This document shows, piece after piece, positions 1-64,000 of a stretch of DNA of 64,000 nt. Both the position numbers and the translations under genes were made by a program. Numbering within the stretch: position 1 is the stretch's first letter; every line of letters begins with the position of its first letter. Origin of the DNA: Ferrovibrio sp. (GTDB lineage: Bacteria > Pseudomonadota > Alphaproteobacteria > Ferrovibrionales > Ferrovibrionaceae); contig NZ_JANLJJ010000023.1 in the NCBI RefSeq assembly GCF_029255545.1, forward strand, positions 1-64,000. Direction: 5' to 3'. The notes below the pieces were generated by a model. The model was not told the DNA's origin and made no database searches. It saw only the letters and a list, made by a program, of their open reading frames with translations.

Positions 1-15
1 CTGACCGCCAGGCAG

Positions 16-49
16 GGCCGCATCACGCGCTGCCGAGCGTGATGCGGCC
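16..49. other. Perfect 13-bp inverted repeat (hairpin)
   Basis: Arms at 16-28 and 37-49 are exact reverse complements around an 8-base loop. The hairpin lies just past the stop codon of the minus-strand gene ending at 59. Neither side has a T-run, so it is not a standard intrinsic terminator; it could still protect or end that transcript. Confidence 0.5.
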
Positions 50-58
50 GACTGGGGG

Positions 59-925
59 TTACATGAAAGGAAAGATTATTCTCCAGTGACGGTCTATATC
101 GAAGTCTTCTTCGGATAGGTCGGCCTGGGGCAACCAGGCGCCGAAGGCGTCTTCGACAAGCCCCTCCCGCGCTGTAACGAGTAAATTGTGAGGGGTCGGG
201 CTTTTGCGGATGAAATAGCCGATGCGATAATAATCCTCGTCATCGAGTTGTGCATCGCTGTATGAGATTGCCAGCGCAACATCGGCATTATCAGGAAGAA
301 ACCTGTAGGACCCCTTCGCATTCTTGCTCAGACTGGCCTCAAGGCATTCGCTGTTGATCTGTGCCATCTCGGATAGAACCGAACATATTTTGATGGCCTC
401 GCCGACACCAACGTGATCTCGATCCTTCCAGAACCTCAATCCGGTTGCGGGAAACCTGTATGAAAACAGCTCCCTGTCATCACGAGCAAGGCGAATGCGA
501 TCTCCCCAGTTTTTCTCGGCATTTCTATCGATCCTCCTTATGTAATTCGCTGTGCTATTGATGATGTTTTGATGCGTCATTTCTACTGACGCCGCACCTT
601 TCCAGACGAAATCCGGTACCGTGAAAAGATAGGCGCGACAACAATTGAGGATGGAATAATAAATCAAGTACGGAGTTGGGATAAAAAGCTTCCTATCATC
701 CGCGTAATCGGCCGACGCTATCATGATGCTTGCCGCGATAATGTATTTGACCGCTAGGTAATGCCTGATGAGCCATATCGTGTTTAATTCATTGGTCCAG
801 GCCTTGGTCGGCGTGCTGAAAAACTTTCGCGTTCCGTCGCAATAGGCCTGTATATCGTCTTCCGCAAATTGGTGTTTCAGGTTTTGGTATTCAAAGCCGC
901 AGTCAATGCCTGTTGGTTTCTTCAA
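59..925 (-). CDS. Hypothetical protein, AT-richer than the rest of the window
   Basis: Open frame of about 288 residues with no family I recognise. It is rich in Tyr, Phe, Ile and Asn and looks soluble; no signal peptide or catalytic motif is obvious. Base composition is clearly lower in GC than every neighbour, which suggests acquired DNA. The frame stays open up to 1039, only four bases from a tRNA 3' end, so that far start is unlikely. I chose the TTG at 925 (protein beginning Met-Lys-Lys-Pro) because a GGGGG stretch sits about 8 bases upstream. The TTG at the Leu-Thr-Gly-Val segment is an alternative. The start is uncertain; the reading frame itself is likely real. Confidence 0.55.
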   Translation of the reverse strand: MKKPTGIDCGFEYQNLKHQFAEDDIQAYCDGTRKFFSTPTKAWTNELNTIWLIRHYLAVKYIIAASIMIASADYADDRKLFIPTPYLIYYSILNCCRAYLFTVPDFVWKGAASVEMTHQNIINSTANYIRRIDRNAEKNWGDRIRLARDDRELFSYRFPATGLRFWKDRDHVGVGEAIKICSVLSEMAQINSECLEASLSKNAKGSYRFLPDNADVALAISYSDAQLDDEDYYRIGYFIRKSPTPHNLLVTAREGLVEDAFGAWLPQADLSEEDFDIDRHWRIIFPFM

Positions 926-1042
926 ATTTGCAACCCCCGTCAAATGCCAGTGAAGAACGGCTATTCTTCCTGGAAAGAGACTTAACCATGGTGCCGAAAA
1001 CGCATCTCCATGCCGGCATTCCTGGATGGCATACCGCAAAAA

Positions 1043-1123
<81 letters not shown>

Positions 1124-1212
1124 GGCTTTCCGGCCGGACCCTAACCGGGGCGGCGGCCGGCCGCAACTGCCGGTCCGGGCCCGGCGGCGGAACGGTCGCC
1201 GCTCGCGGACGG

Positions 1213-1977
1213 CTATTCGAGCAGCCGCGCCTGGCGCAGGGTCTGCGGCAGGTTTTCCGCCATCATCTGCCTGAACTGGCCCGCGATGCTGTCGCGATGT
1301 TGGACCGGGGCATCGAGGAACTGCGCCGGCACGGGAACATTCGGCGCGCTGATCGGCGATTTGATCGGGGCAAAGGACGACAGCAGGGATTCGCCGGCGG
1401 GAAAAGCCCGCATGTCGGCCTGCAGGGAGAAATCCGTGCCGTCGATCACGCTGACGATATAGGCGGCATGCAGTCGCGTATCGCCACCGCCAAACAGGCT
1501 GCCGATCCGCACCAGCCCGATGCCGGCGACCGACTGGTTGGTGCCGCGCACGCTGCTGTAGCCGGGCGTGATCAGGATGTAGGCATCAAGTTTTTCACCG
1601 CCCATCAGGTCGCGCACCACCTCGGGCACCATCGGGTGATCCTTCGCGAAAATGCCTTTCTCGCCCGGCCAGTGTTTCGGCTGGTCGACAAAGGCGCGCC
1701 GGTACCGCCCGAGATCGACCAGCTGATAGCGCGCAGACAGGGCCTGTATGGCGCCGGCGGTCATCACATCGTCGGCGCCGATATCCAGCTTGTCCTCGCG
1801 ATAGCTGTTGCTGAAAGCGGTGACGCCGACGCCGCTGACCGAAAACCGGTCCTCCATCGCCGACAGAACGCCGACGCGTTTGTATGTTGCCGCCCGTTCC
1901 GTATTGATGGGCTGTGTCACGCAGCCGGCCAGCGCCAGCAGCAGCCCTGCGGCCGCGAGAAATTTACGCACCGGCAT
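1213..1977 (-). CDS. Predicted outer- or inner-membrane lipoprotein of unknown function
   Basis: 254 residues. The N-terminus is a textbook lipoprotein signal: MPVRK, a hydrophobic stretch, then the lipobox LALAGC with Cys at about position 19. The mature part begins with a Thr/Asn-rich linker and contains a segment reading VGVLSAMEDRFSV, but I can name no domain. It stands alone, facing the tRNA, with the next gene transcribed divergently. Localisation is well supported; function is unknown. Confidence 0.8.
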   Translation of the reverse strand: MPVRKFLAAAGLLLALAGCVTQPINTERAATYKRVGVLSAMEDRFSVSGVGVTAFSNSYREDKLDIGADDVMTAGAIQALSARYQLVDLGRYRRAFVDQPKHWPGEKGIFAKDHPMVPEVVRDLMGGEKLDAYILITPGYSSVRGTNQSVAGIGLVRIGSLFGGGDTRLHAAYIVSVIDGTDFSLQADMRAFPAGESLLSSFAPIKSPISAPNVPVPAQFLDAPVQHRDSIAGQFRQMMAENLPQTLRQARLLE

Positions 1978-2163
1978 CCCCCATATTCGGCAAAAACCCG
2001 CGCTTGCAATGACTGCAACCTAGCCGCGCAGCAGCGGCGCTTCAACCGCGCGGCGAGGCCGCCCATATCCAAAAAGTAACCTGCCCTATCCGAATGGTAA
2101 CCCTGTCCGGCGGCCGGCCGGCTGGCAGACTGGCCGCAGGATCCAGAGCGGCGGGAGAGGGTC

Positions 2164-2673
2164 ATGGCGGCAGGACAGGACAGCAGCGCGTATCATGCCC
2201 ATCTGCGCGCCCGGCTGCGCGACGGCGCCAGTTTCCTGGGCGCGGTGGAGTATTCCCCCGTCATGGCGGCGCCTGGCGCCCCGCTGGCCGGCGCGGCGGA
2301 GCGCGAAAACTGGGGCATCGCCATCGAGAATCTGCATTACGGCCTGCTCTGCCTGATGAGCGTCGAGGCCAGCCTGGTGGCGCGCGCGCCGGTGCCGCTG
2401 GCCGACATCCTGCAGGCCAGCGACCGGCATTATTGCGGCGCGCTGTTCCGCGACCTGCTGGCCGATTTCACCGAACATGCCGATTGCCGGCTGGCCCGGC
2501 TCAGCCCCGGCGGCCGCATCACCCTGCTCTCGCTGCTGCTGCAGGCCCTGCGCGTGGCCTATGGCAACCTGCTGGAGCAGGAGGCGGCACGCCTCGATCC
2601 CGACAGCATGACAGACCTGCAGATCACGCTCGACGGCCTCGGCCGCCGCCTCGCGCGCCATCCGGTCGCCTGA
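2164..2673 (+). CDS. Hypothetical protein
   Basis: 169 residues, preceded by a good ribosome site (GGGAGAGG, about 4 bases before the ATG). Largely helical and Ala/Leu-rich, with no signal peptide, membrane span or known motif visible. It ends 18 bases before the stop of the convergent helicase gene. The codon use is ordinary for the window. A competing frame over the same bases (2094-2684) is a GC-rich shadow with an Arg/Ala/Gly composition and was not chosen. Confidence 0.6.
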   Translation: MAAGQDSSAYHAHLRARLRDGASFLGAVEYSPVMAAPGAPLAGAAERENWGIAIENLHYGLLCLMSVEASLVARAPVPLADILQASDRHYCGALFRDLLADFTEHADCRLARLSPGGRITLLSLLLQALRVAYGNLLEQEAARLDPDSMTDLQITLDGLGRRLARHPVA

Positions 2674-2691
2674 GCCCGGCCTGAAGCCGGG

Positions 2692-5517
2692 TCAGCGCTT
2701 TTTCTGCTGCTGCTGTTTCAGCGCCAGCAGGGCGGCGAACGGGCTGTCGGCCATCTTCGCCTCGTCCTCGCGGCGCTTTTCCTGCTCACGCTGGCGTTTG
2801 GCGACGATCGCCTTGTGCGAGCGTAAGTAAAGCGTCACATCGGTCTTTGTCTCCGGGTCGCGCGCGCTCACCGTCTTGTAGCCCAGGGCCCAGAGCAGGC
2901 GCTGCAGCTCGTCGGCGCCGCAGCCGGCCAGGTTCATCCAGGCGGTGTCGGGCAGGAAGCTGCCGAAGGGGCCCAGGCGCTTTTTTTGTTTCGGCGGCCC
3001 GGCATGCATCTCCGGCGCATGAATCTCCGGTATTGGCAGTTCGGCCGGCGCCTCAATTGCCTGTTCGATCTGTTCGCCCACCGGCTCGATCTGCTGCTCG
3101 GGTTCGGGCGCGACCTCGATGGCCTCCACTGGGATGGCCTCCACCGGAATAGCCTCCACCGGGATGGCAGGCGGTTCGGCCAGCGGCGCTTCGGTCTTCT
3201 GTTCCGGCTTCTGGATGGGCTGGCGCGATGCCTGCTCGGCCTTGCGCGCGCCCTCGGCGATGCGCTGCACGACATCCAGGCGGAAGGCCTGCCGGCCGGC
3301 GCGCAGGAAACCCGCCGCCAGCCACCAGGCATCGTCGCGCCATTCCAGGATCGGCAGCGAGGTCAGCCCCGGCGTCGGCGGCGCTTCCGGCGTCACGCCC
3401 TGATGCACCGCCCACAGCAACGTCTTGAGCTGCGTCGGCTTGGGCTTGAGCAGCTTGGGCACCAGGATATGCGTCTCGCCGAAGGTGACGCCCATCTTGC
3501 GCAACGGATGCCGCTCGGCCTGGCCCATATGGCGCACAAGATCAGAGACGTCGTCGCGTTTCAGCGCGCCGAGATTCTCCGCCAGCTGGAAGGCCAGGCC
3601 CCGCGCCGCGCCTTTCAGCTCGGCATCGCGCAAACGATACAGATCGCTCAAATGCTGGCGCAGGTGGCGCTTGAGCCAGCTGCCGAGCTTGTCCTCCACG
3701 GCCTTGCGCGTCTCAGCCGGCAGCTGGTCGTCGGCCAGCAATTGCAGCTTCGGCTCCAGCACCTCCGTGCCTTTGGCCAGCACGGCCAGCGGCACGCTCT
3801 CCTTGTCCGGCGTGATCAGCAGCAGCCCGCCTTCGCCCGACAGCGCGAAATTCTCGTCCGGCAGCGCCAGCAGGGCCTCGGCATGGGCCTGCAAAGCCGG
3901 GCCCAGCACGCGCAGCGCCGCCGAGCGCAGGATGCGGCGCTGCTCCACCGTGTCGTGGCCGACGGCGCGGAAGCGCAGGCCACGCACATGGCCGATGATC
4001 TCGCCTTCCACGGTCAGCGCGTCATCCTCGCCCAGTTGCACGTTCAGGCTGGCCGGGTCTTCCGCCAGGCCGCGGCTCAGCACGGAGGTGCGGCGGTCGA
4101 CGAAGCGTTCGGTCAGTTTCTCGTGCAGGGCATCCGACAGCCTGTCCTCGATGCCACGGGTTTTGTCCTGCCAGCCCTGCGCATCCTCCAGCCAGCCGGC
4201 TCTATGCGCCACCGTCGTCCAGGTGCGGATATGCGCCAGCCGTTGCGACAGCGTGTCGATGTCGCCATCGGTGCGGTCGATGTTGCGCAGCTGCCCGGCC
4301 ACCCAGTCCTGCGGCAGGCGGCCGTCGCGATCGACCAGGTGCACGTAGATCTGGGTCAGCAGCCGGGCATGGCTGTCGGCCAGGTCCTTGGCGAAATCGG
4401 GAATCGCGCAGACCTGCCACAGCAGCTCGACGCGGTCGCGGCGCGTGGCGCGCTCGGTGACGGCGGCATCCCCGCGCAGGGCCTGCAGGCTCAACAGGTC
4501 GTCGGCATCGCGGCCGCGCACCAGGCCCTCGCGCGGCGGCGGCAGCTCCAGGCTGGCGACCAGGGCGTTGATGCTGGCGAAATCCAGCTGCGGGTTGCGC
4601 CAGCGCGCCGCCTGCACCGGCTCGAAGCGGTGGTTCTCGATGCGCTCGATCAGCTCGGGCTCCAGCGGCGGGCAGTCGCCGGTCGTGCCGAAGGTGCCGT
4701 TGCGCAGATGGCGGCCGGCGCGGCCGGCGATCTGGCCGATCTCGGCCGGGCTGAGCGGCCGCATGCCGATGCCGTCGAATTTGGACAGCGCGGCGAAGGC
4801 CATGTGCTCGATATCGAGGTTCAGCCCCATGCCGATGGCGTCGGTGGCCACCATCACGTCGACATCGCGGTTCTGGAACAGCTCGACCTGGGCGTTGCGC
4901 GCGCGCGGGCTGAGCGCGCCCAGCACCACCGCCGCGCCGCCGCGCTGGCGCCGGATCGCTTCCGCGATGGCATAGACGTCGTTGGCCGAGAAGGCCACCA
5001 CGGCCGAGCGTTTCGGCAGGCGCGAGAGTTTCTTCGCGCCGGCATAACTGAGCTGCGACAGGCGCGGCCGGGCGATGAACTCGGCATGGGGCACCAGGCG
5101 GCGCACCAGGCCGCGCATGGTATCCGAGCCGAGAAACATGGTCTCTTCCGCGCCGCGCGCATGCAGCAGCCGCTCGGTGAAGACATGGCCGCGCTCGGCA
5201 TCGGCGGCCAGCTGGATCTCGTCGATGGCAAGGAAATCGTACTGCCGGTCCAGCGGCATCGCCTCCACGGTGCAGACGAACCACTGCGCGCCCTTCGGCA
5301 CGATCTTCTCCTCGCCGGTCACCAGGGCGACATGGCGCTCGCCCTTGATCCGCACCGCGCGGTCATAGATCTCGCGCGCCAGCAGCCGCAGCGGCAGGCC
5401 GATGATGCCGCTGCGATGGCTCAACAGCCGCTCCACCGCCAGGTGGGTCTTGCCGGTATTGGTCGGGCCCAGCACGCAGAGGATGCGGCCTTTTTCGGCG
5501 GTCTTGAGGTTTGTCAC
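2692..5517 (-). CDS. Suv3-like DExH helicase, alphaproteobacterial type
   Basis: 941 residues. Walker A is GPTNTGKT at 17-24 and the Walker B/DExH box is DEIQ at 99-102, followed by conserved superfamily 2 blocks: LGSDTM, ATDAIGMGLNLD, and QIAGRAGR. This matches the Suv3 helicase family, which in mitochondria unwinds RNA for degradation; a bacterial role in RNA turnover is inference. The C-terminal third is a low-complexity Pro/Glu-rich linker with three IPVEA repeats, then a basic tail ending in Gln/Lys runs. The hotdog-thioesterase gene upstream ends four bases before this start, so the two are probably co-transcribed. Confidence 0.88.
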   Translation of the reverse strand: MTNLKTAEKGRILCVLGPTNTGKTHLAVERLLSHRSGIIGLPLRLLAREIYDRAVRIKGERHVALVTGEEKIVPKGAQWFVCTVEAMPLDRQYDFLAIDEIQLAADAERGHVFTERLLHARGAEETMFLGSDTMRGLVRRLVPHAEFIARPRLSQLSYAGAKKLSRLPKRSAVVAFSANDVYAIAEAIRRQRGGAAVVLGALSPRARNAQVELFQNRDVDVMVATDAIGMGLNLDIEHMAFAALSKFDGIGMRPLSPAEIGQIAGRAGRHLRNGTFGTTGDCPPLEPELIERIENHRFEPVQAARWRNPQLDFASINALVASLELPPPREGLVRGRDADDLLSLQALRGDAAVTERATRRDRVELLWQVCAIPDFAKDLADSHARLLTQIYVHLVDRDGRLPQDWVAGQLRNIDRTDGDIDTLSQRLAHIRTWTTVAHRAGWLEDAQGWQDKTRGIEDRLSDALHEKLTERFVDRRTSVLSRGLAEDPASLNVQLGEDDALTVEGEIIGHVRGLRFRAVGHDTVEQRRILRSAALRVLGPALQAHAEALLALPDENFALSGEGGLLLITPDKESVPLAVLAKGTEVLEPKLQLLADDQLPAETRKAVEDKLGSWLKRHLRQHLSDLYRLRDAELKGAARGLAFQLAENLGALKRDDVSDLVRHMGQAERHPLRKMGVTFGETHILVPKLLKPKPTQLKTLLWAVHQGVTPEAPPTPGLTSLPILEWRDDAWWLAAGFLRAGRQAFRLDVVQRIAEGARKAEQASRQPIQKPEQKTEAPLAEPPAIPVEAIPVEAIPVEAIEVAPEPEQQIEPVGEQIEQAIEAPAELPIPEIHAPEMHAGPPKQKKRLGPFGSFLPDTAWMNLAGCGADELQRLLWALGYKTVSARDPETKTDVTLYLRSHKAIVAKRQREQEKRREDEAKMADSPFAALLALKQQQQKKR
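3121..3165. repeat. Three in-frame 15-bp tandem repeats inside the helicase gene
   Basis: Units at 3121-3135, 3136-3150 and 3151-3165 differ at only a few positions and encode consecutive Ile-Pro-Val-Glu-Ala pentapeptides in the linker before the C-terminal tail. A unit length divisible by three keeps the frame, so copy number could vary between strains without breaking the gene. Confidence 0.8.
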
Positions 5518-5521
5518 GGTG

Positions 5522-5962
5522 TCAACTCGTTTTGCTCTGAATCGTTTTCGTAATGCGGGCCGAGGTGCACAGCACGCCGTCCACGGTCGCCGCCACGTCG
5601 CAAAACGCCGTGCTGCGGCCGCGCTTCAGCAATCGCCCGGTCATCGTCACGCGCTCGCCCGCCAGCACCGAGCGGATATGCTGCACATGGATGTCCACCG
5701 TCATGGCATGCTCATCCTCGCGCATGTCGCCCAGCATGGCCAGCAAAGCCGGCGGCTCCAGCAGGCCGTTCAGCACCCCGCCATGCACGTATGCGCCAAA
5801 AATCAGCATTTCGCCGGCCGCTGTGAAGGCGACGTCCGACCGGCCGGGCGCAAGCGAAACCAGCTCCAGCCCGGCCCAGCGGTGGAACGCGGTCTGGCCG
5901 ATCAGGTTTTCGGCAAAGGGCCTGACCCAGGCGGCAAGCGTCGGGTCGAAGCGGGCGGACAT
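5522..5962 (-). CDS. PaaI-type hotdog-fold acyl-CoA thioesterase
   Basis: 146 residues, the usual length for the family. The central HGGVLNGLLEPP segment corresponds to the HGG motif of PaaI-like thioesterases, here followed by Leu-Glu where many relatives have a catalytic Asp/Glu. A beta-strand VDIHVQHIRS and a late KRGRSTAFCDV strand complete the hotdog pattern. The substrate is unknown. It sits immediately upstream of the Suv3-like helicase on the same strand, with four bases between the genes. Confidence 0.75.
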   Translation of the reverse strand: MSARFDPTLAAWVRPFAENLIGQTAFHRWAGLELVSLAPGRSDVAFTAAGEMLIFGAYVHGGVLNGLLEPPALLAMLGDMREDEHAMTVDIHVQHIRSVLAGERVTMTGRLLKRGRSTAFCDVAATVDGVLCTSARITKTIQSKTS

Positions 5963-6037
5963 GGACGGAGGCTCCGGTTTTGCCCGCAGTATACCGCCGG
6001 CCGTCCTGATCGCTCAACCGGCAGCCGGCCCGGCAGA

Positions 6038-7144
6038 TCAGGCGTCGGTCGTGTCCGGCGGCATCAGATGGATGCCCTCGGCGCGCAGCGATACCGTTGC
6101 CGCAATGCCGGGGGCCAAATCGTTGCGCGCGGCGACATGGCTGGACAGGGTGAATTGCAGCCGGTCGCCATTATGCTCGGCGGCGAAATCGATGCTCACC
6201 GTATCGCCCATGGGCACCAGTTCGGCGATCCGCCCGGGCACCGGGTTCTCGCGCTCGCCCTGGCTTGGCCGGTCGCGCCGGTGCAGCACGATCTGGGCGG
6301 CGCGGATGCACCAGGCGCAGGCGTCGCCGGGAGCGAAATCCGGCTGCGGCGCCGCCTCCAGCAGCAGGCCGTTCCAGTCGATCAGCGTGCGGGTTGCCTC
6401 CTGCGCCGCCACCCGGGCCGCAAAGATGTTGCGGATGTCGATCAGCCTGGCCACGGTGGCGCTGGCGGGGCGGGCCAGCACGTCGCCGATCCTGCCCGTC
6501 TGCAGGGTCTGCCCGTGATGCAGCACCGCCAGCCGGTCGGCCAGCATGGCCGCCTCGCCCAGGTCATGCGTCACCAGGATGGTCGGCATCGCCAGATCGC
6601 GGCGCAGGCCGGCGACTTCGCGATAGAGTTTGTCGCGCGTGGCGCGGTCAACCGAGGAAAACGGCTCGTCCAGCAGCAAGGCGGCGGGGTCGCGGGCCAG
6701 TGCGCGGGCCATGGCGACGCGTTGCTGCTGCCCACCCGACAATTGCGCCGGGCGGCGTTCGCCCAGCCCGTCGAGATGCACCCGCGCCAGCAGGTCGTCG
6801 GCCCGCGCCGCGCGGTCGGCATTGGGCCGGTGTTCCAGCGCGGCCATCACGTTCTGCCGCGCGCTCAGATGCGGAAACAGCGCGAAATGCTGGAACAGAT
6901 AGCCGATGCGGCGCTGTTGCGGCGTCACATTTATATTGCGCGCGGTGTCCAGCCAGACGGCCTCGCCGCAGGCGACATATCCCTCCTGCGGATGCAGCAG
7001 CCCGGCGATGGCGCGCAGGATCGTGGTCTTGCCGCTGCCCGAGGGACCCAGCAGCGCCAGCACCTCGCTGGCTGGGCAGTCCAGCCGGACATCCAGGGGG
7101 ATCGGCCCGGCCTGCCGCAATTCGACCACCAGATTGTCAGCCAT
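6038..7144 (-). CDS. modC: Molybdate ABC transporter, ATP-binding protein ModC
   Basis: 368 residues. Walker A GPSGSGKT at 33-40, signature LSGGQQQR, Walker B LLLDEPFSSVD, and a C-terminal TOBE-type molybdate-binding domain from about residue 295 (starting near PVPGRIAELVPMG). This is the standard ModC layout. It powers uptake of molybdate through ModB. Its start overlaps the end of modB by 8 bases, indicating translational coupling in a modA-modB-modC operon. Confidence 0.95.
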   Translation of the reverse strand: MADNLVVELRQAGPIPLDVRLDCPASEVLALLGPSGSGKTTILRAIAGLLHPQEGYVACGEAVWLDTARNINVTPQQRRIGYLFQHFALFPHLSARQNVMAALEHRPNADRAARADDLLARVHLDGLGERRPAQLSGGQQQRVAMARALARDPAALLLDEPFSSVDRATRDKLYREVAGLRRDLAMPTILVTHDLGEAAMLADRLAVLHHGQTLQTGRIGDVLARPASATVARLIDIRNIFAARVAAQEATRTLIDWNGLLLEAAPQPDFAPGDACAWCIRAAQIVLHRRDRPSQGERENPVPGRIAELVPMGDTVSIDFAAEHNGDRLQFTLSSHVAARNDLAPGIAATVSLRAEGIHLMPPDTTDA

Positions 7145-7805
7145 GGCGCCGGCCGATCCGTTTCGACAGCGCGGTGGTGGCGGCGATGGCGCCCAGCGAA
7201 AAAACCAGCAGCGCCGCCGCCATCAGCCCGGCGGCCTGGTCGTCGAAGGCCTGCACGCGGTCATAGATCGCGATGGCGATCGTGCGCGTTTCGCCCGGAA
7301 TGCTGCCGCCCACCATCAGCACCACGCCGAATTCGCCCAGCGTATGGGCGAAGGTCAGCACGGCGGCCGTCAGCAGGCCGGGCCAGGCCAGCGGCAATTC
7401 GATCAGCCGGAAGCCGCGCCAGGGCGACAGGCCGCAGCAGGCCGCGGCCTCGCGCAGGTCGCGCGGGATGGCGGCGAAGGCCTGCTGGATCGGCTGGATG
7501 GCAAACGGCAGGTTGGCGATCAGCGAGGCGAAGACCAGGCCCTCGAAGGAAAAGGCCAGCGGCCCGCCGAAGATGCTTTGCCATATCCGGCCCAGCGTGG
7601 AACTGCCGCCGGTCGCGATCAGGATATAGAAGCCCAGCACGGTGGGCGGCAGCACCAGCGGCAGGGCCAGCATCGCCTCGATCAGGCTCTTGCCGCGGAA
7701 CTCGCTATAGGCCAGCCAGCGCCCGATCCATATGGCAGCCGGCAGCAGCAGGGCCAGCGTCCACAGGCCGAGCAGCAGCGACAGGCGAAGGGCGGTCCAG
7801 TCCAT
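7137..7805 (-). CDS. modB: Molybdate ABC transporter, permease ModB
   Basis: 222 residues with about five membrane spans. The cytoplasmic EAA loop that contacts ModC is visible as REAAACCGLSPWRGF. The PLVLPPTVLGFY segment is typical of ModB/CysT permeases. It follows modA by 47 bases and overlaps modC. Confidence 0.95.
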   Translation of the reverse strand: MDWTALRLSLLLGLWTLALLLPAAIWIGRWLAYSEFRGKSLIEAMLALPLVLPPTVLGFYILIATGGSSTLGRIWQSIFGGPLAFSFEGLVFASLIANLPFAIQPIQQAFAAIPRDLREAAACCGLSPWRGFRLIELPLAWPGLLTAAVLTFAHTLGEFGVVLMVGGSIPGETRTIAIAIYDRVQAFDDQAAGLMAAALLVFSLGAIAATTALSKRIGRRHG

Positions 7806-7852
7806 GCGCGGCAGTCTGGGGGTGGTCTGCGGTTTTGCCTAGTCCCGGCGCG

Positions 7853-8644
7853 TCAGCTCTGTTCGCCCGGCAGCACGAAGCCGTAACGCACCAGGATTCT
7901 GCGCCCGGCCGTGCCCTGCAGGTAATCGTAAAAACGCTGCGTGGTCTCGCCGGCGGATTTCAGCAGCACCATGCGCTGGCGCAGGGGCTGGTGCCAGTCG
8001 GCGGGGATCAGGGCGTGGCGGCCGCGCTGCTCCAGTTGCGGCGACAGCACCAGCGAATAGGCCACGATGCCGCCCTGCGCGCCGCCGCCGACCGCGAACT
8101 GCGCCGCCTGCGACACGTTTTCGCCCAGCACCAGCCTGTCGTGGATCGCATCCCACAGGCCGGCATGGCGCAGGGCTTCCTCGGCGCGGCGGCCGTAGGG
8201 CGCGTGTTCCGGATTGGCGATGGCGAAGCGCGTGACGCGGCCGGCCTGCAAAGCGGCTTTCAGGTCGGCCAGGCTGCCATCGGGTTGCAGCGGCGACCCC
8301 GGCGGCACGACCAGGGCCAGCCGGCCGATGGCATACAGCGCGCCGCGATCCCGGGTCAGCCCGGCATCGGCCAGCCTGAACACGAAATCCTCGTCGGCCG
8401 AGAGGAACATCTGGAACGGCGCGCCCTGCTGGATCTGGCGGAAGAAATTGCCCGACGAGCCAAGCGAGAGTTTCACCGGCCGGCCGGTCTGCCCGGCGAA
8501 GTCTTTCGCCGCCTCCTCCAGCGCGAACGCCAGATCGGCCGCGCCGGCGATAATGGGGATATCGGCGCCTGGTGCCTGTGCCTGCGCGGCTGGAGACATG
8601 CCGATGGCAAGCAGGGCGGCAAATACAATGGCATGGAAGCGCAT
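7853..8644 (-). CDS. modA: Periplasmic molybdate-binding protein ModA
   Basis: 263 residues with a Sec signal peptide (cleavage likely after AAQAQA near position 24). The mature protein carries hallmark ModA segments: FALEEAAKDF, LSLGSSGNFFRQIQQGAPFQMFLSADED in shorter blocks, and FAIANPEHAPYGRRAEE. It captures molybdate or tungstate for ModBC. The start lies 11 bases from a cluster of CGTTAT/ATAACG half-sites, consistent with repression by a ModE-type protein. Confidence 0.95.
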   Translation of the reverse strand: MRFHAIVFAALLAIGMSPAAQAQAPGADIPIIAGAADLAFALEEAAKDFAGQTGRPVKLSLGSSGNFFRQIQQGAPFQMFLSADEDFVFRLADAGLTRDRGALYAIGRLALVVPPGSPLQPDGSLADLKAALQAGRVTRFAIANPEHAPYGRRAEEALRHAGLWDAIHDRLVLGENVSQAAQFAVGGGAQGGIVAYSLVLSPQLEQRGRHALIPADWHQPLRQRMVLLKSAGETTQRFYDYLQGTAGRRILVRYGFVLPGEQS

Positions 8645-8654
8645 GGACGGTCTC

Positions 8655-8686
8655 CGTTATGTCCAGGCAACCATAACGGCCGTTAT
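8655..8686. promoter_or_regulatory. ModE-box-like operator before modA
   Basis: Three hexamer half-sites lie here: CGTTAT 8655-8660, ATAACG 8673-8678 and CGTTAT 8681-8686. They form a 7-bp inverted repeat with a 10-base spacer (8655-8661 with 8672-8678) and, overlapping it, a perfect 14-bp palindrome ATAACGGCCGTTAT (8673-8686). CGTTAT..ATAACG arms are the core of known ModE sites. The position between promoter and modA start fits repression. Confidence 0.6.
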
Positions 8687-8741
8687 AGCCGTCTGACAAT
8701 AGCGATGTCGTCAATAGTATAAAGACGCCATGCAACCAAGG

Positions 8742-8823
8742 CCGTCATGCTCGGGCTCGGCCCGAGCATCCACGAGTTTTTTGAAAAAGACGTGGATGGC
8801 CGGAACACGTCCGGCCATGACGG
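8742..8823. repeat. Intergenic cloverleaf repeat, family 1, copy A
   Basis: Outer arms CCGTCATG/CATGACGG enclose three inner stems: hairpin CTCGGGC/GCCCGAG, central stem CATCCACG/CGTGGATG, and hairpin GCCGGA/TCCGGC. Loops differ from copy B at 57752-57850, but the stems match. It lies between the ModE-like gene and modA and contains no open frame. Confidence 0.75.
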
Positions 8824-8850
8824 TTTATGGGATGAGAAAAGGCTGTGGCC

Positions 8851-8881
8851 CGTCATGCTGCGGCGGTGCCAAGGCATGACG
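8851..8881. repeat. Short inverted repeat, possible collapsed family-1 element
   Basis: CGTCATGC (8851-8858) and GCATGACG (8874-8881) form a perfect 8-bp stem using the same terminal arm sequence as the cloverleaf element 28 bases away. The inner hairpins are missing, so it may be a deletion remnant. Confidence 0.5.
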
Positions 8882-8899
8882 AAGATCAACGAAAGCGGC

Positions 8900-9271
8900 T
8901 TACGTCTTCCGCTTTTTCCGCAACGCCGCCACATCGGTTGCGATGGCCTTCTCGGTGGCCGCTGCCATGCGGCGATAACGCGTCAGCACCTCTTCGCCCA
9001 GGGCGGTAAGCTGCGCGCCGCCGCCGGCCTTGCCGCCGGTGGCCGCCGTCACCAGCGGTTTGGCGAAATAGCCGTTCAGCGTCTCGACCAGCATCCAGGC
9101 GCGCTTGTAGCTCATGTTCAGCCGCCGCCCGGCCGCCGAGATCGAGCCGGTGGCGGCGATGCCTTCCAGCAGGTCGGCCTTGCCCGGCCCCAGGAATACA
9201 TCGGGCGCCAGCACCACGCGCAGGCGGGCGGCGGGTTTTGCCGGGGTCGTTTTCTTCACGCTTTTAGCCAT
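8900..9271 (-). CDS. ModE-type winged-helix regulator lacking the molybdate-binding domain
   Basis: 123 residues matching only the N-terminal DNA-binding half of ModE (LysR-like helix-turn-helix): GIAATGSISAAGRRLNMSYKRAW is the characteristic segment. There is no TOBE domain, so it may not sense molybdate directly, or may do so with a partner protein. It is transcribed toward modA, with a repeat and the ModE-like site between. Likely role: control of the molybdate locus. Confidence 0.85.
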   Translation of the reverse strand: MAKSVKKTTPAKPAARLRVVLAPDVFLGPGKADLLEGIAATGSISAAGRRLNMSYKRAWMLVETLNGYFAKPLVTAATGGKAGGGAQLTALGEEVLTRYRRMAAATEKAIATDVAALRKKRKT

Positions 9272-9552
9272 TGTTCAACTACAGCACGGCGACCGGTGTT
9301 TCGGCCAGAGGTGTGGACCGGCTTGCCAATTCGCTGACATGTTTCTATATTGTTCTAACATCAGTTGCAGCTTGGAATTTTGCCGCCGCATTTTACCCGC
9401 TTATGTTTTTTCAATGGCTTAACACATCAAAACCATCGCAAAACGATGGGAACCGACATACAAACGACGCGACGGCGGCGGATTTCGCCGGCATTGGCCC
9501 GCCAAAACACGGGTACGCACAATTGGACGCTGTGCATTGCCGGGGCGTCAAA
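9272..9552. other. Intergenic region without a recognised feature
   Basis: This lies between the divergent ModE-like gene and the mutase gene. It holds AT-richer stretches that could carry the ModE-like gene's promoter. I looked for a cobalamin riboswitch, because the downstream enzyme needs B12, and saw no B12 box or matching fold. Confidence 0.4.
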
Positions 9553-9582
9553 TTGACAGGGGTTAAAACCCGGCCATACTAA
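9553..9582 (+). promoter_or_regulatory. Likely promoter of the methylmalonyl-CoA mutase gene, with an inverted repeat in the spacer
   Basis: A perfect -35 box TTGACA (9553-9558) is followed after 18 bases by a weak -10, TACTAA (9577-9582). The spacer contains GGGTT-AA-AACCC (9560-9571), an operator-like inverted repeat placed where a bound repressor would block polymerase. No regulator is identified. Confidence 0.45.
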
Positions 9583-9635
9583 GTTTTGCACCGCAGCAAC
9601 GGATATTACCGTACAGCACGCCTGCGGAGAGTGGG

Positions 9636-11819
9636 ATGCGAGACATGACCGAGACGACCGCGCCAGTAAATTTTCCCGAGGCCTGGGCGAAGATGGCCCA
9701 GAAGGAACTGGGCGACAAACCGCTCTCCGAGCTGCTGTGGCAGACGCCCGAAGGCATCACGGTCAAGCCCCTCTACACCGCCGCCGATCTCGAAGGACTG
9801 GAGACGCTGAATTCCCTGCCGGGCTTCGATCCCTTCACGCGCGGCGTGCGCGGCACCATGTATGCCAACCGGCCCTGGACGATCCGCCAATATGCCGGCT
9901 TCTCCACCGCCGAAGAATCCAACGCCTTCTACCGCAAGAATCTCGCCGCCGGCCAGCAGGGCGTTTCCGTCGCCTTCGATCTGGCCACCCATCGCGGCTA
10001 CGATTCCGATCATCCGCGCGTGGTGGGCGATGTCGGCAAGGCCGGCGTGGCGATCGATTCCATCGAGGACATGAAGATCCTGTTCGACGGCATCCCGCTG
10101 GATAAGATGAGCGTGTCGATGACCATGAACGGCGCCGTGCTGCCCGTGCTGGCCTGCTATATCGTTGCCGCCGAGGAGCAGGGCGTAAAGCCCGACCAGC
10201 TCTCGGGCACCATTCAGAATGACATTCTGAAGGAATTCATGGTGCGCAACACCTATATCTATCCGCCGGCGCCCAGCATGCGCATCATCGCCGATATCAT
10301 CGGCTATACCGCGCAGCATATGCCGAAGTTCAACTCCATCTCGATCTCCGGCTACCATATGCAGGAAGCCGGCGCGACGGCCGTGCAGGAGCTGGCCTTC
10401 ACCCTGGCCGATGGCCTGGAATACGTGCGCACGGCCATTAATTCTGGCCTCGATGTCGATGCCTTTGCCGGTCGGCTCAGCTTCTTCTTCGCCATCGGCA
10501 TGAACTTCTTCATGGAGATCGCCAAGCTGCGCGCTGCGCGCTTTTTGTGGGCGCGCATCATGAAGCAGTTCAACCCGAAGAAGGCCGGGTCGTCGATGCT
10601 GCGCACCCATTGCCAGACCTCGGGCGTCTCGCTCACCGAGCAGGACCCCTACAACAACGTGGTGCGCACCGCGATCGAGGCCATGGCCGCCGTGCTCGGC
10701 GGCACGCAGTCGCTGCATACCAATGCGCTGGACGAAGCCATCGCTTTGCCGACTGAATTCTCCGCCCGCATCGCGCGCAACACCCAGCTGATCATCCAGG
10801 ACGAAACTTACGTCACCAGGGTGGTCGATCCGCTCGGCGGCTCGTATTACGTCGAGGCGCTGACCCATGCGCTGGTCACCCACGCCTGGGCGCTGATCCA
10901 GGACGTCGAGGCCATGGGCGGCATGACCAAGGCGGTCGAAAGCGGCATGCCCAAGCTGAAGATCGAGGAAGCCGCCGCCCGTCGCCAGGCCCGCGTCGAC
11001 AAGGGCGAGGATGTCATCGTCGGCGTCAACAAATACCGCACGGCCAGCCAGGACGTGCCGGACCTGCTCGAGGTCGACAATACCCGCGTGCGCGAGCAGC
11101 AGGTGGCAAGGCTCAAGACCATCCGCAACACCCGCGACAAGGCGAAGGCGGAGGCCGCCATTCGCGCGCTTGAGGACGGTGCTGCCGGCAAGGCCAATCT
11201 GCTTGAGCTTTGCGTGCAGGCGGCGCGTGCGCGCGTCACCGTGGGCGAGATGTCCGATGCCATGGAGCGCGTCTTCACCCGCCACCAGGCCACCATCCGC
11301 TCGATCAGCGGCGTCTACGGCGCGGCCTATGCCAATGACGAGGGCTTCATGCAGATCCAGAAGGACATCGAGGCTTTCGCCGCGGAGGAAGGTCGCCGCC
11401 CGCGCATGCTGGTGGTCAAGCTGGGTCAGGATGGCCATGACCGCGGCGCCAAGGTGATCGCCACGGCCTTCGCCGATCTGGGCTTCGACGTCGATGTGGG
11501 CCCGCTGTTCCAGACGCCGGAGGAAGCCGCCAAGGACGCCATCGAAAACGACGTGCATGTGATCGGCGTGTCCAGCCAGGCCGCCGGCCACAAGACGCTT
11601 GTTCCCCAATTGATCAAGGCGCTGCACGACCAGGGCGCCGGCGACATCCTGGTGATCACCGGCGGCGTGATCCCGCCGCAGGATTACGATTTCCTGCGTC
11701 AGGCCGGCGTGGCCGGCATCTACGGCCCCGGCACCAATATCCCGCAGGCAGCTGCTGAGATCGTCAGGCTGATCCGCCAGCGGCACGCGCCCAGTGCCGC
11801 CAAGGGGGCGGCGGAGTAA
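9636..11819 (+). CDS. scpA: Methylmalonyl-CoA mutase, single-chain B12-dependent enzyme
   Basis: 727 residues, full length. The N-terminal barrel has the substrate-binding signature around [13 protein letters not shown] and [15 protein letters not shown]. The C-terminal cobalamin domain has the DGHDRG base-off motif near residue 600 and a late GGVIPPQDY strand. It converts methylmalonyl-CoA to succinyl-CoA, completing propionyl-CoA use. The companion propionyl-CoA carboxylase and epimerase are not in the window. The ATG at 9636 follows GGAGAG; a second ATG nine bases on could also serve. Confidence 0.96.
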
Positions 11820-11865
11820 CGCCCGGCCCAGCATGGCGGGAGACCACAAATAGAAAAGAGCCGTC

Positions 11866-12273
11866 ATGCCGCCTTTCGCCATTAGTCCGCTTTACGCCGC
11901 CCTTTGCGCCATCCTGCTGATTGCGTTGTCGCTGCGCGTCGCGCGCCTGCGCAAGACGCTGAAGGTGGGCATCGGCGACGGCGGCGAACGCGACCTGCAA
12001 AAGGCCATCCGCGTGCAGGGCAATTTCGTCGAATATGTGCCGCTGGCTTTACTGCTGCTGTTCCTGCTCGAGCTGAGCCGCCAGGCGCCGTTCTGGGCCC
12101 TGCATCTGCTGGGCGCCGGCCTGCTGCTGGGCCGCGTGCTGCATGCGATCGGATTGTCGTCCACGGCCGGATTGTCCTTCGGCCGCCTGGTCGGCATCAC
12201 GCTCACCTTCGCCATGATCCTGATCACGGCGGTCTGGCTGCTGGTGATTTCGGTCGCCGGTATGGCAATGTAG
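11866..12273 (+). CDS. MAPEG-family membrane protein
   Basis: 135 residues, four predicted membrane helices. The first loop carries the family pattern: an ERDLQKAIRVQGNFVEYVP block (Arg-x-x-x-Asn-x-x-Glu), which in MAPEG enzymes binds glutathione. It resembles bacterial YecN-like members. Substrate unknown. It starts 46 bases after the mutase gene and could be read through from it. Confidence 0.85.
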   Translation: MPPFAISPLYAALCAILLIALSLRVARLRKTLKVGIGDGGERDLQKAIRVQGNFVEYVPLALLLLFLLELSRQAPFWALHLLGAGLLLGRVLHAIGLSSTAGLSFGRLVGITLTFAMILITAVWLLVISVAGMAM

Positions 12274-12322
12274 GGCAACGACCAAAGCCCGCGGCAGTCG
12301 GGCCAGCAGAATGGGGGGCGCG

Positions 12323-13924
12323 ATGGAGTTCGATTACATCGTGATCGGCGGCGGCTCGGCCGGCAGCGTGCTGGCGCGACGGCTGAGTGACGACGGCACC
12401 ACCAGCGTCTGCCTGATCGAGGCCGGCCCGACCGATGACCATATCCTGTGCCGCGTGCCGCTCGGCGCCGCCGCCTTCATGCCGGTGAAATGGCGCAACT
12501 GGGGTTTCGAGACCGAGCCGCAGCCGGGCCTGTCCGGTCGGCGTGGATATCAGCCGCGTGGCCGCATGCTGGGCGGCTCGTCGGGCATCAACGCGATGAT
12601 CTATACCCGCGGCCATGGCTCGGATTACGACGACTGGGCGCAGCAGCATGGCGCGGCCGGCTGGTCTTTCGCCGATGTGCTGCCGTATTTCAAACGTGCC
12701 GAGGGTAATGCGCGGTTCAGCGCCGAGGATCCGCTGCATGGCGGCGACGGTCCGCTGCAGGTCGGCGATCTGGTGTCGCCGCACCGGATCAACGAAACCT
12801 TCCTATCCGCCTGCGACACGCTGCAGCTGCCGCGCAATGCCGATTTCAACGGTCCAAGCCAGGACGGCGTCGGCTATTTCCAGGTGACGCAGAAGAACGG
12901 CGAGCGCTGGTCGGCCGCGCGCGCCTACCTGACGCCCGAGGTACGCGCGCGCCATAACCTGCGCATCGAAACCGATACCCGCGCGCTGCGCATCCTGTTT
13001 GCCGGGCGGCGCGCCGCCGGCGTCGCCTGCCGGCAGAAAGGCCGCGAGATCGCGCTGCGGGCGAAAGCCGGCGTGGTGCTGGCGGCTGGTGCCTTCCAGT
13101 CGCCGCAGCTGCTGATGCTGTCGGGCATCGGCCCGGGCGAGGAACTGGCGCGGCATGGCCTGCCGGTGCTGCACGATCTGCCGGGCGTGGGCCAGAACCT
13201 GCAGGACCATGTCGATTTCATCCTGCTCTACAAGGTGGATGACCCCACCCTGCCGGGCGTGTCGCTGCGCGGCGGGGCGCATCTGCTGCGCGAGATCGGC
13301 CGCTGGCGCCGCGAGCGGCGCGGCATGCTCACCACCAACTTCGCCGAGTCCGGCGCCTTCCTGCGCTCCGATCCGTCGCAGCCGCGGCCCGACCTGCAAC
13401 TGCATTTCGTCAATGCGCTGGTCGACGACCATGCGCGCAAGACTCATCTGGGCCACGGCTACAGCCTGCACACTTGCGTGCTGCGACCCAAAAGCCGCGG
13501 CAGCGTCGGCCTGAAGGGCGCCGACCCGCAGCTTGCCCCACGCATTGATCCGCAGTTCTTCAGCCATCCCGACGATATCGAGCTGCTGCTCAAGGGCGTG
13601 AAGCTGGCCCGCCGCATCATGGAGGCGCCGCCCTTCCAGGCGCTGAGCCCTCGTGAGCTGTATACCGCCGGCATCACCGACGATGCCGGGCTGCTGGAAC
13701 AAATCCGCCGCCGCGCCGACACGATCTATCATCCGGTCGGCACCTGCCGCATGGGAGCAAGCGATGATGCGCAGGCCGTGGTGGATCCGCAGCTCCGCCT
13801 GCGCGGCATGGAGGGCCTGTGGGTGGCCGATGCCTCGGTGATGCCCAGCCTGATCGGCGGCAATACCAACGCGCCGACCATCATGATTGCGGAAAAAGCC
13901 GCCGACCTGATCCGCGCCGCCTAG
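12323..13924 (+). CDS. GMC-family FAD oxidoreductase (choline dehydrogenase-like)
   Basis: 533 residues. The N-terminal FAD motif reads DYIVIGGGSAGSVLA. GMC signature 1 appears as GRMLGGSSGINAMIY and signature 2 as GAFQSPQLLMLSGIG. The active-site His lies in YHPVGTCRMG and the C-terminal FAD-contact segment in GGNTNAPTIM. It probably oxidises an alcohol to an aldehyde; betaine synthesis is not supported, because no betI or betB genes lie nearby. An ATG at 12311 is also in frame, but the ATG at 12323 has a GGGGGG site five bases upstream. Confidence 0.9.
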   Translation: MEFDYIVIGGGSAGSVLARRLSDDGTTSVCLIEAGPTDDHILCRVPLGAAAFMPVKWRNWGFETEPQPGLSGRRGYQPRGRMLGGSSGINAMIYTRGHGSDYDDWAQQHGAAGWSFADVLPYFKRAEGNARFSAEDPLHGGDGPLQVGDLVSPHRINETFLSACDTLQLPRNADFNGPSQDGVGYFQVTQKNGERWSAARAYLTPEVRARHNLRIETDTRALRILFAGRRAAGVACRQKGREIALRAKAGVVLAAGAFQSPQLLMLSGIGPGEELARHGLPVLHDLPGVGQNLQDHVDFILLYKVDDPTLPGVSLRGGAHLLREIGRWRRERRGMLTTNFAESGAFLRSDPSQPRPDLQLHFVNALVDDHARKTHLGHGYSLHTCVLRPKSRGSVGLKGADPQLAPRIDPQFFSHPDDIELLLKGVKLARRIMEAPPFQALSPRELYTAGITDDAGLLEQIRRRADTIYHPVGTCRMGASDDAQAVVDPQLRLRGMEGLWVADASVMPSLIGGNTNAPTIMIAEKAADLIRAA

Positions 13925-13935
13925 GGTACAAGGCT

Positions 13936-14322
13936 CTAGCCGGCGTCGCGCAGCACCTCGCGCAGCACCGCGTCGACGGCGTTCAGCAGGTCCTCGCGCC
14001 GCACCGGCTTCTGCATCACGCGATCGGCCCCCAGCCGCCCGGCCATGGCCAGCAGGTCCTCGGCCGCCAGCCAGCCGCCGCCCGACACGGCGATCACCGG
14101 CAGGGCCGGCCAGCGCTGTTTCACCTGGCGCAGGATTTCGATGCCGTCGCGCTGCGGCATCAGGATGTCGGTGAGCACGAGATCGAAGCGGCCATCCTCG
14201 AGCAGGCGAAGGCCGTGATCGCCATCCTGCGTGATCTCGACCCGATGACCATTGGTCGTCAGATGCGCCTGCAGGATGCTGCAGAACTCGGCGTTGTCAT
14301 CAATCACCAGAATGCGCGGCAT
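13936..14322 (-). CDS. Stand-alone CheY-like response regulator
   Basis: 128 residues, a single receiver domain. Visible are the acidic pair in VIDDN (9-10), the phosphoacceptor Asp in LTDILMP (about 52), the conserved Ser in AVSGG and the Lys in QKPVR. There is no output domain, so it would act by protein-protein contact or as a phosphate relay. It is divergent from the hybrid kinase next door, separated by about 150 AT-rich bases, and is a plausible partner. Confidence 0.88.
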   Translation of the reverse strand: MPRILVIDDNAEFCSILQAHLTTNGHRVEITQDGDHGLRLLEDGRFDLVLTDILMPQRDGIEILRQVKQRWPALPVIAVSGGGWLAAEDLLAMAGRLGADRVMQKPVRREDLLNAVDAVLREVLRDAG

Positions 14323-14471
14323 ATCGTAAATCCAGATATCGGCCCGATATTAACGGAAGAATTGGATTGAAATCCCCCGCAGGGTTTTCCATTCTATCCG
14401 GGAATAGTGTTTCAGTAACCTCTATTAAAAATAGAAAAATTCTGTAATATCAATAACTTTCGGGAATTGGC

Positions 14472-16361
14472 ATGGATGACGATCTACTCCAGGCCGTCGT
14501 GGACACCGCCATTGATGGCCTGATCCTGATCGAGGCCGATGGCCGGATCGCCCTGTTCAACGCCGCCTGCGAGAGGCTGTTTGGCTATACGCCCGCGGAG
14601 GTGCAGGGGCGCAATGTGTCCATGCTGATGCCCGAGCCGGACCATTCGGCCCATGACGATTATATCCGGCGGTACCGCGATACCGGCGAGAAACGCATCA
14701 TCGGCGTCGGCCGCGAGGTGCTGGGCCGGCGCAAGGACGGCACGGTGTTTCCTTTTGAACTGGCGGTAGGAGAATACCGGCGCGATGGCCGGGTGATGTT
14801 CGTCGGCGTGATCCATGACCTGAGCAAGTACCACCGCAGCGAGGAACGGCGGCGGGAGAGCGAGGCGCGGATCCGCCTGCTGGTCGACTCGATCACCGAC
14901 TACGCCATCTTCATGATGGATGCCGAAGGCAAGGTGATGACCTGGAATGCCGGCGCGCAGAACCTCACCGGCTATACGCCGCAGGAAGCCATTGGCCAGA
15001 CCCGCGACATGTATTACGTCGATGCCGATCTCGGCATCGATGCGCCCAGCCAGGCCCTGCGCATCGCGGCCGCGAAGGGGCGTTACGTCAATGAGGAATG
15101 GCGGCAGCGCAAGGATGGCAGCCGCTTCTGGGCCAGCGTGGTGATCACGGCCCTGCGCGATGCCCAGGGCAACCTGACCGGCTTCGTCAACATCACGCGC
15201 GACATGAGCGAGCGGCGCCAGGCCGACGAGCTGCGCGACCAGCTGCGGCAGGCGCAGAAGATGGAGGCGCTGGGCCAGCTCACCGGCGGCATCGCTCATG
15301 ATTTCAACAATCTGCTGGCGGTAATCGTCGGCAATCTGGAATTGCTGGGCGACCGCGTGAACGACAAGGAAAGCACGCGGCTGATCGAACAGGCCCTGCG
15401 CAATGCCGGCCGGGGCGCAGATCTGACGCGGCGGCTGCTGGCCTTTGGCCGCCGCCAGAAACTCAATCCCGCGCGCATTGATGTCAGCGAGCATATCCAG
15501 GGCATGCTGGACATGCTGCAGCGGACGCTGGGCGACAGCATTTCGGTCGAGCTGGACCTGGCATCGGACATGCCGGTCATCGAAGCCGATATCGGCGAAC
15601 TTGAGAATGCCGTGCTGAATATCGCCCTGAATGCGCGCGACGCCATGCAGGGTGCCGGGCGACTGGCCATTCGCTCGGCCATGAGGCATCTCAGCGCGCC
15701 GCGCGTCATGCCGACGCGGACGGCGCCGGCCGGCACCTATGCGATGATCAGCCTGCGTGATTCCGGCTGTGGCATGTCGCCGGATATCGTGGCGCGCGTT
15801 TTCGAGCCTTTCTTCACCACCAAGGACATCGGCAAGGGCACCGGCCTGGGGCTTTCGATGGTATATGGCTTCATGGCCCAGTCCGGCGGCTATGTTGAAG
15901 TCGACAGCCAGCCGGGCGAAGGCACCGAATTCCGGCTTTTCCTGCCGGCGCTGGATGATCAGGCGATGCCGCGCCGGCCAGAGCACGAGGCCGGCCGGCG
16001 TCTTGTCCTGTGCGTCGACGATAATGCCGATGTGCGCGCCACCATGGCGGCCCTGCTCGGCAGCCTGGGTTTTGCCGTGCTGCCGGCCGCCACGGCCGCC
16101 GATGCCCTGGCCGAGATGCGTCGCGGCCTGCCGATCGATCTGGTGCTCACCGATATCCAGATGCCCGGCGGCATGGATGGCGTTGCGCTGGCCGAGCGCA
16201 TCCTGGCGAAGAAACCCGACATGCCGATCCTGTTCATGTCCGGCTCCAGCGAGGAGGATCGTCTGCGTGCCACGCGTTTTCATGGCGTCACGCAGATTCT
16301 GCCCAAGCCGGTGCGCAAGGCCACGCTGGCCGAGGCAATCAAGGCCGTGCTGGGTGAGTGA
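14472..16361 (+). CDS. FixL-like hybrid histidine kinase (heme-type PAS, PAS, HisKA, HATPase, receiver)
   Basis: 629 residues, soluble. PAS 1 (about 5-115) resembles FixL: it has HDDYIRRYR with His61 where FixL has its heme-ligating His, and IIGVGREV with Arg81 where FixL has the O2-contacting Arg. PAS 2 spans about 130-245. The phosphoacceptor is His276 in HDFNN. ATP-binding boxes follow: NIALNARDAM, DSGCGMS, GTGLGLSMVYG. A receiver ends the protein, with Asp561 in LTDIQMP. Together these suggest an oxygen or redox sensor feeding phosphate to its own receiver or to the neighbouring CheY-like protein. Heme binding is inference. Confidence 0.88.
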   Translation: MDDDLLQAVVDTAIDGLILIEADGRIALFNAACERLFGYTPAEVQGRNVSMLMPEPDHSAHDDYIRRYRDTGEKRIIGVGREVLGRRKDGTVFPFELAVGEYRRDGRVMFVGVIHDLSKYHRSEERRRESEARIRLLVDSITDYAIFMMDAEGKVMTWNAGAQNLTGYTPQEAIGQTRDMYYVDADLGIDAPSQALRIAAAKGRYVNEEWRQRKDGSRFWASVVITALRDAQGNLTGFVNITRDMSERRQADELRDQLRQAQKMEALGQLTGGIAHDFNNLLAVIVGNLELLGDRVNDKESTRLIEQALRNAGRGADLTRRLLAFGRRQKLNPARIDVSEHIQGMLDMLQRTLGDSISVELDLASDMPVIEADIGELENAVLNIALNARDAMQGAGRLAIRSAMRHLSAPRVMPTRTAPAGTYAMISLRDSGCGMSPDIVARVFEPFFTTKDIGKGTGLGLSMVYGFMAQSGGYVEVDSQPGEGTEFRLFLPALDDQAMPRRPEHEAGRRLVLCVDDNADVRATMAALLGSLGFAVLPAATAADALAEMRRGLPIDLVLTDIQMPGGMDGVALAERILAKKPDMPILFMSGSSEEDRLRATRFHGVTQILPKPVRKATLAEAIKAVLGE

Positions 16362-16403
16362 ATCCGGAATCCGCCAGGCCGCCACGCGGCCGGGGTATTT
16401 GCC

Positions 16404-16907
16404 TCAGGCCGCCACGCGGCCGCGGTATTTGAACGTCAGCGTCAGCAGGTTGGCGATCTGATACATGTAAAGCACGTCTGCTTCGCTCCACTCGCGTGGC
16501 CGGTCCTGCTCGGCGGACACGATGGCGACCGGCAGGCCGTGCTGATCGGGCACCATGATGTCGATCAGGGCGCGGATGCCGCTGGTGCGGGCATAGGGCG
16601 CGGCCAAATTGCGGGTCGCCGGGTGCAGCGCGTAATCCGGAATCACCAGCAGGCGGTCCTTGCTGATCAGGTCGAAATACAGCGGCACGCTGGTGGCCTC
16701 CAGCACCATGCCGGCCGGAAAATCGGCTTCGCGCTGGTCTTTCAGGCATTGGCAGTGAATGGCGTCGCCGGCCAGGTTGAACAGCCAGACGCTGGCCCGC
16801 GTCGTGCCGAGCTGCTCGGCGATGTCGCGGCAGATCGCCTGGTAGATCGGCTCCAGGCCCTGGGCGCCGCCCCCGGTGGCGCGGATCGCGGCATTGGTAT
16901 GGTCCAT
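16404..16907 (-). CDS. GAF-domain protein
   Basis: 167 residues, almost entirely one GAF domain: a helix IYQAICRDIAEQLG, then RASVWLFNLAGD, a YFDLISKDRLLVIPD segment and a final PVAIVSAEQDRPREWSEAD, the usual GAF ending. It is a small-molecule or signal-sensing domain with no output attached. The upstream frame is open to 17240, but that stretch crosses a terminator hairpin. I chose the ATG at 16907, preceded by GAGGGAT. Confidence 0.78.
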   Translation of the reverse strand: MDHTNAAIRATGGGAQGLEPIYQAICRDIAEQLGTTRASVWLFNLAGDAIHCQCLKDQREADFPAGMVLEATSVPLYFDLISKDRLLVIPDYALHPATRNLAAPYARTSGIRALIDIMVPDQHGLPVAIVSAEQDRPREWSEADVLYMYQIANLLTLTFKYRGRVAA

Positions 16908-17026
16908 GATCCCTCGTCGCTGTCTGCCGGCAGGTTGGGCCAGCCTGCCGTACAAGCGTAACGGGATTGTTAATGCGGTTTGCCTGGAAGACGGTAGTGG
17001 CGGGCTTGTGCCGGACAGGACGAAAT

Positions 17027-17074
17027 AAAAAAGCCGCCCGGTCCTGGCCTGGGGGGGAGGCGGAACCGGGCGGC
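17027..17074 (-). terminator. Rho-independent terminator with a C-rich loop (minus strand)
   Basis: The minus strand forms a perfect 10-bp stem GCCGCCCGGT/ACCGGGCGGC followed directly by six T. The loop contains CCTCCCCCCC, complementary to Shine-Dalgarno sequences. No protein-coding gene lies upstream of it on this strand, so it appears to end a short non-coding transcript. Confidence 0.75.
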
Positions 17075-17140
17075 CCGGAGACAGTCTAACAAAGGCTGCC
17101 TGCGTAATGCTGGGATATAACCCTGCAAAAGGGGCGGAAT
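17027..17140 (-). ncRNA. Candidate small RNA ending in the C-rich terminator
   Basis: The only source for the terminator at 17027-17074 is a transcript starting between it and the divergent CHAD gene at 17239. The 5' end is a guess: a weak TTGCAG / TACGCA promoter pair is visible on the minus strand near 17100-17140. The exposed C-rich loop is a feature of several alphaproteobacterial sRNAs. It could instead be an attenuated leader of the GAF gene. Confidence 0.35.
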
Positions 17141-17200
17141 TAGGGCATCGCCGCAGGGCTTGTTTCGCAGAACTGTAACAATTGTAAACGGCTGAGTTGT

Positions 17201-17230
17201 TTGACTTTTTTTTAAGGCCTCCGGTAGAGT
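17201..17230 (+). promoter_or_regulatory. Promoter of the CHAD gene, very close to its start codon
   Basis: TTGACT (17201-17206), an 18-base spacer and TAGAGT (17225-17230). The ATG follows only eight bases after the -10 box, so transcription would begin at or next to the start codon. No Shine-Dalgarno sequence fits in between, which suggests a leaderless mRNA. Confidence 0.55.
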
Positions 17231-17238
17231 CCGCCGCC

Positions 17239-18690
17239 ATGAGCGATCAGCCCGCGTTGCTGCGTCTCGGTCTCGCCGCCGGCAAGCTGGCCACGGCGCG
17301 CCGCCATGCCCTATTGCAGGGCAGCCCGGCCCGCCGCCATCAGGCGCTCCTCTCCCTGTGCGATACCGACAACCGCCGCTTCGCCGCCACCGGCTGGCTT
17401 TGTCAGGCTGGTGGTCGCGGTACCGGGGCTCGGCAGGAAACCATCGCCGTCGCCGCCGTCCCGCTGGCCGAAGCGCCGGCGCTGGAAGACGGCCTCGCGC
17501 TGGAGACGCTGGCCGACCTGCGGCGCTCGGCCCATGGCTACAGCCTGCTGTGGAATGGCCATGACATCGCCATCGACATCACGAAACTGACCCTGCGCTG
17601 CGACGGCCGCAGCGCCGATGATGGGGAAATCCTGCTGCAGGGTCCCGCCGGCGCCGGTCCGGCGCTGCGCGCGCTGGCCGCCGAGCTTTGCGCCGACCTG
17701 CCCCTGCGCTGGACCGGTCCGGCGCCACTGGTGCATCTGGCGACCGAGCTCGGCCTGATCGAGCCGCAGCCACAGCGCGCCGGCAATCTGGCGTTCGACC
17801 TGAACGAAGATGGCGACGCGGCCGCCGCCTGCGGCGCGATCCTGTATCACTGCCTGTTGCAGTTCGACGCCAATCTGCTGCCGGTTTTGCGTGATCGCAA
17901 CGTGGAAGGCGTGCATCAGATGCGGGTCGCGCTGCGGCGCCTGCGCTCGGCGCTTGGCCTGTTCGCGCCGGTCCTCGACCAGGCGCGCGTCGCGCCGCTG
18001 GTGCAAGAGCTGCGCTGGCTGAACGATCCGCTTGGCCGCAAGCGCGACCTTGATGTCTTCCTCGCCGAAACCCTGTCGCCGCTGCGCCGTGAGCTCGACG
18101 ATGTGAAGGCGCTGCAGCATCTGGGCATCATTCTGGAAGATCGCCGTGCCGCTGCCCAGGTGGCGCTGGACTCGGCTTTGCGGTCGCCGCGCCTGGCCGC
18201 GATGCGGCTGGGCTTCGCCAGGCTTGCCGATGCCGTGGCCGATGGCACGGCGCTCGCCGATGCCGCCCAGGCCGCGCTGCCGGCAGACCGCTTTGCCGCC
18301 GCAGTCTTGCAGCGCCGGCGCCGGAAAGTGAAAAAACTGGGCCGGCAGCATGCCGATCTGGCGATCGAAAGCCTGCACGAGCTGCGCATCCGCGCCAAGA
18401 AGCTGCGCTATGCCGCCGAATTCTTCCGCCCGCTGTTCAGCAAGAAGGACACGCGGCGCTTCATCGCGGCGCTTAGTCGCCTGCAGGATTGCCTCGGCGC
18501 ATTGAATGATGCCGATGTCGGCGGCCGGCTGGTGCGCGACCTGCTGCCCGATGCCGGCCATGGCGCCGCCACGGCGGCCATCACCGCCTGGTTCGCCGGG
18601 CGCCAGCAGCTGCAGCTCGCCCAGCTTGGTGATGCCTGGGAAAGCCTCGATGCGATCCGGCCGTTCTGGAAGGATGCGCTGAAGGACTGA
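17239..18690 (+). CDS. CHAD-domain protein with a degenerate CYTH-like N-terminus
   Basis: 483 residues. The C-terminal part (about 195-470) is a helical CHAD domain: it has VHQMRVALRRLRSAL and later LHELRIRAKKLRYAAEFF, the paired His/Arg/Lys-rich helices that bind polyphosphate. The N-terminal part (about 1-185) resembles a CYTH triphosphate-tunnel domain, but the usual ExExK start is not evident, so it may not be catalytic. Likely role: polyphosphate binding or granule association. I chose the ATG at 17239; the frame is open to 17197, but that start would lie upstream of the promoter. Confidence 0.82.
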   Translation: MSDQPALLRLGLAAGKLATARRHALLQGSPARRHQALLSLCDTDNRRFAATGWLCQAGGRGTGARQETIAVAAVPLAEAPALEDGLALETLADLRRSAHGYSLLWNGHDIAIDITKLTLRCDGRSADDGEILLQGPAGAGPALRALAAELCADLPLRWTGPAPLVHLATELGLIEPQPQRAGNLAFDLNEDGDAAAACGAILYHCLLQFDANLLPVLRDRNVEGVHQMRVALRRLRSALGLFAPVLDQARVAPLVQELRWLNDPLGRKRDLDVFLAETLSPLRRELDDVKALQHLGIILEDRRAAAQVALDSALRSPRLAAMRLGFARLADAVADGTALADAAQAALPADRFAAAVLQRRRRKVKKLGRQHADLAIESLHELRIRAKKLRYAAEFFRPLFSKKDTRRFIAALSRLQDCLGALNDADVGGRLVRDLLPDAGHGAATAAITAWFAGRQQLQLAQLGDAWESLDAIRPFWKDALKD

Positions 18691-18694
18691 ACGT

Positions 18695-19519
18695 TCAGTC
18701 GATCAGTTTGCCGTCGGGATCGAAAAACGGATAGGGCCCATCGTAATCGCCGATGAAAGCCGTGTGGCTGACTAGCCTGGCGTCCTTCCACCAATGCAGC
18801 ATGAAGCCCGGCGGCTCCATGCGGAAACAGCTTGGCGCCTGCGGGTCGATGTCCAGCGCCACCTGGTGTGCCGGGCTCGGACAGGTCAGCGCCGGCCGCC
18901 CGCCGATGCTGGCGCGGATGGTGCGATGCAGGTGGCCGCACAGGATCAGCTCCACCTGATTGTGGCGCGCCATGATGGCGGCGAAGTCCTCGCGGCCTTT
19001 CAGGCCGATCCTGTCCATATGGCCGATGCCGGTCTCGAATGGCGGATGATGCATCAGCACCAGGGTCGGCATATCGGGCTTTTGCGCCAGCGTGCGGTCC
19101 AGCCAGTCCAGCCGCTCGGCGCAGAGCTCGCCGCCGCCCTGGCCGGGGATCAGCGTGTCGAGGCCAACGATCCGCAGCGGATATTCGTCATCGATGGCGA
19201 ATTGCAGGAAGCTGCCGCGCTCTTTCGGCAGATAACCGCCATGGGCAAAGGCATCGCGCATCGCATCGCGTTCATCGTGATTGCCGGGAATGGCGATGAT
19301 GCGCTGCTTCAGTGGGCTGAGGATGGATTTCAGGTGGTCGTATTCCTCGGGCCGGCCCAGGTCGACCAGGTCGCCGGTCAGCAGGATCAGGTCCGGCTGC
19401 GGCTGCAGCGCCAGCAGGTCTAGCACGCAGCGTTCCAGCATCGCCGCGGTATCCACCTTCTTGTAGGCCAGTTTGCCGGGCAGTTTGATATGGGTATCGG
19501 TGATCTGCGCGATCAGCAT
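18695..19519 (-). CDS. GpdQ-like class III phosphodiesterase
   Basis: 274 residues. The dinuclear metal site matches the glycerophosphodiesterase GpdQ closely: Asp8, His10, Asp50 and Asn80 fall at GpdQ's own numbers, followed by His158 or His159 in LMHHPPF and His197/His199 in CGHLHR. Enzymes of this group hydrolyse phosphodiesters such as glycerophosphoethanolamine, and many also accept cyclic nucleotides. It is the last gene of the ABC-importer operon, starting 11 bases after the ATPase gene, so hydrolysis of an imported diester is the best inference. Confidence 0.87.
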   Translation of the reverse strand: MLIAQITDTHIKLPGKLAYKKVDTAAMLERCVLDLLALQPQPDLILLTGDLVDLGRPEEYDHLKSILSPLKQRIIAIPGNHDERDAMRDAFAHGGYLPKERGSFLQFAIDDEYPLRIVGLDTLIPGQGGGELCAERLDWLDRTLAQKPDMPTLVLMHHPPFETGIGHMDRIGLKGREDFAAIMARHNQVELILCGHLHRTIRASIGGRPALTCPSPAHQVALDIDPQAPSCFRMEPPGFMLHWWKDARLVSHTAFIGDYDGPYPFFDPDGKLID

Positions 19520-19530
19520 GACGATGCTCC

Positions 19531-20577
19531 TTACAGAACCAGCAGGCCGCGCGGGTCAATGGCCAGCCGCACGGCTTCGCCATGGCCGAAATCGCGCCGC
19601 GCCGTGCTTTCGATCACCAGTGGCTGCGCCTCGCCCACCTCGACGAACAGCCGCGTGCGGTCACCCAGGAAAAACGCCGCCGCGACAATGCCCTGCAGGC
19701 CGGTCTGCTCATGGCTTTCGGCGATGCGGATATCTTCCGGGCGGAACAGGATTTCGCTGGCGCCCTGCGGCGCCTCGGCCCAGGCCAGGTCGCCGGCACG
19801 GCAGGAAAACACACCATCGCGGGTCGCCCCGGTCAGGCGGTTCATGGTGCCGATGAATTCGGCGACGAAGCGCGTGGCCGGCCGCTGGTAGATCTCGCGC
19901 GGCTTGCCGATCTGCGCCACGCGGCCATGCTCCATCACCACGATCCGGTCGCCCAAAGCCATCGCCTCGGCCTGGTCATGCGTCACATAGATCGCGGTGA
20001 TCTGCAGGCTGCGCAGCAGCGTGTCGATCTCCAGCCGCAGGGTGTCGCGCAGCTTGGCATCCAGCGCGGTGAGCGGTTCGTCCAGCAGCAGGGCGCGCGG
20101 TCGCACGGCGATGGCGCGCGCCAGCGCCACGCGCTGGCGCTGGCCGCCGGAAAGCTGGTCGATGCGGCGGTCGGCCAGTTTCTCGATCCGCATCATGCCC
20201 AGCATCTCGGCCACGCGGGCCTTGATCTGGGCGGCCGGTGTTTTGCGGATCCTCAGGCCGTAACCGATATTCTGTGCCACCGTCATGTTGGGGAACAGCG
20301 CGTAGGACTGGAACACCATGCCGACATTACGCTGCTCGATCGGCAGGCGCGTCACATCCTCGCCGTCGAACAGGACCCTGCCGCCAGCATCGGGCTCTTC
20401 CAATCCGGCGATGATGCGCAAGGTGGTGGTCTTGCCGCAGCCCGAGGGGCCGAGGAACACGACCGTTTCGCCGGCATGGATGGCGAGGTCGAGCGGCTCC
20501 AGCGCCTTCGTGCCGTCGGCGAAGGTCTTGGCGCAGTTTTCCAGCGCGATGGCGAGCGGCTGTGTCGTGTTGGTCAT
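19531..20577 (-). CDS. ABC importer ATP-binding protein (spermidine/phosphonate/iron type)
   Basis: 348 residues. Walker A GPSGCGKT at 43-50, signature LSGGQRQR, Walker B ALLLDEPLTALD and the switch His in VTHDQAEAM. The C-terminal part is a TOBE-like domain. It energises the two permeases upstream. The start ATG overlaps the stop of the preceding permease in an ATGA. The frame remains open far upstream inside the permease gene, but that part is a shadow. Confidence 0.92.
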   Translation of the reverse strand: MTNTTQPLAIALENCAKTFADGTKALEPLDLAIHAGETVVFLGPSGCGKTTTLRIIAGLEEPDAGGRVLFDGEDVTRLPIEQRNVGMVFQSYALFPNMTVAQNIGYGLRIRKTPAAQIKARVAEMLGMMRIEKLADRRIDQLSGGQRQRVALARAIAVRPRALLLDEPLTALDAKLRDTLRLEIDTLLRSLQITAIYVTHDQAEAMALGDRIVVMEHGRVAQIGKPREIYQRPATRFVAEFIGTMNRLTGATRDGVFSCRAGDLAWAEAPQGASEILFRPEDIRIAESHEQTGLQGIVAAAFFLGDRTRLFVEVGEAQPLVIESTARRDFGHGEAVRLAIDPRGLLVL

Positions 20578-21380
20578 TCGGAGTCCTCCGCCACGAATTT
20601 CGGCGCGCGTGGCTTGGCATAGGCCTGCATGGCCAGCAGCAGCGGCATGATCATCAGGAAAAACACCAGGGTATAGGCGCTGCCGATCTCCAGCCGCAAG
20701 GACGCATAGGCATCGGCCAGGCCAACCGGCAGTGTCTTGGTGAATGGCGTGTGCAGCAGCCAGGTCATGTTGAACTCGCCCATGGAGAGCGTCACCACCA
20801 TCAGCGAACCGGCCAGGATGCCGGCGCGGCAGTTCGGCAGCACGATGTCGCGGAAACGCTGCCAGAAGCCGGCGCCCAGCGAGGCGGCGCCTTCCTCCAG
20901 GGTCTGCAGGTCGATGGCCATCAGCACGGCCAGCACGCTGCGCACCATGAAGGGCAGGGTGAACAGCGCATGGCCGACCAGGATGAAGGCCCAGGAGGTG
21001 CGGAAGCCCGATAGCGCGCCATAGGTGACGATCAGCGCCAGCGCGGTGGCAAGCCCCGGCACGGCCACCGGCATTACCAGCAATTCCTCGATCGCCCGGG
21101 TCAGCGCGGTCTGGCGCTTGGCCAGCACATAGGCGGTGGGCACGCCCAGCACCAGCGTCACGACCAGGCAGGCCAGCGACAGGCCGATGGAGAGGAAGAT
21201 GGTGTCGCGATAGCCGTTCCACACCTCGAACACCCAGCGGAGCGTCAGCCCGCTTTCGATGCCGATGAAGTAGTTCACGGTGAGGCCGGCCATGATGGAG
21301 AGAATGACGGGCACGATCAGGAAGGCGCAGACCAGCAATGTGAAGCCGAGCTGCAACAGGAAGAGGCCGCGATGTTTCAT
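20574..21380 (-). CDS. ABC importer permease, second subunit
   Basis: 268 residues with six predicted membrane helices. The EAA loop that docks the ATPase reads LEEGAASLGAGFWQRF. It is a PotC/PhnV-type permease. It starts 15 bases after the stop of the first permease and overlaps the ATPase gene by four bases. Confidence 0.92.
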   Translation of the reverse strand: MKHRGLFLLQLGFTLLVCAFLIVPVILSIMAGLTVNYFIGIESGLTLRWVFEVWNGYRDTIFLSIGLSLACLVVTLVLGVPTAYVLAKRQTALTRAIEELLVMPVAVPGLATALALIVTYGALSGFRTSWAFILVGHALFTLPFMVRSVLAVLMAIDLQTLEEGAASLGAGFWQRFRDIVLPNCRAGILAGSLMVVTLSMGEFNMTWLLHTPFTKTLPVGLADAYASLRLEIGSAYTLVFFLMIMPLLLAMQAYAKPRAPKFVAEDSE

Positions 21381-21395
21381 GCTGCGCTCTCCTCT

Positions 21396-22214
21396 CTAGC
21401 CTGCCGCCGCGACGGTGGAGCCGGCGGCGGTGCGCGCCACGGCCAGCACGATCCAGGTGGCAGCACCCAGCACGAAGCTGAGCGCGGCGGCCATGGCGAT
21501 ATTGGCCGACAGGGTGAACTCGGTATAGATCACCATCGGCAGCACGTTGATGCGCGCGGCCAGCGTAAACGCCGTGCCAAACGCGCCGACGGCGGTGGCG
21601 AAGCAGATCGCGCCGGCCGAGATGAAGGCCGGCTTGAGGCCCGGGATGATCACGTCCAGCACCACGCGCCAGGGCGAGGCGCCGAGCGAACGCGCGGCCT
21701 CTTCCAGCTTGGGATCGAGTTTTTCTGCCGCCGCCATCACGGTGAGGATGGTGCGCGGGATCGAGAAATAGACATAGCCCATGAACAGGCCGGTCAGCGA
21801 ATAGGCGAAGACCAGCTTGTCGCCGGTGAGGAATTCGGTGATCTGGCCGATCAGGCCCTGGCGGCCGGCCAGCATGATCACCATGAAACCGATCACGACG
21901 CCGGGAAAGGCCAGCGGAAAGGTGAGCATGGCGACCAGCGCGCCGTTGCCGGGAAATTTGTGGCGCTGCAGGAACACGCCGGAAATGCCGCTGATGACCA
22001 GCGTGGCAAAGGTGGTGGCGGCAGCGACACTTAAGGTGGCGAACAGGCTGTTGAGGTAATTCGCGTCGGTCAGGATGGCGGCATAGGCGGACCAGCCGGT
22101 CTTGCCGCTGCCGCCGATGAAAAACAGCCGCGCCATCGGCAACAGGAAAAAAGCCGCGAAAAATATGCCGGCCGGCAGCAGCAGGAAGATCAGGCGTTGG
22201 GTATCGCGGCGCAT
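21396..22214 (-). CDS. ABC importer permease, first subunit
   Basis: 272 residues, six or seven membrane helices; EAA loop LEEAARSLGASPWRVV. It is a PotB/PhnU-type permease. I chose the ATG at 22214 (protein MRRDTQRLIFLL) because the longer open frame runs through a structured intergenic repeat that would give an unrelated soluble N-terminus. Confidence 0.9.
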   Translation of the reverse strand: MRRDTQRLIFLLLPAGIFFAAFFLLPMARLFFIGGSGKTGWSAYAAILTDANYLNSLFATLSVAAATTFATLVISGISGVFLQRHKFPGNGALVAMLTFPLAFPGVVIGFMVIMLAGRQGLIGQITEFLTGDKLVFAYSLTGLFMGYVYFSIPRTILTVMAAAEKLDPKLEEAARSLGASPWRVVLDVIIPGLKPAFISAGAICFATAVGAFGTAFTLAARINVLPMVIYTEFTLSANIAMAAALSFVLGAATWIVLAVARTAAGSTVAAAG

Positions 22215-22240
22215 CGTGTCTTTGCTTCTTCCGGTCGAAA

Positions 22241-22338
22241 AATGGGACCCCGGCTCAGCGCTTCGCTGGGCCGGGGTGACGATCATATGCTGAAGGCCGT
22301 CACCCCGGGCTCGCTGTTGCGAGGCCCGGAGTCCCATT
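22241..22338. repeat. Intergenic cloverleaf repeat, family 2
   Basis: Outer stem AATGGGAC (22241-22248) with GTCCCATT (22331-22338). Inside are hairpin A (CCCGGC with GCCGGG plus CAGCG/CGCTG, 22249-22275), a central stem GTGACG/CGTCAC (22276-22281 with 22298-22303) and hairpin B (CCGGGC/GCCCGG plus TCGC/GCGA, 22305-22329). It lies between the binding-protein and permease genes of an operon, a common place for mRNA-processing or stabilising structures. Confidence 0.7.
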
Positions 22339-22344
22339 CATTCA

Positions 22345-23355
22345 TCAGTTCACTTCGTTCTTGTAGCGCTCGACGATCTTGGCCTGCGCGGCAGCCAGCT
22401 TCTTCAGGTTGATCGGCTTGGCGCGGGCGTAGTCGGCCTCGGGCAGAAACTTCGCCTTGGCTTCTTTCGAGAGATGCTGGGCGAAGACCGGGCGCAGATA
22501 GGCGTTGCCCCACATGGCCTGGCTTTCATCCGACAGCACGAAATCCAGCACCTTCTTGCCGTTCTCGGCATTCGGGCCCTTGTTCACCAGGCCCATCACA
22601 TACGGGAAGACCACGCTGCCCTCCTTCGGGATGACGAACTGCACCGGCGCCTTGTCGGTATACTGGCCGCGATAGGCGTTGAAGTCGTAATCCAGCAGGA
22701 TCGGAATCTCGCCCGAGATGACGCGGGCGTAAGAGGTCTGCTTCGGCACGATCGGCTGGTTCTTGGCCAGATCCTTGAAATACTTGATCGCCGGATCGAG
22801 GTTTTCGTAGCTGCCGCCCAGCGCGAGGTTCACCGCCATGACGCCAAGCTGGCCGACGGCCGCCGAGGTCGGATCAAGATAACCGACCAGGCCCTTGTAT
22901 TCGGGCTTCAGCAGGTCGGCCCAGCTCTGCGGCACCGGCTTCTTGCCAAGCGCGGCCTTGTTGACGAACAGGCCGAGCGTGCCGGAGTGGATGGTGAACC
23001 AGTTGCCGTCCGGATCCTTCAGGTCGGCCGGGATCTTGTCCCAGTTCTTCGGCTTGTACGGCGTCAGCACGCCGGCATCCTTGGCCGGATCGGCGGCGAT
23101 GCCGCCCAGATAGGTCACGTCGGCCACCGGATTGGCCTTCTCCGCGATCAGGGCGGCGATAGCCTGGCCGGAATTCTTGTTGTCGGGCGGCACCTGGATG
23201 CCGAGACGGGCCTGGATCGCCTTGAGCTGCGAGCCCCAGTCGGCCCATTCCGGCGGGCAGTTGTAGCAGATCGCCCGCTGCTGGGCGTTGGCATCGGTGA
23301 TCGTGCCGAGCGCGGCGATACCCAATACGGTTGCGAAAGCGAGACGTTTCAACAT
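22345..23355 (-). CDS. Periplasmic substrate-binding protein of the importer
   Basis: 336 residues with a signal peptide (MLKRLAFATVLGIAALG, cleavage near ANAQQ). The mature protein is of the family 1 extracellular solute-binding type, with segments such as LGLFVNKAALGKKPVPQSWADL and LLDYDFNAYRG, like binding proteins for phosphonates, polyamines or ferric iron. The ligand cannot be read from sequence; the operon context points to an organophosphate. The ATG at 23355 has a strong GGAGGGG site eight bases upstream. Confidence 0.9.
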   Translation of the reverse strand: MLKRLAFATVLGIAALGTITDANAQQRAICYNCPPEWADWGSQLKAIQARLGIQVPPDNKNSGQAIAALIAEKANPVADVTYLGGIAADPAKDAGVLTPYKPKNWDKIPADLKDPDGNWFTIHSGTLGLFVNKAALGKKPVPQSWADLLKPEYKGLVGYLDPTSAAVGQLGVMAVNLALGGSYENLDPAIKYFKDLAKNQPIVPKQTSYARVISGEIPILLDYDFNAYRGQYTDKAPVQFVIPKEGSVVFPYVMGLVNKGPNAENGKKVLDFVLSDESQAMWGNAYLRPVFAQHLSKEAKAKFLPEADYARAKPINLKKLAAAQAKIVERYKNEVN

Positions 23356-23359
23356 GGGG

Positions 23360-24184
23360 TTAACCCCTCCTGCCGGTTTGGTTGGTTGTGGTGTGGTTTG
23401 CTGCTGCGGTGGAAACGGCGTCGTCGGACCAGACGACGAGACGCACGCCGGCATCGCGCAACTGCGCGGCGATGGCGGCAGGGGCCGGGCGATCGGTGAA
23501 CACGACGCTCGCCTCGGTGATATGGCCGCCGCGTACGGTGGCGCCGCGGCCGAATTTGGAATGGTCCAGCACCAGGAAACGCTGGCGGCAATGGCGCGCC
23601 AGTTCGCTGCGCATGGTCACTTCGTCGGTGCCGAAATCCAGCAGCGTGCCATCCTCGGCCACGCCGCCCACGCCATAGATGCCGATATCGACGGCGAAAT
23701 GCGCGAAGAAGCCATGCGCCTCGCCGGCCACCACGTCGCGGTCCAGGTTGCGCAGCCGCCCGCCGGCCACGGTGATCTCGCAGGACGGATTGCGCGAGAG
23801 CGCCAGCGCGACATTCAGGTTGTTGGTCATCACCCGCAGGCCGGGATGGTCCACCAGCGCCAGCGCGCATTGCTCGGGCGTGGTGCCGATGCCGAAGAAC
23901 AGCGAGGCGCCCTCGGGCACGTCGCGCGCCACCAGCTGGGCGATGCGGCGCTTGGCCTCGATGTTCAGCACCTGGCGGGCGGGATAGGCGAGGTTCTCGC
24001 CTTCGGGCGGCAGCTCGACGCCGCCATGGCGCCGGCGCAGCAGGCCGCGGTCGCAGAGCAGGTTCACGTCGCGGCGGATGGTCTGGGGGGTGACGCCGAA
24101 CTGGACCGCCAGGGCGTCGATGGCCTGGAAGCCGTCGCTGCGGACAAGCTCTACGATGGCGCGTGCACGGTCTTCCGCCAGCAT
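23360..24184 (-). CDS. DeoR/GlpR-family transcriptional repressor
   Basis: 274 residues. The N-terminal helix-turn-helix is typical (FGVTPQTIRRDVNLLCDRGLLRRRHGG), followed by a sugar-phosphate isomerase-like sensor domain (GIGTTPEQCA, VMTNNLNVA, GGRLR). It stops four bases before the binding-protein gene, so it heads the operon. I chose the ATG at 24184 because DeoR proteins usually start near M-L-A-E, because GGGGA precedes it, and because an in-frame ATG at 24226 would put the start codon inside the predicted operator. Effector likely a phosphorylated sugar or glycerol-3-phosphate (inference). Confidence 0.9.
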   Translation of the reverse strand: MLAEDRARAIVELVRSDGFQAIDALAVQFGVTPQTIRRDVNLLCDRGLLRRRHGGVELPPEGENLAYPARQVLNIEAKRRIAQLVARDVPEGASLFFGIGTTPEQCALALVDHPGLRVMTNNLNVALALSRNPSCEITVAGGRLRNLDRDVVAGEAHGFFAHFAVDIGIYGVGGVAEDGTLLDFGTDEVTMRSELARHCRQRFLVLDHSKFGRGATVRGGHITEASVVFTDRPAPAAIAAQLRDAGVRLVVWSDDAVSTAAANHTTTNQTGRRG

Positions 24185-24224
24185 CCCGGTCCCCGAAGTC
24201 GTTTCCTGTCCCAATCGGCGCATC

Positions 24225-24240
24225 ATGTTCGTTCGAACAT
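24225..24240. promoter_or_regulatory. GlpR-like operator, primary site
   Basis: On the minus strand this reads ATGTTCG-AA-CGAACAT: perfect 7-bp arms with a two-base spacer. The known GlpR operator has the same TGTTCG..CGAACA arms, with a wider centre. It lies 41 bases upstream of the regulator's chosen start, so autoregulation of the whole operon is likely. Confidence 0.65.
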
Positions 24241-24266
24241 TGAAGGCCGTTCATTTCGTTAAGATG

Positions 24267-24282
24267 ACTTTCGCATGAACAT
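24267..24282. promoter_or_regulatory. GlpR-like operator, degenerate second site
   Basis: ACTTTCG-CA-TGAACAT matches the primary site at 13 of 16 positions. The centres of the two sites are 42 bp apart, four helical turns, so repressors bound at both would face the same side of the DNA. Confidence 0.4.
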
Positions 24283-24509
24283 TTTGTGTCGTCAAATGAA
24301 GCAACTGTATCTATAAGGTTGATGAAAAATGCAGATAGACACTCTGAAATGGATTTTTGCGGTCACAGAACGCCATCCTGACACCGGCCAGCCGGTTCCG
24401 GGTCCCGGCGGCGTTAACATCCCCTTTTCCAATTCGGTCTATTCATGCAATCGCCCATCCAGCAACGCCGGAACTGCCGCGTGACCTTTCCATACCCGTC
24501 GCCCACGCC

Positions 24510-25421
24510 ATGCGCGTTCTGATCATCGGCTTTGGTTCGATTGGCCGGCGCCATGCCGAAATCCTGCGTGAGCTGGGCCACAGCGTCAGCCTGCAGACGG
24601 CGCAGCAAAGCGACGCCTATCCCTGCTATGACCAGCTCGCCGCCGCGCTGACCAACGAGCAGCCGGACTACGTCGTCGTGGCCAACGAGACCGGCCGGCA
24701 TCTGGCCAGCGTGCAGGAACTGGCCCGCCTCAAATATTCCGGCCGGCTGGCGGTGGAGAAACCGCTTTTCGCCATGCCGGCCACGCTGCCCGCATTGCCG
24801 TTTGCCAGCATGCATGTTGCCTATCAGCTGCGCTTCCACCCGATGATGCAGAGGCTGAAGGCGGCGCTGGCCGGCCGTCACGCCATCTCCGCCAGCCTGT
24901 ATGTCGGACAGCATCTGGCCGACTGGCGGCCCGGCCGCGATCATCGCAGTGGCTATTCGGCCCGGGCGGGCGAAGGCGGCGTGCTGCGCGATCTCAGCCA
25001 CGAACTGGATTATCTGCTCTGGCTGTTCGGGCCCTGGCGCCGCGTCGCCGCGCTGGGCGGCAATTTCGGCGCCTGCGAGATCGCGGCGGAAGAAACCGCC
25101 AGCCTGCTGATCGAGGCCGCGCGCTGTCCGGTCTGCACGGTGCAGCTGTCTTATCTCGATCGTCCGCCGCGGCGACAGCTGCGCATCAACTGCATGGACG
25201 GCACGATCGATCTTGATCTGCTGAGCGGGATCCTGTCCGTCGATGGCAAACAGGAAACCCTGGCCGCTGATCGCAATGGTCCGATCCGCGCCATGCATCG
25301 CTCGATCCTGCAGGATGCGGCAACGCCGGCCTGCACGCTGGCGGAAGCGCAGGATGTGATGCAGCTGATCGCGGCGGCCGAAACGGCCATGCAGGCGCAG
25401 CAATGGGTGAGGGCGTCGTGA
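24510..25421 (+). CDS. Gfo/Idh/MocA-family NAD(P)-dependent dehydrogenase
   Basis: 303 residues. The Rossmann motif GFGSIGRRH lies at the N-terminus and the family's catalytic EKP segment reads VEKPLF. A later GGVLRDLSHELDYLLWLFG helix carries the conserved His-Asp pattern. It probably oxidises or reduces a sugar or sugar acid. The next gene is a CMP-sugar synthetase overlapping by four bases, so a role in making a nonulosonic acid or related surface sugar is the best guess. The frame is open to 24357; the ATG at 24510 begins the Rossmann fold directly. Confidence 0.82.
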   Translation: MRVLIIGFGSIGRRHAEILRELGHSVSLQTAQQSDAYPCYDQLAAALTNEQPDYVVVANETGRHLASVQELARLKYSGRLAVEKPLFAMPATLPALPFASMHVAYQLRFHPMMQRLKAALAGRHAISASLYVGQHLADWRPGRDHRSGYSARAGEGGVLRDLSHELDYLLWLFGPWRRVAALGGNFGACEIAAEETASLLIEAARCPVCTVQLSYLDRPPRRQLRINCMDGTIDLDLLSGILSVDGKQETLAADRNGPIRAMHRSILQDAATPACTLAEAQDVMQLIAAAETAMQAQQWVRAS

Positions 25422-26113
25422 AACGGATCTGCACCATCTGCGTGCGCGGCGGCTCGAAAGGCCTGCCGGGCAAGAATATGCGGCCGTTGCTGGGCAAGCC
25501 GCTGCTGGCCTGGACGGTGGAGCAGGCGAAGCGCAGCGGCCTGTTCGACTGCATCGCCGTCAGCAGCGATTCGCCCGAATTGCTGGCGATCGGGCGCCAG
25601 GCCGGCGCCGATGAAACCATCGACCGTCCGGCCGAACTGGCCAGCGACACCGCCGGCAAGCTGCCAGCCATCGTGCATGCGGTGACGGCGGTGGAAACCA
25701 GGCGCGGTACGCGTTTCGACATGATCGTGGAAATGGATGCCACCGCGCCGCTGCGGCTCAACGCGGATATCACCGGCGCCGTCGCCCTGGCCGAGGCGCA
25801 TGCGCCGGCCAATGTGATCACCGGCAGTCCGGCGCATCGTTCGCCGTATTTCAACCTGGTCGAACGCGCGGGTGATGGCCATGTGCGACTGGTCAGGCCC
25901 GGGGCATTCCTGCGGCGCCAGGATGCGCCGGCCTGTTTCGACATGAATGCGTCGATCTATGTCTGGCCGCGCGACCGCTTCATGGCCGAGCCGAAAGTCT
26001 TTTATGACGACACCCTGCTGTTCGAGATGCCGACGGAGCGTTCGCATGACATCGACAGCGCGCTGGATTTCGAGATCGTTGAACTGCTGATGCGCCGGCT
26101 GACCGCCGGCTGA
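25418..26113 (+). CDS. Acylneuraminate-type cytidylyltransferase (CMP-nonulosonate synthetase)
   Basis: 231 residues. The N-terminal nucleotide-binding motif is VRGGSKGLPGKNMRPLLGKPL, typical of NeuA, PseF and LgiF enzymes that activate sialic, pseudaminic or legionaminic acid as CMP-sugars. A QDAPACFDMNASIYVW block and FYDDTLLFEMP complete the family pattern. The GTG at 25418 overlaps the previous stop (GTGA); an ATG at 25403 is the alternative. The window contains no nonulosonate synthase, so the substrate must come from elsewhere in the genome. Flagellin glycosylation is a reasonable role. Confidence 0.85.
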   Translation: MKRICTICVRGGSKGLPGKNMRPLLGKPLLAWTVEQAKRSGLFDCIAVSSDSPELLAIGRQAGADETIDRPAELASDTAGKLPAIVHAVTAVETRRGTRFDMIVEMDATAPLRLNADITGAVALAEAHAPANVITGSPAHRSPYFNLVERAGDGHVRLVRPGAFLRRQDAPACFDMNASIYVWPRDRFMAEPKVFYDDTLLFEMPTERSHDIDSALDFEIVELLMRRLTAG

Positions 26114-26149
26114 CCGGCCCGGTTCAGCCCGTCCGTCCAGCCCGTCCGT

Positions 26150-26338
26150 TCAGGCCGGCTGGCGCAGAGCCAGGCCGAGGCAGACCACCCAGCCGATCAC
26201 GGTCCAGCCGATGGCCAGGTTGGCGACGAAGATCTTCTGCCGCCAGGGATGGGCCCGCCGCCAGGCCAGCAGGCTGGGCAGGAAATAGACGGTGGCCAGC
26301 AGCAAAAGGCCGACAAGGGTGGGGAATCCGGCGCCCAT
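26150..26338 (-). CDS. Small membrane protein of the superinfection-immunity family
   Basis: 62 residues, two membrane helices. The pattern LPSLLAWRRAHPWRQKIFVANLAIGWTVIGWV, split here as LPSLLAWRR and NLAIGWTVIGW, matches the T4 Imm-like family (two spans joined by a short basic loop). In T4, Imm blocks DNA entry by a second phage; chromosomal relatives are common and mostly uncharacterised. The ATG at 26338 starts the first span; the open frame extends 13 residues further without a better site. Confidence 0.7.
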   Translation of the reverse strand: MGAGFPTLVGLLLLATVYFLPSLLAWRRAHPWRQKIFVANLAIGWTVIGWVVCLGLALRQPA

Positions 26339-26465
26339 GGCCGCAGAGTAGCGACCGGCTGCGGCTCTGGATAGCATTCAGGTTGCAGCGCAAAGCATTG
26401 GCTGCGGCCGGGATTTGGCTATAGTCCGGGGCAGTCGTTTTTCGCGTCAGGCAGGGGATTGCGTC

Positions 26466-27431
26466 ATGTCGCTGCGCAACAAGCTCGTCACCGTCTTCGG
26501 CGGTTCCGGTTTCGTCGGCCGCTATATCGTGCAGAAGCTGGCCCAGCAGGGCGCCCGGGTGCGGGTCGCCATCCGCCGCCCCGATGAAGGCCTGTTCCTG
26601 AAACCGATGGGCGGCGTTGGCCAGATCGACATCGTGCAGGCCAATATCCGCATGCCCATGTCGGTGCAGCAGGCCGTCAAAGGCGCCGACATCGTGATCA
26701 ACTGCGTCGGCATCCTGTACCAGAGCGGCACGCAGAAATTTTCTGCCGTGCAGGCGCGCGGCGCCGAAGTGATCGCGCTCTGCTCTCGGGAAGCCGGCGT
26801 GCGGCAGATGCTGCATGTCTCGGCCATCGGCGCGAATGCCGAAAGCGGCTCGGCCTATGCGCGCAGCAAGGCCCAGGGCGAGGATGGCGTTCGCCGCCAC
26901 ATGCCGCAGGCGATCATCCTGCGCCCCAGCATCGTGTTCGGCCCGGAAGACGATTTCTTCAACCGCTTCGCCGGCCTGGCCAGCATCGCGCCGGCCCTGC
27001 CGCTGGTCGATGGCGGCCACACGAAGATGCAGCCGGTCTATGTCGGCGACGTGGCCGAGGCGGCGATCCATGCCCTGCTCGATCCCAAGGCCGCGGGCCA
27101 GACCTTCGAACTGGGTGGTCCGAAAGTCTACAGCTTCCGCGAATTGCTGGAGCTCACGCTGGCCGCGATCCACAAGAAACGCCTGCTGCTGCCCGTGCCC
27201 GGCGCGCTGCTGAAACCCGCAGCCTTCTTCATGGAGCTGCAGCCGATCTTCGCGCCGCCGATCACGCGCGACCAGATTGAACTGCTGAAATCCGACAACG
27301 TGGTGGCGGCCGGTGCGAAGGGCCTGGAGGACCTGGGCATCGACCTGCCGGTGCCGGTGGAAGGCACCATCGAAAGTTATCTGTTCCGCTTCCGCCGCGG
27401 CGGCGGCAAGTTCGAGCCGCGCTTCAGCTGA
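26466..27431 (+). CDS. NAD(P)-binding protein, complex I NDUFA9-like
   Basis: 321 residues. The short-chain-reductase type nucleotide motif VFGGSGFVGRY is at the N-terminus, followed by NCVGILYQ, the SAIGANAESGSAYARSK segment (Tyr-x-x-x-Lys) and LRPSIVFGPEDDFFNRF. This is the alphaproteobacterial relative of mitochondrial NDUFA9, an atypical SDR that binds NADPH near complex I or quinone-biosynthesis machinery. AGGGGA precedes the ATG. It ends one base before the convergent LytTR gene's stop. Confidence 0.88.
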   Translation: MSLRNKLVTVFGGSGFVGRYIVQKLAQQGARVRVAIRRPDEGLFLKPMGGVGQIDIVQANIRMPMSVQQAVKGADIVINCVGILYQSGTQKFSAVQARGAEVIALCSREAGVRQMLHVSAIGANAESGSAYARSKAQGEDGVRRHMPQAIILRPSIVFGPEDDFFNRFAGLASIAPALPLVDGGHTKMQPVYVGDVAEAAIHALLDPKAAGQTFELGGPKVYSFRELLELTLAAIHKKRLLLPVPGALLKPAAFFMELQPIFAPPITRDQIELLKSDNVVAAGAKGLEDLGIDLPVPVEGTIESYLFRFRRGGGKFEPRFS

Positions 27432-28358
27432 TCACATTTCCGGCGCGCGTAGCGCGTCGCGCCAGCGCCGGCCGCCGGCGATCTGGCGGCCATCGTCCAG
27501 CGTCACGGTGAAATCGCCGCTGTCGTTGCTGGTCATGCCGCGCACGCGATGGCGGTTGACCAGGCGCGAGCGGTGGATGCGCACGAAGCCCAGGCCGGCC
27601 AGCTGTTCCTCCAGCATCGACAGCGTCTGCCGCTGCAGCCAGCTGCGCCCGGCCAGATGCAGTTCGACATAATTGCCGGCGGCTTCCACCCACAGAATCT
27701 CGGCCGGATCAAGCCAGACACGCCGCGCGCCGTCGCGGATTTCCAGCCGGCGTGGCCCGGACTGCGGCGATGGCGTGCCCGTTTGGGCCGGCTGTTCGAC
27801 AATCGTCGCCGGCCTGCGCAGGGCCGCCGCCAGCAGCCAGGCGCCGATGGCCATGGCGGCATAGGCCAGCGCATCCTTGCGGCCTTCATAGATCAGGCCG
27901 GTCACCAGCGGATCGTCGCCCAGATCGTATGAGCCGCCGAGCAGCGGATAGAGCGCCAGCCGCAGCAGGGTCATGCCGCCGATATGGGCCATGCCGAAAG
28001 CGGCGAGACCGGCGGCATGACCCAGCAGCACGCGCGGCCAGCCGATGCGGCGCGGATCCAGTCGCGACGTCCAGGCAAACACCAGCGGCGTGACGGCAAA
28101 GACGATCACGATGCTGGTCAGTTCGTTGACGACGATATGCCATAGCGGAATCTGAAGGCCGACGCGGCCGGCCTCGATCCAGTAGGACGAACCGATGACA
28201 GCGGCAAAGGCCAGCAGGATGCCGGCATAGGCGATCCACATCCAGGCCGGAAAGCGGAAAGCGCGGATTTCCGGCGTCGCCGCCATGCCGGCACGTGTCC
28301 CGCCATTCGTCATGCCATTCATCCCGTCTGGCCCGCCATTCGTCACCGGCGTCGTCAT
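27432..28358 (-). CDS. Membrane-bound LytTR-family regulator
   Basis: 308 residues. Residues about 38-185 hold four membrane helices. After a short linker comes a LytTR DNA-binding domain (about 200-300) with the hallmark EILWVEAAGNYVELHL and FVRIHRSRLVNRHRV. There is no receiver domain, so a membrane signal probably acts directly. It faces away from the acyltransferase gene across about 110 bases and likely controls it. Confidence 0.88.
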   Translation of the reverse strand: MTTPVTNGGPDGMNGMTNGGTRAGMAATPEIRAFRFPAWMWIAYAGILLAFAAVIGSSYWIEAGRVGLQIPLWHIVVNELTSIVIVFAVTPLVFAWTSRLDPRRIGWPRVLLGHAAGLAAFGMAHIGGMTLLRLALYPLLGGSYDLGDDPLVTGLIYEGRKDALAYAAMAIGAWLLAAALRRPATIVEQPAQTGTPSPQSGPRRLEIRDGARRVWLDPAEILWVEAAGNYVELHLAGRSWLQRQTLSMLEEQLAGLGFVRIHRSRLVNRHRVRGMTSNDSGDFTVTLDDGRQIAGGRRWRDALRAPEM

Positions 28359-28466
28359 GGCCTGCCACCGGTCATGGCAACCAGCCCTCCGCCTGCCCCG
28401 CTGCCATTTGCGTCGCCAGGGCCGTGTGACACACCGGTCGGCATTGCAAAATTGCTGGAGTTGCTG

Positions 28467-29702
28467 ATGACCATTCCTTCAGACCGGGAAACCGCATCGT
28501 TGCACGCGCGCCGCTACGACCTCGACTGGCTGCGCATCGGCGCCTTCGGGCTGCTGATTTTCTATCATATCGGCATGTTTTTCGTCTCGTGGGACTGGCA
28601 TGTGAAAAGCACCCATGCTGGCCCAGGAGATCCACTTGGCCTGCAGCCCCTGATGCTGCTGAGCAATCCATGGCGTCTGGCCCTGCTGTTCCTGATCGCC
28701 GGCTGCGCCACGCGGTTCATGGCCGACCGGCTGGATCGCGTGACAATGCTGAAAAGCCGCAGCCTGCGCCTGCTGCTGCCGCTGGTTTTCGGCATGCTGG
28801 TGATCGTGCCGCCGCAGACCTATTACGAGATCGTCGAAAAGCTCGGTTATGCCGAAGGCTGGTTGGCCTTCTATGGCAAATACATCGGCTTCCACGATGG
28901 CTGGCGCCCGGGCGGCCAGCTGCTGATCGTGCCGACCTGGAACCATCTGTGGTTTGTCGTCTATCTGTGGGTCTACAGCATGATCGTCATCATGCTGCGG
29001 CCGCTGCTCATGGCAGCCGCCACGCGGCGTCTGGCGCGGCAGGCTGTTCCATGGCTGCAGGGTGCCGGGCTGATCCTGCTGCCATGGCTGCTGCTCGGCG
29101 GCCTGCGCCTGTGGCTGTTTCCCCGCTTTGGCCAGACCCATGCGCTGGTTGGCGACTGGTATCTGCATGCGATGTACCTGTCGCTGTTCCTGTTCGGCTA
29201 TGCCATCGCCAAGGCGGACGCGGTCTGGGCCGCGATCATGCGCCTGCGCTGGGTGGCCCTGGTCCTGGCCCTGCTCAGTTATGCCGGCCTGGTCTGGTTC
29301 ATGCTGCAGGATGGGCCCCTGCCGGTCCCGCTGCGGATGCTGCGCCAGGCCGTCTGGGCGCTCGATCTGTGGGCCTGGATCCTGATGCTGCTGGGCTTTG
29401 CCCGCGTCTGGCTGAACCATGCCGGCCCACGCACCGACACCTGGCGGCGTTATCTCACCGAGGCCGTTTTCCCCTTTTATATCCTGCACCAGACGGTGAT
29501 CGTCGTGGTTGGCCATCACCTGGCCCCGTTCGCCCTGCCGGCCTGGGCCGAGGGGGTGATCCTGGTCGCGGCGACGATGCTGGCCTGCTGGGTTGGCTAC
29601 GAGATCATCCGGCGGGCACGCTGGCTCAGGCCGTGGTTTGGGCTAGCCAACGGACCTAGCTCTGTACCTTATATGAAAATCAAGGTCTTATCCGAAAGTT
29701 AG
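28467..29702 (+). CDS. Acyltransferase-3 family membrane protein (OpgC-like)
   Basis: 411 residues, ten or so membrane helices. The N-terminal RYDLDWLRIGAFGLLIFYH carries the Arg and His expected at the AT3 active site. Members of this family move acetyl, succinyl or other acyl groups onto surface glycans or lipids, and this type resembles the glucan-modifying OpgC/MdoC. The ATG at 28467 has GGAG upstream; the frame is open to 28374. The last 15 residues are encoded by AT-richer DNA. Confidence 0.85.
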   Translation: MTIPSDRETASLHARRYDLDWLRIGAFGLLIFYHIGMFFVSWDWHVKSTHAGPGDPLGLQPLMLLSNPWRLALLFLIAGCATRFMADRLDRVTMLKSRSLRLLLPLVFGMLVIVPPQTYYEIVEKLGYAEGWLAFYGKYIGFHDGWRPGGQLLIVPTWNHLWFVVYLWVYSMIVIMLRPLLMAAATRRLARQAVPWLQGAGLILLPWLLLGGLRLWLFPRFGQTHALVGDWYLHAMYLSLFLFGYAIAKADAVWAAIMRLRWVALVLALLSYAGLVWFMLQDGPLPVPLRMLRQAVWALDLWAWILMLLGFARVWLNHAGPRTDTWRRYLTEAVFPFYILHQTVIVVVGHHLAPFALPAWAEGVILVAATMLACWVGYEIIRRARWLRPWFGLANGPSSVPYMKIKVLSES

Positions 29703-29962
29703 TATCATTTCGGACCTATCTTTGAGTCCGGAATGGGTTGAGAGCCATTCGCAGGCGTATAAAATCGAAGGAGACTCCATAAAAAGGTCAACAAACGTGA
29801 CCTATCGGTTATTTTTTGCTTGATCCTGGCGGCGGCAGGCAATAAATGTTGCCCTCCGCCCCAGCGATTGGTTCTTTGCGTCTTCAGTCATTGCGCCTGC
29901 CGCCCGGGGTGTCCCTGTCGTTCGTTACCCGCCCCCGGGAAGCCTTGAGTCGAGGACGCGCC

Positions 29963-31408
29963 ATGGCCGAGAAGATGTTGAAATTCGTGCAGACCGCCCA
30001 GGCCATGCCGGAAAAGCGCATGGCGGCCGACCGCGCGAAGGATTTCGACGAAATCTATCGGGAATTCGCCGCCCAGAAGGCGGCCGAGCAGGCCTCGCGC
30101 TGTTCGCAATGCGGCGTGCCGTTTTGTCAGGTCCACTGCCCCCTGCACAACAACATCCCTGACTGGCTGCGCATGACGGCGGAAGGCCGGCTGGAAGAAG
30201 CCTACGAGCTGAGCCAGGCCACCAACACCTTCCCCGAGGTTTGCGGCCGCATCTGCCCGCAGGACCGCCTGTGCGAAGGCAACTGCGTGATCGAGCAATC
30301 GGGCCATGGCACCGTCACCATCGGCGCCATCGAGAAATACATCACCGAAACCGCCTGGGCCTCGGGCTGGGTTAAATCACCCAAGCCGCTGCATGGCGAA
30401 CGGCCGCAGAGCATCGGCATCGTCGGCGCCGGGCCGGCCGGGCTGGCGGCGGCCGACAAGCTGCGCCGGCTGGGCTATGCCGTGCATGTCTACGACCGTT
30501 ACGACCGCCCCGGCGGCCTGCTGATCTATGGCATCCCGAATTTCAAGCTGGAGAAGGATGTCGTCGAGCGGCGCTCCAAACTGCTGGCCGAGGCAGGCGT
30601 GCAGTTCCACATGAATTTCGAGGTCGGCCGCGACGCCACGCTGGATGAATTGCGCAAGAAGCACGATGCCGTGCTGATCGCCACCGGCGTCTACAAGGCG
30701 CGCGACATCCAGGCGCCCGGTTCGGGCCTGCAGAATATCGTGCCGGCGATGACCTACCTCACCGCCTCCAACAAGCATGGCCTGGGCGACACGGTGCCGG
30801 AATTCGAGAACGGCCAGCTCAATGCCCAGGGCAAGAAGGTCGTCGTGATCGGCGGCGGCGACACCGCGATGGATTGCGTGCGCACGGCCGTAAGGCAGGG
30901 CGCCACCGCGGTGCATTGCCTCTATCGCCGTGACAAGGCCAACATGCCGGGCTCGCTGCGCGAGGTGAAGAACGCCGAGGAAGAGGGCGTCGAATTCGTC
31001 TGGCTCAGCCTGCCCAAGAGCTTCCGTGGCGAGGGCAAGGTGACTGCCGTGCATGCCGGCCGCATGAAGCTCGGCCCCGCCGATGCTTCCGGCCGCCAGA
31101 TGCCGGTGGAGATCGAAGGCGCCGATTTCGACCAGCCGGCCGACCTGGTGATCAAGGCGCTGGGCTTCGATCCGGAAGACCTGGCGCAGGATTTCAAGGC
31201 GCCGCATCTGGAAGTCACCCGCTGGGGCACCGTGAAGATCTCGGCGCGCAGCAAGATGACCTCCATGCCCGGTGTGTTCGCCGCCGGCGACATCGTGCGC
31301 GGCGCCAGCCTCGTGGTCTGGGCGATCCGCGACGGCCGCGACGCGGCGGCCGCCATCCACCAGTATATCCAGGCCAAGGCGCAGCCCGCTGCGCAGGCCG
31401 CAGAGTAA
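29963..31408 (+). CDS. gltD: Glutamate synthase (NADPH) small subunit
   Basis: 481 residues. The N-terminal iron-sulfur region shows CSQCGVPFCQVHCPL and CPQDRLCEGNC. The FAD motif is GIVGAGPAGLAAADKLRR and the NADPH motif VVVIGGGDTAMDC. It passes electrons from NADPH to GltB. GAGGA precedes the ATG at 29963. gltD comes first, the reverse of the E. coli gltB-gltD order. The 260 bases upstream are AT-richer, hold the promoter region, and contain no sigma-54 site that I could recognise. Confidence 0.96.
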   Translation: MAEKMLKFVQTAQAMPEKRMAADRAKDFDEIYREFAAQKAAEQASRCSQCGVPFCQVHCPLHNNIPDWLRMTAEGRLEEAYELSQATNTFPEVCGRICPQDRLCEGNCVIEQSGHGTVTIGAIEKYITETAWASGWVKSPKPLHGERPQSIGIVGAGPAGLAAADKLRRLGYAVHVYDRYDRPGGLLIYGIPNFKLEKDVVERRSKLLAEAGVQFHMNFEVGRDATLDELRKKHDAVLIATGVYKARDIQAPGSGLQNIVPAMTYLTASNKHGLGDTVPEFENGQLNAQGKKVVVIGGGDTAMDCVRTAVRQGATAVHCLYRRDKANMPGSLREVKNAEEEGVEFVWLSLPKSFRGEGKVTAVHAGRMKLGPADASGRQMPVEIEGADFDQPADLVIKALGFDPEDLAQDFKAPHLEVTRWGTVKISARSKMTSMPGVFAAGDIVRGASLVVWAIRDGRDAAAAIHQYIQAKAQPAAQAAE

Positions 31409-31421
31409 GGAGTGTCCTGAC

Positions 31422-35963
<4,542 letters not shown>

Positions 35964-36020
35964 TGGTCTAAGGCTTCTGGTTCCGGCCTGCCCCAATCGG
36001 CCGGGTTCCAGGGAAGCGGA

Positions 36021-36053
36021 AACGCCGCCGGATGAAAGTCCGGCGGCGTTTTT
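36021..36053 (+). terminator. Rho-independent terminator of gltDB
   Basis: A 12-bp stem AACGCCGCCGGA/TCCGGCGGCGTT with a six-base loop, followed by more T. It lies 58 bases after the gltB stop. Confidence 0.92.
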
Positions 36054-36086
36054 GATTCATAAACCAGTCCGGCCTATCTTCGGGCC

Positions 36087-36383
36087 ATGCGCCTGTTCAG
36101 CCTTGTCATCCTTGGCAGCCTGCTTGCTTCGCCCGCTTTCGCCTTCTGCGTGGTGAATGAGAGCGGCGGCAGCATCGTGGTGCAGGCCGGTGGTCCGCCG
36201 ATGCCGGTCTATGTGAAGGAAATCCGGCCGGGCCAGCGCGACTGCTACATCCCGCGCAAACCGGATGGCATCGTGGTGGAAATCTACGATGCCGCGGCGC
36301 GGCGGCTGCGCTGCCGCCATTCGGTGGCGCCGAAGACGGCCACCATCACGGTGGGCAAGACCTGCAAGGTGAATCCGGGTTAA
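36087..36383 (+). CDS. Small secreted protein of unknown function
   Basis: 98 residues. A Sec signal peptide (MRLFSLVILGSLLASPAFAF, cleavage likely after AFA) leaves a mature protein of about 79 residues with four Cys (in FCVV, DCYI, LRCRH and TCKV), enough for two disulfides. I do not recognise the family. It begins 34 bases after the gltB terminator and stands alone. Confidence 0.7.
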   Translation: MRLFSLVILGSLLASPAFAFCVVNESGGSIVVQAGGPPMPVYVKEIRPGQRDCYIPRKPDGIVVEIYDAAARRLRCRHSVAPKTATITVGKTCKVNPG

Positions 36384-36405
36384 TCCAGAGGTTTGGTAGG
36401 CCGCC

Positions 36406-36795
36406 TCAGGTCACGATGCCATACAGCACCATGGCCATGCCGGCAAGGCCGCCGACATAGGCCAGCGTGCGCAACCACGGCACGCCGATGGTGTAGACCA
36501 CGGCATGCACGACGCGGCTGTAGAAAAAGACCTGGGCGCCCAAAGCGGTCCAGGCATCGGCCTTGCCCATCACCGCCGCCGCCAGCACCAGGGCGGCAAA
36601 CGGCACCAGGTTTTCCACCATGTTGAGATGGGCGCGGTGCGAACGGCCGATCCAGCCATGGCCAACGGGAAAATCCTCGCGGTTGCCGGCCACCACGAAC
36701 AGGCCGCGGCTGAAGATGAAGCCGAGCGTGTAGGGAAAAGCCAGCAGCAGGCACAGCACGGCACTGGCAATCAGCATCAGCATGTCGGTGGTCAT
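36406..36795 (-). CDS. MAPEG-family membrane protein, second copy
   Basis: 129 residues, four membrane helices. It shows the MAPEG pattern HRAHLNMVENLVPFA (the Asn-x-x-Glu-Asn block of the first loop) and FFYSRVVHAVVY before the last span. It is only distantly related to the MAPEG protein at 11866-12273. Substrate unknown. It ends 22 bases from the convergent small secreted protein. Confidence 0.85.
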   Translation of the reverse strand: MTTDMLMLIASAVLCLLLAFPYTLGFIFSRGLFVVAGNREDFPVGHGWIGRSHRAHLNMVENLVPFAALVLAAAVMGKADAWTALGAQVFFYSRVVHAVVYTIGVPWLRTLAYVGGLAGMAMVLYGIVT

Positions 36796-36853
36796 GGCAG
36801 GCTCCGGTTTTGGTCTCGTCGCCTGCCATGATCCCGCAAAAGCGGGGGCTTGA

Positions 36854-38743
36854 CTAGGCCGTGCGGAAAAAGCCGACCAGATCGGCCAGCTCGCGGGCCT
36901 GAGCCGACAGCGCCTGGGCCGAGGCCGAGGTCTGCTCCACCAGGGCGCCGTTGCGTTGGGTCATCTCGTCCATGTTGGCGACGGCGATGTTGACCTCTTC
37001 CAGTCCGGTCGCCTGTTCTCTGCTGGCGGCGGCAATCTCGGCCACGATATCCGAAACCTTCTTGATGGCACCCACGATCTCGGTCAGCGACTGGCCGGTG
37101 CGGTTGACCAGGGTGGCGCCGGTCTTCACCTGGCTGTTCGATTCCGTGATCAGCGCCTTGATGTCCTTCGAGGCATTGGCGCTGCGCTGCGCCAGCGCCC
37201 GTACCTCCTGGGCGACGACCGCGAAGCCCTTGCCGGCCTCGCCGGCGCGGGCGGCTTCCACCGAGGCATTGAGTGCCAGCAGGTTGGTCTGGAAGGCGAT
37301 CTCGTCCATCAGCGATACGATGTCGGCAATCTTTTGCGCGCTGGTCTCGATCTGCGTCACCGCCGCCACCGCATCCGCCACCACATTGCCGCCCTTCTCC
37401 GCCGTGTCGCGCGCCGCCATGGCCAGTTGGTTGGCGGCCTGGGCGTTGTCGGCATTCTGCTTCACCGTGGTGGTGACCTCGTGCATCGAAGCCGCCGTTT
37501 CCTCCAGGGCCGCCGCCTGCTGCTCGGTGCGGCCGGCCAGATCCTGGCTGCCGGTCGAGATTTCCGCCGCTGCATTGCTCTGCGCCTCGACGGCGTTGAC
37601 GATGTTCTGCACCACGCCGGTCAGGGTGTCGGCCATGGCGTTCAGGTCGGTCTGCAGCGTGGCGAACACGCCCTGATAGCGGCCCTGCATGCGGCTGCGC
37701 AGGTCGCCCTTGGCGAGGCCGGCAACCGTGGTCTGGATACTGGCGATGGCATCGCTCAGCGTATCCAGCAGGCTGTTCATCTGCTGGCCGATCTTGGCGG
37801 TCACGCCGGCCAGCGTGGCCGTCTCGATCCGTTGCGTCAGTTCGCCGGCCGAAGCGGCGGCGACCACCTGGCCGATGGCGCGGTCAAGGGCAGCTTCCTG
37901 GGCAACGCGGGCTTCCTCGTTGCGCTTGCGTTCGTTCTCGATCTCGCCCTGCAGGCGATCGGCTTCCATGCCGTTTTCCTTCAGAACGCTGACGGCGCGG
38001 GCAATGTCGCCGACTTCATCGCCGCGGTCCTGGCCATCCACGGCCGCCTGCCAGTCACGCTTGGCCAGGCGGCCCAGCGTATCGGTCAGGCCCTTCAGCG
38101 GAATGCTGATGCTGCGCACCATGACCCAGCTCAGGGCCACCAGCAGCAGGATGACGACGACGATGATGCCGCCGTTGGTGATCAGCTGGGTCCGGAAGAT
38201 CGCATCGACGTCATCGATGTAGATGCCGGTGCCGACCACCCAGCCCCAGGGCGCGAAACCCTTCACATAGGAGATCTTCGGCACCGGATGATCCAGGCCG
38301 GGCTTGGGCCACAGATAATCGACATAGCCGGCGCCATTCTTCTTGACGACATTCACGAACTCCACGAACAGCCGCTTGCCGTTCGGGTCCTTGTTCTCGC
38401 TCAGATCCTTGCCGACCAGCTGCTTGGCGAAGGGATGCATCACCATCACCGGGCCCATGTCGTTGACCCAGAAATATTCCTTCTCGTCGTAGCGCAGGCT
38501 TTCCAGCTCGGCGAGCGCCAGCCGCCTGGCATCGGCCTCGCTCAGTTCGCCGGCCTGGGTGCGGGCGTGGTAGCGCACGATCACGCCATGCGCCACTTCG
38601 GCCAGGTTGCGCGTCTTGATCATCCTGTCTTCGAGCAGGACGTCGTGCAGGCGGGAGAGGCCGAGCGCGCCGATCAGGACGAGCCCGATCACGCTGATGC
38701 CGAGGATGATCCAGAAGCGGGGCGCCAGGCGCAGATTCTTCAT
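36854..38743 (-). CDS. Methyl-accepting chemotaxis protein with an sCache_2 sensor
   Basis: 629 residues. TM1 is at about 11-30, then a periplasmic single Cache domain (about 35-185) with the family's [18 protein letters not shown]2 at about 190-212, HAMP, and a long signalling domain whose tip reads [19 protein letters not shown]. Such sensors often bind short carboxylates. No che or fla genes are in the window, so it is an orphan receptor. It is a paralogue of the partial receptor at 62027. Confidence 0.93.
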
Positions 38744-39000
38744 GTCGCTACCCCCTCCTTCCGGGGATGTCGCTGGGAAAGGTCTGATTTTCAGAGGTGG
38801 GAGTAACAGGGGGTGTTCTAAATTACTGCTCGAAGCTGTATGAGTTATTTTTTAGTAACTACGAGTAGAAAAACCGGATTATTCACAAATACAATGCGCG
38901 TACGGATCAGTGCTGGGGCGCCGGCGCGCCGTCTACCCGCGCCAATCCTTTCCGCGGCGTCGGTGGATTGCTATCACACGGGCCTGATTGAAGGACTGCC

Positions 39001-40809
39001 ATGGCCCCCCCGCTTCTGACCCTGCGCGACATCCACCTCACCTTTGGCGGCGAACCGGTGCTGGACGGGGCCGAACTGTCGGTGCAGGCCGGCGACCGGC
39101 TTTGCCTGGTCGGCCGCAACGGCTCGGGCAAGTCGACCCTGATGAAGGTGGCGGCCGGCATGGTGCAGCCCGAAAGTGGCGACCGCGTGGTGCAGACCGG
39201 CACCACCATGCGCTACCTGCCGCAGGAACCCGATCTGTCGGGTTTCAGGGACACCCTGTCCTATGTGCTCGACGGGCTCATGCCGGGCGATGACGCGCAT
39301 CGGGCACGCACCCTGCTCGAGGCGCTGGGCCTGACCGGCGCCGAAGATCCGAAAACGCTCTCAGGCGGCGAGGCGCGCCGCGCGGCTCTGGCCCGCGTGC
39401 TGGCGCCCGAGCCCGACATCCTGCTGCTCGACGAGCCAACCAACCATCTCGACCTGCCGGCCATCGAATGGCTGGAATCGGAACTCAAGCGCATCCGTTC
39501 GGCGCTGGTGCTGATCAGCCATGATCGCCGCTTCCTCTCCAATCTCACCCGCGCCACGATCTGGCTCGACCGCGGCGCCACGCGCCGGCTGGACCAGGGT
39601 TTCGCCGCTTTCGAGGATTGGCGCGATGCGTTGCTCGAGCAGGAAGAGACCGAGCGCCACAAGCTCGACCGCAAGATCGTCGCCGAGCTCGACTGGGTGC
39701 GCCATGGCGTCTCGGGCCGGCGCAAGCGCAACATGGGCCGCATGCGCGCGCTGCAGGATCTGCGCAGGGACCGCCGCGAGCAGCGCAAGGTGGCCGGCAA
39801 TGTCACGCTCACCGTGTCGGAAGCCGAGACTTCATCGAAGCTGATCGTCGAGGCCAAGGCCATCTCCAAGGCCTGGGGCGAGCAGGCCGTGTTGCAGGAT
39901 GTGTCGCTGAAGATCCAGCGCGGCGACCGGCTCGGCATCATCGGGCCGAACGGCGCCGGCAAAACCACCCTGCTCAATATCCTCACCGGCAAGCTGAAGC
40001 CCGATACGGGCAGCGTGCGGCTCGGCGTCAATCTGGAACTGGTGGCGCTCGACCAGAAGCGCGACGCGCTCGATCCCGAGATGACGCTGCAATACGCTTT
40101 GGCCGGCGGCAGCGACAAGGTCACCATCAACGGCCAGCCTCGTCATGTGATGAGCTACATGAAGGATTTCCTGTTCGCGCCGGAACAGGCGCGCACGCCG
40201 CTCCGCGTGCTCTCGGGCGGTGAGCGCGGCCGGCTGATGCTGGCGCGCGCCTTGAGCAAACCCTCCAACGTGCTGGTGCTCGACGAGCCGACCAACGACC
40301 TCGATCTCGAAACGCTCGACCTCCTGCAGGAAATGCTGGCCGATTATCCCGGCACCGTGCTGCTGGTCAGCCACGACCGCGATTTCCTCGACCGCGTCTG
40401 CACATCCGTACTGGCCTTTGAAGGTGCCGGCCGCTGGCAGCTTTATGCCGGCGGCTATTCCGACATGGTGGCCCAGCGCGGCCAGGGCGTGCAGGCCAAG
40501 GCGGCGTCGGCGCAGAAAAAGATGGAGACGGAAGACAGGGCCGCGGCTTCAGCGCCGCGCGCGACGCCCAGGCGCAAGCTCAGCTTCAAGGAAAAGCATG
40601 CGCTGGAAACCCTGCCCAAACGCATGGCCGATCTGCAGGCCGAGATCGCCAGACACCAAACGGCGCTGAACGATCCGCAGCTTTTCTCCCGTGAGCCGGC
40701 GAAATTCCAGGCTGCCAGCGCCGGACTGGAAAAGGCCACCACGGAGCTTGCCGCCGCCGAGGATCAATGGCTGGAGCTGGAAATGCTGCGCGAGGAACTG
40801 GAAGGTTAG
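39001..40809 (+). CDS. uup: ABC-F ATPase, Uup-like
   Basis: 602 residues with two ATPase cassettes and no membrane span. Walker A boxes are GRNGSGKST and GPNGAGKTT; signatures are LSGGEARR and LSGGERGR; Walker B boxes end in DEPTNHLDL and DEPTNDLDL. The charged linker and the C-terminal coiled coil (about 530-600) match Uup, which acts on ribosomes or on branched DNA. The 257 bases upstream hold an AT-rich stretch shared with the divergent chemoreceptor and no other gene. Confidence 0.9.
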   Translation: MAPPLLTLRDIHLTFGGEPVLDGAELSVQAGDRLCLVGRNGSGKSTLMKVAAGMVQPESGDRVVQTGTTMRYLPQEPDLSGFRDTLSYVLDGLMPGDDAHRARTLLEALGLTGAEDPKTLSGGEARRAALARVLAPEPDILLLDEPTNHLDLPAIEWLESELKRIRSALVLISHDRRFLSNLTRATIWLDRGATRRLDQGFAAFEDWRDALLEQEETERHKLDRKIVAELDWVRHGVSGRRKRNMGRMRALQDLRRDRREQRKVAGNVTLTVSEAETSSKLIVEAKAISKAWGEQAVLQDVSLKIQRGDRLGIIGPNGAGKTTLLNILTGKLKPDTGSVRLGVNLELVALDQKRDALDPEMTLQYALAGGSDKVTINGQPRHVMSYMKDFLFAPEQARTPLRVLSGGERGRLMLARALSKPSNVLVLDEPTNDLDLETLDLLQEMLADYPGTVLLVSHDRDFLDRVCTSVLAFEGAGRWQLYAGGYSDMVAQRGQGVQAKAASAQKKMETEDRAAASAPRATPRRKLSFKEKHALETLPKRMADLQAEIARHQTALNDPQLFSREPAKFQAASAGLEKATTELAAAEDQWLELEMLREELEG

Positions 40810-40812
40810 GCC

Positions 40813-41400
40813 CTACTGCACCGGCCGCGCCGCCTGGCGCTGGCTCGGCACCAGAGGCGGCACGCCGAAGCCCAGATCGATGAAGCGCATGCCGTCGCCT
40901 TCCTCATAGGAATCCGGATCGAGCGGCTCGCCGCGCATGTCGGTCTTGGCCAGGCCGGTGGCGCAACACAGGATCAGGCTGGCCTCGGCAGCATCATCCT
41001 CGGTCAGCGGTGCGCCGCAGAATTCCACCGGCAGCACCGAGCCATCGGCGAAGCGCAGCCAGTAATAGATCACCACGCCGCAGGGCTGGGCCGCCTGGGC
41101 GATGGTGAGATGGGCGCGCCAGGCGCGGTTCTCGGCGCTGGTGAGGTCGAGATAGTTGAAGCCGGTCAGGTCGTAGCCCAGATGCGCGGCGATGGTGTTG
41201 CCGGCCAGCGCGACGCGGATCTCGTCATGGCCGCGCAGTTCCAGCAATACGCAGGTCTCGTAGAAACTGCCCAGGATTTCCGGCGTGATATCGCTGCGCC
41301 GCGGCAGCTTGCGGCCATGGCGGCATTCATCCCACAGGGCGAAGAATTCCTTGGCGCGTTGCGAAAGCGGGGCGGGCAGGCTGTTCAGGAAACCGATCAT
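40813..41400 (-). CDS. PAS_5-domain protein (copy 1)
   Basis: 195 residues, one PAS_5 domain as found in alphaproteobacterial MopJ-like proteins: KEFFALWDECRHGRKLPRRSDI at the start, then LTGFNYLDLTSAENRAWR and GVVIYYWLRFADGSVLPVE. The ending reads GDGMRFIDLGFGVPP. Role unknown; relatives take part in signalling and cell-cycle control. It is convergent with uup (three bases between stops) and sits 9 bases after its paralogue. Confidence 0.82.
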   Translation of the reverse strand: MIGFLNSLPAPLSQRAKEFFALWDECRHGRKLPRRSDITPEILGSFYETCVLLELRGHDEIRVALAGNTIAAHLGYDLTGFNYLDLTSAENRAWRAHLTIAQAAQPCGVVIYYWLRFADGSVLPVEFCGAPLTEDDAAEASLILCCATGLAKTDMRGEPLDPDSYEEGDGMRFIDLGFGVPPLVPSQRQAARPVQ

Positions 41401-41409
41401 GACGCTCGC

Positions 41410-41994
41410 TTAATGGGCCTGCTGCAGGTTCAGCGGCTGATTGGGATTGGCCGCCGGGATGCCGAAGCCGATATCGATGAAGCGCATGCCGTCTCCCATC
41501 ACATACGAGTCCGGATCGGCCACGCCGGCCACGGCGATCCGGGCCAGCGGCGTGGCGCAGGACAGGATCAGGTCCGGGATCGCCGCGCCGTCGCTGCAGA
41601 CCGGGGCGCCGACCCATTCCACCGGCAGCACGACGTCGCCAGGATAGCGCAGCCAGTAATACAGCATGAAGCCGCAGGGCTGCAAAATCTGCTCAAGCGT
41701 CAGCTGCGCCCGCGTGGCGCGATTTTCCGGCGTGGTCAGGTCGAGATAGTTGCAGCCGGTCAGGTCGAAGCCGATCCGCTCGGCGATGCCGGGCCCGGCC
41801 ATGACGATGTGGACATCGTCGCGGCTGCGGATTTCCACCAGCATACACATCCGTGCCTGGTCGCCCAGCGCGGCAAGGTCGATATCGCGCCACGTGGGCA
41901 GGGCGCGACCGTGGCGCCAGTCCTGCCACAGGGAGAAGAAGCGACGGCTCGGCGCCGATAACGGCCCCGGCAGCTTTGCCAGGAAATCGCCCAT
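41410..41994 (-). CDS. PAS_5-domain protein (copy 2)
   Basis: 194 residues, aligning with copy 1 along its whole length: RRFFSLWQDWRHGRALPTW, LTGCNYLDLTTPENRATR, GFMLYYWLRYPGDVVLPVE and GDGMRFIDIGFGIP. The pair is a tandem duplication in one operon; differences are concentrated in the middle, where a ligand or partner would bind. Confidence 0.82.
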   Translation of the reverse strand: MGDFLAKLPGPLSAPSRRFFSLWQDWRHGRALPTWRDIDLAALGDQARMCMLVEIRSRDDVHIVMAGPGIAERIGFDLTGCNYLDLTTPENRATRAQLTLEQILQPCGFMLYYWLRYPGDVVLPVEWVGAPVCSDGAAIPDLILSCATPLARIAVAGVADPDSYVMGDGMRFIDIGFGIPAANPNQPLNLQQAH

Positions 41995-42074
41995 GGCAGC
42001 CCCCTTCCATGGTACGCGGAAGAATACCCACCCGGCGCCAGTATAGTCGTGCTTTGCCCCGCGGCAATCCCGAA

Positions 42075-42109
42075 TAAAAAACGCGGCCGGAGGACGGCTC
42101 CGGCCGCGT
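42075..42109 (-). terminator. Rho-independent terminator of the sulfonate/nitrate-type ABC operon
   Basis: On the minus strand a perfect 12-bp stem ACGCGGCCGGAG/CTCCGGCCGCGT with a five-base loop runs into six T. It is 29 bases after the binding-protein stop. Confidence 0.92.
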
Positions 42110-42137
42110 CACCCGCAGGCTGAATAGCCGGCGGCTT

Positions 42138-43145
42138 TTACTTCTTCACGGCCTTGACGAACTTGTCGACGAAGGTCTTGTTGAGATCGACATTCGATGT
42201 CGCCAGCGCCTCGTCGAACTGCGCCAGCATGTTGAAGCCGCTCTTCATGCCATCGACGCTGATCAGGCCGGTACGCGAATAGGTCTCCATCGAGTTCTTC
42301 ACCGCCTGGATGTAAAGCGGCTTGTCGCCGAGGTAGTAGGCCTCGGGCACGGTGGCGGCGACGTCTTCCGGCTTGGCGGTGCTGAGCCAGGTGAGCGCCT
42401 TGTGGAAGGCATTGACCAGCGCCTGGGTGGTCTGCGGGTTCTTCTCGATGAACTCATTCTTCAGGTAGAGCACGGCGGCCGGGTTGGAGCCGCCGAAGAT
42501 CGCCTTGGTGCCCGCTTCGGTGCGCGAGTCGGCCAGGATGAACACGGTCTTGTCGAGCTCCAGCTTGGAAATCACCGGATCGAGGTTGGAGATCGCGTCG
42601 ATCTCGCCCTTCTGCATCGCGGCCACCGCGCCGGCGCCGGCGCCGACGCCGATGAAGGCGCTGTCCTTGTAATTGCCGCCGGACTTGGCGATCAGGTAGT
42701 TGACGAAGAAGTTGGTGGACGAGCCCGGCGCGGTGACGCCGATCTTCATGCCCTTCAGATCGGCGGCGGTCTTCACCTTGCCCTGATGCTCTTTCTTCAC
42801 CGCCAGCACGATGCCGGGGAAACGGCCCAGCTCGATCACCGCGCGGATGTCCTGGCCCTTCTGCTGCATGCGGATGGTGTGCTCGTAGGCGCCGGTGACG
42901 GCGTCGACGGAGCCGCCGACCAGCGCCTGCAGCGACTTGGCGCCACCGCCGAAATCGTTGATCTCGACCTCCAGGCCCTCGGCTTTGAAATAACCCTTCT
43001 GCTCGGCGATGGTGAGCGGCAGGTAATACAGCAGCGGCTTGCCACCGACGCCCAGCGTCAGCTTGGCCTTTTCCGGCGCGGCCTGTACGGTCGCGGCCGT
43101 CAGCATGACGGCGGCGGCCGCGGCCAGAAGCATCTTGATCTTCAT
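42138..43145 (-). CDS. ABC importer substrate-binding protein (sulfonate/nitrate/thiamine-precursor type)
   Basis: 335 residues with a signal peptide (cleavage near TVQAAPE). The mature protein is of the NMT1/SsuA fold: YLPLTIAEQKGYFKAEGLEVEI, then GGGAKSLQALVGGSVDAVTGAYEH in shorter conserved blocks, and LKGMKIGVTAPGSSTNFF. Ligands in this fold range from taurine and alkanesulfonates to nitrate, riboflavin and pyrimidine precursors; none can be chosen here. Third gene of an ATPase-permease-binding protein operon. Confidence 0.9.
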   Translation of the reverse strand: MKIKMLLAAAAAVMLTAATVQAAPEKAKLTLGVGGKPLLYYLPLTIAEQKGYFKAEGLEVEINDFGGGAKSLQALVGGSVDAVTGAYEHTIRMQQKGQDIRAVIELGRFPGIVLAVKKEHQGKVKTAADLKGMKIGVTAPGSSTNFFVNYLIAKSGGNYKDSAFIGVGAGAGAVAAMQKGEIDAISNLDPVISKLELDKTVFILADSRTEAGTKAIFGGSNPAAVLYLKNEFIEKNPQTTQALVNAFHKALTWLSTAKPEDVAATVPEAYYLGDKPLYIQAVKNSMETYSRTGLISVDGMKSGFNMLAQFDEALATSNVDLNKTFVDKFVKAVKK

Positions 43146-43168
43146 GTCGTTTCCTCCGTTTTGAAAAG

Positions 43169-43972
43169 TCAGACGGTCTTCGCCGCCGTATCGGGCCGCC
43201 AGACCAGCAGCCGGTTCTCGATCATGGTCACCACGGTGTCGATCACGATCACGAAGATCGCCAGGATCAGCATGCCGGAAAACACGCCGGTGACGTCGAA
43301 CACGCTTTCCGCCTCGTGGATCTTGTAGCCCAGGCCGCCGGCCGAGCCGAGATATTCGCCCACCACGGCGCCGACCAGCGCGAAACCGACGCTGGTATGC
43401 AATGACGAGAACATCCAGGTCAGCGCCGCCGGCCAGTAGACATGGCGCAGCAGCTGGCGCTCGTTCATGCCCAGCATGCGCGCATTGGCCAGCACGGTGG
43501 GACTGACTTCCTTGATGCCCTGGTAGACGTTGAAGAACACGATGAAGAAGACCAGCGTGAAACCGAGTGCCACCTTCGACCAGATGCCAAGGCCGAACCA
43601 GAGCGCGAAGATCGGCGCCAGCACCACGCGGGGCAGCGCGTTGGCCGCCTTCACATAGGGATCGAACACGGCGGCCAGCAATTCGCGCCGCGCGAAGGCG
43701 AAACCCACCACGATGCCGCCCAGCGCGCCGATGGCAAAGGCCAGCTCGGTTTCCAGCAGCGTGATGCCCAGGTGCCGCCAGATTTCGGTGCCGGCGAAAT
43801 CCTTCGCCGTGCGCGCCAGCACGTCCAGCGGCGTGGAGAAGAAGAAGGGCGGCAGCAGCGGCTTGCCGTCGATCACCGGAATGGTGGTGAGCAGGTGCCA
43901 CAGCAGCAGGAAGCCCAGGCCGACCAGCACCTGCAGCACCAGCAGGGTGCCGCGATTCAGCGCGCCCTTCAT
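43169..43972 (-). CDS. ABC importer permease (SsuC/TauC type)
   Basis: 267 residues with six membrane helices. The EAA-type loop reads TVLANARMLGMNERQLLRHV, and VLAPIFALWFGLGIWSKV is typical of SsuC/TauC permeases. The start overlaps the ATPase stop as ATGA. Confidence 0.92.
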   Translation of the reverse strand: MKGALNRGTLLVLQVLVGLGFLLLWHLLTTIPVIDGKPLLPPFFFSTPLDVLARTAKDFAGTEIWRHLGITLLETELAFAIGALGGIVVGFAFARRELLAAVFDPYVKAANALPRVVLAPIFALWFGLGIWSKVALGFTLVFFIVFFNVYQGIKEVSPTVLANARMLGMNERQLLRHVYWPAALTWMFSSLHTSVGFALVGAVVGEYLGSAGGLGYKIHEAESVFDVTGVFSGMLILAIFVIVIDTVVTMIENRLLVWRPDTAAKTV

Positions 43973-44859
43973 TGTTGCGCCTCCGCGCTCATCTCGTAGG
44001 TTTTCTGCACTTCGACGCGTAAGGACGCCCAGATCGCCTTGTGAATCTGGTGGAAGGCCGGCTCGGTGCGGATTTCGGCGATGTCGCGCGGCCTGGGCAG
44101 CTCGACGCGGAAATCGCCGACGATCTTCGCCGCCGGCCCGGCCGACATCACGATCACGCGGTCGGCCAGCGCGATGGCCTCTTCCAGGTCGTGGGTGACG
44201 AACAGCACGGCCTTGCGCTCGCCGGCCTGGTCGCCAGCGGCCCACAGCGACAGCAGCAGGTTGCCCATGATCTGCCGCGTCTGCGCATCCAGCGGGCCGA
44301 AAGGCTCGTCCATCAGCAGGATCTGCGGATCGCGGATCAGCATCTGCGCCAGCGACACGCGCTTGCGCTGGCCGCCCGACAGCATATGCGGATACCGGTC
44401 GGCGAAGTTCTTCAGGCCGACGCGGGTGAGCCAGGCCCGCGCGCGCTCCAGCGCCTCGGCGCGTTTCACGCCCTGCGGCTCCAGCGCCACGGCGACATTG
44501 TCGATCGCGGTCTTCCATGGCATCAGCGCGTCGGCCTGGAACAGGTAGCCGGCTTTGGCATTCAGGCCGCTGAGCGGGGTACCGTTGATCTCGACTGTGC
44601 CGGCCGAGGGCTTCAGCAGGCCGGCGGCGGCATTCAGCAGGGTGGATTTGCCGCAGCCGGTGGGGCCGACGATGGCGACGAAATCGTGGCGCGCCACGTT
44701 CAGCGTGATGTCGGAGACGGCGCGGTGCACGCCGCCGGTCTGCAGCTGGAAGGTGATGTCCAGGCCGGCGAAACGCACCGCCTGGGCAGCCGGGTTGGGC
44801 CGGGCGAAGGCCGCCGGGGTGGATGCAGCCGGGGTGGATGCAGAATGGCCCGATGACAT
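43969..44859 (-). CDS. ABC importer ATP-binding protein (SsuB/TauB type)
   Basis: 296 residues. Walker A GPTGCGKS at 65-72, signature LSGGQRKR, Walker B ILLMDEPFGPLD and VTHDLEEAIALADRV. An N-terminal extension of about 25 residues is Ser/Thr/Pro/Ala-rich and contains a duplicated Ser-Thr-Pro-Ala-Ala. The ATG at 44859 is the likely start; a GTG at 44931 would add 24 residues. It heads the operon, with a 10-bp repeat array starting 142 bases upstream. Confidence 0.9.
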   Translation of the reverse strand: MSSGHSASTPAASTPAAFARPNPAAQAVRFAGLDITFQLQTGGVHRAVSDITLNVARHDFVAIVGPTGCGKSTLLNAAAGLLKPSAGTVEINGTPLSGLNAKAGYLFQADALMPWKTAIDNVAVALEPQGVKRAEALERARAWLTRVGLKNFADRYPHMLSGGQRKRVSLAQMLIRDPQILLMDEPFGPLDAQTRQIMGNLLLSLWAAGDQAGERKAVLFVTHDLEEAIALADRVIVMSAGPAAKIVGDFRVELPRPRDIAEIRTEPAFHQIHKAIWASLRVEVQKTYEMSAEAQQ

Positions 44860-45000
44860 GCTGGCCGGAACGGACAAGGCCGGTTTCCTTCCCAAAATCG
44901 TTGTTGCGCCTACAAAAAAGCGAAACGGCACAGTAGCCAGCCGCCGCCTGCAAAGTCAAAGGGGCGCGGCGTAAAGGGGCCGAAGGCGGCTTCGCCGGTA

Positions 45001-45170
45001 TTCGCCCGGGTTCGTTTCGGTTCGCCCGGGTTCGCCCGGGTTCGTCTGGGTTCGTTTCGGTTCGCCCGGGTTCGCCCGGGTTCGTCTGGGTTCGTTTCGG
45101 TTCGCTCAGGTTCGCTCAGGTTCGTTCGGGTTCGCCCAGGTTCGTTTCGGTTCGTTCGGGTTCGTTTTGC
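45001..45170. repeat. Minisatellite: 17 tandem 10-bp units
   Basis: Seventeen consecutive 10-mers of form TTCGNNNNGG fill 45001-45170 in strict register; only the last unit breaks the GG ending. Variation is confined to positions 5-8. A higher-order 40-bp unit (TTTCGG, CCCGGG, CCCGGG, TCTGGG endings) is present twice without a mismatch, at 45011-45050 and 45051-45090. It lies between the ABC operon's start and the end of dinB. The 10-bp period is not a multiple of three and no gene spans the array. Confidence 0.92.
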
Positions 45171-45263
45171 GTATCGCCCCTTATGCCGGCTTATCGCCGC
45201 TTATCGCGCGGCATGGCGCCCCGGGACGGTTCACCGGGCAACGATTCACCGGGCAAAAACCGG

Positions 45264-45302
45264 GTATGCCGGCGCGGCGGGGGGATTGCCGCACCGGCAT
45301 AC
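45264..45302. other. Long hairpin downstream of dinB
   Basis: GTATGCCGG (45264-45272) pairs with CCGGCATAC (45294-45302), and inside it GCGGC pairs with GCCGC, giving a 14-bp stem with one C/A mismatch and a nine-base loop. No T-run follows on either strand. The surrounding 45171-45427 also holds a doubled ATTCACCGGGCAA-like motif and no gene. Confidence 0.6.
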
Positions 45303-45427
45303 GGTGTTATGCAAACTCACTCTCGATAACTCTGCCGTGGTGGCGGCATTGAGAACATATATAGTACAAATCGCTTCCTCCGGCAAGTGGGCCGGCGCCG
45401 CTGCCCGCGCGCCGGAACGACCCTCCC

Positions 45428-46579
45428 TCACATGCCCAGGCTGAGCTGGCCCGTCATCTCCGCCTTCTCCGCCTCGGCCTCGTTGAGCGAGGAAAGCGTC
45501 ACGCCAAGCAGGCGGATGCCCTTGGTCACCGGAAACAGCTGCTCCAGCAGGGCGCAGGCGATCTGCTCGAACACGGCGCGCGCGGCGATCGGCGCCGCCA
45601 GGCTGCGGCTGCGGGTCACCTGCTGGAAATCGGCGTATTTCACCTTCAGCGTCACGGTGCGGCCGCGGATGTCGCGGTCCTCGCAATAGCGCCACACCTT
45701 GTCGATCAGCGGGTGCAACTCGGCCAGGGCGGCGCCGTGCTCAAACAGGTCGGCATTGAAAGTGTTTTCCGCGCCGACCGATTTGCGCACGCGGTCGGGC
45801 CGCACCGGCCGGTGATCGATGCCGCGCGAGATCCAGTAGAAATAGGTGCCGGCCTTGCCGAAATGACGGACCAGGAAGGGCAGCTCCCGCGCGCGCAGGT
45901 CGAGGCCGGTCATGATGCCCAGCCGGTTCATGCGCTCGGCGGTGGCCGGGCCGATGCCATGGAACTTGCCGACCGGCAAAGTCTCGACGAAGACGGGGCC
46001 CATCTTCGGCGTGATGACGAACAGCCCGTCGGGCTTGTTCTGGTCGGAGGCCAGCTTGGCGAGGAACTTGTTGTAGGACACGCCGGCCGAGGCGGTCAGC
46101 CCGGTTTCGGCCTTGATGCGGGCGCGGATCTCCTCGGCGATCTGCGTCGCCGATGGCATGCCCTTCAGGTTGGTGGTGACGTCGAGATGCGCCTCGTCCA
46201 GCGACAGCGGCTCGATCAGCGGCGTGTAGTCGGCGAAGATGGCGCGGATCTGCTGCGAGATCGCGCGATACACGTCAAAGCGCGGCCTGACGAAAACCAG
46301 CTCGGGGCATTTGCGTTTCGCGGTGACCGAGGGCATCGCCGAGCGGACGCCGAATCTGCGCGCCTCGTAGCTGGCCGCCGCCACCACGCCGCGCTCGCGC
46401 GAACCGCCCACGGCGACCGGCCGGCCACGCAGCTCCGGGTTGTCGCGCTGCTCCACCGAGGCATAGAAAGCATCGAGATCGACATGGATGATCTTGCGCA
46501 CCGGCGCATCCCGCGCTGCCGCCGGCGCCGGGTCGCCGTCATGCTCGACGATCGTTTCGGGCATTGCTTCTGGCTGCAT
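45428..46579 (-). CDS. dinB: DNA polymerase IV (Y family)
   Basis: 383 residues. The catalytic N-terminus HVDLDAFYASVEQRDNPELRG contains the metal-binding Asp and the steric-gate Phe. SLDEAHLDVT has both catalytic acidic residues but a His where most DinB proteins have Tyr. Helix-hairpin-helix HGIGPATAERMNRLGI follows. The C-terminus ends QLSLGM, a beta-clamp-binding motif like QLVLGL of E. coli Pol IV. It performs translesion synthesis. The start is uncertain among ATGs at 46579 and 46564; I see no alphaproteobacterial SOS box upstream. Confidence 0.93.
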   Translation of the reverse strand: MQPEAMPETIVEHDGDPAPAAARDAPVRKIIHVDLDAFYASVEQRDNPELRGRPVAVGGSRERGVVAAASYEARRFGVRSAMPSVTAKRKCPELVFVRPRFDVYRAISQQIRAIFADYTPLIEPLSLDEAHLDVTTNLKGMPSATQIAEEIRARIKAETGLTASAGVSYNKFLAKLASDQNKPDGLFVITPKMGPVFVETLPVGKFHGIGPATAERMNRLGIMTGLDLRARELPFLVRHFGKAGTYFYWISRGIDHRPVRPDRVRKSVGAENTFNADLFEHGAALAELHPLIDKVWRYCEDRDIRGRTVTLKVKYADFQQVTRSRSLAAPIAARAVFEQIACALLEQLFPVTKGIRLLGVTLSSLNEAEAEKAEMTGQLSLGM

Positions 46580-46751
46580 CGGTTCAGACCACAAGACTCC
46601 AGGCGACGACCGGCTTCATCCCTAGTGCATCCGGCATGCCGCGTCGATCCGCGCCGGGACGGAACGCCGCGCGCCGCCGCGCGATGCATGATATAATAAA
46701 AACCAACGATGCATACTGGCGCATGCGGGCAGGCAAAAGGCGGGGCGCGTC

Positions 46752-47450
46752 ATGGACAAGCTGGGCGGTCTGTCGGATTTCGATATCTTTGCCTATCTGG
46801 CCACCGGCCTGGCGGCGATGGCGGCCTGCGATCTGGTCTTTGCCACCCATTGGGTGATCGGCGCGAGCTGGTCGCTGTCCGAGGGGCTGATCACCCTGCC
46901 GCTCGGCTATGTGCTGGGCCATATCCTCGCCGGTCCGGCCGGCTTCCTGATCGAGCGGCATCTGGTGCCGAAACTGCTGGGCGAACCGAAGCGGCTGCTG
47001 TTTGCCGAGCAGCCGCAGGGCGGCTGGCCCCGGCGGACGCTGCTGCTTGAATATTACACGCCGCTGGATGACGGCCTGCGCCGCCGCGTGACGGAGCGCG
47101 CGGCGCGCGAACACAAGCCGGCCGAGGCCGGCGAGGCGTTGTTCTGGACCGCCTATGCGGTGGCCAAACGCGATGAGCTTGCCTTTCGGCGCATGGAAAT
47201 CTTCATCAAGCTCTACAGCTTCTGCCGCAACATCGCCTTCGTCGCCGCAATGGCGACCGTGGCCTTCCTCGGCGCCGCTGCCTGCCTGTGGTGGCGACAG
47301 GGCTGGTCCGACATGGTCAGCGGAAAACTGTGGCTGGCGCTGCTGGCGGCCGCCATCGCATTCGGCATGCTGATCCGCTACCTGAAATTCCTGCGGCTCT
47401 ACACGGTCGAGGTCTTCGTGGCCTATAGCGAACCGCCGCCCGCCAAGTAG
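46752..47450 (+). CDS. Membrane protein of unknown function
   Basis: 232 residues. Two hydrophobic segments lie in the first 70 residues and two in the last 70 (AFVAAMATVAFLGAAACLWW and LWLALLAAAIAFGMLI), around a soluble charged centre (about 75-160). No family recognised. An AT-rich stretch with TATAAT at about 46690-46695 lies about 60 bases upstream and could be its promoter, though it has no clear -35. Confidence 0.72.
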   Translation: MDKLGGLSDFDIFAYLATGLAAMAACDLVFATHWVIGASWSLSEGLITLPLGYVLGHILAGPAGFLIERHLVPKLLGEPKRLLFAEQPQGGWPRRTLLLEYYTPLDDGLRRRVTERAAREHKPAEAGEALFWTAYAVAKRDELAFRRMEIFIKLYSFCRNIAFVAAMATVAFLGAAACLWWRQGWSDMVSGKLWLALLAAAIAFGMLIRYLKFLRLYTVEVFVAYSEPPPAK

Positions 47451-47499
47451 GACTGAACAGGCAAGACCAAAGCATGCAGAACCGGGGCGCGCGGCCTGC

Positions 47500-47793
47500 T
47501 CATACCGCGCGCAGCAGCACCTGCGCCGCGCCGGCGGCGATGCGGATCGCCCCTTCGGACAGGCGCACGCGCTCCATCGCGTTGTCGACCGGGCGGTCGT
47601 CGATGCTGGTTTCGCCGAGCGTGATGAGCCGTCGCGCGGCATCGCGGTTCACCGCCAGGCCGGCCAGCACCAGCAATTCGGCCAGCGACACGCCTTCGGC
47701 GAGATGCGATTTCTGCAGCGCGACCTGGGGCAGGTCCAGCTCAGGCGACAGGTCTGGCGCCGGGTTCAGGTCGGGATTTTGCTGGGTTTGCAT
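47500..47793 (-). CDS. Stand-alone S4 RNA-binding domain like the C-terminus of tyrosyl-tRNA synthetase
   Basis: 97 residues. A Gln/Pro/Asp-rich N-terminal tail of about 20 is followed by LPQVALQKSHLAEG, then the S4 core LAELLVLAGLAVNRDAARRLI and GETSIDDRPVDNAMERV. This order and wording match the C-terminal end of alphaproteobacterial TyrRS, including the LPxV linker before the S4 domain. The catalytic domain is absent, and nothing upstream looks like its remains. It has an intact start, a GGAG site and a plausible structured leader, so it may be a functional fragment rather than debris. Confidence 0.7.
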   Translation of the reverse strand: MQTQQNPDLNPAPDLSPELDLPQVALQKSHLAEGVSLAELLVLAGLAVNRDAARRLITLGETSIDDRPVDNAMERVRLSEGAIRIAAGAAQVLLRAV

Positions 47794-47796
47794 GAC

Positions 47797-47878
47797 GGTC
47801 TCCTTGAGGGCCGGGTTCTGAGCCGCCGGGCCGGAGACCTTCAGTGATGTTGCAAGCCGCCGACCTCGGCGGCTGCAA
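47797..47878 (-). promoter_or_regulatory. Structured leader of the S4-domain gene: hairpin plus ribosome-site sequestering stem
   Basis: On the minus strand, hairpin H1 pairs TTGCA-GCCGCCGA with TCGGCGGC-TGCAA (47850-47878). Hairpin H2 pairs GGTCTCC (47833-47839) with GGAGACC (47797-47803), which contains the gene's Shine-Dalgarno sequence. A second GGCGGCT in the H2 loop could replace the H1 arm. This is the layout of a switchable leader; no T-run is present, so control would be at translation. Confidence 0.4.
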
Positions 47879-47882
47879 TGGT

Positions 47883-47954
47883 TCAGACAATGACCAGCGC
47901 GCCGCCCGTATGGGAGGGGGTAAAATAATGCCAGAAGCGGTAGGTCGCGGTCAT
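47883..47954 (-). CDS. Possible 23-residue aromatic leader peptide
   Basis: A short minus-strand frame ATG..TGA encodes a peptide beginning MTATYRFWHYFTPSH. Six of residues 5-11 are aromatic or His (Y, F, W, H, Y, F). It ends just before hairpin H1, which precedes the S4-domain gene. That is the order seen in attenuators for aromatic amino acids. No clear Shine-Dalgarno sequence precedes it, so translation is uncertain. Confidence 0.35.
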   Translation of the reverse strand: MTATYRFWHYFTPSHTGGALVIV

Positions 47955-48098
47955 GGGGCGAAGTCTAAGCCCGCGCCGGCGCCGCCGTCAATCGGGGATC
48001 GGCGCCAGCGGGACGCTTTGTCGCACGGGCTGTGATATCGGTTACGCGCCGCCATGATTGAGGCGAGACATGCCACGATTGAGACGAGACAGGCGACC

Positions 48099-48710
48099 AT
48101 GACCACCGATCCCCGCCGCCATGCGCCGGCCACCCTGCGCAACCGCGAGGCCATCCTGGCCGTTCTGCGCGCTGAGCTGCCAAAACAGGGCCTGCTGCTG
48201 GAAATCGCCAGCGGCAGCGGCGAGCATGCCGCCTTCATGGCGCCGCTTCTGGCGCCGCTGCTCTGGCAGCCAAGCGATTTTGATGCCGATGCGCTGCCCT
48301 CCATCGATGCCCATGCGGCCGACAGCGGGGCCACCAACATCCGCCCGGCCCTGCGCATCGACGTCACGGCCGATGACTGGCCGGTGCGGCAGGCCGATGC
48401 GCTGCTCTGCTGCAACATGATCCATATCGCGCCCTGGGCGGCGGCCGAGGGACTGGTGGCCGGCGCGGCCCGCATCCTAGCTGGCGAGACCGCGCCGCTC
48501 ATGCTCTACGGCCCGTTCCGGCGCAACGGCGTCCATACCGCGCCGTCGAATGTCGCCTTCGACGACAGCCTGCAGGCGCGCGATCCACGCTGGGGCGTGC
48601 GCTGCCTCGATTCAGAGGTCGCGCCGCTGGCCACGCGCCACGGCTTCACGCGGATGTCCGTGGTCGAGATGCCGGCCAACAACCTGATGGTCATGTTCCG
48701 CCGAATGTGA
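48099..48710 (+). CDS. DUF938-type SAM-dependent methyltransferase
   Basis: 203 residues. RNREAILAVLRAELP, then the SAM motif LLEIASGSGEHAAFMA and WQPSDFDADAL are the DUF938 hallmarks; CCNMIHIAPWAAAEGL is motif IV. Substrate unknown. I chose the ATG at 48099 (MTTDPRRHAPATLRNRE); the frame is open to 48054 through a stretch that partly repeats itself (ATTGAGRCGAGACA twice). Confidence 0.85.
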   Translation: MTTDPRRHAPATLRNREAILAVLRAELPKQGLLLEIASGSGEHAAFMAPLLAPLLWQPSDFDADALPSIDAHAADSGATNIRPALRIDVTADDWPVRQADALLCCNMIHIAPWAAAEGLVAGAARILAGETAPLMLYGPFRRNGVHTAPSNVAFDDSLQARDPRWGVRCLDSEVAPLATRHGFTRMSVVEMPANNLMVMFRRM

Positions 48711-48719
48711 ACGGCCGTC

Positions 48720-49478
48720 TCACGCCGCCTTCTGGCAGGCGCGCCAGGCGAAACGCGGATAGAAGCGCTCCATCATGCGCTCGACGTAATCGACCAGATT
48801 GTGAAACGCCTCGGCGCGGCGGCGCAGGGCATTGTCGAAATATGGCGAGAGGATATTGGCCAGCTGGGCGAAGGCGATCGCGTCGCTGCCGGTGGGGTGT
48901 CCGCCGAACAGATACGGCTTGTCGCCCAGCAGCACCGACAGCGACCGCAGCGAGCGCGCGCCCAGCAGAACGATCTCGTCATGGCCGTGGCGCGTGATGC
49001 CCACGGCGAACAGGTTGGCCATCACCTTGTCGCGCAGGGCCTGGCGCAGCTCGGTGCGCTGCGGCTCGGGCACGGCGTCATACCAGCGCGCCGGACCATT
49101 GGCGAAACTCGCATCATCGGCATAACGGAAATAGGCGCAGGCCCAGCCGAGCTGGTTTTCCACCATGCGCTCCACCGCCCAGGCCACCGCGCGCTGCTCC
49201 GTGCTTAGGGCCGCATCGAGGTCGACGCCGTATTTCTGCTCGATATAGCTGCGGATGAAGGTGGAATCGGCCACCGTCACGTCGTCATCGGTGATGAAGG
49301 GCAACTGGCCCTTGGGCGAGTCGGCCGGCTGGGCGCGCACATGGATGTAGGGCAGGCCGGCGATCTGCAGCTGCACCTCGGTCTTCATCGTGTAGGGGCT
49401 TACCTCGGGCAGACCGAAGGCGGGGCCGCCGCCATGCAGGCGGATCGGCTGGCGGGCGGGGATGTCCATATAGCTCAT
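48720..49478 (-). CDS. Glutathione S-transferase family protein (metaxin/FAX-like)
   Basis: 252 residues. The N-terminal thioredoxin-like half contains SPYTMKTEVQLQIAGLPY and SPKGQLPFITDDD, followed by ADSTFIRSYIEQKYG. The helical C-terminal half has LLGARSLRSLSVLLGDKPYLFGG and SDAIAFAQLANIL. It resembles the metaxin/failed-axon-connections subgroup rather than classical detoxifying GSTs. The divergent YafY-type regulator, 113 bases away, is a common partner. Confidence 0.85.
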   Translation of the reverse strand: MSYMDIPARQPIRLHGGGPAFGLPEVSPYTMKTEVQLQIAGLPYIHVRAQPADSPKGQLPFITDDDVTVADSTFIRSYIEQKYGVDLDAALSTEQRAVAWAVERMVENQLGWACAYFRYADDASFANGPARWYDAVPEPQRTELRQALRDKVMANLFAVGITRHGHDEIVLLGARSLRSLSVLLGDKPYLFGGHPTGSDAIAFAQLANILSPYFDNALRRRAEAFHNLVDYVERMMERFYPRFAWRACQKAA

Positions 49479-49591
49479 GGTGGCTCCGGAGGCGTGAAAA
49501 GGGGGAGGCAACGGCGCGATGCCGTCGGAAATGCTTGTAGCAACCCCCTGCTGCCACCATGCTGTCAGCAGTGCCGGGATAGACCTTGCCC

Positions 49592-50293
49592 ATGAGAAAA
49601 GCCGACCGCCTGTTCCAGATCGTGCAGATCCTGCGCCGCGCCAGACGCCATCCGGTGACGGCCGAGGCTTTGGCGCAGGAGCTCGAGACCTCGAAGCGCA
49701 GCGTCTATCGCGACATCGCGGCGCTGATGGCCCAGCGCGTGCCGATCCGCGGCGAGGCCGGCATGGGCTATGTGCTGGACCAGGGGTTCGACCTGCCGCC
49801 GCTGATGCTCACGCCGGATGAAATCGAGGCCGCCGTGCTCGGCGCGCAATGGGTGTCGCGCCGCGCCGATCCGGTGCTGGCGCGCGCCGCCCTCGACCTG
49901 ATCGCCAAGATCGCCCAGGCGGTGCCGGAGCGCCTGCGCCCCTATGCGGCCGAACCGGCCGCCATCGCGCCGCCGAGCTGGAACCAGCAGCCCGATGCCA
50001 TCGACATGGTGCAGACGCGACAGGCGATCCGCACGGGCCGCAAGATCGCGCTGGATTATCGCGACGAGTTGGGCCGCGAAACCAGGCGCGTGATCTGGCC
50101 GGTCACCATCGGCTATTTCGACACCGTGCGCATGGTGGTGGCCTGGTGCGAGCTGCGCCGCGATTTCCGCAGCTTCCGCACCGACCGCGTGCTGGCGGCC
50201 GACTTCCTCGATGAACGCTACCCCGAACGGCCGAGCGCGCTGCGGGCGAAATGGCACAAGGCGGTCCTGCGCAACAGGGGGCATGTGGAATAA
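49592..50293 (+). CDS. YafY-type HTH/WYL transcriptional regulator
   Basis: 233 residues. The N-terminal winged helix reads RKADRLFQIVQILRRARR and ELETSKRSVYRDIAALM. The C-terminal WYL domain begins near TGRKIALDYRDELGRETRR and continues RVIWPVTIGYFDTVRMVVAWCE, where Ile-Gly-Tyr-Phe takes the place of the usual Trp-Tyr-Leu. It presumably controls the divergent GST gene. The ATG at 49592 is preferred over the in-frame TTG at 49586. Confidence 0.88.
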   Translation: MRKADRLFQIVQILRRARRHPVTAEALAQELETSKRSVYRDIAALMAQRVPIRGEAGMGYVLDQGFDLPPLMLTPDEIEAAVLGAQWVSRRADPVLARAALDLIAKIAQAVPERLRPYAAEPAAIAPPSWNQQPDAIDMVQTRQAIRTGRKIALDYRDELGRETRRVIWPVTIGYFDTVRMVVAWCELRRDFRSFRTDRVLAADFLDERYPERPSALRAKWHKAVLRNRGHVE

Positions 50294-50421
50294 CGCCGCC
50301 GGCCGGAATCTCCCAGCTTGAAATCCCCCTGGCTTGAAGTGTCGCGCCTTGAAATTCAGTTGGGGCATGCCAGAGTGTCGCGGCATGTCCCTTCCTCCTT
50401 CCCAGCATTCCGGTCCTTGCA

Positions 50422-51501
50422 ATGGATAGCGTCACGCAGCTTCTGTTCGGCGGCGTGGTGGCCCAGGCCGGTGCCCGCCGCATTCTCGGCCGCCGCGCGG
50501 TGGCCGCCGGCGCACTGATCGCCACCCTGCCCGATCTGGATGTGCTGTCGGGCCTGTTCGGGCCGGAGAGCATCACCGATGGCTGGCTGTATCACCGCGC
50601 CGTCAGTCATTCGATTCCGGCCACACTGATCTACGGCACCGCGATCGGCTGGATGATCTGGAAGGCCGAGCGGCTGCGTCGCAAGCCGGCCGACACCGAG
50701 GAGGACCGCAACCGCCGCCATTGCTGGATGTGGCTCGGCGCGCTGGCCTGCGTGACGCATCCCGTGCTCGATCTTTTCACCGCCTATGGCACGCAGCTGC
50801 TGGCGCCGTTCAGCGCGGTGCGGTTCGCCATCGATGCGATGCCGATCATCGATCCGCTTTATACCCTGCCGCTGCTGGTCGCCTTCCTGTTCGGCCTGAC
50901 CAGTCGCGCCAAGCCGCGCCATGTGCAGCGCATGGCGCGGTTCGCGCTGGTCTATGTCGTGCTCTACACCACCATGGCCTGGGGCATCGGCCTGCACATG
51001 CAGGAGCGCACGCGCGCGGAGCTGCGCGCTGCGCATGTCGTTCATGCCGACACGGCGCGCGTTGCCGCCTATCCGGTGCTGTTCCAGCCCTGGTGGCGCC
51101 GCATCGTGGTCGACCTGCCCGATGCCATCCTGATCGGCTTCGCCTCGCCGTTTGCGGCCAAGCCGATCGCCTGGCAGACGATTCCGCGGCCCGACCGCAG
51201 CAAAGCGTTGCAGGCCGCCGAGGCGACTTATGATGCCGGCGTGTTCCGCTGGTTCGCCGATGGCCGCCTGCACTGGACGCTGAAACCCGATCCGATGCCC
51301 GACAATGCCGGCGGCCTGATCGCGGAAGCACACGACTATCGGTATGGCATGCCGGGCGACAGCATCCTCGGCTTCTGGGGGCTGCGTTTCCGCCTCACCG
51401 CGCAGAACGAGGTGGTCGGCCCGCCGCAGTATCTGACCGAGCGCCCGCGCTTCAGCCGCGCGAGCTTCGAGCAGCTCCGGGACGGCGTGCTGGGCCGCTG
51501 A
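50422..51501 (+). CDS. YdjM-type membrane-bound metal-dependent hydrolase
   Basis: 359 residues, about four membrane helices in the first 200. The family pattern is clear: MDSVTQLLFGGVVAQAG, LPDLDVLSG, HRAVSHSIP and THPVLDLFTAYG, whose His and Asp residues would bind metal. Enzymatic activity is not established for the family. A 150-residue C-terminal part is soluble. Confidence 0.88.
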   Translation: MDSVTQLLFGGVVAQAGARRILGRRAVAAGALIATLPDLDVLSGLFGPESITDGWLYHRAVSHSIPATLIYGTAIGWMIWKAERLRRKPADTEEDRNRRHCWMWLGALACVTHPVLDLFTAYGTQLLAPFSAVRFAIDAMPIIDPLYTLPLLVAFLFGLTSRAKPRHVQRMARFALVYVVLYTTMAWGIGLHMQERTRAELRAAHVVHADTARVAAYPVLFQPWWRRIVVDLPDAILIGFASPFAAKPIAWQTIPRPDRSKALQAAEATYDAGVFRWFADGRLHWTLKPDPMPDNAGGLIAEAHDYRYGMPGDSILGFWGLRFRLTAQNEVVGPPQYLTERPRFSRASFEQLRDGVLGR

Positions 51502-51691
51502 GCGGACTAGAACCAAGACTACTTCCGCGATGAATATTTAAATCTGGGAGCCTTAACAGGCGCTTATAAAGTAAAACCGTCATTAAATACTTGGAAACAA
51601 AGGTATTTCTCAAATAAATACATCGACTTGCACAAGTAAAAAGCCTAGACCGGGGCTGCGGCGTTTCTGCCGCATAGAAAGCGTGATTGTC

Positions 51692-51835
51692 ATGACCCAG
51701 TCCCAGAACAAGCCGAATAATCTGGCTGAACTCGACAAGAGGGTCGCCGATGCCAAGGCCGCCGAAGGCCAGACCCAGCAGCAGGGTCCGGCCAACGCGC
51801 CGGCCCAGCCGCAGCCGGACGCCGTCAAGGTCTGA
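51692..51835 (+). CDS. Small hydrophilic protein, 47 residues
   Basis: Intact frame ATG..TGA: MTQSQNKPNNLAELDKRVAD, then KAAEGQTQQQG and a Pro/Ala/Gln-rich tail ending DAVKV. Likely disordered after a short amphipathic helix. It follows a 190-base AT-rich stretch that probably carries the promoter for the run of small genes up to 52936. Family unknown. Confidence 0.55.
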   Translation: MTQSQNKPNNLAELDKRVADAKAAEGQTQQQGPANAPAQPQPDAVKV

Positions 51836-51859
51836 CCGCATGGCCGGGGAGGAGTCGCG

Positions 51860-52069
51860 ATGAGCAACATCCTGTCGTTTCCTTCCCGGCCGTTGCGGGT
51901 CGCGGCGCCAGCGGGTCCTGCCAATATCCGGCTGGACCTGCTGCTGTCCGACGAGGTCGGACAACTCGCGCTGCGCAGCGCCGGGCTGAGCGAGCGGCAA
52001 TTCCGGCTGCAGTTCCGCCAGACCGCGCGGGCACGCCGCAGCATGCTGGCGCTGCCGCAATACATGTAA
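51860..52069 (+). CDS. Small basic protein, 69 residues
   Basis: A very good ribosome site (GGGGAGGAG) precedes the ATG. The sequence is basic (about nine Arg and almost no Lys), with a central LDLLLSDEVGQLALRSAGLSE helix region shown here in part as LSDEVGQLALR. No known domain. Second gene of the small-protein run, 24 bases after the first. Confidence 0.6.
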   Translation: MSNILSFPSRPLRVAAPAGPANIRLDLLLSDEVGQLALRSAGLSERQFRLQFRQTARARRSMLALPQYM

Positions 52070-52149
52070 CGCGCCGCCCTGCCGGCGACGCGTCTTTCAC
52101 GCCCTGTCTCTCAGCAGGCCGCCTCAGGCAGCGCGGCGGAGGATTTGTG

Positions 52150-52509
52150 ATGACATCATCCATCAACAGCAAGACGACCTGGCAGCAGCGTTTCGGCGAC
52201 CGCTGGGACAGCATCAGGCCGGTCGCCATCGCCCTTGTGGTCGGCCTAGTCGCCGGTCCGCTGATTTCCAATTCCATGGGCTGGCAGGTCACCCAGGGCC
52301 GCGCCGACCGCCAGAGCCATGCCAGCGCGGTCGAGCAGCAGGCAATGATCTGCGCCGCCCAGGCGCGCGTCGTGACACCGAACAGCGCGGCGCTGGACTG
52401 GAGCGCGCGGCGTGAACTGGCCGAGAAATTCGCCGTCATGCCGGGCCGCGAAAGCGCGGAAAGCGATGTGATCAGCGCCTGCACGCAGATCCTGGCCCGG
52501 GACAGCTGA
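52150..52509 (+). CDS. Small membrane-anchored protein, 119 residues
   Basis: The N-terminus is charged, followed by one membrane span (IRPVAIALVVGLVAGPLI) and a soluble tail with two Cys (MICAAQ and SACTQ) that could form a disulfide outside the membrane. The ATG at 52150 is preferred over the adjacent GTG, since GGAGGA lies six bases before it. No family recognised. Confidence 0.65.
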   Translation: MTSSINSKTTWQQRFGDRWDSIRPVAIALVVGLVAGPLISNSMGWQVTQGRADRQSHASAVEQQAMICAAQARVVTPNSAALDWSARRELAEKFAVMPGRESAESDVISACTQILARDS

Positions 52510-52547
52510 ACCGGTATCGACCGGACGCAAAACCACAGGGAGCCGTC

Positions 52548-52853
52548 ATGACCGCCACCGCCGCGCCATTGCAGGGCCCGCACGCCCTCAGCATCCTGCC
52601 CCAGGCGAGCATCGCCATGCTGTGCCGGCCGCAGCGGCGGCAGGGCAAACTGTTTTATCCCGCCGGCATGCAGCTCTGCTTCGCCGACATCTGCCATGCC
52701 CGCGGCCTGACGCTTGAGCAACTGGCGACCAGGCTGATCATGACGCGCGACAGCCTGGTTGCCATCCTGCATGGCGCCCGGGAAGTGCCGCCCGGGCTGG
52801 CAGCCAGCCTGGCCCAGGCCCTGACGGCGGCGCCGGAGCAGGCCAGGCCGTGA
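52548..52853 (+). CDS. Small protein with an XRE-like helix-turn-helix
   Basis: 101 residues. The second half, LTLEQLATRLIMTRDSLVAI followed by LHGAREVPPGLAASLAQAL, has the pattern of a Cro/CI or HigA-type helix-turn-helix. A DNA-binding role for the cluster is therefore likely. No toxin gene is visible beside it. GGGAG precedes the ATG. Its stop overlaps the next small gene's start. Confidence 0.62.
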   Translation: MTATAAPLQGPHALSILPQASIAMLCRPQRRQGKLFYPAGMQLCFADICHARGLTLEQLATRLIMTRDSLVAILHGAREVPPGLAASLAQALTAAPEQARP

Positions 52854-52936
52854 AATACGGCGCGCTGTGGTTTTCCCTGCTGGCGCTCTGGGGCCTAATC
52901 GGCGTTGCCACAACCTGGACGGCTATCGGGTTCTGA
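52850..52936 (+). CDS. 28-residue single-span membrane peptide
   Basis: GTG at 52850 overlaps the previous stop as GTGA, a sign of coupled translation. The peptide reads MKYGALWFSLLALWGLIGVA with an eight-residue tail TTWTAIGF; it is one hydrophobic helix with a Lys at position 2. GGAG lies upstream. It may anchor or regulate the preceding regulator, or be a type I toxin-like peptide; neither is shown. Confidence 0.5.
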   Translation: MKYGALWFSLLALWGLIGVATTWTAIGF

Positions 52937-52956
52937 CGCGCGGATGCTGGCTATTG

Positions 52957-52991
52957 GGCGTATACTGTACTATAATTATAGATAATACGCC
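52957..52991. promoter_or_regulatory. Nested palindrome with internal TATAAT on both strands
   Basis: Outer arms GGCGTAT (52957-52963) and ATACGCC (52985-52991) surround a perfect 12-bp palindrome CTATAATTATAG (52970-52981). The inner palindrome gives a -10-like TATAAT in both directions. It probably marks a promoter/operator for the gene at 53246, which would then have a leader of about 240 bases; 52992-53245 contains no other supported gene. Confidence 0.45.
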
Positions 52992-53245
52992 GGATGACTG
53001 CCGGCGCCCCGCCCTGTCGCTCCAGTTCTTGTTCCGCAGCCACCGACAAGGGCATTCAGCGCGCTTCGCATCATAAAGCGGCGAAGCCCGGATTACCGCC
53101 TTCAAGCCGTTATCGCCCTCGGATCATCCGGGGCTGCAACGCTCGTTTCCGACGCAACACCCCTGCTGTCAGCGCGGCATTGGCCGGCCTGATGACAGTT
53201 CCTGTCGTTTCGCGACCGCCCCGTCGCCCTGATCAAGGACCACCC

Positions 53246-53560
53246 ATGTCGACACGCACCGTATCCGCCGAAGAAGCCCGCCTCCGCGCCGAAGAGCGAT
53301 TCAAGAAAACCGCCCTGCGTGAGCGCGAGGCCGCCGAGGCGCGCCGATTCCAGCAGGAGAAGGACAAGGCCGAAACCGCCAAGGTGGATCGCCTGCGCGC
53401 CCTGCGTCTGGCCCGCGATGCCCAGCAGGCCGAAGCCGCCGCCCAGAAGCTGGCCGACCAGCAGAATTCCGGCGTGGCGCCGGCCGAGAAACGCAAGCGC
53501 CGCAGCAAGGCGGACGCCGCCGCCGACACGGCCGAAGCCACAGCCGGCGCAGAGTCCTGA
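53246..53560 (+). CDS. Charged helical protein, 104 residues
   Basis: Nearly all Ala, Glu, Lys, Arg and Gln: ARLRAEERFKKTALREREAA and similar heptads predict a long coiled coil, and the Lys/Arg-rich KRKRRSKAD near the end may bind nucleic acid. AAGGA precedes the ATG at 53246; the frame is open to 52994 but that part looks non-coding. The family is not certain. Confidence 0.65.
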   Translation: MSTRTVSAEEARLRAEERFKKTALREREAAEARRFQQEKDKAETAKVDRLRALRLARDAQQAEAAAQKLADQQNSGVAPAEKRKRRSKADAAADTAEATAGAES

Positions 53561-53730
53561 CCACGGCGAATGCAACCAGGCGGCGGTCTGCCCCCTAGCA
53601 TCGCGCCGGGGCGTCGCTTATATTCCCCCGGCTATGCCAGACCGACCTTGCCGGGGCCGTGCGCCCGTTGCCGGCCGCGACTCTCTTTCCGCCGCCCCAC
53701 CTGAATCCCCGCTCCGCATGAAGGCGCATC

Positions 53731-55062
53731 ATGTCGCTCGCGCTTGAGCTGATCCTCATCGCGGCGCTGATCCTGCTCAACGGCATGCTTGCCATGTCGG
53801 AGCTGGCGGTGGTGTCATCGCGGCGCGCCCGGCTGGAAGCGCTGGCGCGCCGGAAAACCGCGGTGGCGCGCGGCGCCAGACTGGCGCTGAAACTGGCAGC
53901 CAATCCGGGCCGCTTTTTGTCCAGCGTGCAGATCGGCATCACCCTGGTCGGGATTCTCGCGGGCGCCTTTTCCGGCGCCACACTGGCCGATCGCTTTTCC
54001 ACCTGGATCGAAGCCACCTATCTGGTGGCCGAACCGATTGCCGATGGCATCGCATTTAGCGTGGTGGTGGGCAGCGTCACCTATCTGTCGCTGATCATCG
54101 GCGAGCTGGTGCCCAAGCAGCTGGCGCTGAAAAAACCCGAGCCGATCGCCGCCGCCATGGCGCCTTTACTGGCCGGCCTGGCCTGGATCGCCAGCCCGGT
54201 CATATCGCTGCTCGACATTTCCTCCAAGCTGGTGCTGCGCCTGCTGGGCGCCGGCGCCAGCAACACGGAAGCGGTGACGGAAGAGGAAATCCGCCATCTG
54301 GTGGCCGAAGCCGAAAGCGCCGGCACGGTGGAGCCGGCCGAGCGCCAGATGATCGCCGCAGTGCTGAAACTGGGCGACCGCGCGGTGCGCAGCGTGATGA
54401 CGCCGCGCCACGATCTTGACTGGCTTGATCTCGATGCGCCGCATGACGAACTGGTGCAGCGCCTGCGCCAGACCATGCATCTGCGCCTGCCCGCCTCGCA
54501 TGGCTCGATCGACGAGCCGGTCGGCATCGTCGGCGTGAAGGACGTGTTCGATGCGCTGCTCGATGGCGGCCGCGACCAGCTCGCCGCGAAAGGCTTCGCC
54601 GAGCTGATCCGCCCGGTGCCCGCGGTGCATGAAAGCGCCGACGTGCTGGACGTGCTGGCCTTGCTGAAGACCTCGCCGGCCGGCATGGCCTTCGTGGTCG
54701 ATGAATTCGGCAGCCTGGAAGGCGTGGTCACCGCCAGCGACATCCTGCAGACCATTGCCGGCGATTTCGCTTTTCCCGATGGCGAGGCACCCGACCTGGT
54801 GCAGCGCGAGGATGGCTCCTGGCTGATCGATGGCAGCCTGCCGCGCGAGGACATGGCCGACCGTCTCGGCCTGCATCTGCCCGAGGAGGAAGGCCATACC
54901 GTGGCCGGCTTCCTGCTCGCCCGTTTTGGCCGCCTGCCGGTGGCCGGCGATGCGGTGGAGTGGCATGGCTGGCGCTTCGAGGTGATGGACATGGATGGCC
55001 GCCGCATCGACAAGGTGCTGGCGGTGCCGCCGCGCGAGGCGGTGGCGGCGCATGATTCCTGA
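53731..55062 (+). CDS. CNNM/CorC-family (hemolysin-like) transporter
   Basis: 443 residues. The N-terminal DUF21/CNNM membrane domain (about 1-190) shows LLNGMLAMSELAVVSSRRAR and SLIIGELVPKQLALKKPEPI. A CBS pair (about 215-345) begins at RSVMTPRHDLDWLD. The C-terminal CorC/HlyC transporter-associated domain follows, with LPREDMADRLGLHLPEEE. Members take part in Mg2+ or Co2+ export. It is a single gene with no obvious partner. Confidence 0.9.
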   Translation: MSLALELILIAALILLNGMLAMSELAVVSSRRARLEALARRKTAVARGARLALKLAANPGRFLSSVQIGITLVGILAGAFSGATLADRFSTWIEATYLVAEPIADGIAFSVVVGSVTYLSLIIGELVPKQLALKKPEPIAAAMAPLLAGLAWIASPVISLLDISSKLVLRLLGAGASNTEAVTEEEIRHLVAEAESAGTVEPAERQMIAAVLKLGDRAVRSVMTPRHDLDWLDLDAPHDELVQRLRQTMHLRLPASHGSIDEPVGIVGVKDVFDALLDGGRDQLAAKGFAELIRPVPAVHESADVLDVLALLKTSPAGMAFVVDEFGSLEGVVTASDILQTIAGDFAFPDGEAPDLVQREDGSWLIDGSLPREDMADRLGLHLPEEEGHTVAGFLLARFGRLPVAGDAVEWHGWRFEVMDMDGRRIDKVLAVPPREAVAAHDS

Positions 55063-55161
55063 CCGCCGTCAGGGAAGCGCGCAGAGTTTCAGGTAATTAT
55101 CGGTCGCCGCGGAACCGGTGTGAAATCCGGCAGTTTCCGTATGGACGGCCATGCTTCGGGC

Positions 55162-55248
55162 AAAAAAAGGGGCCGCACCGAAGCGCGGCCCAAGTCTAGG
55201 GAGGAAACGCCCGAGAAGGGCATGCAACAAACCGGAAGCTTGTTGCGA
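55162..55248 (-). ncRNA. MmgR/alpha-r8-like small RNA
   Basis: The minus strand carries, in order: a hairpin with stem GCAACAA/TTGTTGC (55240-55246 with 55224-55230), a short GCCC/GGGC hairpin, the single-stranded core TTTCCTCCCT (55198-55207), and an intrinsic terminator GGGCCGC/GCGGCCC running into seven T. From memory the ten-base core is the conserved centre of the alpha-r8 family, whose MmgR member in Sinorhizobium limits polyhydroxybutyrate storage. The core is complementary to Shine-Dalgarno sequences. Confidence 0.8.
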
Positions 55249-55253
55249 TGCAA

Positions 55254-55282
55254 AAAATAATGGGTTCGACAGTGCAGTGCAA
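55254..55282 (-). promoter_or_regulatory. Promoter of the MmgR-like sRNA
   Basis: On the minus strand TTGCAC (55277-55282), a 17-base spacer and TATTTT (55254-55259). Transcription would start near 55248, giving an RNA of about 87 bases, the size expected for this family. Confidence 0.6.
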
Positions 55283-55532
55283 GAGGAAAAATGGTGTCCC
55301 GCGTCACATTAACAAAAACATATACTTGAGACATTTTTTGAGTCGAATCGGGGCTTTCCGCGACAGATTGTTAGTTCACATTCTATTGTGCGGGCGCGAA
55401 AAGCGAGAGAGTGTTGCGCCCGGAACACAGGCAGACGCTTTTTTAATCAGAGCCGGAATGGGCAGCAGAAGGCCGTAAGCGGACGAATCGGCCATCGCCC
55501 ACAGGTCCGGCGGGTGGTTCCGGCCCGGCAGC
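55283..55532. other. Intergenic region without a recognised gene
   Basis: AT-rich in its first half. It contains an imperfect hairpin GGGCGC/GCGCCC near 55391-55421, about 17 bases before a six-T run; the distance is too great for a normal terminator. A short plus-strand frame (55248-55478) runs antisense to the sRNA and is not supported. Confidence 0.4.
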
Positions 55533-55563
55533 AAAAAGCCCGCTCCGGATGAGGGAGCGGGCC
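55533..55563 (-). terminator. Rho-independent terminator of the outer-membrane protein gene
   Basis: Minus-strand stem GCCCGCTCC/GGAGCGGGC followed by five T, 41 bases after the stop codon. The 31-base sequence is identical to the terminator at 56521-56551. Confidence 0.9.
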
Positions 55564-55604
55564 TGCGATATGCCTGATGCCTGATCGGCGAGTCAAAAGG
55601 GGCG

Positions 55605-56384
55605 TCAGAAGTGCCAGGCAGTGCCCACGCGGATGATATGCGCGGTCAGTTCGGCGTCGTTATCCGTCGTGTAGCCGGCAACATTGGCCGGCACGCCTTT
55701 GGCGCCATTTTTCTCGACCTTGCCAAGATAGGCGTAGAGATACTCCGCCTTCAGGCTCCAGCTTTTCGACAGCGCATATTCCAGACCGCCGCCGGCCGTC
55801 CAGCCGAGCAGCAGCCGGTCCTCCGACAGCCCTTCGGAATGATATGCGACGTTGGTCTGCGTGAATTTCTGGTCCACCCGGGCATGGGTCAGGGAGACGC
55901 CGCCCGTGGCGAACAGCAGCAGATTGCCGGAGAGCGCCTCGGGCACATAACCCACGCGCGGGCGCAGGCCGGCGAAGAAATCCGTTTCTACCTTCTGGTC
56001 CAGCCGGTAGGTACTGCCCGACGTCAGGACCGTTGCCGTGACCGACGACGACTCATTCAAGCCGAGATAGCCGGCCTCGGCTTCCAGGCCATAGACCAGG
56101 CCGCCGCGTTTCACCTGATAGCCGCCATACAGGCTGCCGGTGAAGGTCGCGGAATCCAGATCCGTCTTGCGCCGCCAGAAATTGCCGTCGGCAATGTCAT
56201 TGGCGTTGCCGGTGATAAATGTTCCCGTCGGATTGAGGCTCATGTCGGCCTTGCCGATCCCGGCGCCGGCCGTGACGCCGGTATAGGGGCCCGACCAGGC
56301 CGAATCATCCGCTGCCCGGCTGCTGCCGGCGGCCAATACGATGGCCATCGCCAAGAGTGTCATTCTGACAGGCGCGATGCGCAT
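55605..56384 (-). CDS. Outer-membrane beta-barrel protein (Omp25/OmpA-barrel type)
   Basis: 259 residues. A signal peptide (MRIAPVRMTLLAMAIVLAAG, cleavage near SRAADD) precedes a mature protein of alternating strands with Gly/aromatic ends, e.g. SGPYTGVTAGAGIG, YGGYQVKRGGLVYGLEAE and AEYLYAYLGKVE. The C-terminal residues VGTAWHF end in Phe, the outer-membrane insertion signal. About eight strands are likely. I chose the ATG at 56384, preceded by GTGGGGAA; a second ATG lies at 56399. Confidence 0.88.
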   Translation of the reverse strand: MRIAPVRMTLLAMAIVLAAGSSRAADDSAWSGPYTGVTAGAGIGKADMSLNPTGTFITGNANDIADGNFWRRKTDLDSATFTGSLYGGYQVKRGGLVYGLEAEAGYLGLNESSSVTATVLTSGSTYRLDQKVETDFFAGLRPRVGYVPEALSGNLLLFATGGVSLTHARVDQKFTQTNVAYHSEGLSEDRLLLGWTAGGGLEYALSKSWSLKAEYLYAYLGKVEKNGAKGVPANVAGYTTDNDAELTAHIIRVGTAWHF

Positions 56385-56520
56385 GCTTTTTCCCCACATA
56401 AAAACGCAACCCGATTTTACGGAACATATTCTACTAGCGCTACATGATTATTGGCCGGTGGAATACTAGTCTTCAGAAAGAGAGCAATAAATCGAAAGCC
56501 GGCTGTGGGCGCCAGCATGA

Positions 56521-56551
56521 AAAAGCCCGCTCCGGATGAGGGAGCGGGCCG
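56521..56551 (-). terminator. Rho-independent terminator of the AhpD-like gene
   Basis: Same stem and T-run as 55533-55563, base for base across 31 positions, here 30 bases after the stop of the AhpD-like gene. Confidence 0.9.
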
Positions 56552-56581
56552 TGAACTGTCCGGCTGACTGCCGGGTGGGGT

Positions 56582-57175
56582 TCAGCGGAAGCTGCCGTGA
56601 TACTCGTCGTTCGGCCGCATCTCGATGGCGGCCGCCATGCGGTTGGACATGTTGAAAAAGCTGATCGTGGCGGCGATGTCCCAGATGTCGCGGTCGCTCC
56701 AGCCGGCATCGCGCAGGGCCTGGCGGTCGGCCTCGACGATCTTGTCGGGGCTCTCGGTCAGCCTGGTGGCGAAGTCCAGCGCCGCGCGCATCTTCGGCGT
56801 CAGCTCGGCGGCGCGCCAGTTCATCACCATCAGCTCGCCCAGCTTCGGATCGCCCGAGATCTGGCGCACGGCGGCGCCATGGGCGGTGAGGCAATAGAAG
56901 CAGTGGTTGATGCTGCTGACCACCACGGCGATCATCTCGCGCTCGAGCTTGGACAGCCCCGAGGGCGCCAGCATCAGCTCGTTATACATCTCCGAAAAGC
57001 CGCGCAGCTTCTTGGCATCGAAGCTGTAGCTGAGCAGCACGTTCGGCACGAAGCCGATCTTCTCGTCGCATTTGGCGAAATAGGCCTGGGTATCGGGATC
57101 GAGATCCTTGCGCTCGGGCACCGGGATGTTCAGGGCATGCGGGCGCGGTTTTCCGCTCTTTGGGGACTGGCTCAT
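56582..57175 (-). CDS. AhpD-like peroxidase-related enzyme (carboxymuconolactone decarboxylase family)
   Basis: 197 residues. The active site Glu80-x11-Cys92-Phe-Tyr-Cys95-x3-His99 is intact, as in the AhpD-type alkylhydroperoxidases. The C-terminal half repeats the helical fold ([29 protein letters not shown]). It probably reduces peroxides or transfers thiol electrons; the physiological partner is unknown. A clear terminator follows. Confidence 0.87.
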
Positions 57176-57286
57176 GGTTTCCTCCGTCTGTGGCGCCAGA
57201 CTAGGGCGAAATTCGTGTGGAACAAAGCGTCCGGCCGGGGGTTACCGCTAAGGCAGCCCCTAGACAATCTGACGCAGGAGGTTTTC

Positions 57287-57706
57287 ATGCATGTTGCATC
57301 CATGATCCGCACGCATCCCCGGGTTGGCGGCGACGCCGCGCCCGATGAGAGTCTGGTCCGCTGCATCGAGGCCTGCCTCGACTGCGCCCAGACCTGCATC
57401 GCCTGCGCCGATGCCTGCCTGGCGGAAGATGACGTCGACCGGCTGCGGCAATGCATCCGGCTCGATCTGGATTGCGCCGATTTGTGCAATGTCGCGGCCA
57501 CCGTGGCCTCGCGGCGCACCGGCGCCAACCAGACAACCCTGCGCGCTTTGCTGGCGGCCTGCGCCGAAGCCTGCCGGGTCTGCGGCCTGGAATGTGAGCG
57601 CCATGGCGAAACGCATGGCCATTGCCGCATCTGCGCCGCGGCCTGCCACCATTGCGAACGGCTCTGCCGCCAGGTGGCGGATGCCGCCGCGCCCATGCTG
57701 CAGTAG
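57287..57706 (+). CDS. Cys-rich four-helix-bundle copper-binding protein
   Basis: 139 residues with 18 Cys, mostly in CxxxC and CxxC pairs along predicted helices ([20 protein letters not shown], then [12 protein letters not shown] and [15 protein letters not shown]). This is the pattern of copper-storage proteins, which hold many Cu(I) ions inside a four-helix bundle. No signal peptide is evident, so it would act in the cytosol. AGGAGG precedes the ATG at 57287; the longer open frame upstream overlaps the divergent gene. Confidence 0.88.
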
Positions 57707-57751
57707 GAAGTGGTGCATTATTGATGCGAATTTCAGCGGCAACACATCAGC

Positions 57752-57850
57752 ACCGTCATGCCCGGGCCCAAGAAGAATTCCCTGGCCGGGCATCCACGTG
57801 GTGGTGCCAGGAAAGGCGTGGATGGCCGGAACAAGTCCGGCCATGACGGT
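57752..57850. repeat. Intergenic cloverleaf repeat, family 1, copy B
   Basis: Outer arms ACCGTCATG/CATGACGGT, hairpin CCCGGGCC/GGCCGGG, central stem CATCCACG/CGTGGATG, hairpin GCCGGA/TCCGGC. Stems match copy A at 8742-8823; loops and the first hairpin's bases differ. It sits between the copper protein and aroC genes, which are convergent. Confidence 0.75.
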
Positions 57851-57915
57851 TATTTCAATGCGGTAAGAGGCCCCTGACTTCCGAAACCTCGGCGGCCGGG
57901 GCGACGATCACTTTC

Positions 57916-59025
57916 TCAGCGCGCGTCAAAACCGGACTTGAAGTCTCCGACCTGGCCGCGATGGCGCAGCAGGTGGTCGGCCAGCACCAGCGCCAGCATG
58001 GCCTCGCCCACCGGCACGGCGCGGATGCCGACGCAGGGATCGTGCCGGCCCTTGGTGGTGATATCGGTCTCATGGCCGAAACGGTCGATGGTGGCGCGCG
58101 GGCTCAATATCGACGAGGTGGGCTTCACGGCGAAACGCACCACGATCTCCTGGCCCGAGGAAATGCCGCCGAGGATGCCGCCGGCCTGGTTGGAAAGGAA
58201 TTCCGCCTTGCCGTCCTTCAGGCGCATCTCGTCGGCGTTCTGCTCGCCGCTCAGACGTGCCGCGGCAAAGCCCGCGCCGATCTCCACGCCCTTCACGGCG
58301 TTGATGCTCATCATGGCGGCGGCCAGGTCGGCATCCAGCTTGCCGTAGATCGGCTCGCCGAGGCCGGCAGGGATGCCCGAGGCGCGCAGCTCGACGACGG
58401 CGCCCACGGATGAACCCGCCTTGCGGATGCCATCCAGATAGTCTTCCCATTCCATGGCCATCTTCGGATCGGGGCACCAGAAGGGATTCTGCGTCACGCT
58501 GTCCCAGCTCCAGTTCGCCGGGTCGATGGTCTTCTCGCCCACCTGCACCAGCGCGCCGCGAATCTGCACGGCTGAGCCGATCAGGGTGTTCAGCACGTTG
58601 CGCGCCACCGCGCCGGCCGCCACGCGGGCCGCCGTCTCGCGCGCCGAGCTGCGTCCGCCGCCGCGATAGTCACGGATGCCGTATTTGCTCCAGTAAGTGT
58701 AATCGGCATGACCGGGACGGAACTTGTCCATGATCTCGCCGTAATCCTTCGAGCGCTGGTCGACATTCTCGATCAGCAGCGAAATCGGCGTGCCGGTGGT
58801 CTGGCCCTCGAACACGCCCGAGAGAATTTTCACGGCATCGGGCTCGCGTCGCTGGGTCACGAAACGCGAGGTGCCCGGTTTGCGCTGGTCCATCCAGTGC
58901 TGGATGTCGGCTTCGGTGAGCGGAATGCGCGGCGGCGCGCCGTCGATCACGCAGCCCAATGCCGGCCCGTGGCTTTCACCCCATGTGGTGACGCGGAAGA
59001 GCCGGCCAAAACTATTGTCAGACAT
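57916..59025 (-). CDS. aroC: Chorismate synthase
   Basis: 369 residues, full length. The N-terminal signature reads [19 protein letters not shown]; later hallmarks are [19 protein letters not shown] and the FMN-site block [20 protein letters not shown] in part. It makes chorismate, the precursor of aromatic amino acids, folate and quinones. It lies 47 bases after fabI on the same strand, so both may share a transcript. Confidence 0.97.
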
Positions 59026-59072
59026 GGGGGCTGTTATCCGACATAGGGCTTATCGCCTAACATTGGGCTTGC

Positions 59073-59918
59073 TTACTCGGCCTTCTTGCCGCCGAGCGAC
59101 AGCAGCAGGTCGGCCACCTGGGCGGCCTGGTCCACCGCCACCATGCCGACGCTGTGATAGCCGGAATCGACATGATGCACTTCGCCGGTGACGCCGGAGC
59201 CCAAATCGGACAGCAGATACAGGCCGGCGCCGCCGACCTGCTCGATGGTCACGTTCTGGCGCAGGGGCGCGTTCAGCTCATTCCATTTCAGGATATAGCG
59301 GAAATCGCCGATGCCGCTGGCAGCCAGCGTCTTGATCGGGCCGGCCGAGATGGCGTTGACGCGGATCGCCTTCTTGCCGAGATCGGCGGCGAGGTAGCGC
59401 ACGGATGCTTCCAGCGCCGCCTTGGCCACGCCCATCACGTTGTAATGCGGCATGACGCGCTCGGCGCCGTAATAGGTCAGCGTGATGGCGCTGCCGCCAT
59501 CGGTCATCAGCTTCTCGGCGCGCTGCATCACGGCGGTGAAGCTGTAGCAGCTCACGTTCATGGTGAGCGCGAAGTTGTCGAAGCTGGTGTCGATATAGCG
59601 GCCCTTCAGCTCGTTCTTGTCGGAAAAGCCGATGGCATGGACCAGGAAGTCGAGTTTGCCCCAGTCCTTTTCCAGCGCCGCGAAGGTGGCGTCGATCGAG
59701 GCCGGATTGGTGACGTCGCATTCCAGCACATGCCGGGCGCCGATACCCTGGGCCAGCGGGCGGACGCGTTTCTCCAGCGCCTCGCCCTGATAGGTGAAGG
59801 CCAGTTCGGCCCCATGGGCATGCACCGCCTTGGCGATGCCCCAGGCCAGCGAACGGTCGTTGGCGACACCCATGATAAGGCCGCGTTTGCCATGCATGAG
59901 CGGTTGCGGTTGCGACAT
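59073..59918 (-). CDS. fabI: Enoyl-[acyl-carrier-protein] reductase (NADH), FabI
   Basis: 281 residues. The N-terminal GLIMGVANDRSLAWGIAK is the FabI nucleotide-binding motif. The catalytic Tyr-x6-Lys appears in TYYGAERVMPHYNVMGVAKA, and SAGPIKTLAASGI follows. It carries out the last step of each fatty-acid elongation cycle and is the target of triclosan-type inhibitors. The ATG at 59918 gives MSQPQPLMHGKRG; the frame is open upstream, but GGGGGAT lies just before this ATG. Confidence 0.95.
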   Translation of the reverse strand: MSQPQPLMHGKRGLIMGVANDRSLAWGIAKAVHAHGAELAFTYQGEALEKRVRPLAQGIGARHVLECDVTNPASIDATFAALEKDWGKLDFLVHAIGFSDKNELKGRYIDTSFDNFALTMNVSCYSFTAVMQRAEKLMTDGGSAITLTYYGAERVMPHYNVMGVAKAALEASVRYLAADLGKKAIRVNAISAGPIKTLAASGIGDFRYILKWNELNAPLRQNVTIEQVGGAGLYLLSDLGSGVTGEVHHVDSGYHSVGMVAVDQAAQVADLLLSLGGKKAE

Positions 59919-60102
59919 AAATCCCCCGGTAAGGCTGTGGCGCGAAACGGCCGGCGCAGCCGCTGGGGCGCTCCTGGCACGAAACACTGGGCGGCGAGAG
60001 TAGCCGAAACACGCGCTCAGGCCAAGCAGCCTAACCCTTTATGTTGAAAAGAAAAATTCCCGCAGTGTCGGTGCCGGGCCCGGTCGTTCAATCCCCGGCC
60101 GT

Positions 60103-61845
60103 TCAATCCCCAGCTGGCCCGCCGGCGCTTCTCGCCCGTTCCAGCCGCTGGCGCACCGCGTCTTCCGGCAGGCCGGCCTGCTCCAGGGCCAGCGCGCCGA
60201 GCTGCAGCGAGGCTTCGGCGGCCTCGGCGATCACCTGGGTGGCACCGAGTTTGCGCAGATGCCCGGCATGGCCATGGTCGCGGGCGCGGGCGAAAACCGG
60301 CAGATGCGGCCAGGCGCGATGCGCCGTGGCGACCAGATGGCCGGCGGCGGCGGCATCGTCGAGCGTGACCACCATGGCCTGCGCCCTGCCGGCGGAAAGC
60401 TTTTCCAGCAGCTCGACGCGGCTGGCATCGCCGTAATGCACCGGCCGTCCGGCGCGCCGCTCGGCCGCCACGGTTTCGGCATGGCTGTCCACCGCCACCC
60501 AGGGAATCTGCTCGGCATCCAGCAGGGTCGCGATCATGCGGCCGACGCGGCCATAACCGCAGATCACCACATGGCCGTCCTGCCGCTCGGTCTCGGCGCC
60601 GACGCCATGCTCGGCATCGGCAACGCGGTCGGCCATGGCCCGCGCCATGCGCCGCGCCGCCTGCGCGATGAAAGGCGTCGCCAGCATCGACAGGGATACG
60701 ACCAGCAGCATGAACTGCGCGGTTTCCGCCGGCAGCAGGCGATAGCGTTCACCCAGGCCCACCACGACGAAGGCGAATTCGCCGCCCTGGCCCAGCAGCA
60801 ATGCCATCTCCAGCGCCGTGGCGCGGCTCTGGCCGAACAGCAATGCCAGCGCGGCGATGATGCCGCCCTTGATGGCGAACAGGCCGATCACCGACAGCAG
60901 GATCCACACGGCATCATCGGTGGCGACGCGCAGGTCGATGCCCATGCCGACCGACAGGAAAAACAGCCCCAGCAGCAGGCCCTTGAAGGGCTCGATGCTG
61001 ACCTCGACGGCGTGGCGGTATTCGCTTTCCGCCAGCAGCAGGCCGGCAAGGAAGGCGCCCAGGGCCATGGACAGGCCGGCGACGCCGGTGGCGGCGGCCA
61101 TGGCGATCACTACCAGCAGGATCAGCGCCATGAACAATTCCGGGCTGTTGGCGCCACCGGCCAGGCGGAACAGCGGACCCAGCACGCGGCGGCCGACCAC
61201 GATGATGGCGACGATGGCAATCACGGCGATCAGCAGGGTCTGGCCCAGCTGCAGCAGCAGGTTCTGGTTGCTGGTGGTGCCGGCGGTGGCGAGAAAGCCG
61301 ATCATGAACAGGATCGGCACCACGGCCAGGTCCTGCATCAGCAGGATGGCAAAGCTGGCCCGGCCAACCGGCGTGCCGCCGCGCCGGCTTTCGATCAACA
61401 GCTGCATGACGATGGCGGTGGAGCTGAGCGCCAGGCAGCTGCCGAGGATCAGCGCGGCCGGCGCGCTGTTGCCGAACGCCATGGCGATGCCGCCGATCAC
61501 GGCCGCGGCGATCAGCACCTGGGCCAGGCCGAGGCCGAGCACAAGGCGTTTCATCTGCCACAGCCGGTCGAGCGACAGCTCCAGCCCGATCATGAACAGC
61601 AGGAAGATGATGCCGAATTCGGCGATCAGCCGCACGCCGGCGATATCGCCGATGGTGATCCAGGCCAGCCAGGGCAGGCGGTCGGCGAACAGCGCCAGGC
61701 CATGGGGACCAATCAGCAGGCCGACCGCCAGGAAACCCAGCACCGGGCTCAGACGCAGGCGGTGGAAGACCGGCACGACGATTCCGGCCGCCACAAGGAA
61801 AACGATCAGCTCACGGAAATAGGGGATGGTCTCGGTATGCTCCAT
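60103..61845 (-). CDS. CPA2-type monovalent cation/proton antiporter (KefB/KefC-like)
   Basis: 580 residues. About twelve membrane helices (to about 390) begin with FRELIVFLVAAGIVVPVFHR and include the family's LSSTAIVMQLL and GGEFAFVVVGLG. A cytoplasmic RCK/TrkA-N domain follows, with the Rossmann motif VVICGYGRVGRMIA. It exchanges K+ or Na+ for protons; glutathione gating as in Kef cannot be told from sequence, and no KefF/G ancillary gene is adjacent. Confidence 0.92.
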   Translation of the reverse strand: MEHTETIPYFRELIVFLVAAGIVVPVFHRLRLSPVLGFLAVGLLIGPHGLALFADRLPWLAWITIGDIAGVRLIAEFGIIFLLFMIGLELSLDRLWQMKRLVLGLGLAQVLIAAAVIGGIAMAFGNSAPAALILGSCLALSSTAIVMQLLIESRRGGTPVGRASFAILLMQDLAVVPILFMIGFLATAGTTSNQNLLLQLGQTLLIAVIAIVAIIVVGRRVLGPLFRLAGGANSPELFMALILLVVIAMAAATGVAGLSMALGAFLAGLLLAESEYRHAVEVSIEPFKGLLLGLFFLSVGMGIDLRVATDDAVWILLSVIGLFAIKGGIIAALALLFGQSRATALEMALLLGQGGEFAFVVVGLGERYRLLPAETAQFMLLVVSLSMLATPFIAQAARRMARAMADRVADAEHGVGAETERQDGHVVICGYGRVGRMIATLLDAEQIPWVAVDSHAETVAAERRAGRPVHYGDASRVELLEKLSAGRAQAMVVTLDDAAAAGHLVATAHRAWPHLPVFARARDHGHAGHLRKLGATQVIAEAAEASLQLGALALEQAGLPEDAVRQRLERARSAGGPAGD

Positions 61846-62026
61846 GCCTGACCTTCGCTTACGCGGATTGGATCGTCAAACAATTGTTTCCATTGGGCTT
61901 TTAAATTAATCCCGTCACGAACTGTCACAGGCCATGACAAAAATGACTGATCTGGATCAAGGCAGGCTTCGCGGGTTTCCGTCACCTCTCACGCATTGCC
62001 ATCCTGTAATCCGGAATCTCCCCTTC

Positions 62027-64000
62027 ATGTCCATCACCGCCGCCGCCAGCATCCCGGCCGTCAATCCGGGGGCCGCCAATCCGGGTCGTCGTGGCCTTTC
62101 CGTCCTCGTCCGCATCATGGCGATCATCCTGGTCGCCATCGTCAGCCTGGTGATCCAGCTCGGCACCGACCTTTACCAGCTGCGCCATAACCTGCTGGAC
62201 GACCGCGCCACCAAGACGCGTGAACTGGTCGAGGTGGCCCATGGCGTCGTGCGGCATTATGCCGAGCAGGCCGAGGCGGGCGCGATGAGCAGGGAGGCGG
62301 CGCAGCAGGCCGCGCTGACCATGCTGCAGGGCCTGCGCTACAGCGGGCGGGAATATTTCTGGGTCAACGACCAGAAGCCCGTGCTGCTGATGCACCCCTT
62401 CGCGAAAGACCTGGTCGGCAAGGATGTCGGCGCCTACGCCGATCCCGATGGCAAGAAAATCTTCGTCGAATTCGCCCGCATCGCCCGCGAGACGGGCGAA
62501 GGCGAGCTCGACTACCGCTGGCCCAAGCCGGGCAGCAGCGAGGCAGTGGAAAAGGTTTCCTATGTGAAGGGCTATGCGCCCTGGGGCTGGGTGATCGGCA
62601 GCGGCATCTATCTGGATGATGTCGATGCCGTGATGCGCGAGGAAATCCGCAATACCGGCATCGGCGTCACTATCAATGCGCTGGTGCTGGTGCTGTTCGG
62701 CTGGATGCTGGCGCGCGCCGTCGCGCGTCCGCTGCATGCCCTGACCGAGGCGATTGATCGCCTGGCGCAGCGCGACTGGAAAACGGCGGTGCCGCATACC
62801 GGCCGCGGCGACGAGATCGGCGCCATCGCCCGCGCCGTCGGGGTGTTCAAGACCAACGGCATGGAAAACGACCGGCTGCAGCAGGAAGCGGAGGAAACCC
62901 GCCGCAATGCCGATGCGCAGCGCGCCGCCCGCGAGGCGCGCGAGCAGGCCGCCGCGCGTGAGATCGCCGCCCTGTGCGAGGAGATCGCCCATGGCCGGCT
63001 GGAAACCCGTCTGGCCGAGGCCGGCAAGGACGGCTTCCTGCTGGAGGTGACGCAGCGGCTGAATGCGCTGACCGCCACGCTGCACAGCGTGACCGGCGAG
63101 CTGGCGGCCGTGATTCATGGCATGGCCGAGGGCGATGTCAGCCGCCGCGTGAATGGCGATTACGCCGGAATCTTCGCCGACCTGAAGGACAGCGCCAACA
63201 GCATGGCCAGCACGTTGCGCGGCTTTGCCGAGGACCTCGCCGCATCGGTGCATACCCTGCGCCAGGCGGCGTCGGAAATCTCGTCCGGCTCGGAAGACCT
63301 GGCGCATCGCACCGAAAGCCAGGCGGCGGCGCTGGAGCAGACCGCGGCGGCGATGCATCAGGTGACGGCGACGGTGAAGCAGAATGCCGACAACGCCCAG
63401 GCGGCCAACCAGCTGTCGGGCACCGCGCGCAGCACGGCGCATCGCGGCGGCGCGGTGGCCGGTAATGCCGTGACGGCGATGAGCAGCATCGAGCAGAGCG
63501 CGCAGAAAATCGGCGACATCGTTGGCCTGATCGACGAGATCGCCTTCCAGACCAACCTGCTGGCGTTGAATGCATCCGTCGAAGCGGCGCGCGCCGGCGA
63601 GGCCGGCAAGGGCTTTGCGGTCGTCGCCCAGGAAGTGCGCGCGTTGGCGCAGCGCAGCGCCAACGCGTCGAAAGACATCAAGGCGCTGATCCAGGAATCG
63701 AATGCCCAGGTGAAGGCTGGCGCGGCCCTGGTCAACCAGGCCGGCGGCTCGCTCAGCGAGATCGTCGATGCGGTCGACAAGGTGACCGGCATCGTCGGCG
63801 AGATCGCCACCGCCTCGGCCGAGCAGGCGCGTGGCCTGGACGAGGTCAATATCGCGGTGGGCAACATGGATGAGATGACCCAGCGCAACGCGGCCCTGGT
63901 CGAGCAGACCCATGCCTCGGCCCAGGCGCTGGCCAACATGGCGCAGAGCCTGTCGGAATCGGTCAGCTTCTTCAAGCTGGGCGAGGCCCATGAGGAGCAT
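62027..64000 (+). CDS. Methyl-accepting chemotaxis protein with an sCache_2 sensor (3' end outside the window)
   Basis: 658 codons are present with no stop. After a Pro/Ala-rich N-terminus comes TM1 (about 26-46), an sCache_2 domain with [22 protein letters not shown]2 (about 207-227), HAMP, and a signalling domain with tip [19 protein letters not shown]. The sequence reaches [12 protein letters not shown], past the point where the paralogue at 36854-38743 ends, so probably only a short tail is missing. The ATG at 62027 has only a weak ribosome site. The 180 bases upstream show no clear flagellar-type promoter. Confidence 0.93.

Follow-up and report, generated by a model that had tools for sequence, protein, structure and literature searches.

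The closest described relatives of the present locus are MmgR of Sinorhizobium meliloti and the siblings SisA-D of Caulobacter crescentus. AbcR1 and AbcR2 of rhizobia, which are Hfq-dependent and exert an anti-Shine-Dalgarno action on transporter mRNAs, belong to another family; when the whole window (the complete 64-kb stretch of DNA that was analysed) was scanned against Rfam, only RF00519 and a tRNA were matched above the gathering score. Caulobacter SisA represses mRNAs with Hfq, pairing through the same 10-mer core that is found here (PMC12559287). In S. meliloti, PhaR recognizes the motif WNWD2NYGCRNYGCRNH2WNW and represses mmgR; it shifts the mmgR promoter in EMSA, an effect abolished by mutation of the palindrome (PMC12542648). 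Under the name suhB, the family was described as early as 2005 from many alphaproteobacteria, including Caulobacter with its four copies (PMC1273637), and as alpha-r8 it is reported from all Alphaproteobacteria but Rickettsiales (PMC12559287). The original prediction stressed an occurrence well outside the rhizobia; the host does belong to a Ferrovibrio-like order, but since the family is long known from many alphaproteobacteria, the argument for novelty fails and the find does not help to define the family anew.

The locus resembles MmgR of S. meliloti in its RF00519 membership, UUUCCUCCCU core, family hairpin, terminator and PhaR-type promoter palindrome. It is also of similar size (about 86 nt as compared to 77 nt). 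It differs in a stable 10-bp 5' hairpin, in having two palindromes, over the -35 element and at the start site, and in the poor predicted pairing of its core with phasin mRNAs. With SisA-D it shares the alpha-r8 family, an Hfq-encoding host, several siblings per genome and the CCUCCCU core; SisA adjoins an FGase gene, whereas the main copy of this genus faces a CNNM/CorC-type transporter gene in convergent orientation.

Anatomy and family membership of the sRNA gene

The assignment to the MmgR/alpha-r8 family, made at first from the letters of the sequence, was borne out by the Rfam covariance search. RF00519 (suhB/mmgR, 'Makes More Granules Regulator RNA') matches over its full model (1-77) at 55228-55155 on the minus strand with 70.6 bits and an E value of 1.5e-12, as compared to a gathering score of 41 bits, and the 10-nt core 3' of the hairpin as well as the Rho-independent terminator after the core were found. 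The promoter, two hairpins, core and terminator of the original prediction were all located on the minus strand as described (Table 1), the transcript measuring about 86 nt in place of about 87. Its 5' end (near 55247) is placed from the position of the -10 element and its 3' end from the T tract. Both hairpins precede the terminator hairpin, and the terminator scan recovers the same stem-loop as the fold. The free energy of the predicted fold (−41.1 kcal/mol) is far more negative than that of 200 dinucleotide shuffles (−25.0 ± 3.1 kcal/mol; z −5.2), none of which folds as well.

Table 1. Positions of the sRNA features, the adjoining genes and the sibling copies
Feature	Position	Strand	Basis or remark
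Predicted mature alpha-r8 (MmgR/SisA-type) sRNA, ~86 nt	55162..55247	-	RF00519 match and fold
-35 element TTGCAC	55277..55282	-	Sequence; CTTGC kept in 8/8 genomes of the genus
-10 element TATTTT	55254..55259	-	17-nt spacer to -35; T-A..T positions kept in the genus
PhaR/AniA-type palindrome TGCACTGCA, overlapping -35	55273..55281	-	Matches YGCRNYGCR of PMC12542648; conserved in the genus
PhaR/AniA-type palindrome TGCATCGCA, at start site	55244..55252	-	Sequence match; conserved in the genus
5' hairpin, 10 bp	55224..55246	-	Fold; beyond the main part of the Rfam model
Family hairpin ATGCCC-TTCTC-GGGCGT	55207..55223	-	Rfam match and fold; invariant in the genus
Anti-Shine-Dalgarno core TTTCCTCCCT	55198..55207	-	Single-stranded in the predicted fold except the first base; invariant in the genus
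Intrinsic terminator	55162..55191	-	Stem 55191-55170, T tract 55168-55162; fold and terminator scan
Convergent neighbour, CNNM/CorC_HlyC/CBS-domain transporter protein	53731..55062	+	Pfam
Upstream neighbour, outer-membrane beta-barrel protein	55605..56399	-	Pfam; outside the sRNA unit
Divergent alpha-r8-like sibling	G000:C39:8348-8426 (L002 1501-1579)	+	33 bits to RF00519; core CCTCCCTGTTAAGACTT, strong terminator
Third CCTCCCT-plus-terminator unit	G000:C115:77874-77925 (L220)	-	Beside a TetR-like gene

Family membership, a promoter of its own, the structure, an exposed core, the terminator and the two PhaR-type palindromes can all be read from the DNA, and expression, PhaR binding and targets are predicted from them. 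The locus is well supported as a real sRNA gene and a new member of the known alpha-r8/MmgR family; it is the main alpha-r8 copy of a Ferrovibrio-like bacterium and an ordinary representative of that family. The promoter is absent from the listing of a generic sigma-70 scan, but the call is supported by its conservation within the genus, where the sequence between the palindromes drifts but CTTGC, both palindromes and the distance separating them are conserved.

Across eight aligned genomes of the genus, the core, the second hairpin and nearly the whole terminator stem are invariant. All pairs of the 5' hairpin hold in these eight. A single pair has changed at both positions, from A-U to G-C, and in four more only one partner differs; 99.0% of cells are paired as compared to 97.4% in shuffles, which amounts to modest covariation evidence for this hairpin. 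Two other loci, L098 (G005) and L104 (G007), are like the genus sRNA in their 5' half and differ in promoter and terminator, which looks like a fusion of the 5' domain to another terminator.

Distribution, neighbourhood and sibling copies

Each of the 18 genomes searched from the host's order has the family, 17 of them above the cut-off. In the class-wide sample it was recovered from 46 of 77 genomes, 39 of them above the cut-off, a figure obtained with stricter search filters than those used for the order and with many small genomes among the negatives.

Five more genomes of the genus have the convergent transporter gene next to the sRNA, and the nearest relatives of its protein, at 71% identity, belong to one Ferrovibrio sp. 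MAG and one alphaproteobacterial MAG. Elsewhere in the window, 57278-57706 (+) encodes a small Cys/His-rich protein with a weak DUF326 match, which resembles a four-helix-bundle copper storage protein.

Linkage to FGase (N-formylglutamate amidohydrolase) was not found for the window sRNA, the two FGase genes of the genome being on C91 and C111 and the sRNA on C23. As evident from tblastn, FGase adjoins 23 of the 28 class-wide alpha-r8 copies and three other copies in the order, but no locus of this genus has it as a neighbour. Siblings B-D of Caulobacter are also without an FGase neighbour (PMC12559287), and hence its absence here does not exclude family membership; the linkage is usual, not obligatory.

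Several siblings per genome are known for the alpha-r8 family. The pattern CCTCCCT-N24-54-TTTTTT occurs at exactly three places in the genome (as compared to two for the reversed pattern), namely the window sRNA, the C39 copy and the C115 copy. The PhaR-type site TTGCGTCGCAGCA precedes the C39 sibling by about 60 nt, and a close copy of this sibling is present in G008 (L109). The counterpart of the C115 unit in G013 (2425425-2425509) scores 31.7 bits to RF00519; a PhaR-type site was not seen in the stretch upstream of the C115 unit.

PhaR-type palindromes in the promoters of alpha-r8 genes

The two promoter palindromes of the window sRNA follow the YGCRNYGCR pattern, and the genus keeps their 29-nt spacing. 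We infer PhaR binding to the sRNA promoter from this motif. Both the main copy and the second, divergent sibling on C39 carry such a putative PhaR operator in this genome. Within the order, a site lies upstream of 21 of 24 alpha-r8 loci, and the 32 sites counted exceed those in shuffles (2.9) and of the reversed pattern (2), the loci being related and hence not independent. In the class-wide sample, which holds one genome per family, 19 of 28 alpha-r8 loci have an upstream palindrome and nine are without it; 25 sites were recorded as compared to a shuffle mean of 3.0 (maximum 9 in 500) and none of the reversed pattern. When the stricter TGCRNYGCA was binned along the loci, 26 sites fell in the two adjoining 110-nt bins just upstream of the sRNA, with at most two per bin elsewhere.

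The host genome holds 14 occurrences of the extended motif TTGCRYYGCARCA as compared to two of the reversed pattern, and the neighbours of the motif include phaZ, a divergent ccr-like/ecm-like pair and methylmalonyl-CoA mutase. Within the window, a methylmalonyl-CoA mutase gene that starts near 9636 is closely preceded by the PhaR-type site TTGCACCGCAGCA (9586-9598). The site at L123 1501 (G000:C70:15900), between divergent crotonyl-CoA reductase-like and ethylmalonyl-CoA mutase-like genes, suggests PhaR control of the ethylmalonyl-CoA pathway. At G000:C29:9361 and C29:9584 (L118, L164), a coxG/coxS-like cluster combines a PhaR-type site with a GGGAGGAAA ribosome-binding site, the latter on the gene of its 2Fe-2S subunit; this cluster is a possible joint target of PhaR and the sRNA.

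These palindromes alter the ground on which the locus may be tied to poly-hydroxybutyrate (PHB). Control of PHB by direct targeting of phasins is not supported, and a link to PHB through the PhaR-type sites in the sRNA promoter takes its place. It is slightly favoured that control by PhaR and PHB is an ancestral, class-wide trait of alpha-r8 genes, which would form the RNA arm of a PHB-sensing regulon and would not be a rhizobial speciality. A class-wide palindrome at alpha-r8 genes was not found stated in the literature searched, which did not cover key work on mmgR phylogeny and regulation, and its novelty is uncertain. It is this class-wide palindrome, and not the family membership, that is the part worth following.

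Proposed circuit, candidate targets and rival explanations

The window RNA is probably an Hfq-dependent sRNA under repression by PhaR, and its anti-Shine-Dalgarno core would block ribosome-binding sites, in feedback with PHB. PhaR, the PHB-sensing repressor, would occupy the sRNA promoter until PHB granules form and titrate it off the DNA, whereupon the sRNA would be made and bound by Hfq. Its core UUUCCUCCCU would then pair with uptake and catabolic mRNAs at their G/A-rich ribosome-binding sites, and the resulting block of translation would restrain carbon inflow and PHB build-up, thereby closing a negative feedback loop. As SisA pairs through the same core, blocking of ribosome-binding sites is the most likely mode of action for the window sRNA.

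Targets were sought by pattern matching. The pattern GGGAGGAAA-N1-12-ATG yielded 19 sites in the genome and none when reversed; many of them lie at solute-binding proteins and catabolic enzymes, and one is simply the C115 sibling read in antisense. A control Shine-Dalgarno sequence, AGGAGGAAA, yields a similar mix of genes, although part of the core can pair with this control as well, so that it is not a clean negative. The enrichment in solute-binding proteins is thus not specific, and transporter mRNAs, proposed earlier for target prediction, were rejected as a specific target class while individual transporter mRNAs stay possible targets. Three GGGAGGAAA sites, at genes for a LivK-like binding protein, a TRAP-type binding protein and an apparent bile-acid:Na symporter, look orthologous between G000 and G013 by the N-termini of the proteins; these genes are the best target candidates only. 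Phasin genes and hfq are encoded in the host genome. Direct targeting of phasin mRNAs is not supported, as the start regions of the two phasin genes pair with the core at −11.4 and −12.4 kcal/mol, weaker than the mean of −14.9 kcal/mol for a rough background of 79 start regions taken from the long ORFs of the window, antisense ORFs among them.

The reading that the locus is no gene, and that the match arose by chance or is a piece of the 81-aa ORF at 55089-55334 (-), is very improbable. The mechanically called ORF does overlap the sRNA and the generic promoter scan misses its promoter; however, the E value of the Rfam match, the conservation of the core and the paired stems, and the presence of the family in every genome searched of the order all speak for an RNA gene. 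Moreover, the hairpin loops carry single-base indels between relatives within the genus, which would break the reading frame, and the protein-coding reading of this ORF was rejected on that account. It is also quite unlikely, if less so, that a transcript is made and acts otherwise, as a CrfA-like sponge target or a competitor for Hfq, or that it is hardly expressed while the C39 and C115 siblings do the work. In its favour, the genome has two sibling units, and the Caulobacter siblings, whose expression levels differ, are targets of sequestration by the sponge CrfA (PMC12559287). Against it, no sibling comes near the score of the window copy (70.6 as compared to 33 bits), and almost every genome of the genus has retained this high-scoring copy.

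The rival that comes nearest to the proposed circuit accepts an alpha-r8 sRNA and takes the palindromes for sites of another TGC-type regulator, with no tie to PHB in this organism. This, too, is rather unlikely. PhaR binding is read from a motif that is short, its TGCRNYGCA core occurring 10 times within the window, and no common upstream motif was reported for the four alpha-r8 siblings of Caulobacter (PMC12559287). Yet the host genome has a phaR gene, the same palindrome precedes phaP1, phaP2, phaZ and phaR in it, and the pattern matches the EMSA-tested PhaR motif of S. meliloti, the mmgR site included (PMC12542648).

For the preferred reading of a PhaR-repressed sRNA in feedback with PHB, the palindromes predict that the anti-Shine-Dalgarno sRNA and the PHB sensor would form one circuit in most Alphaproteobacteria. 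One such scheme could explain both the rise in PHB on loss of MmgR in Sinorhizobium and the governing of carbon uptake by SisA in Caulobacter.
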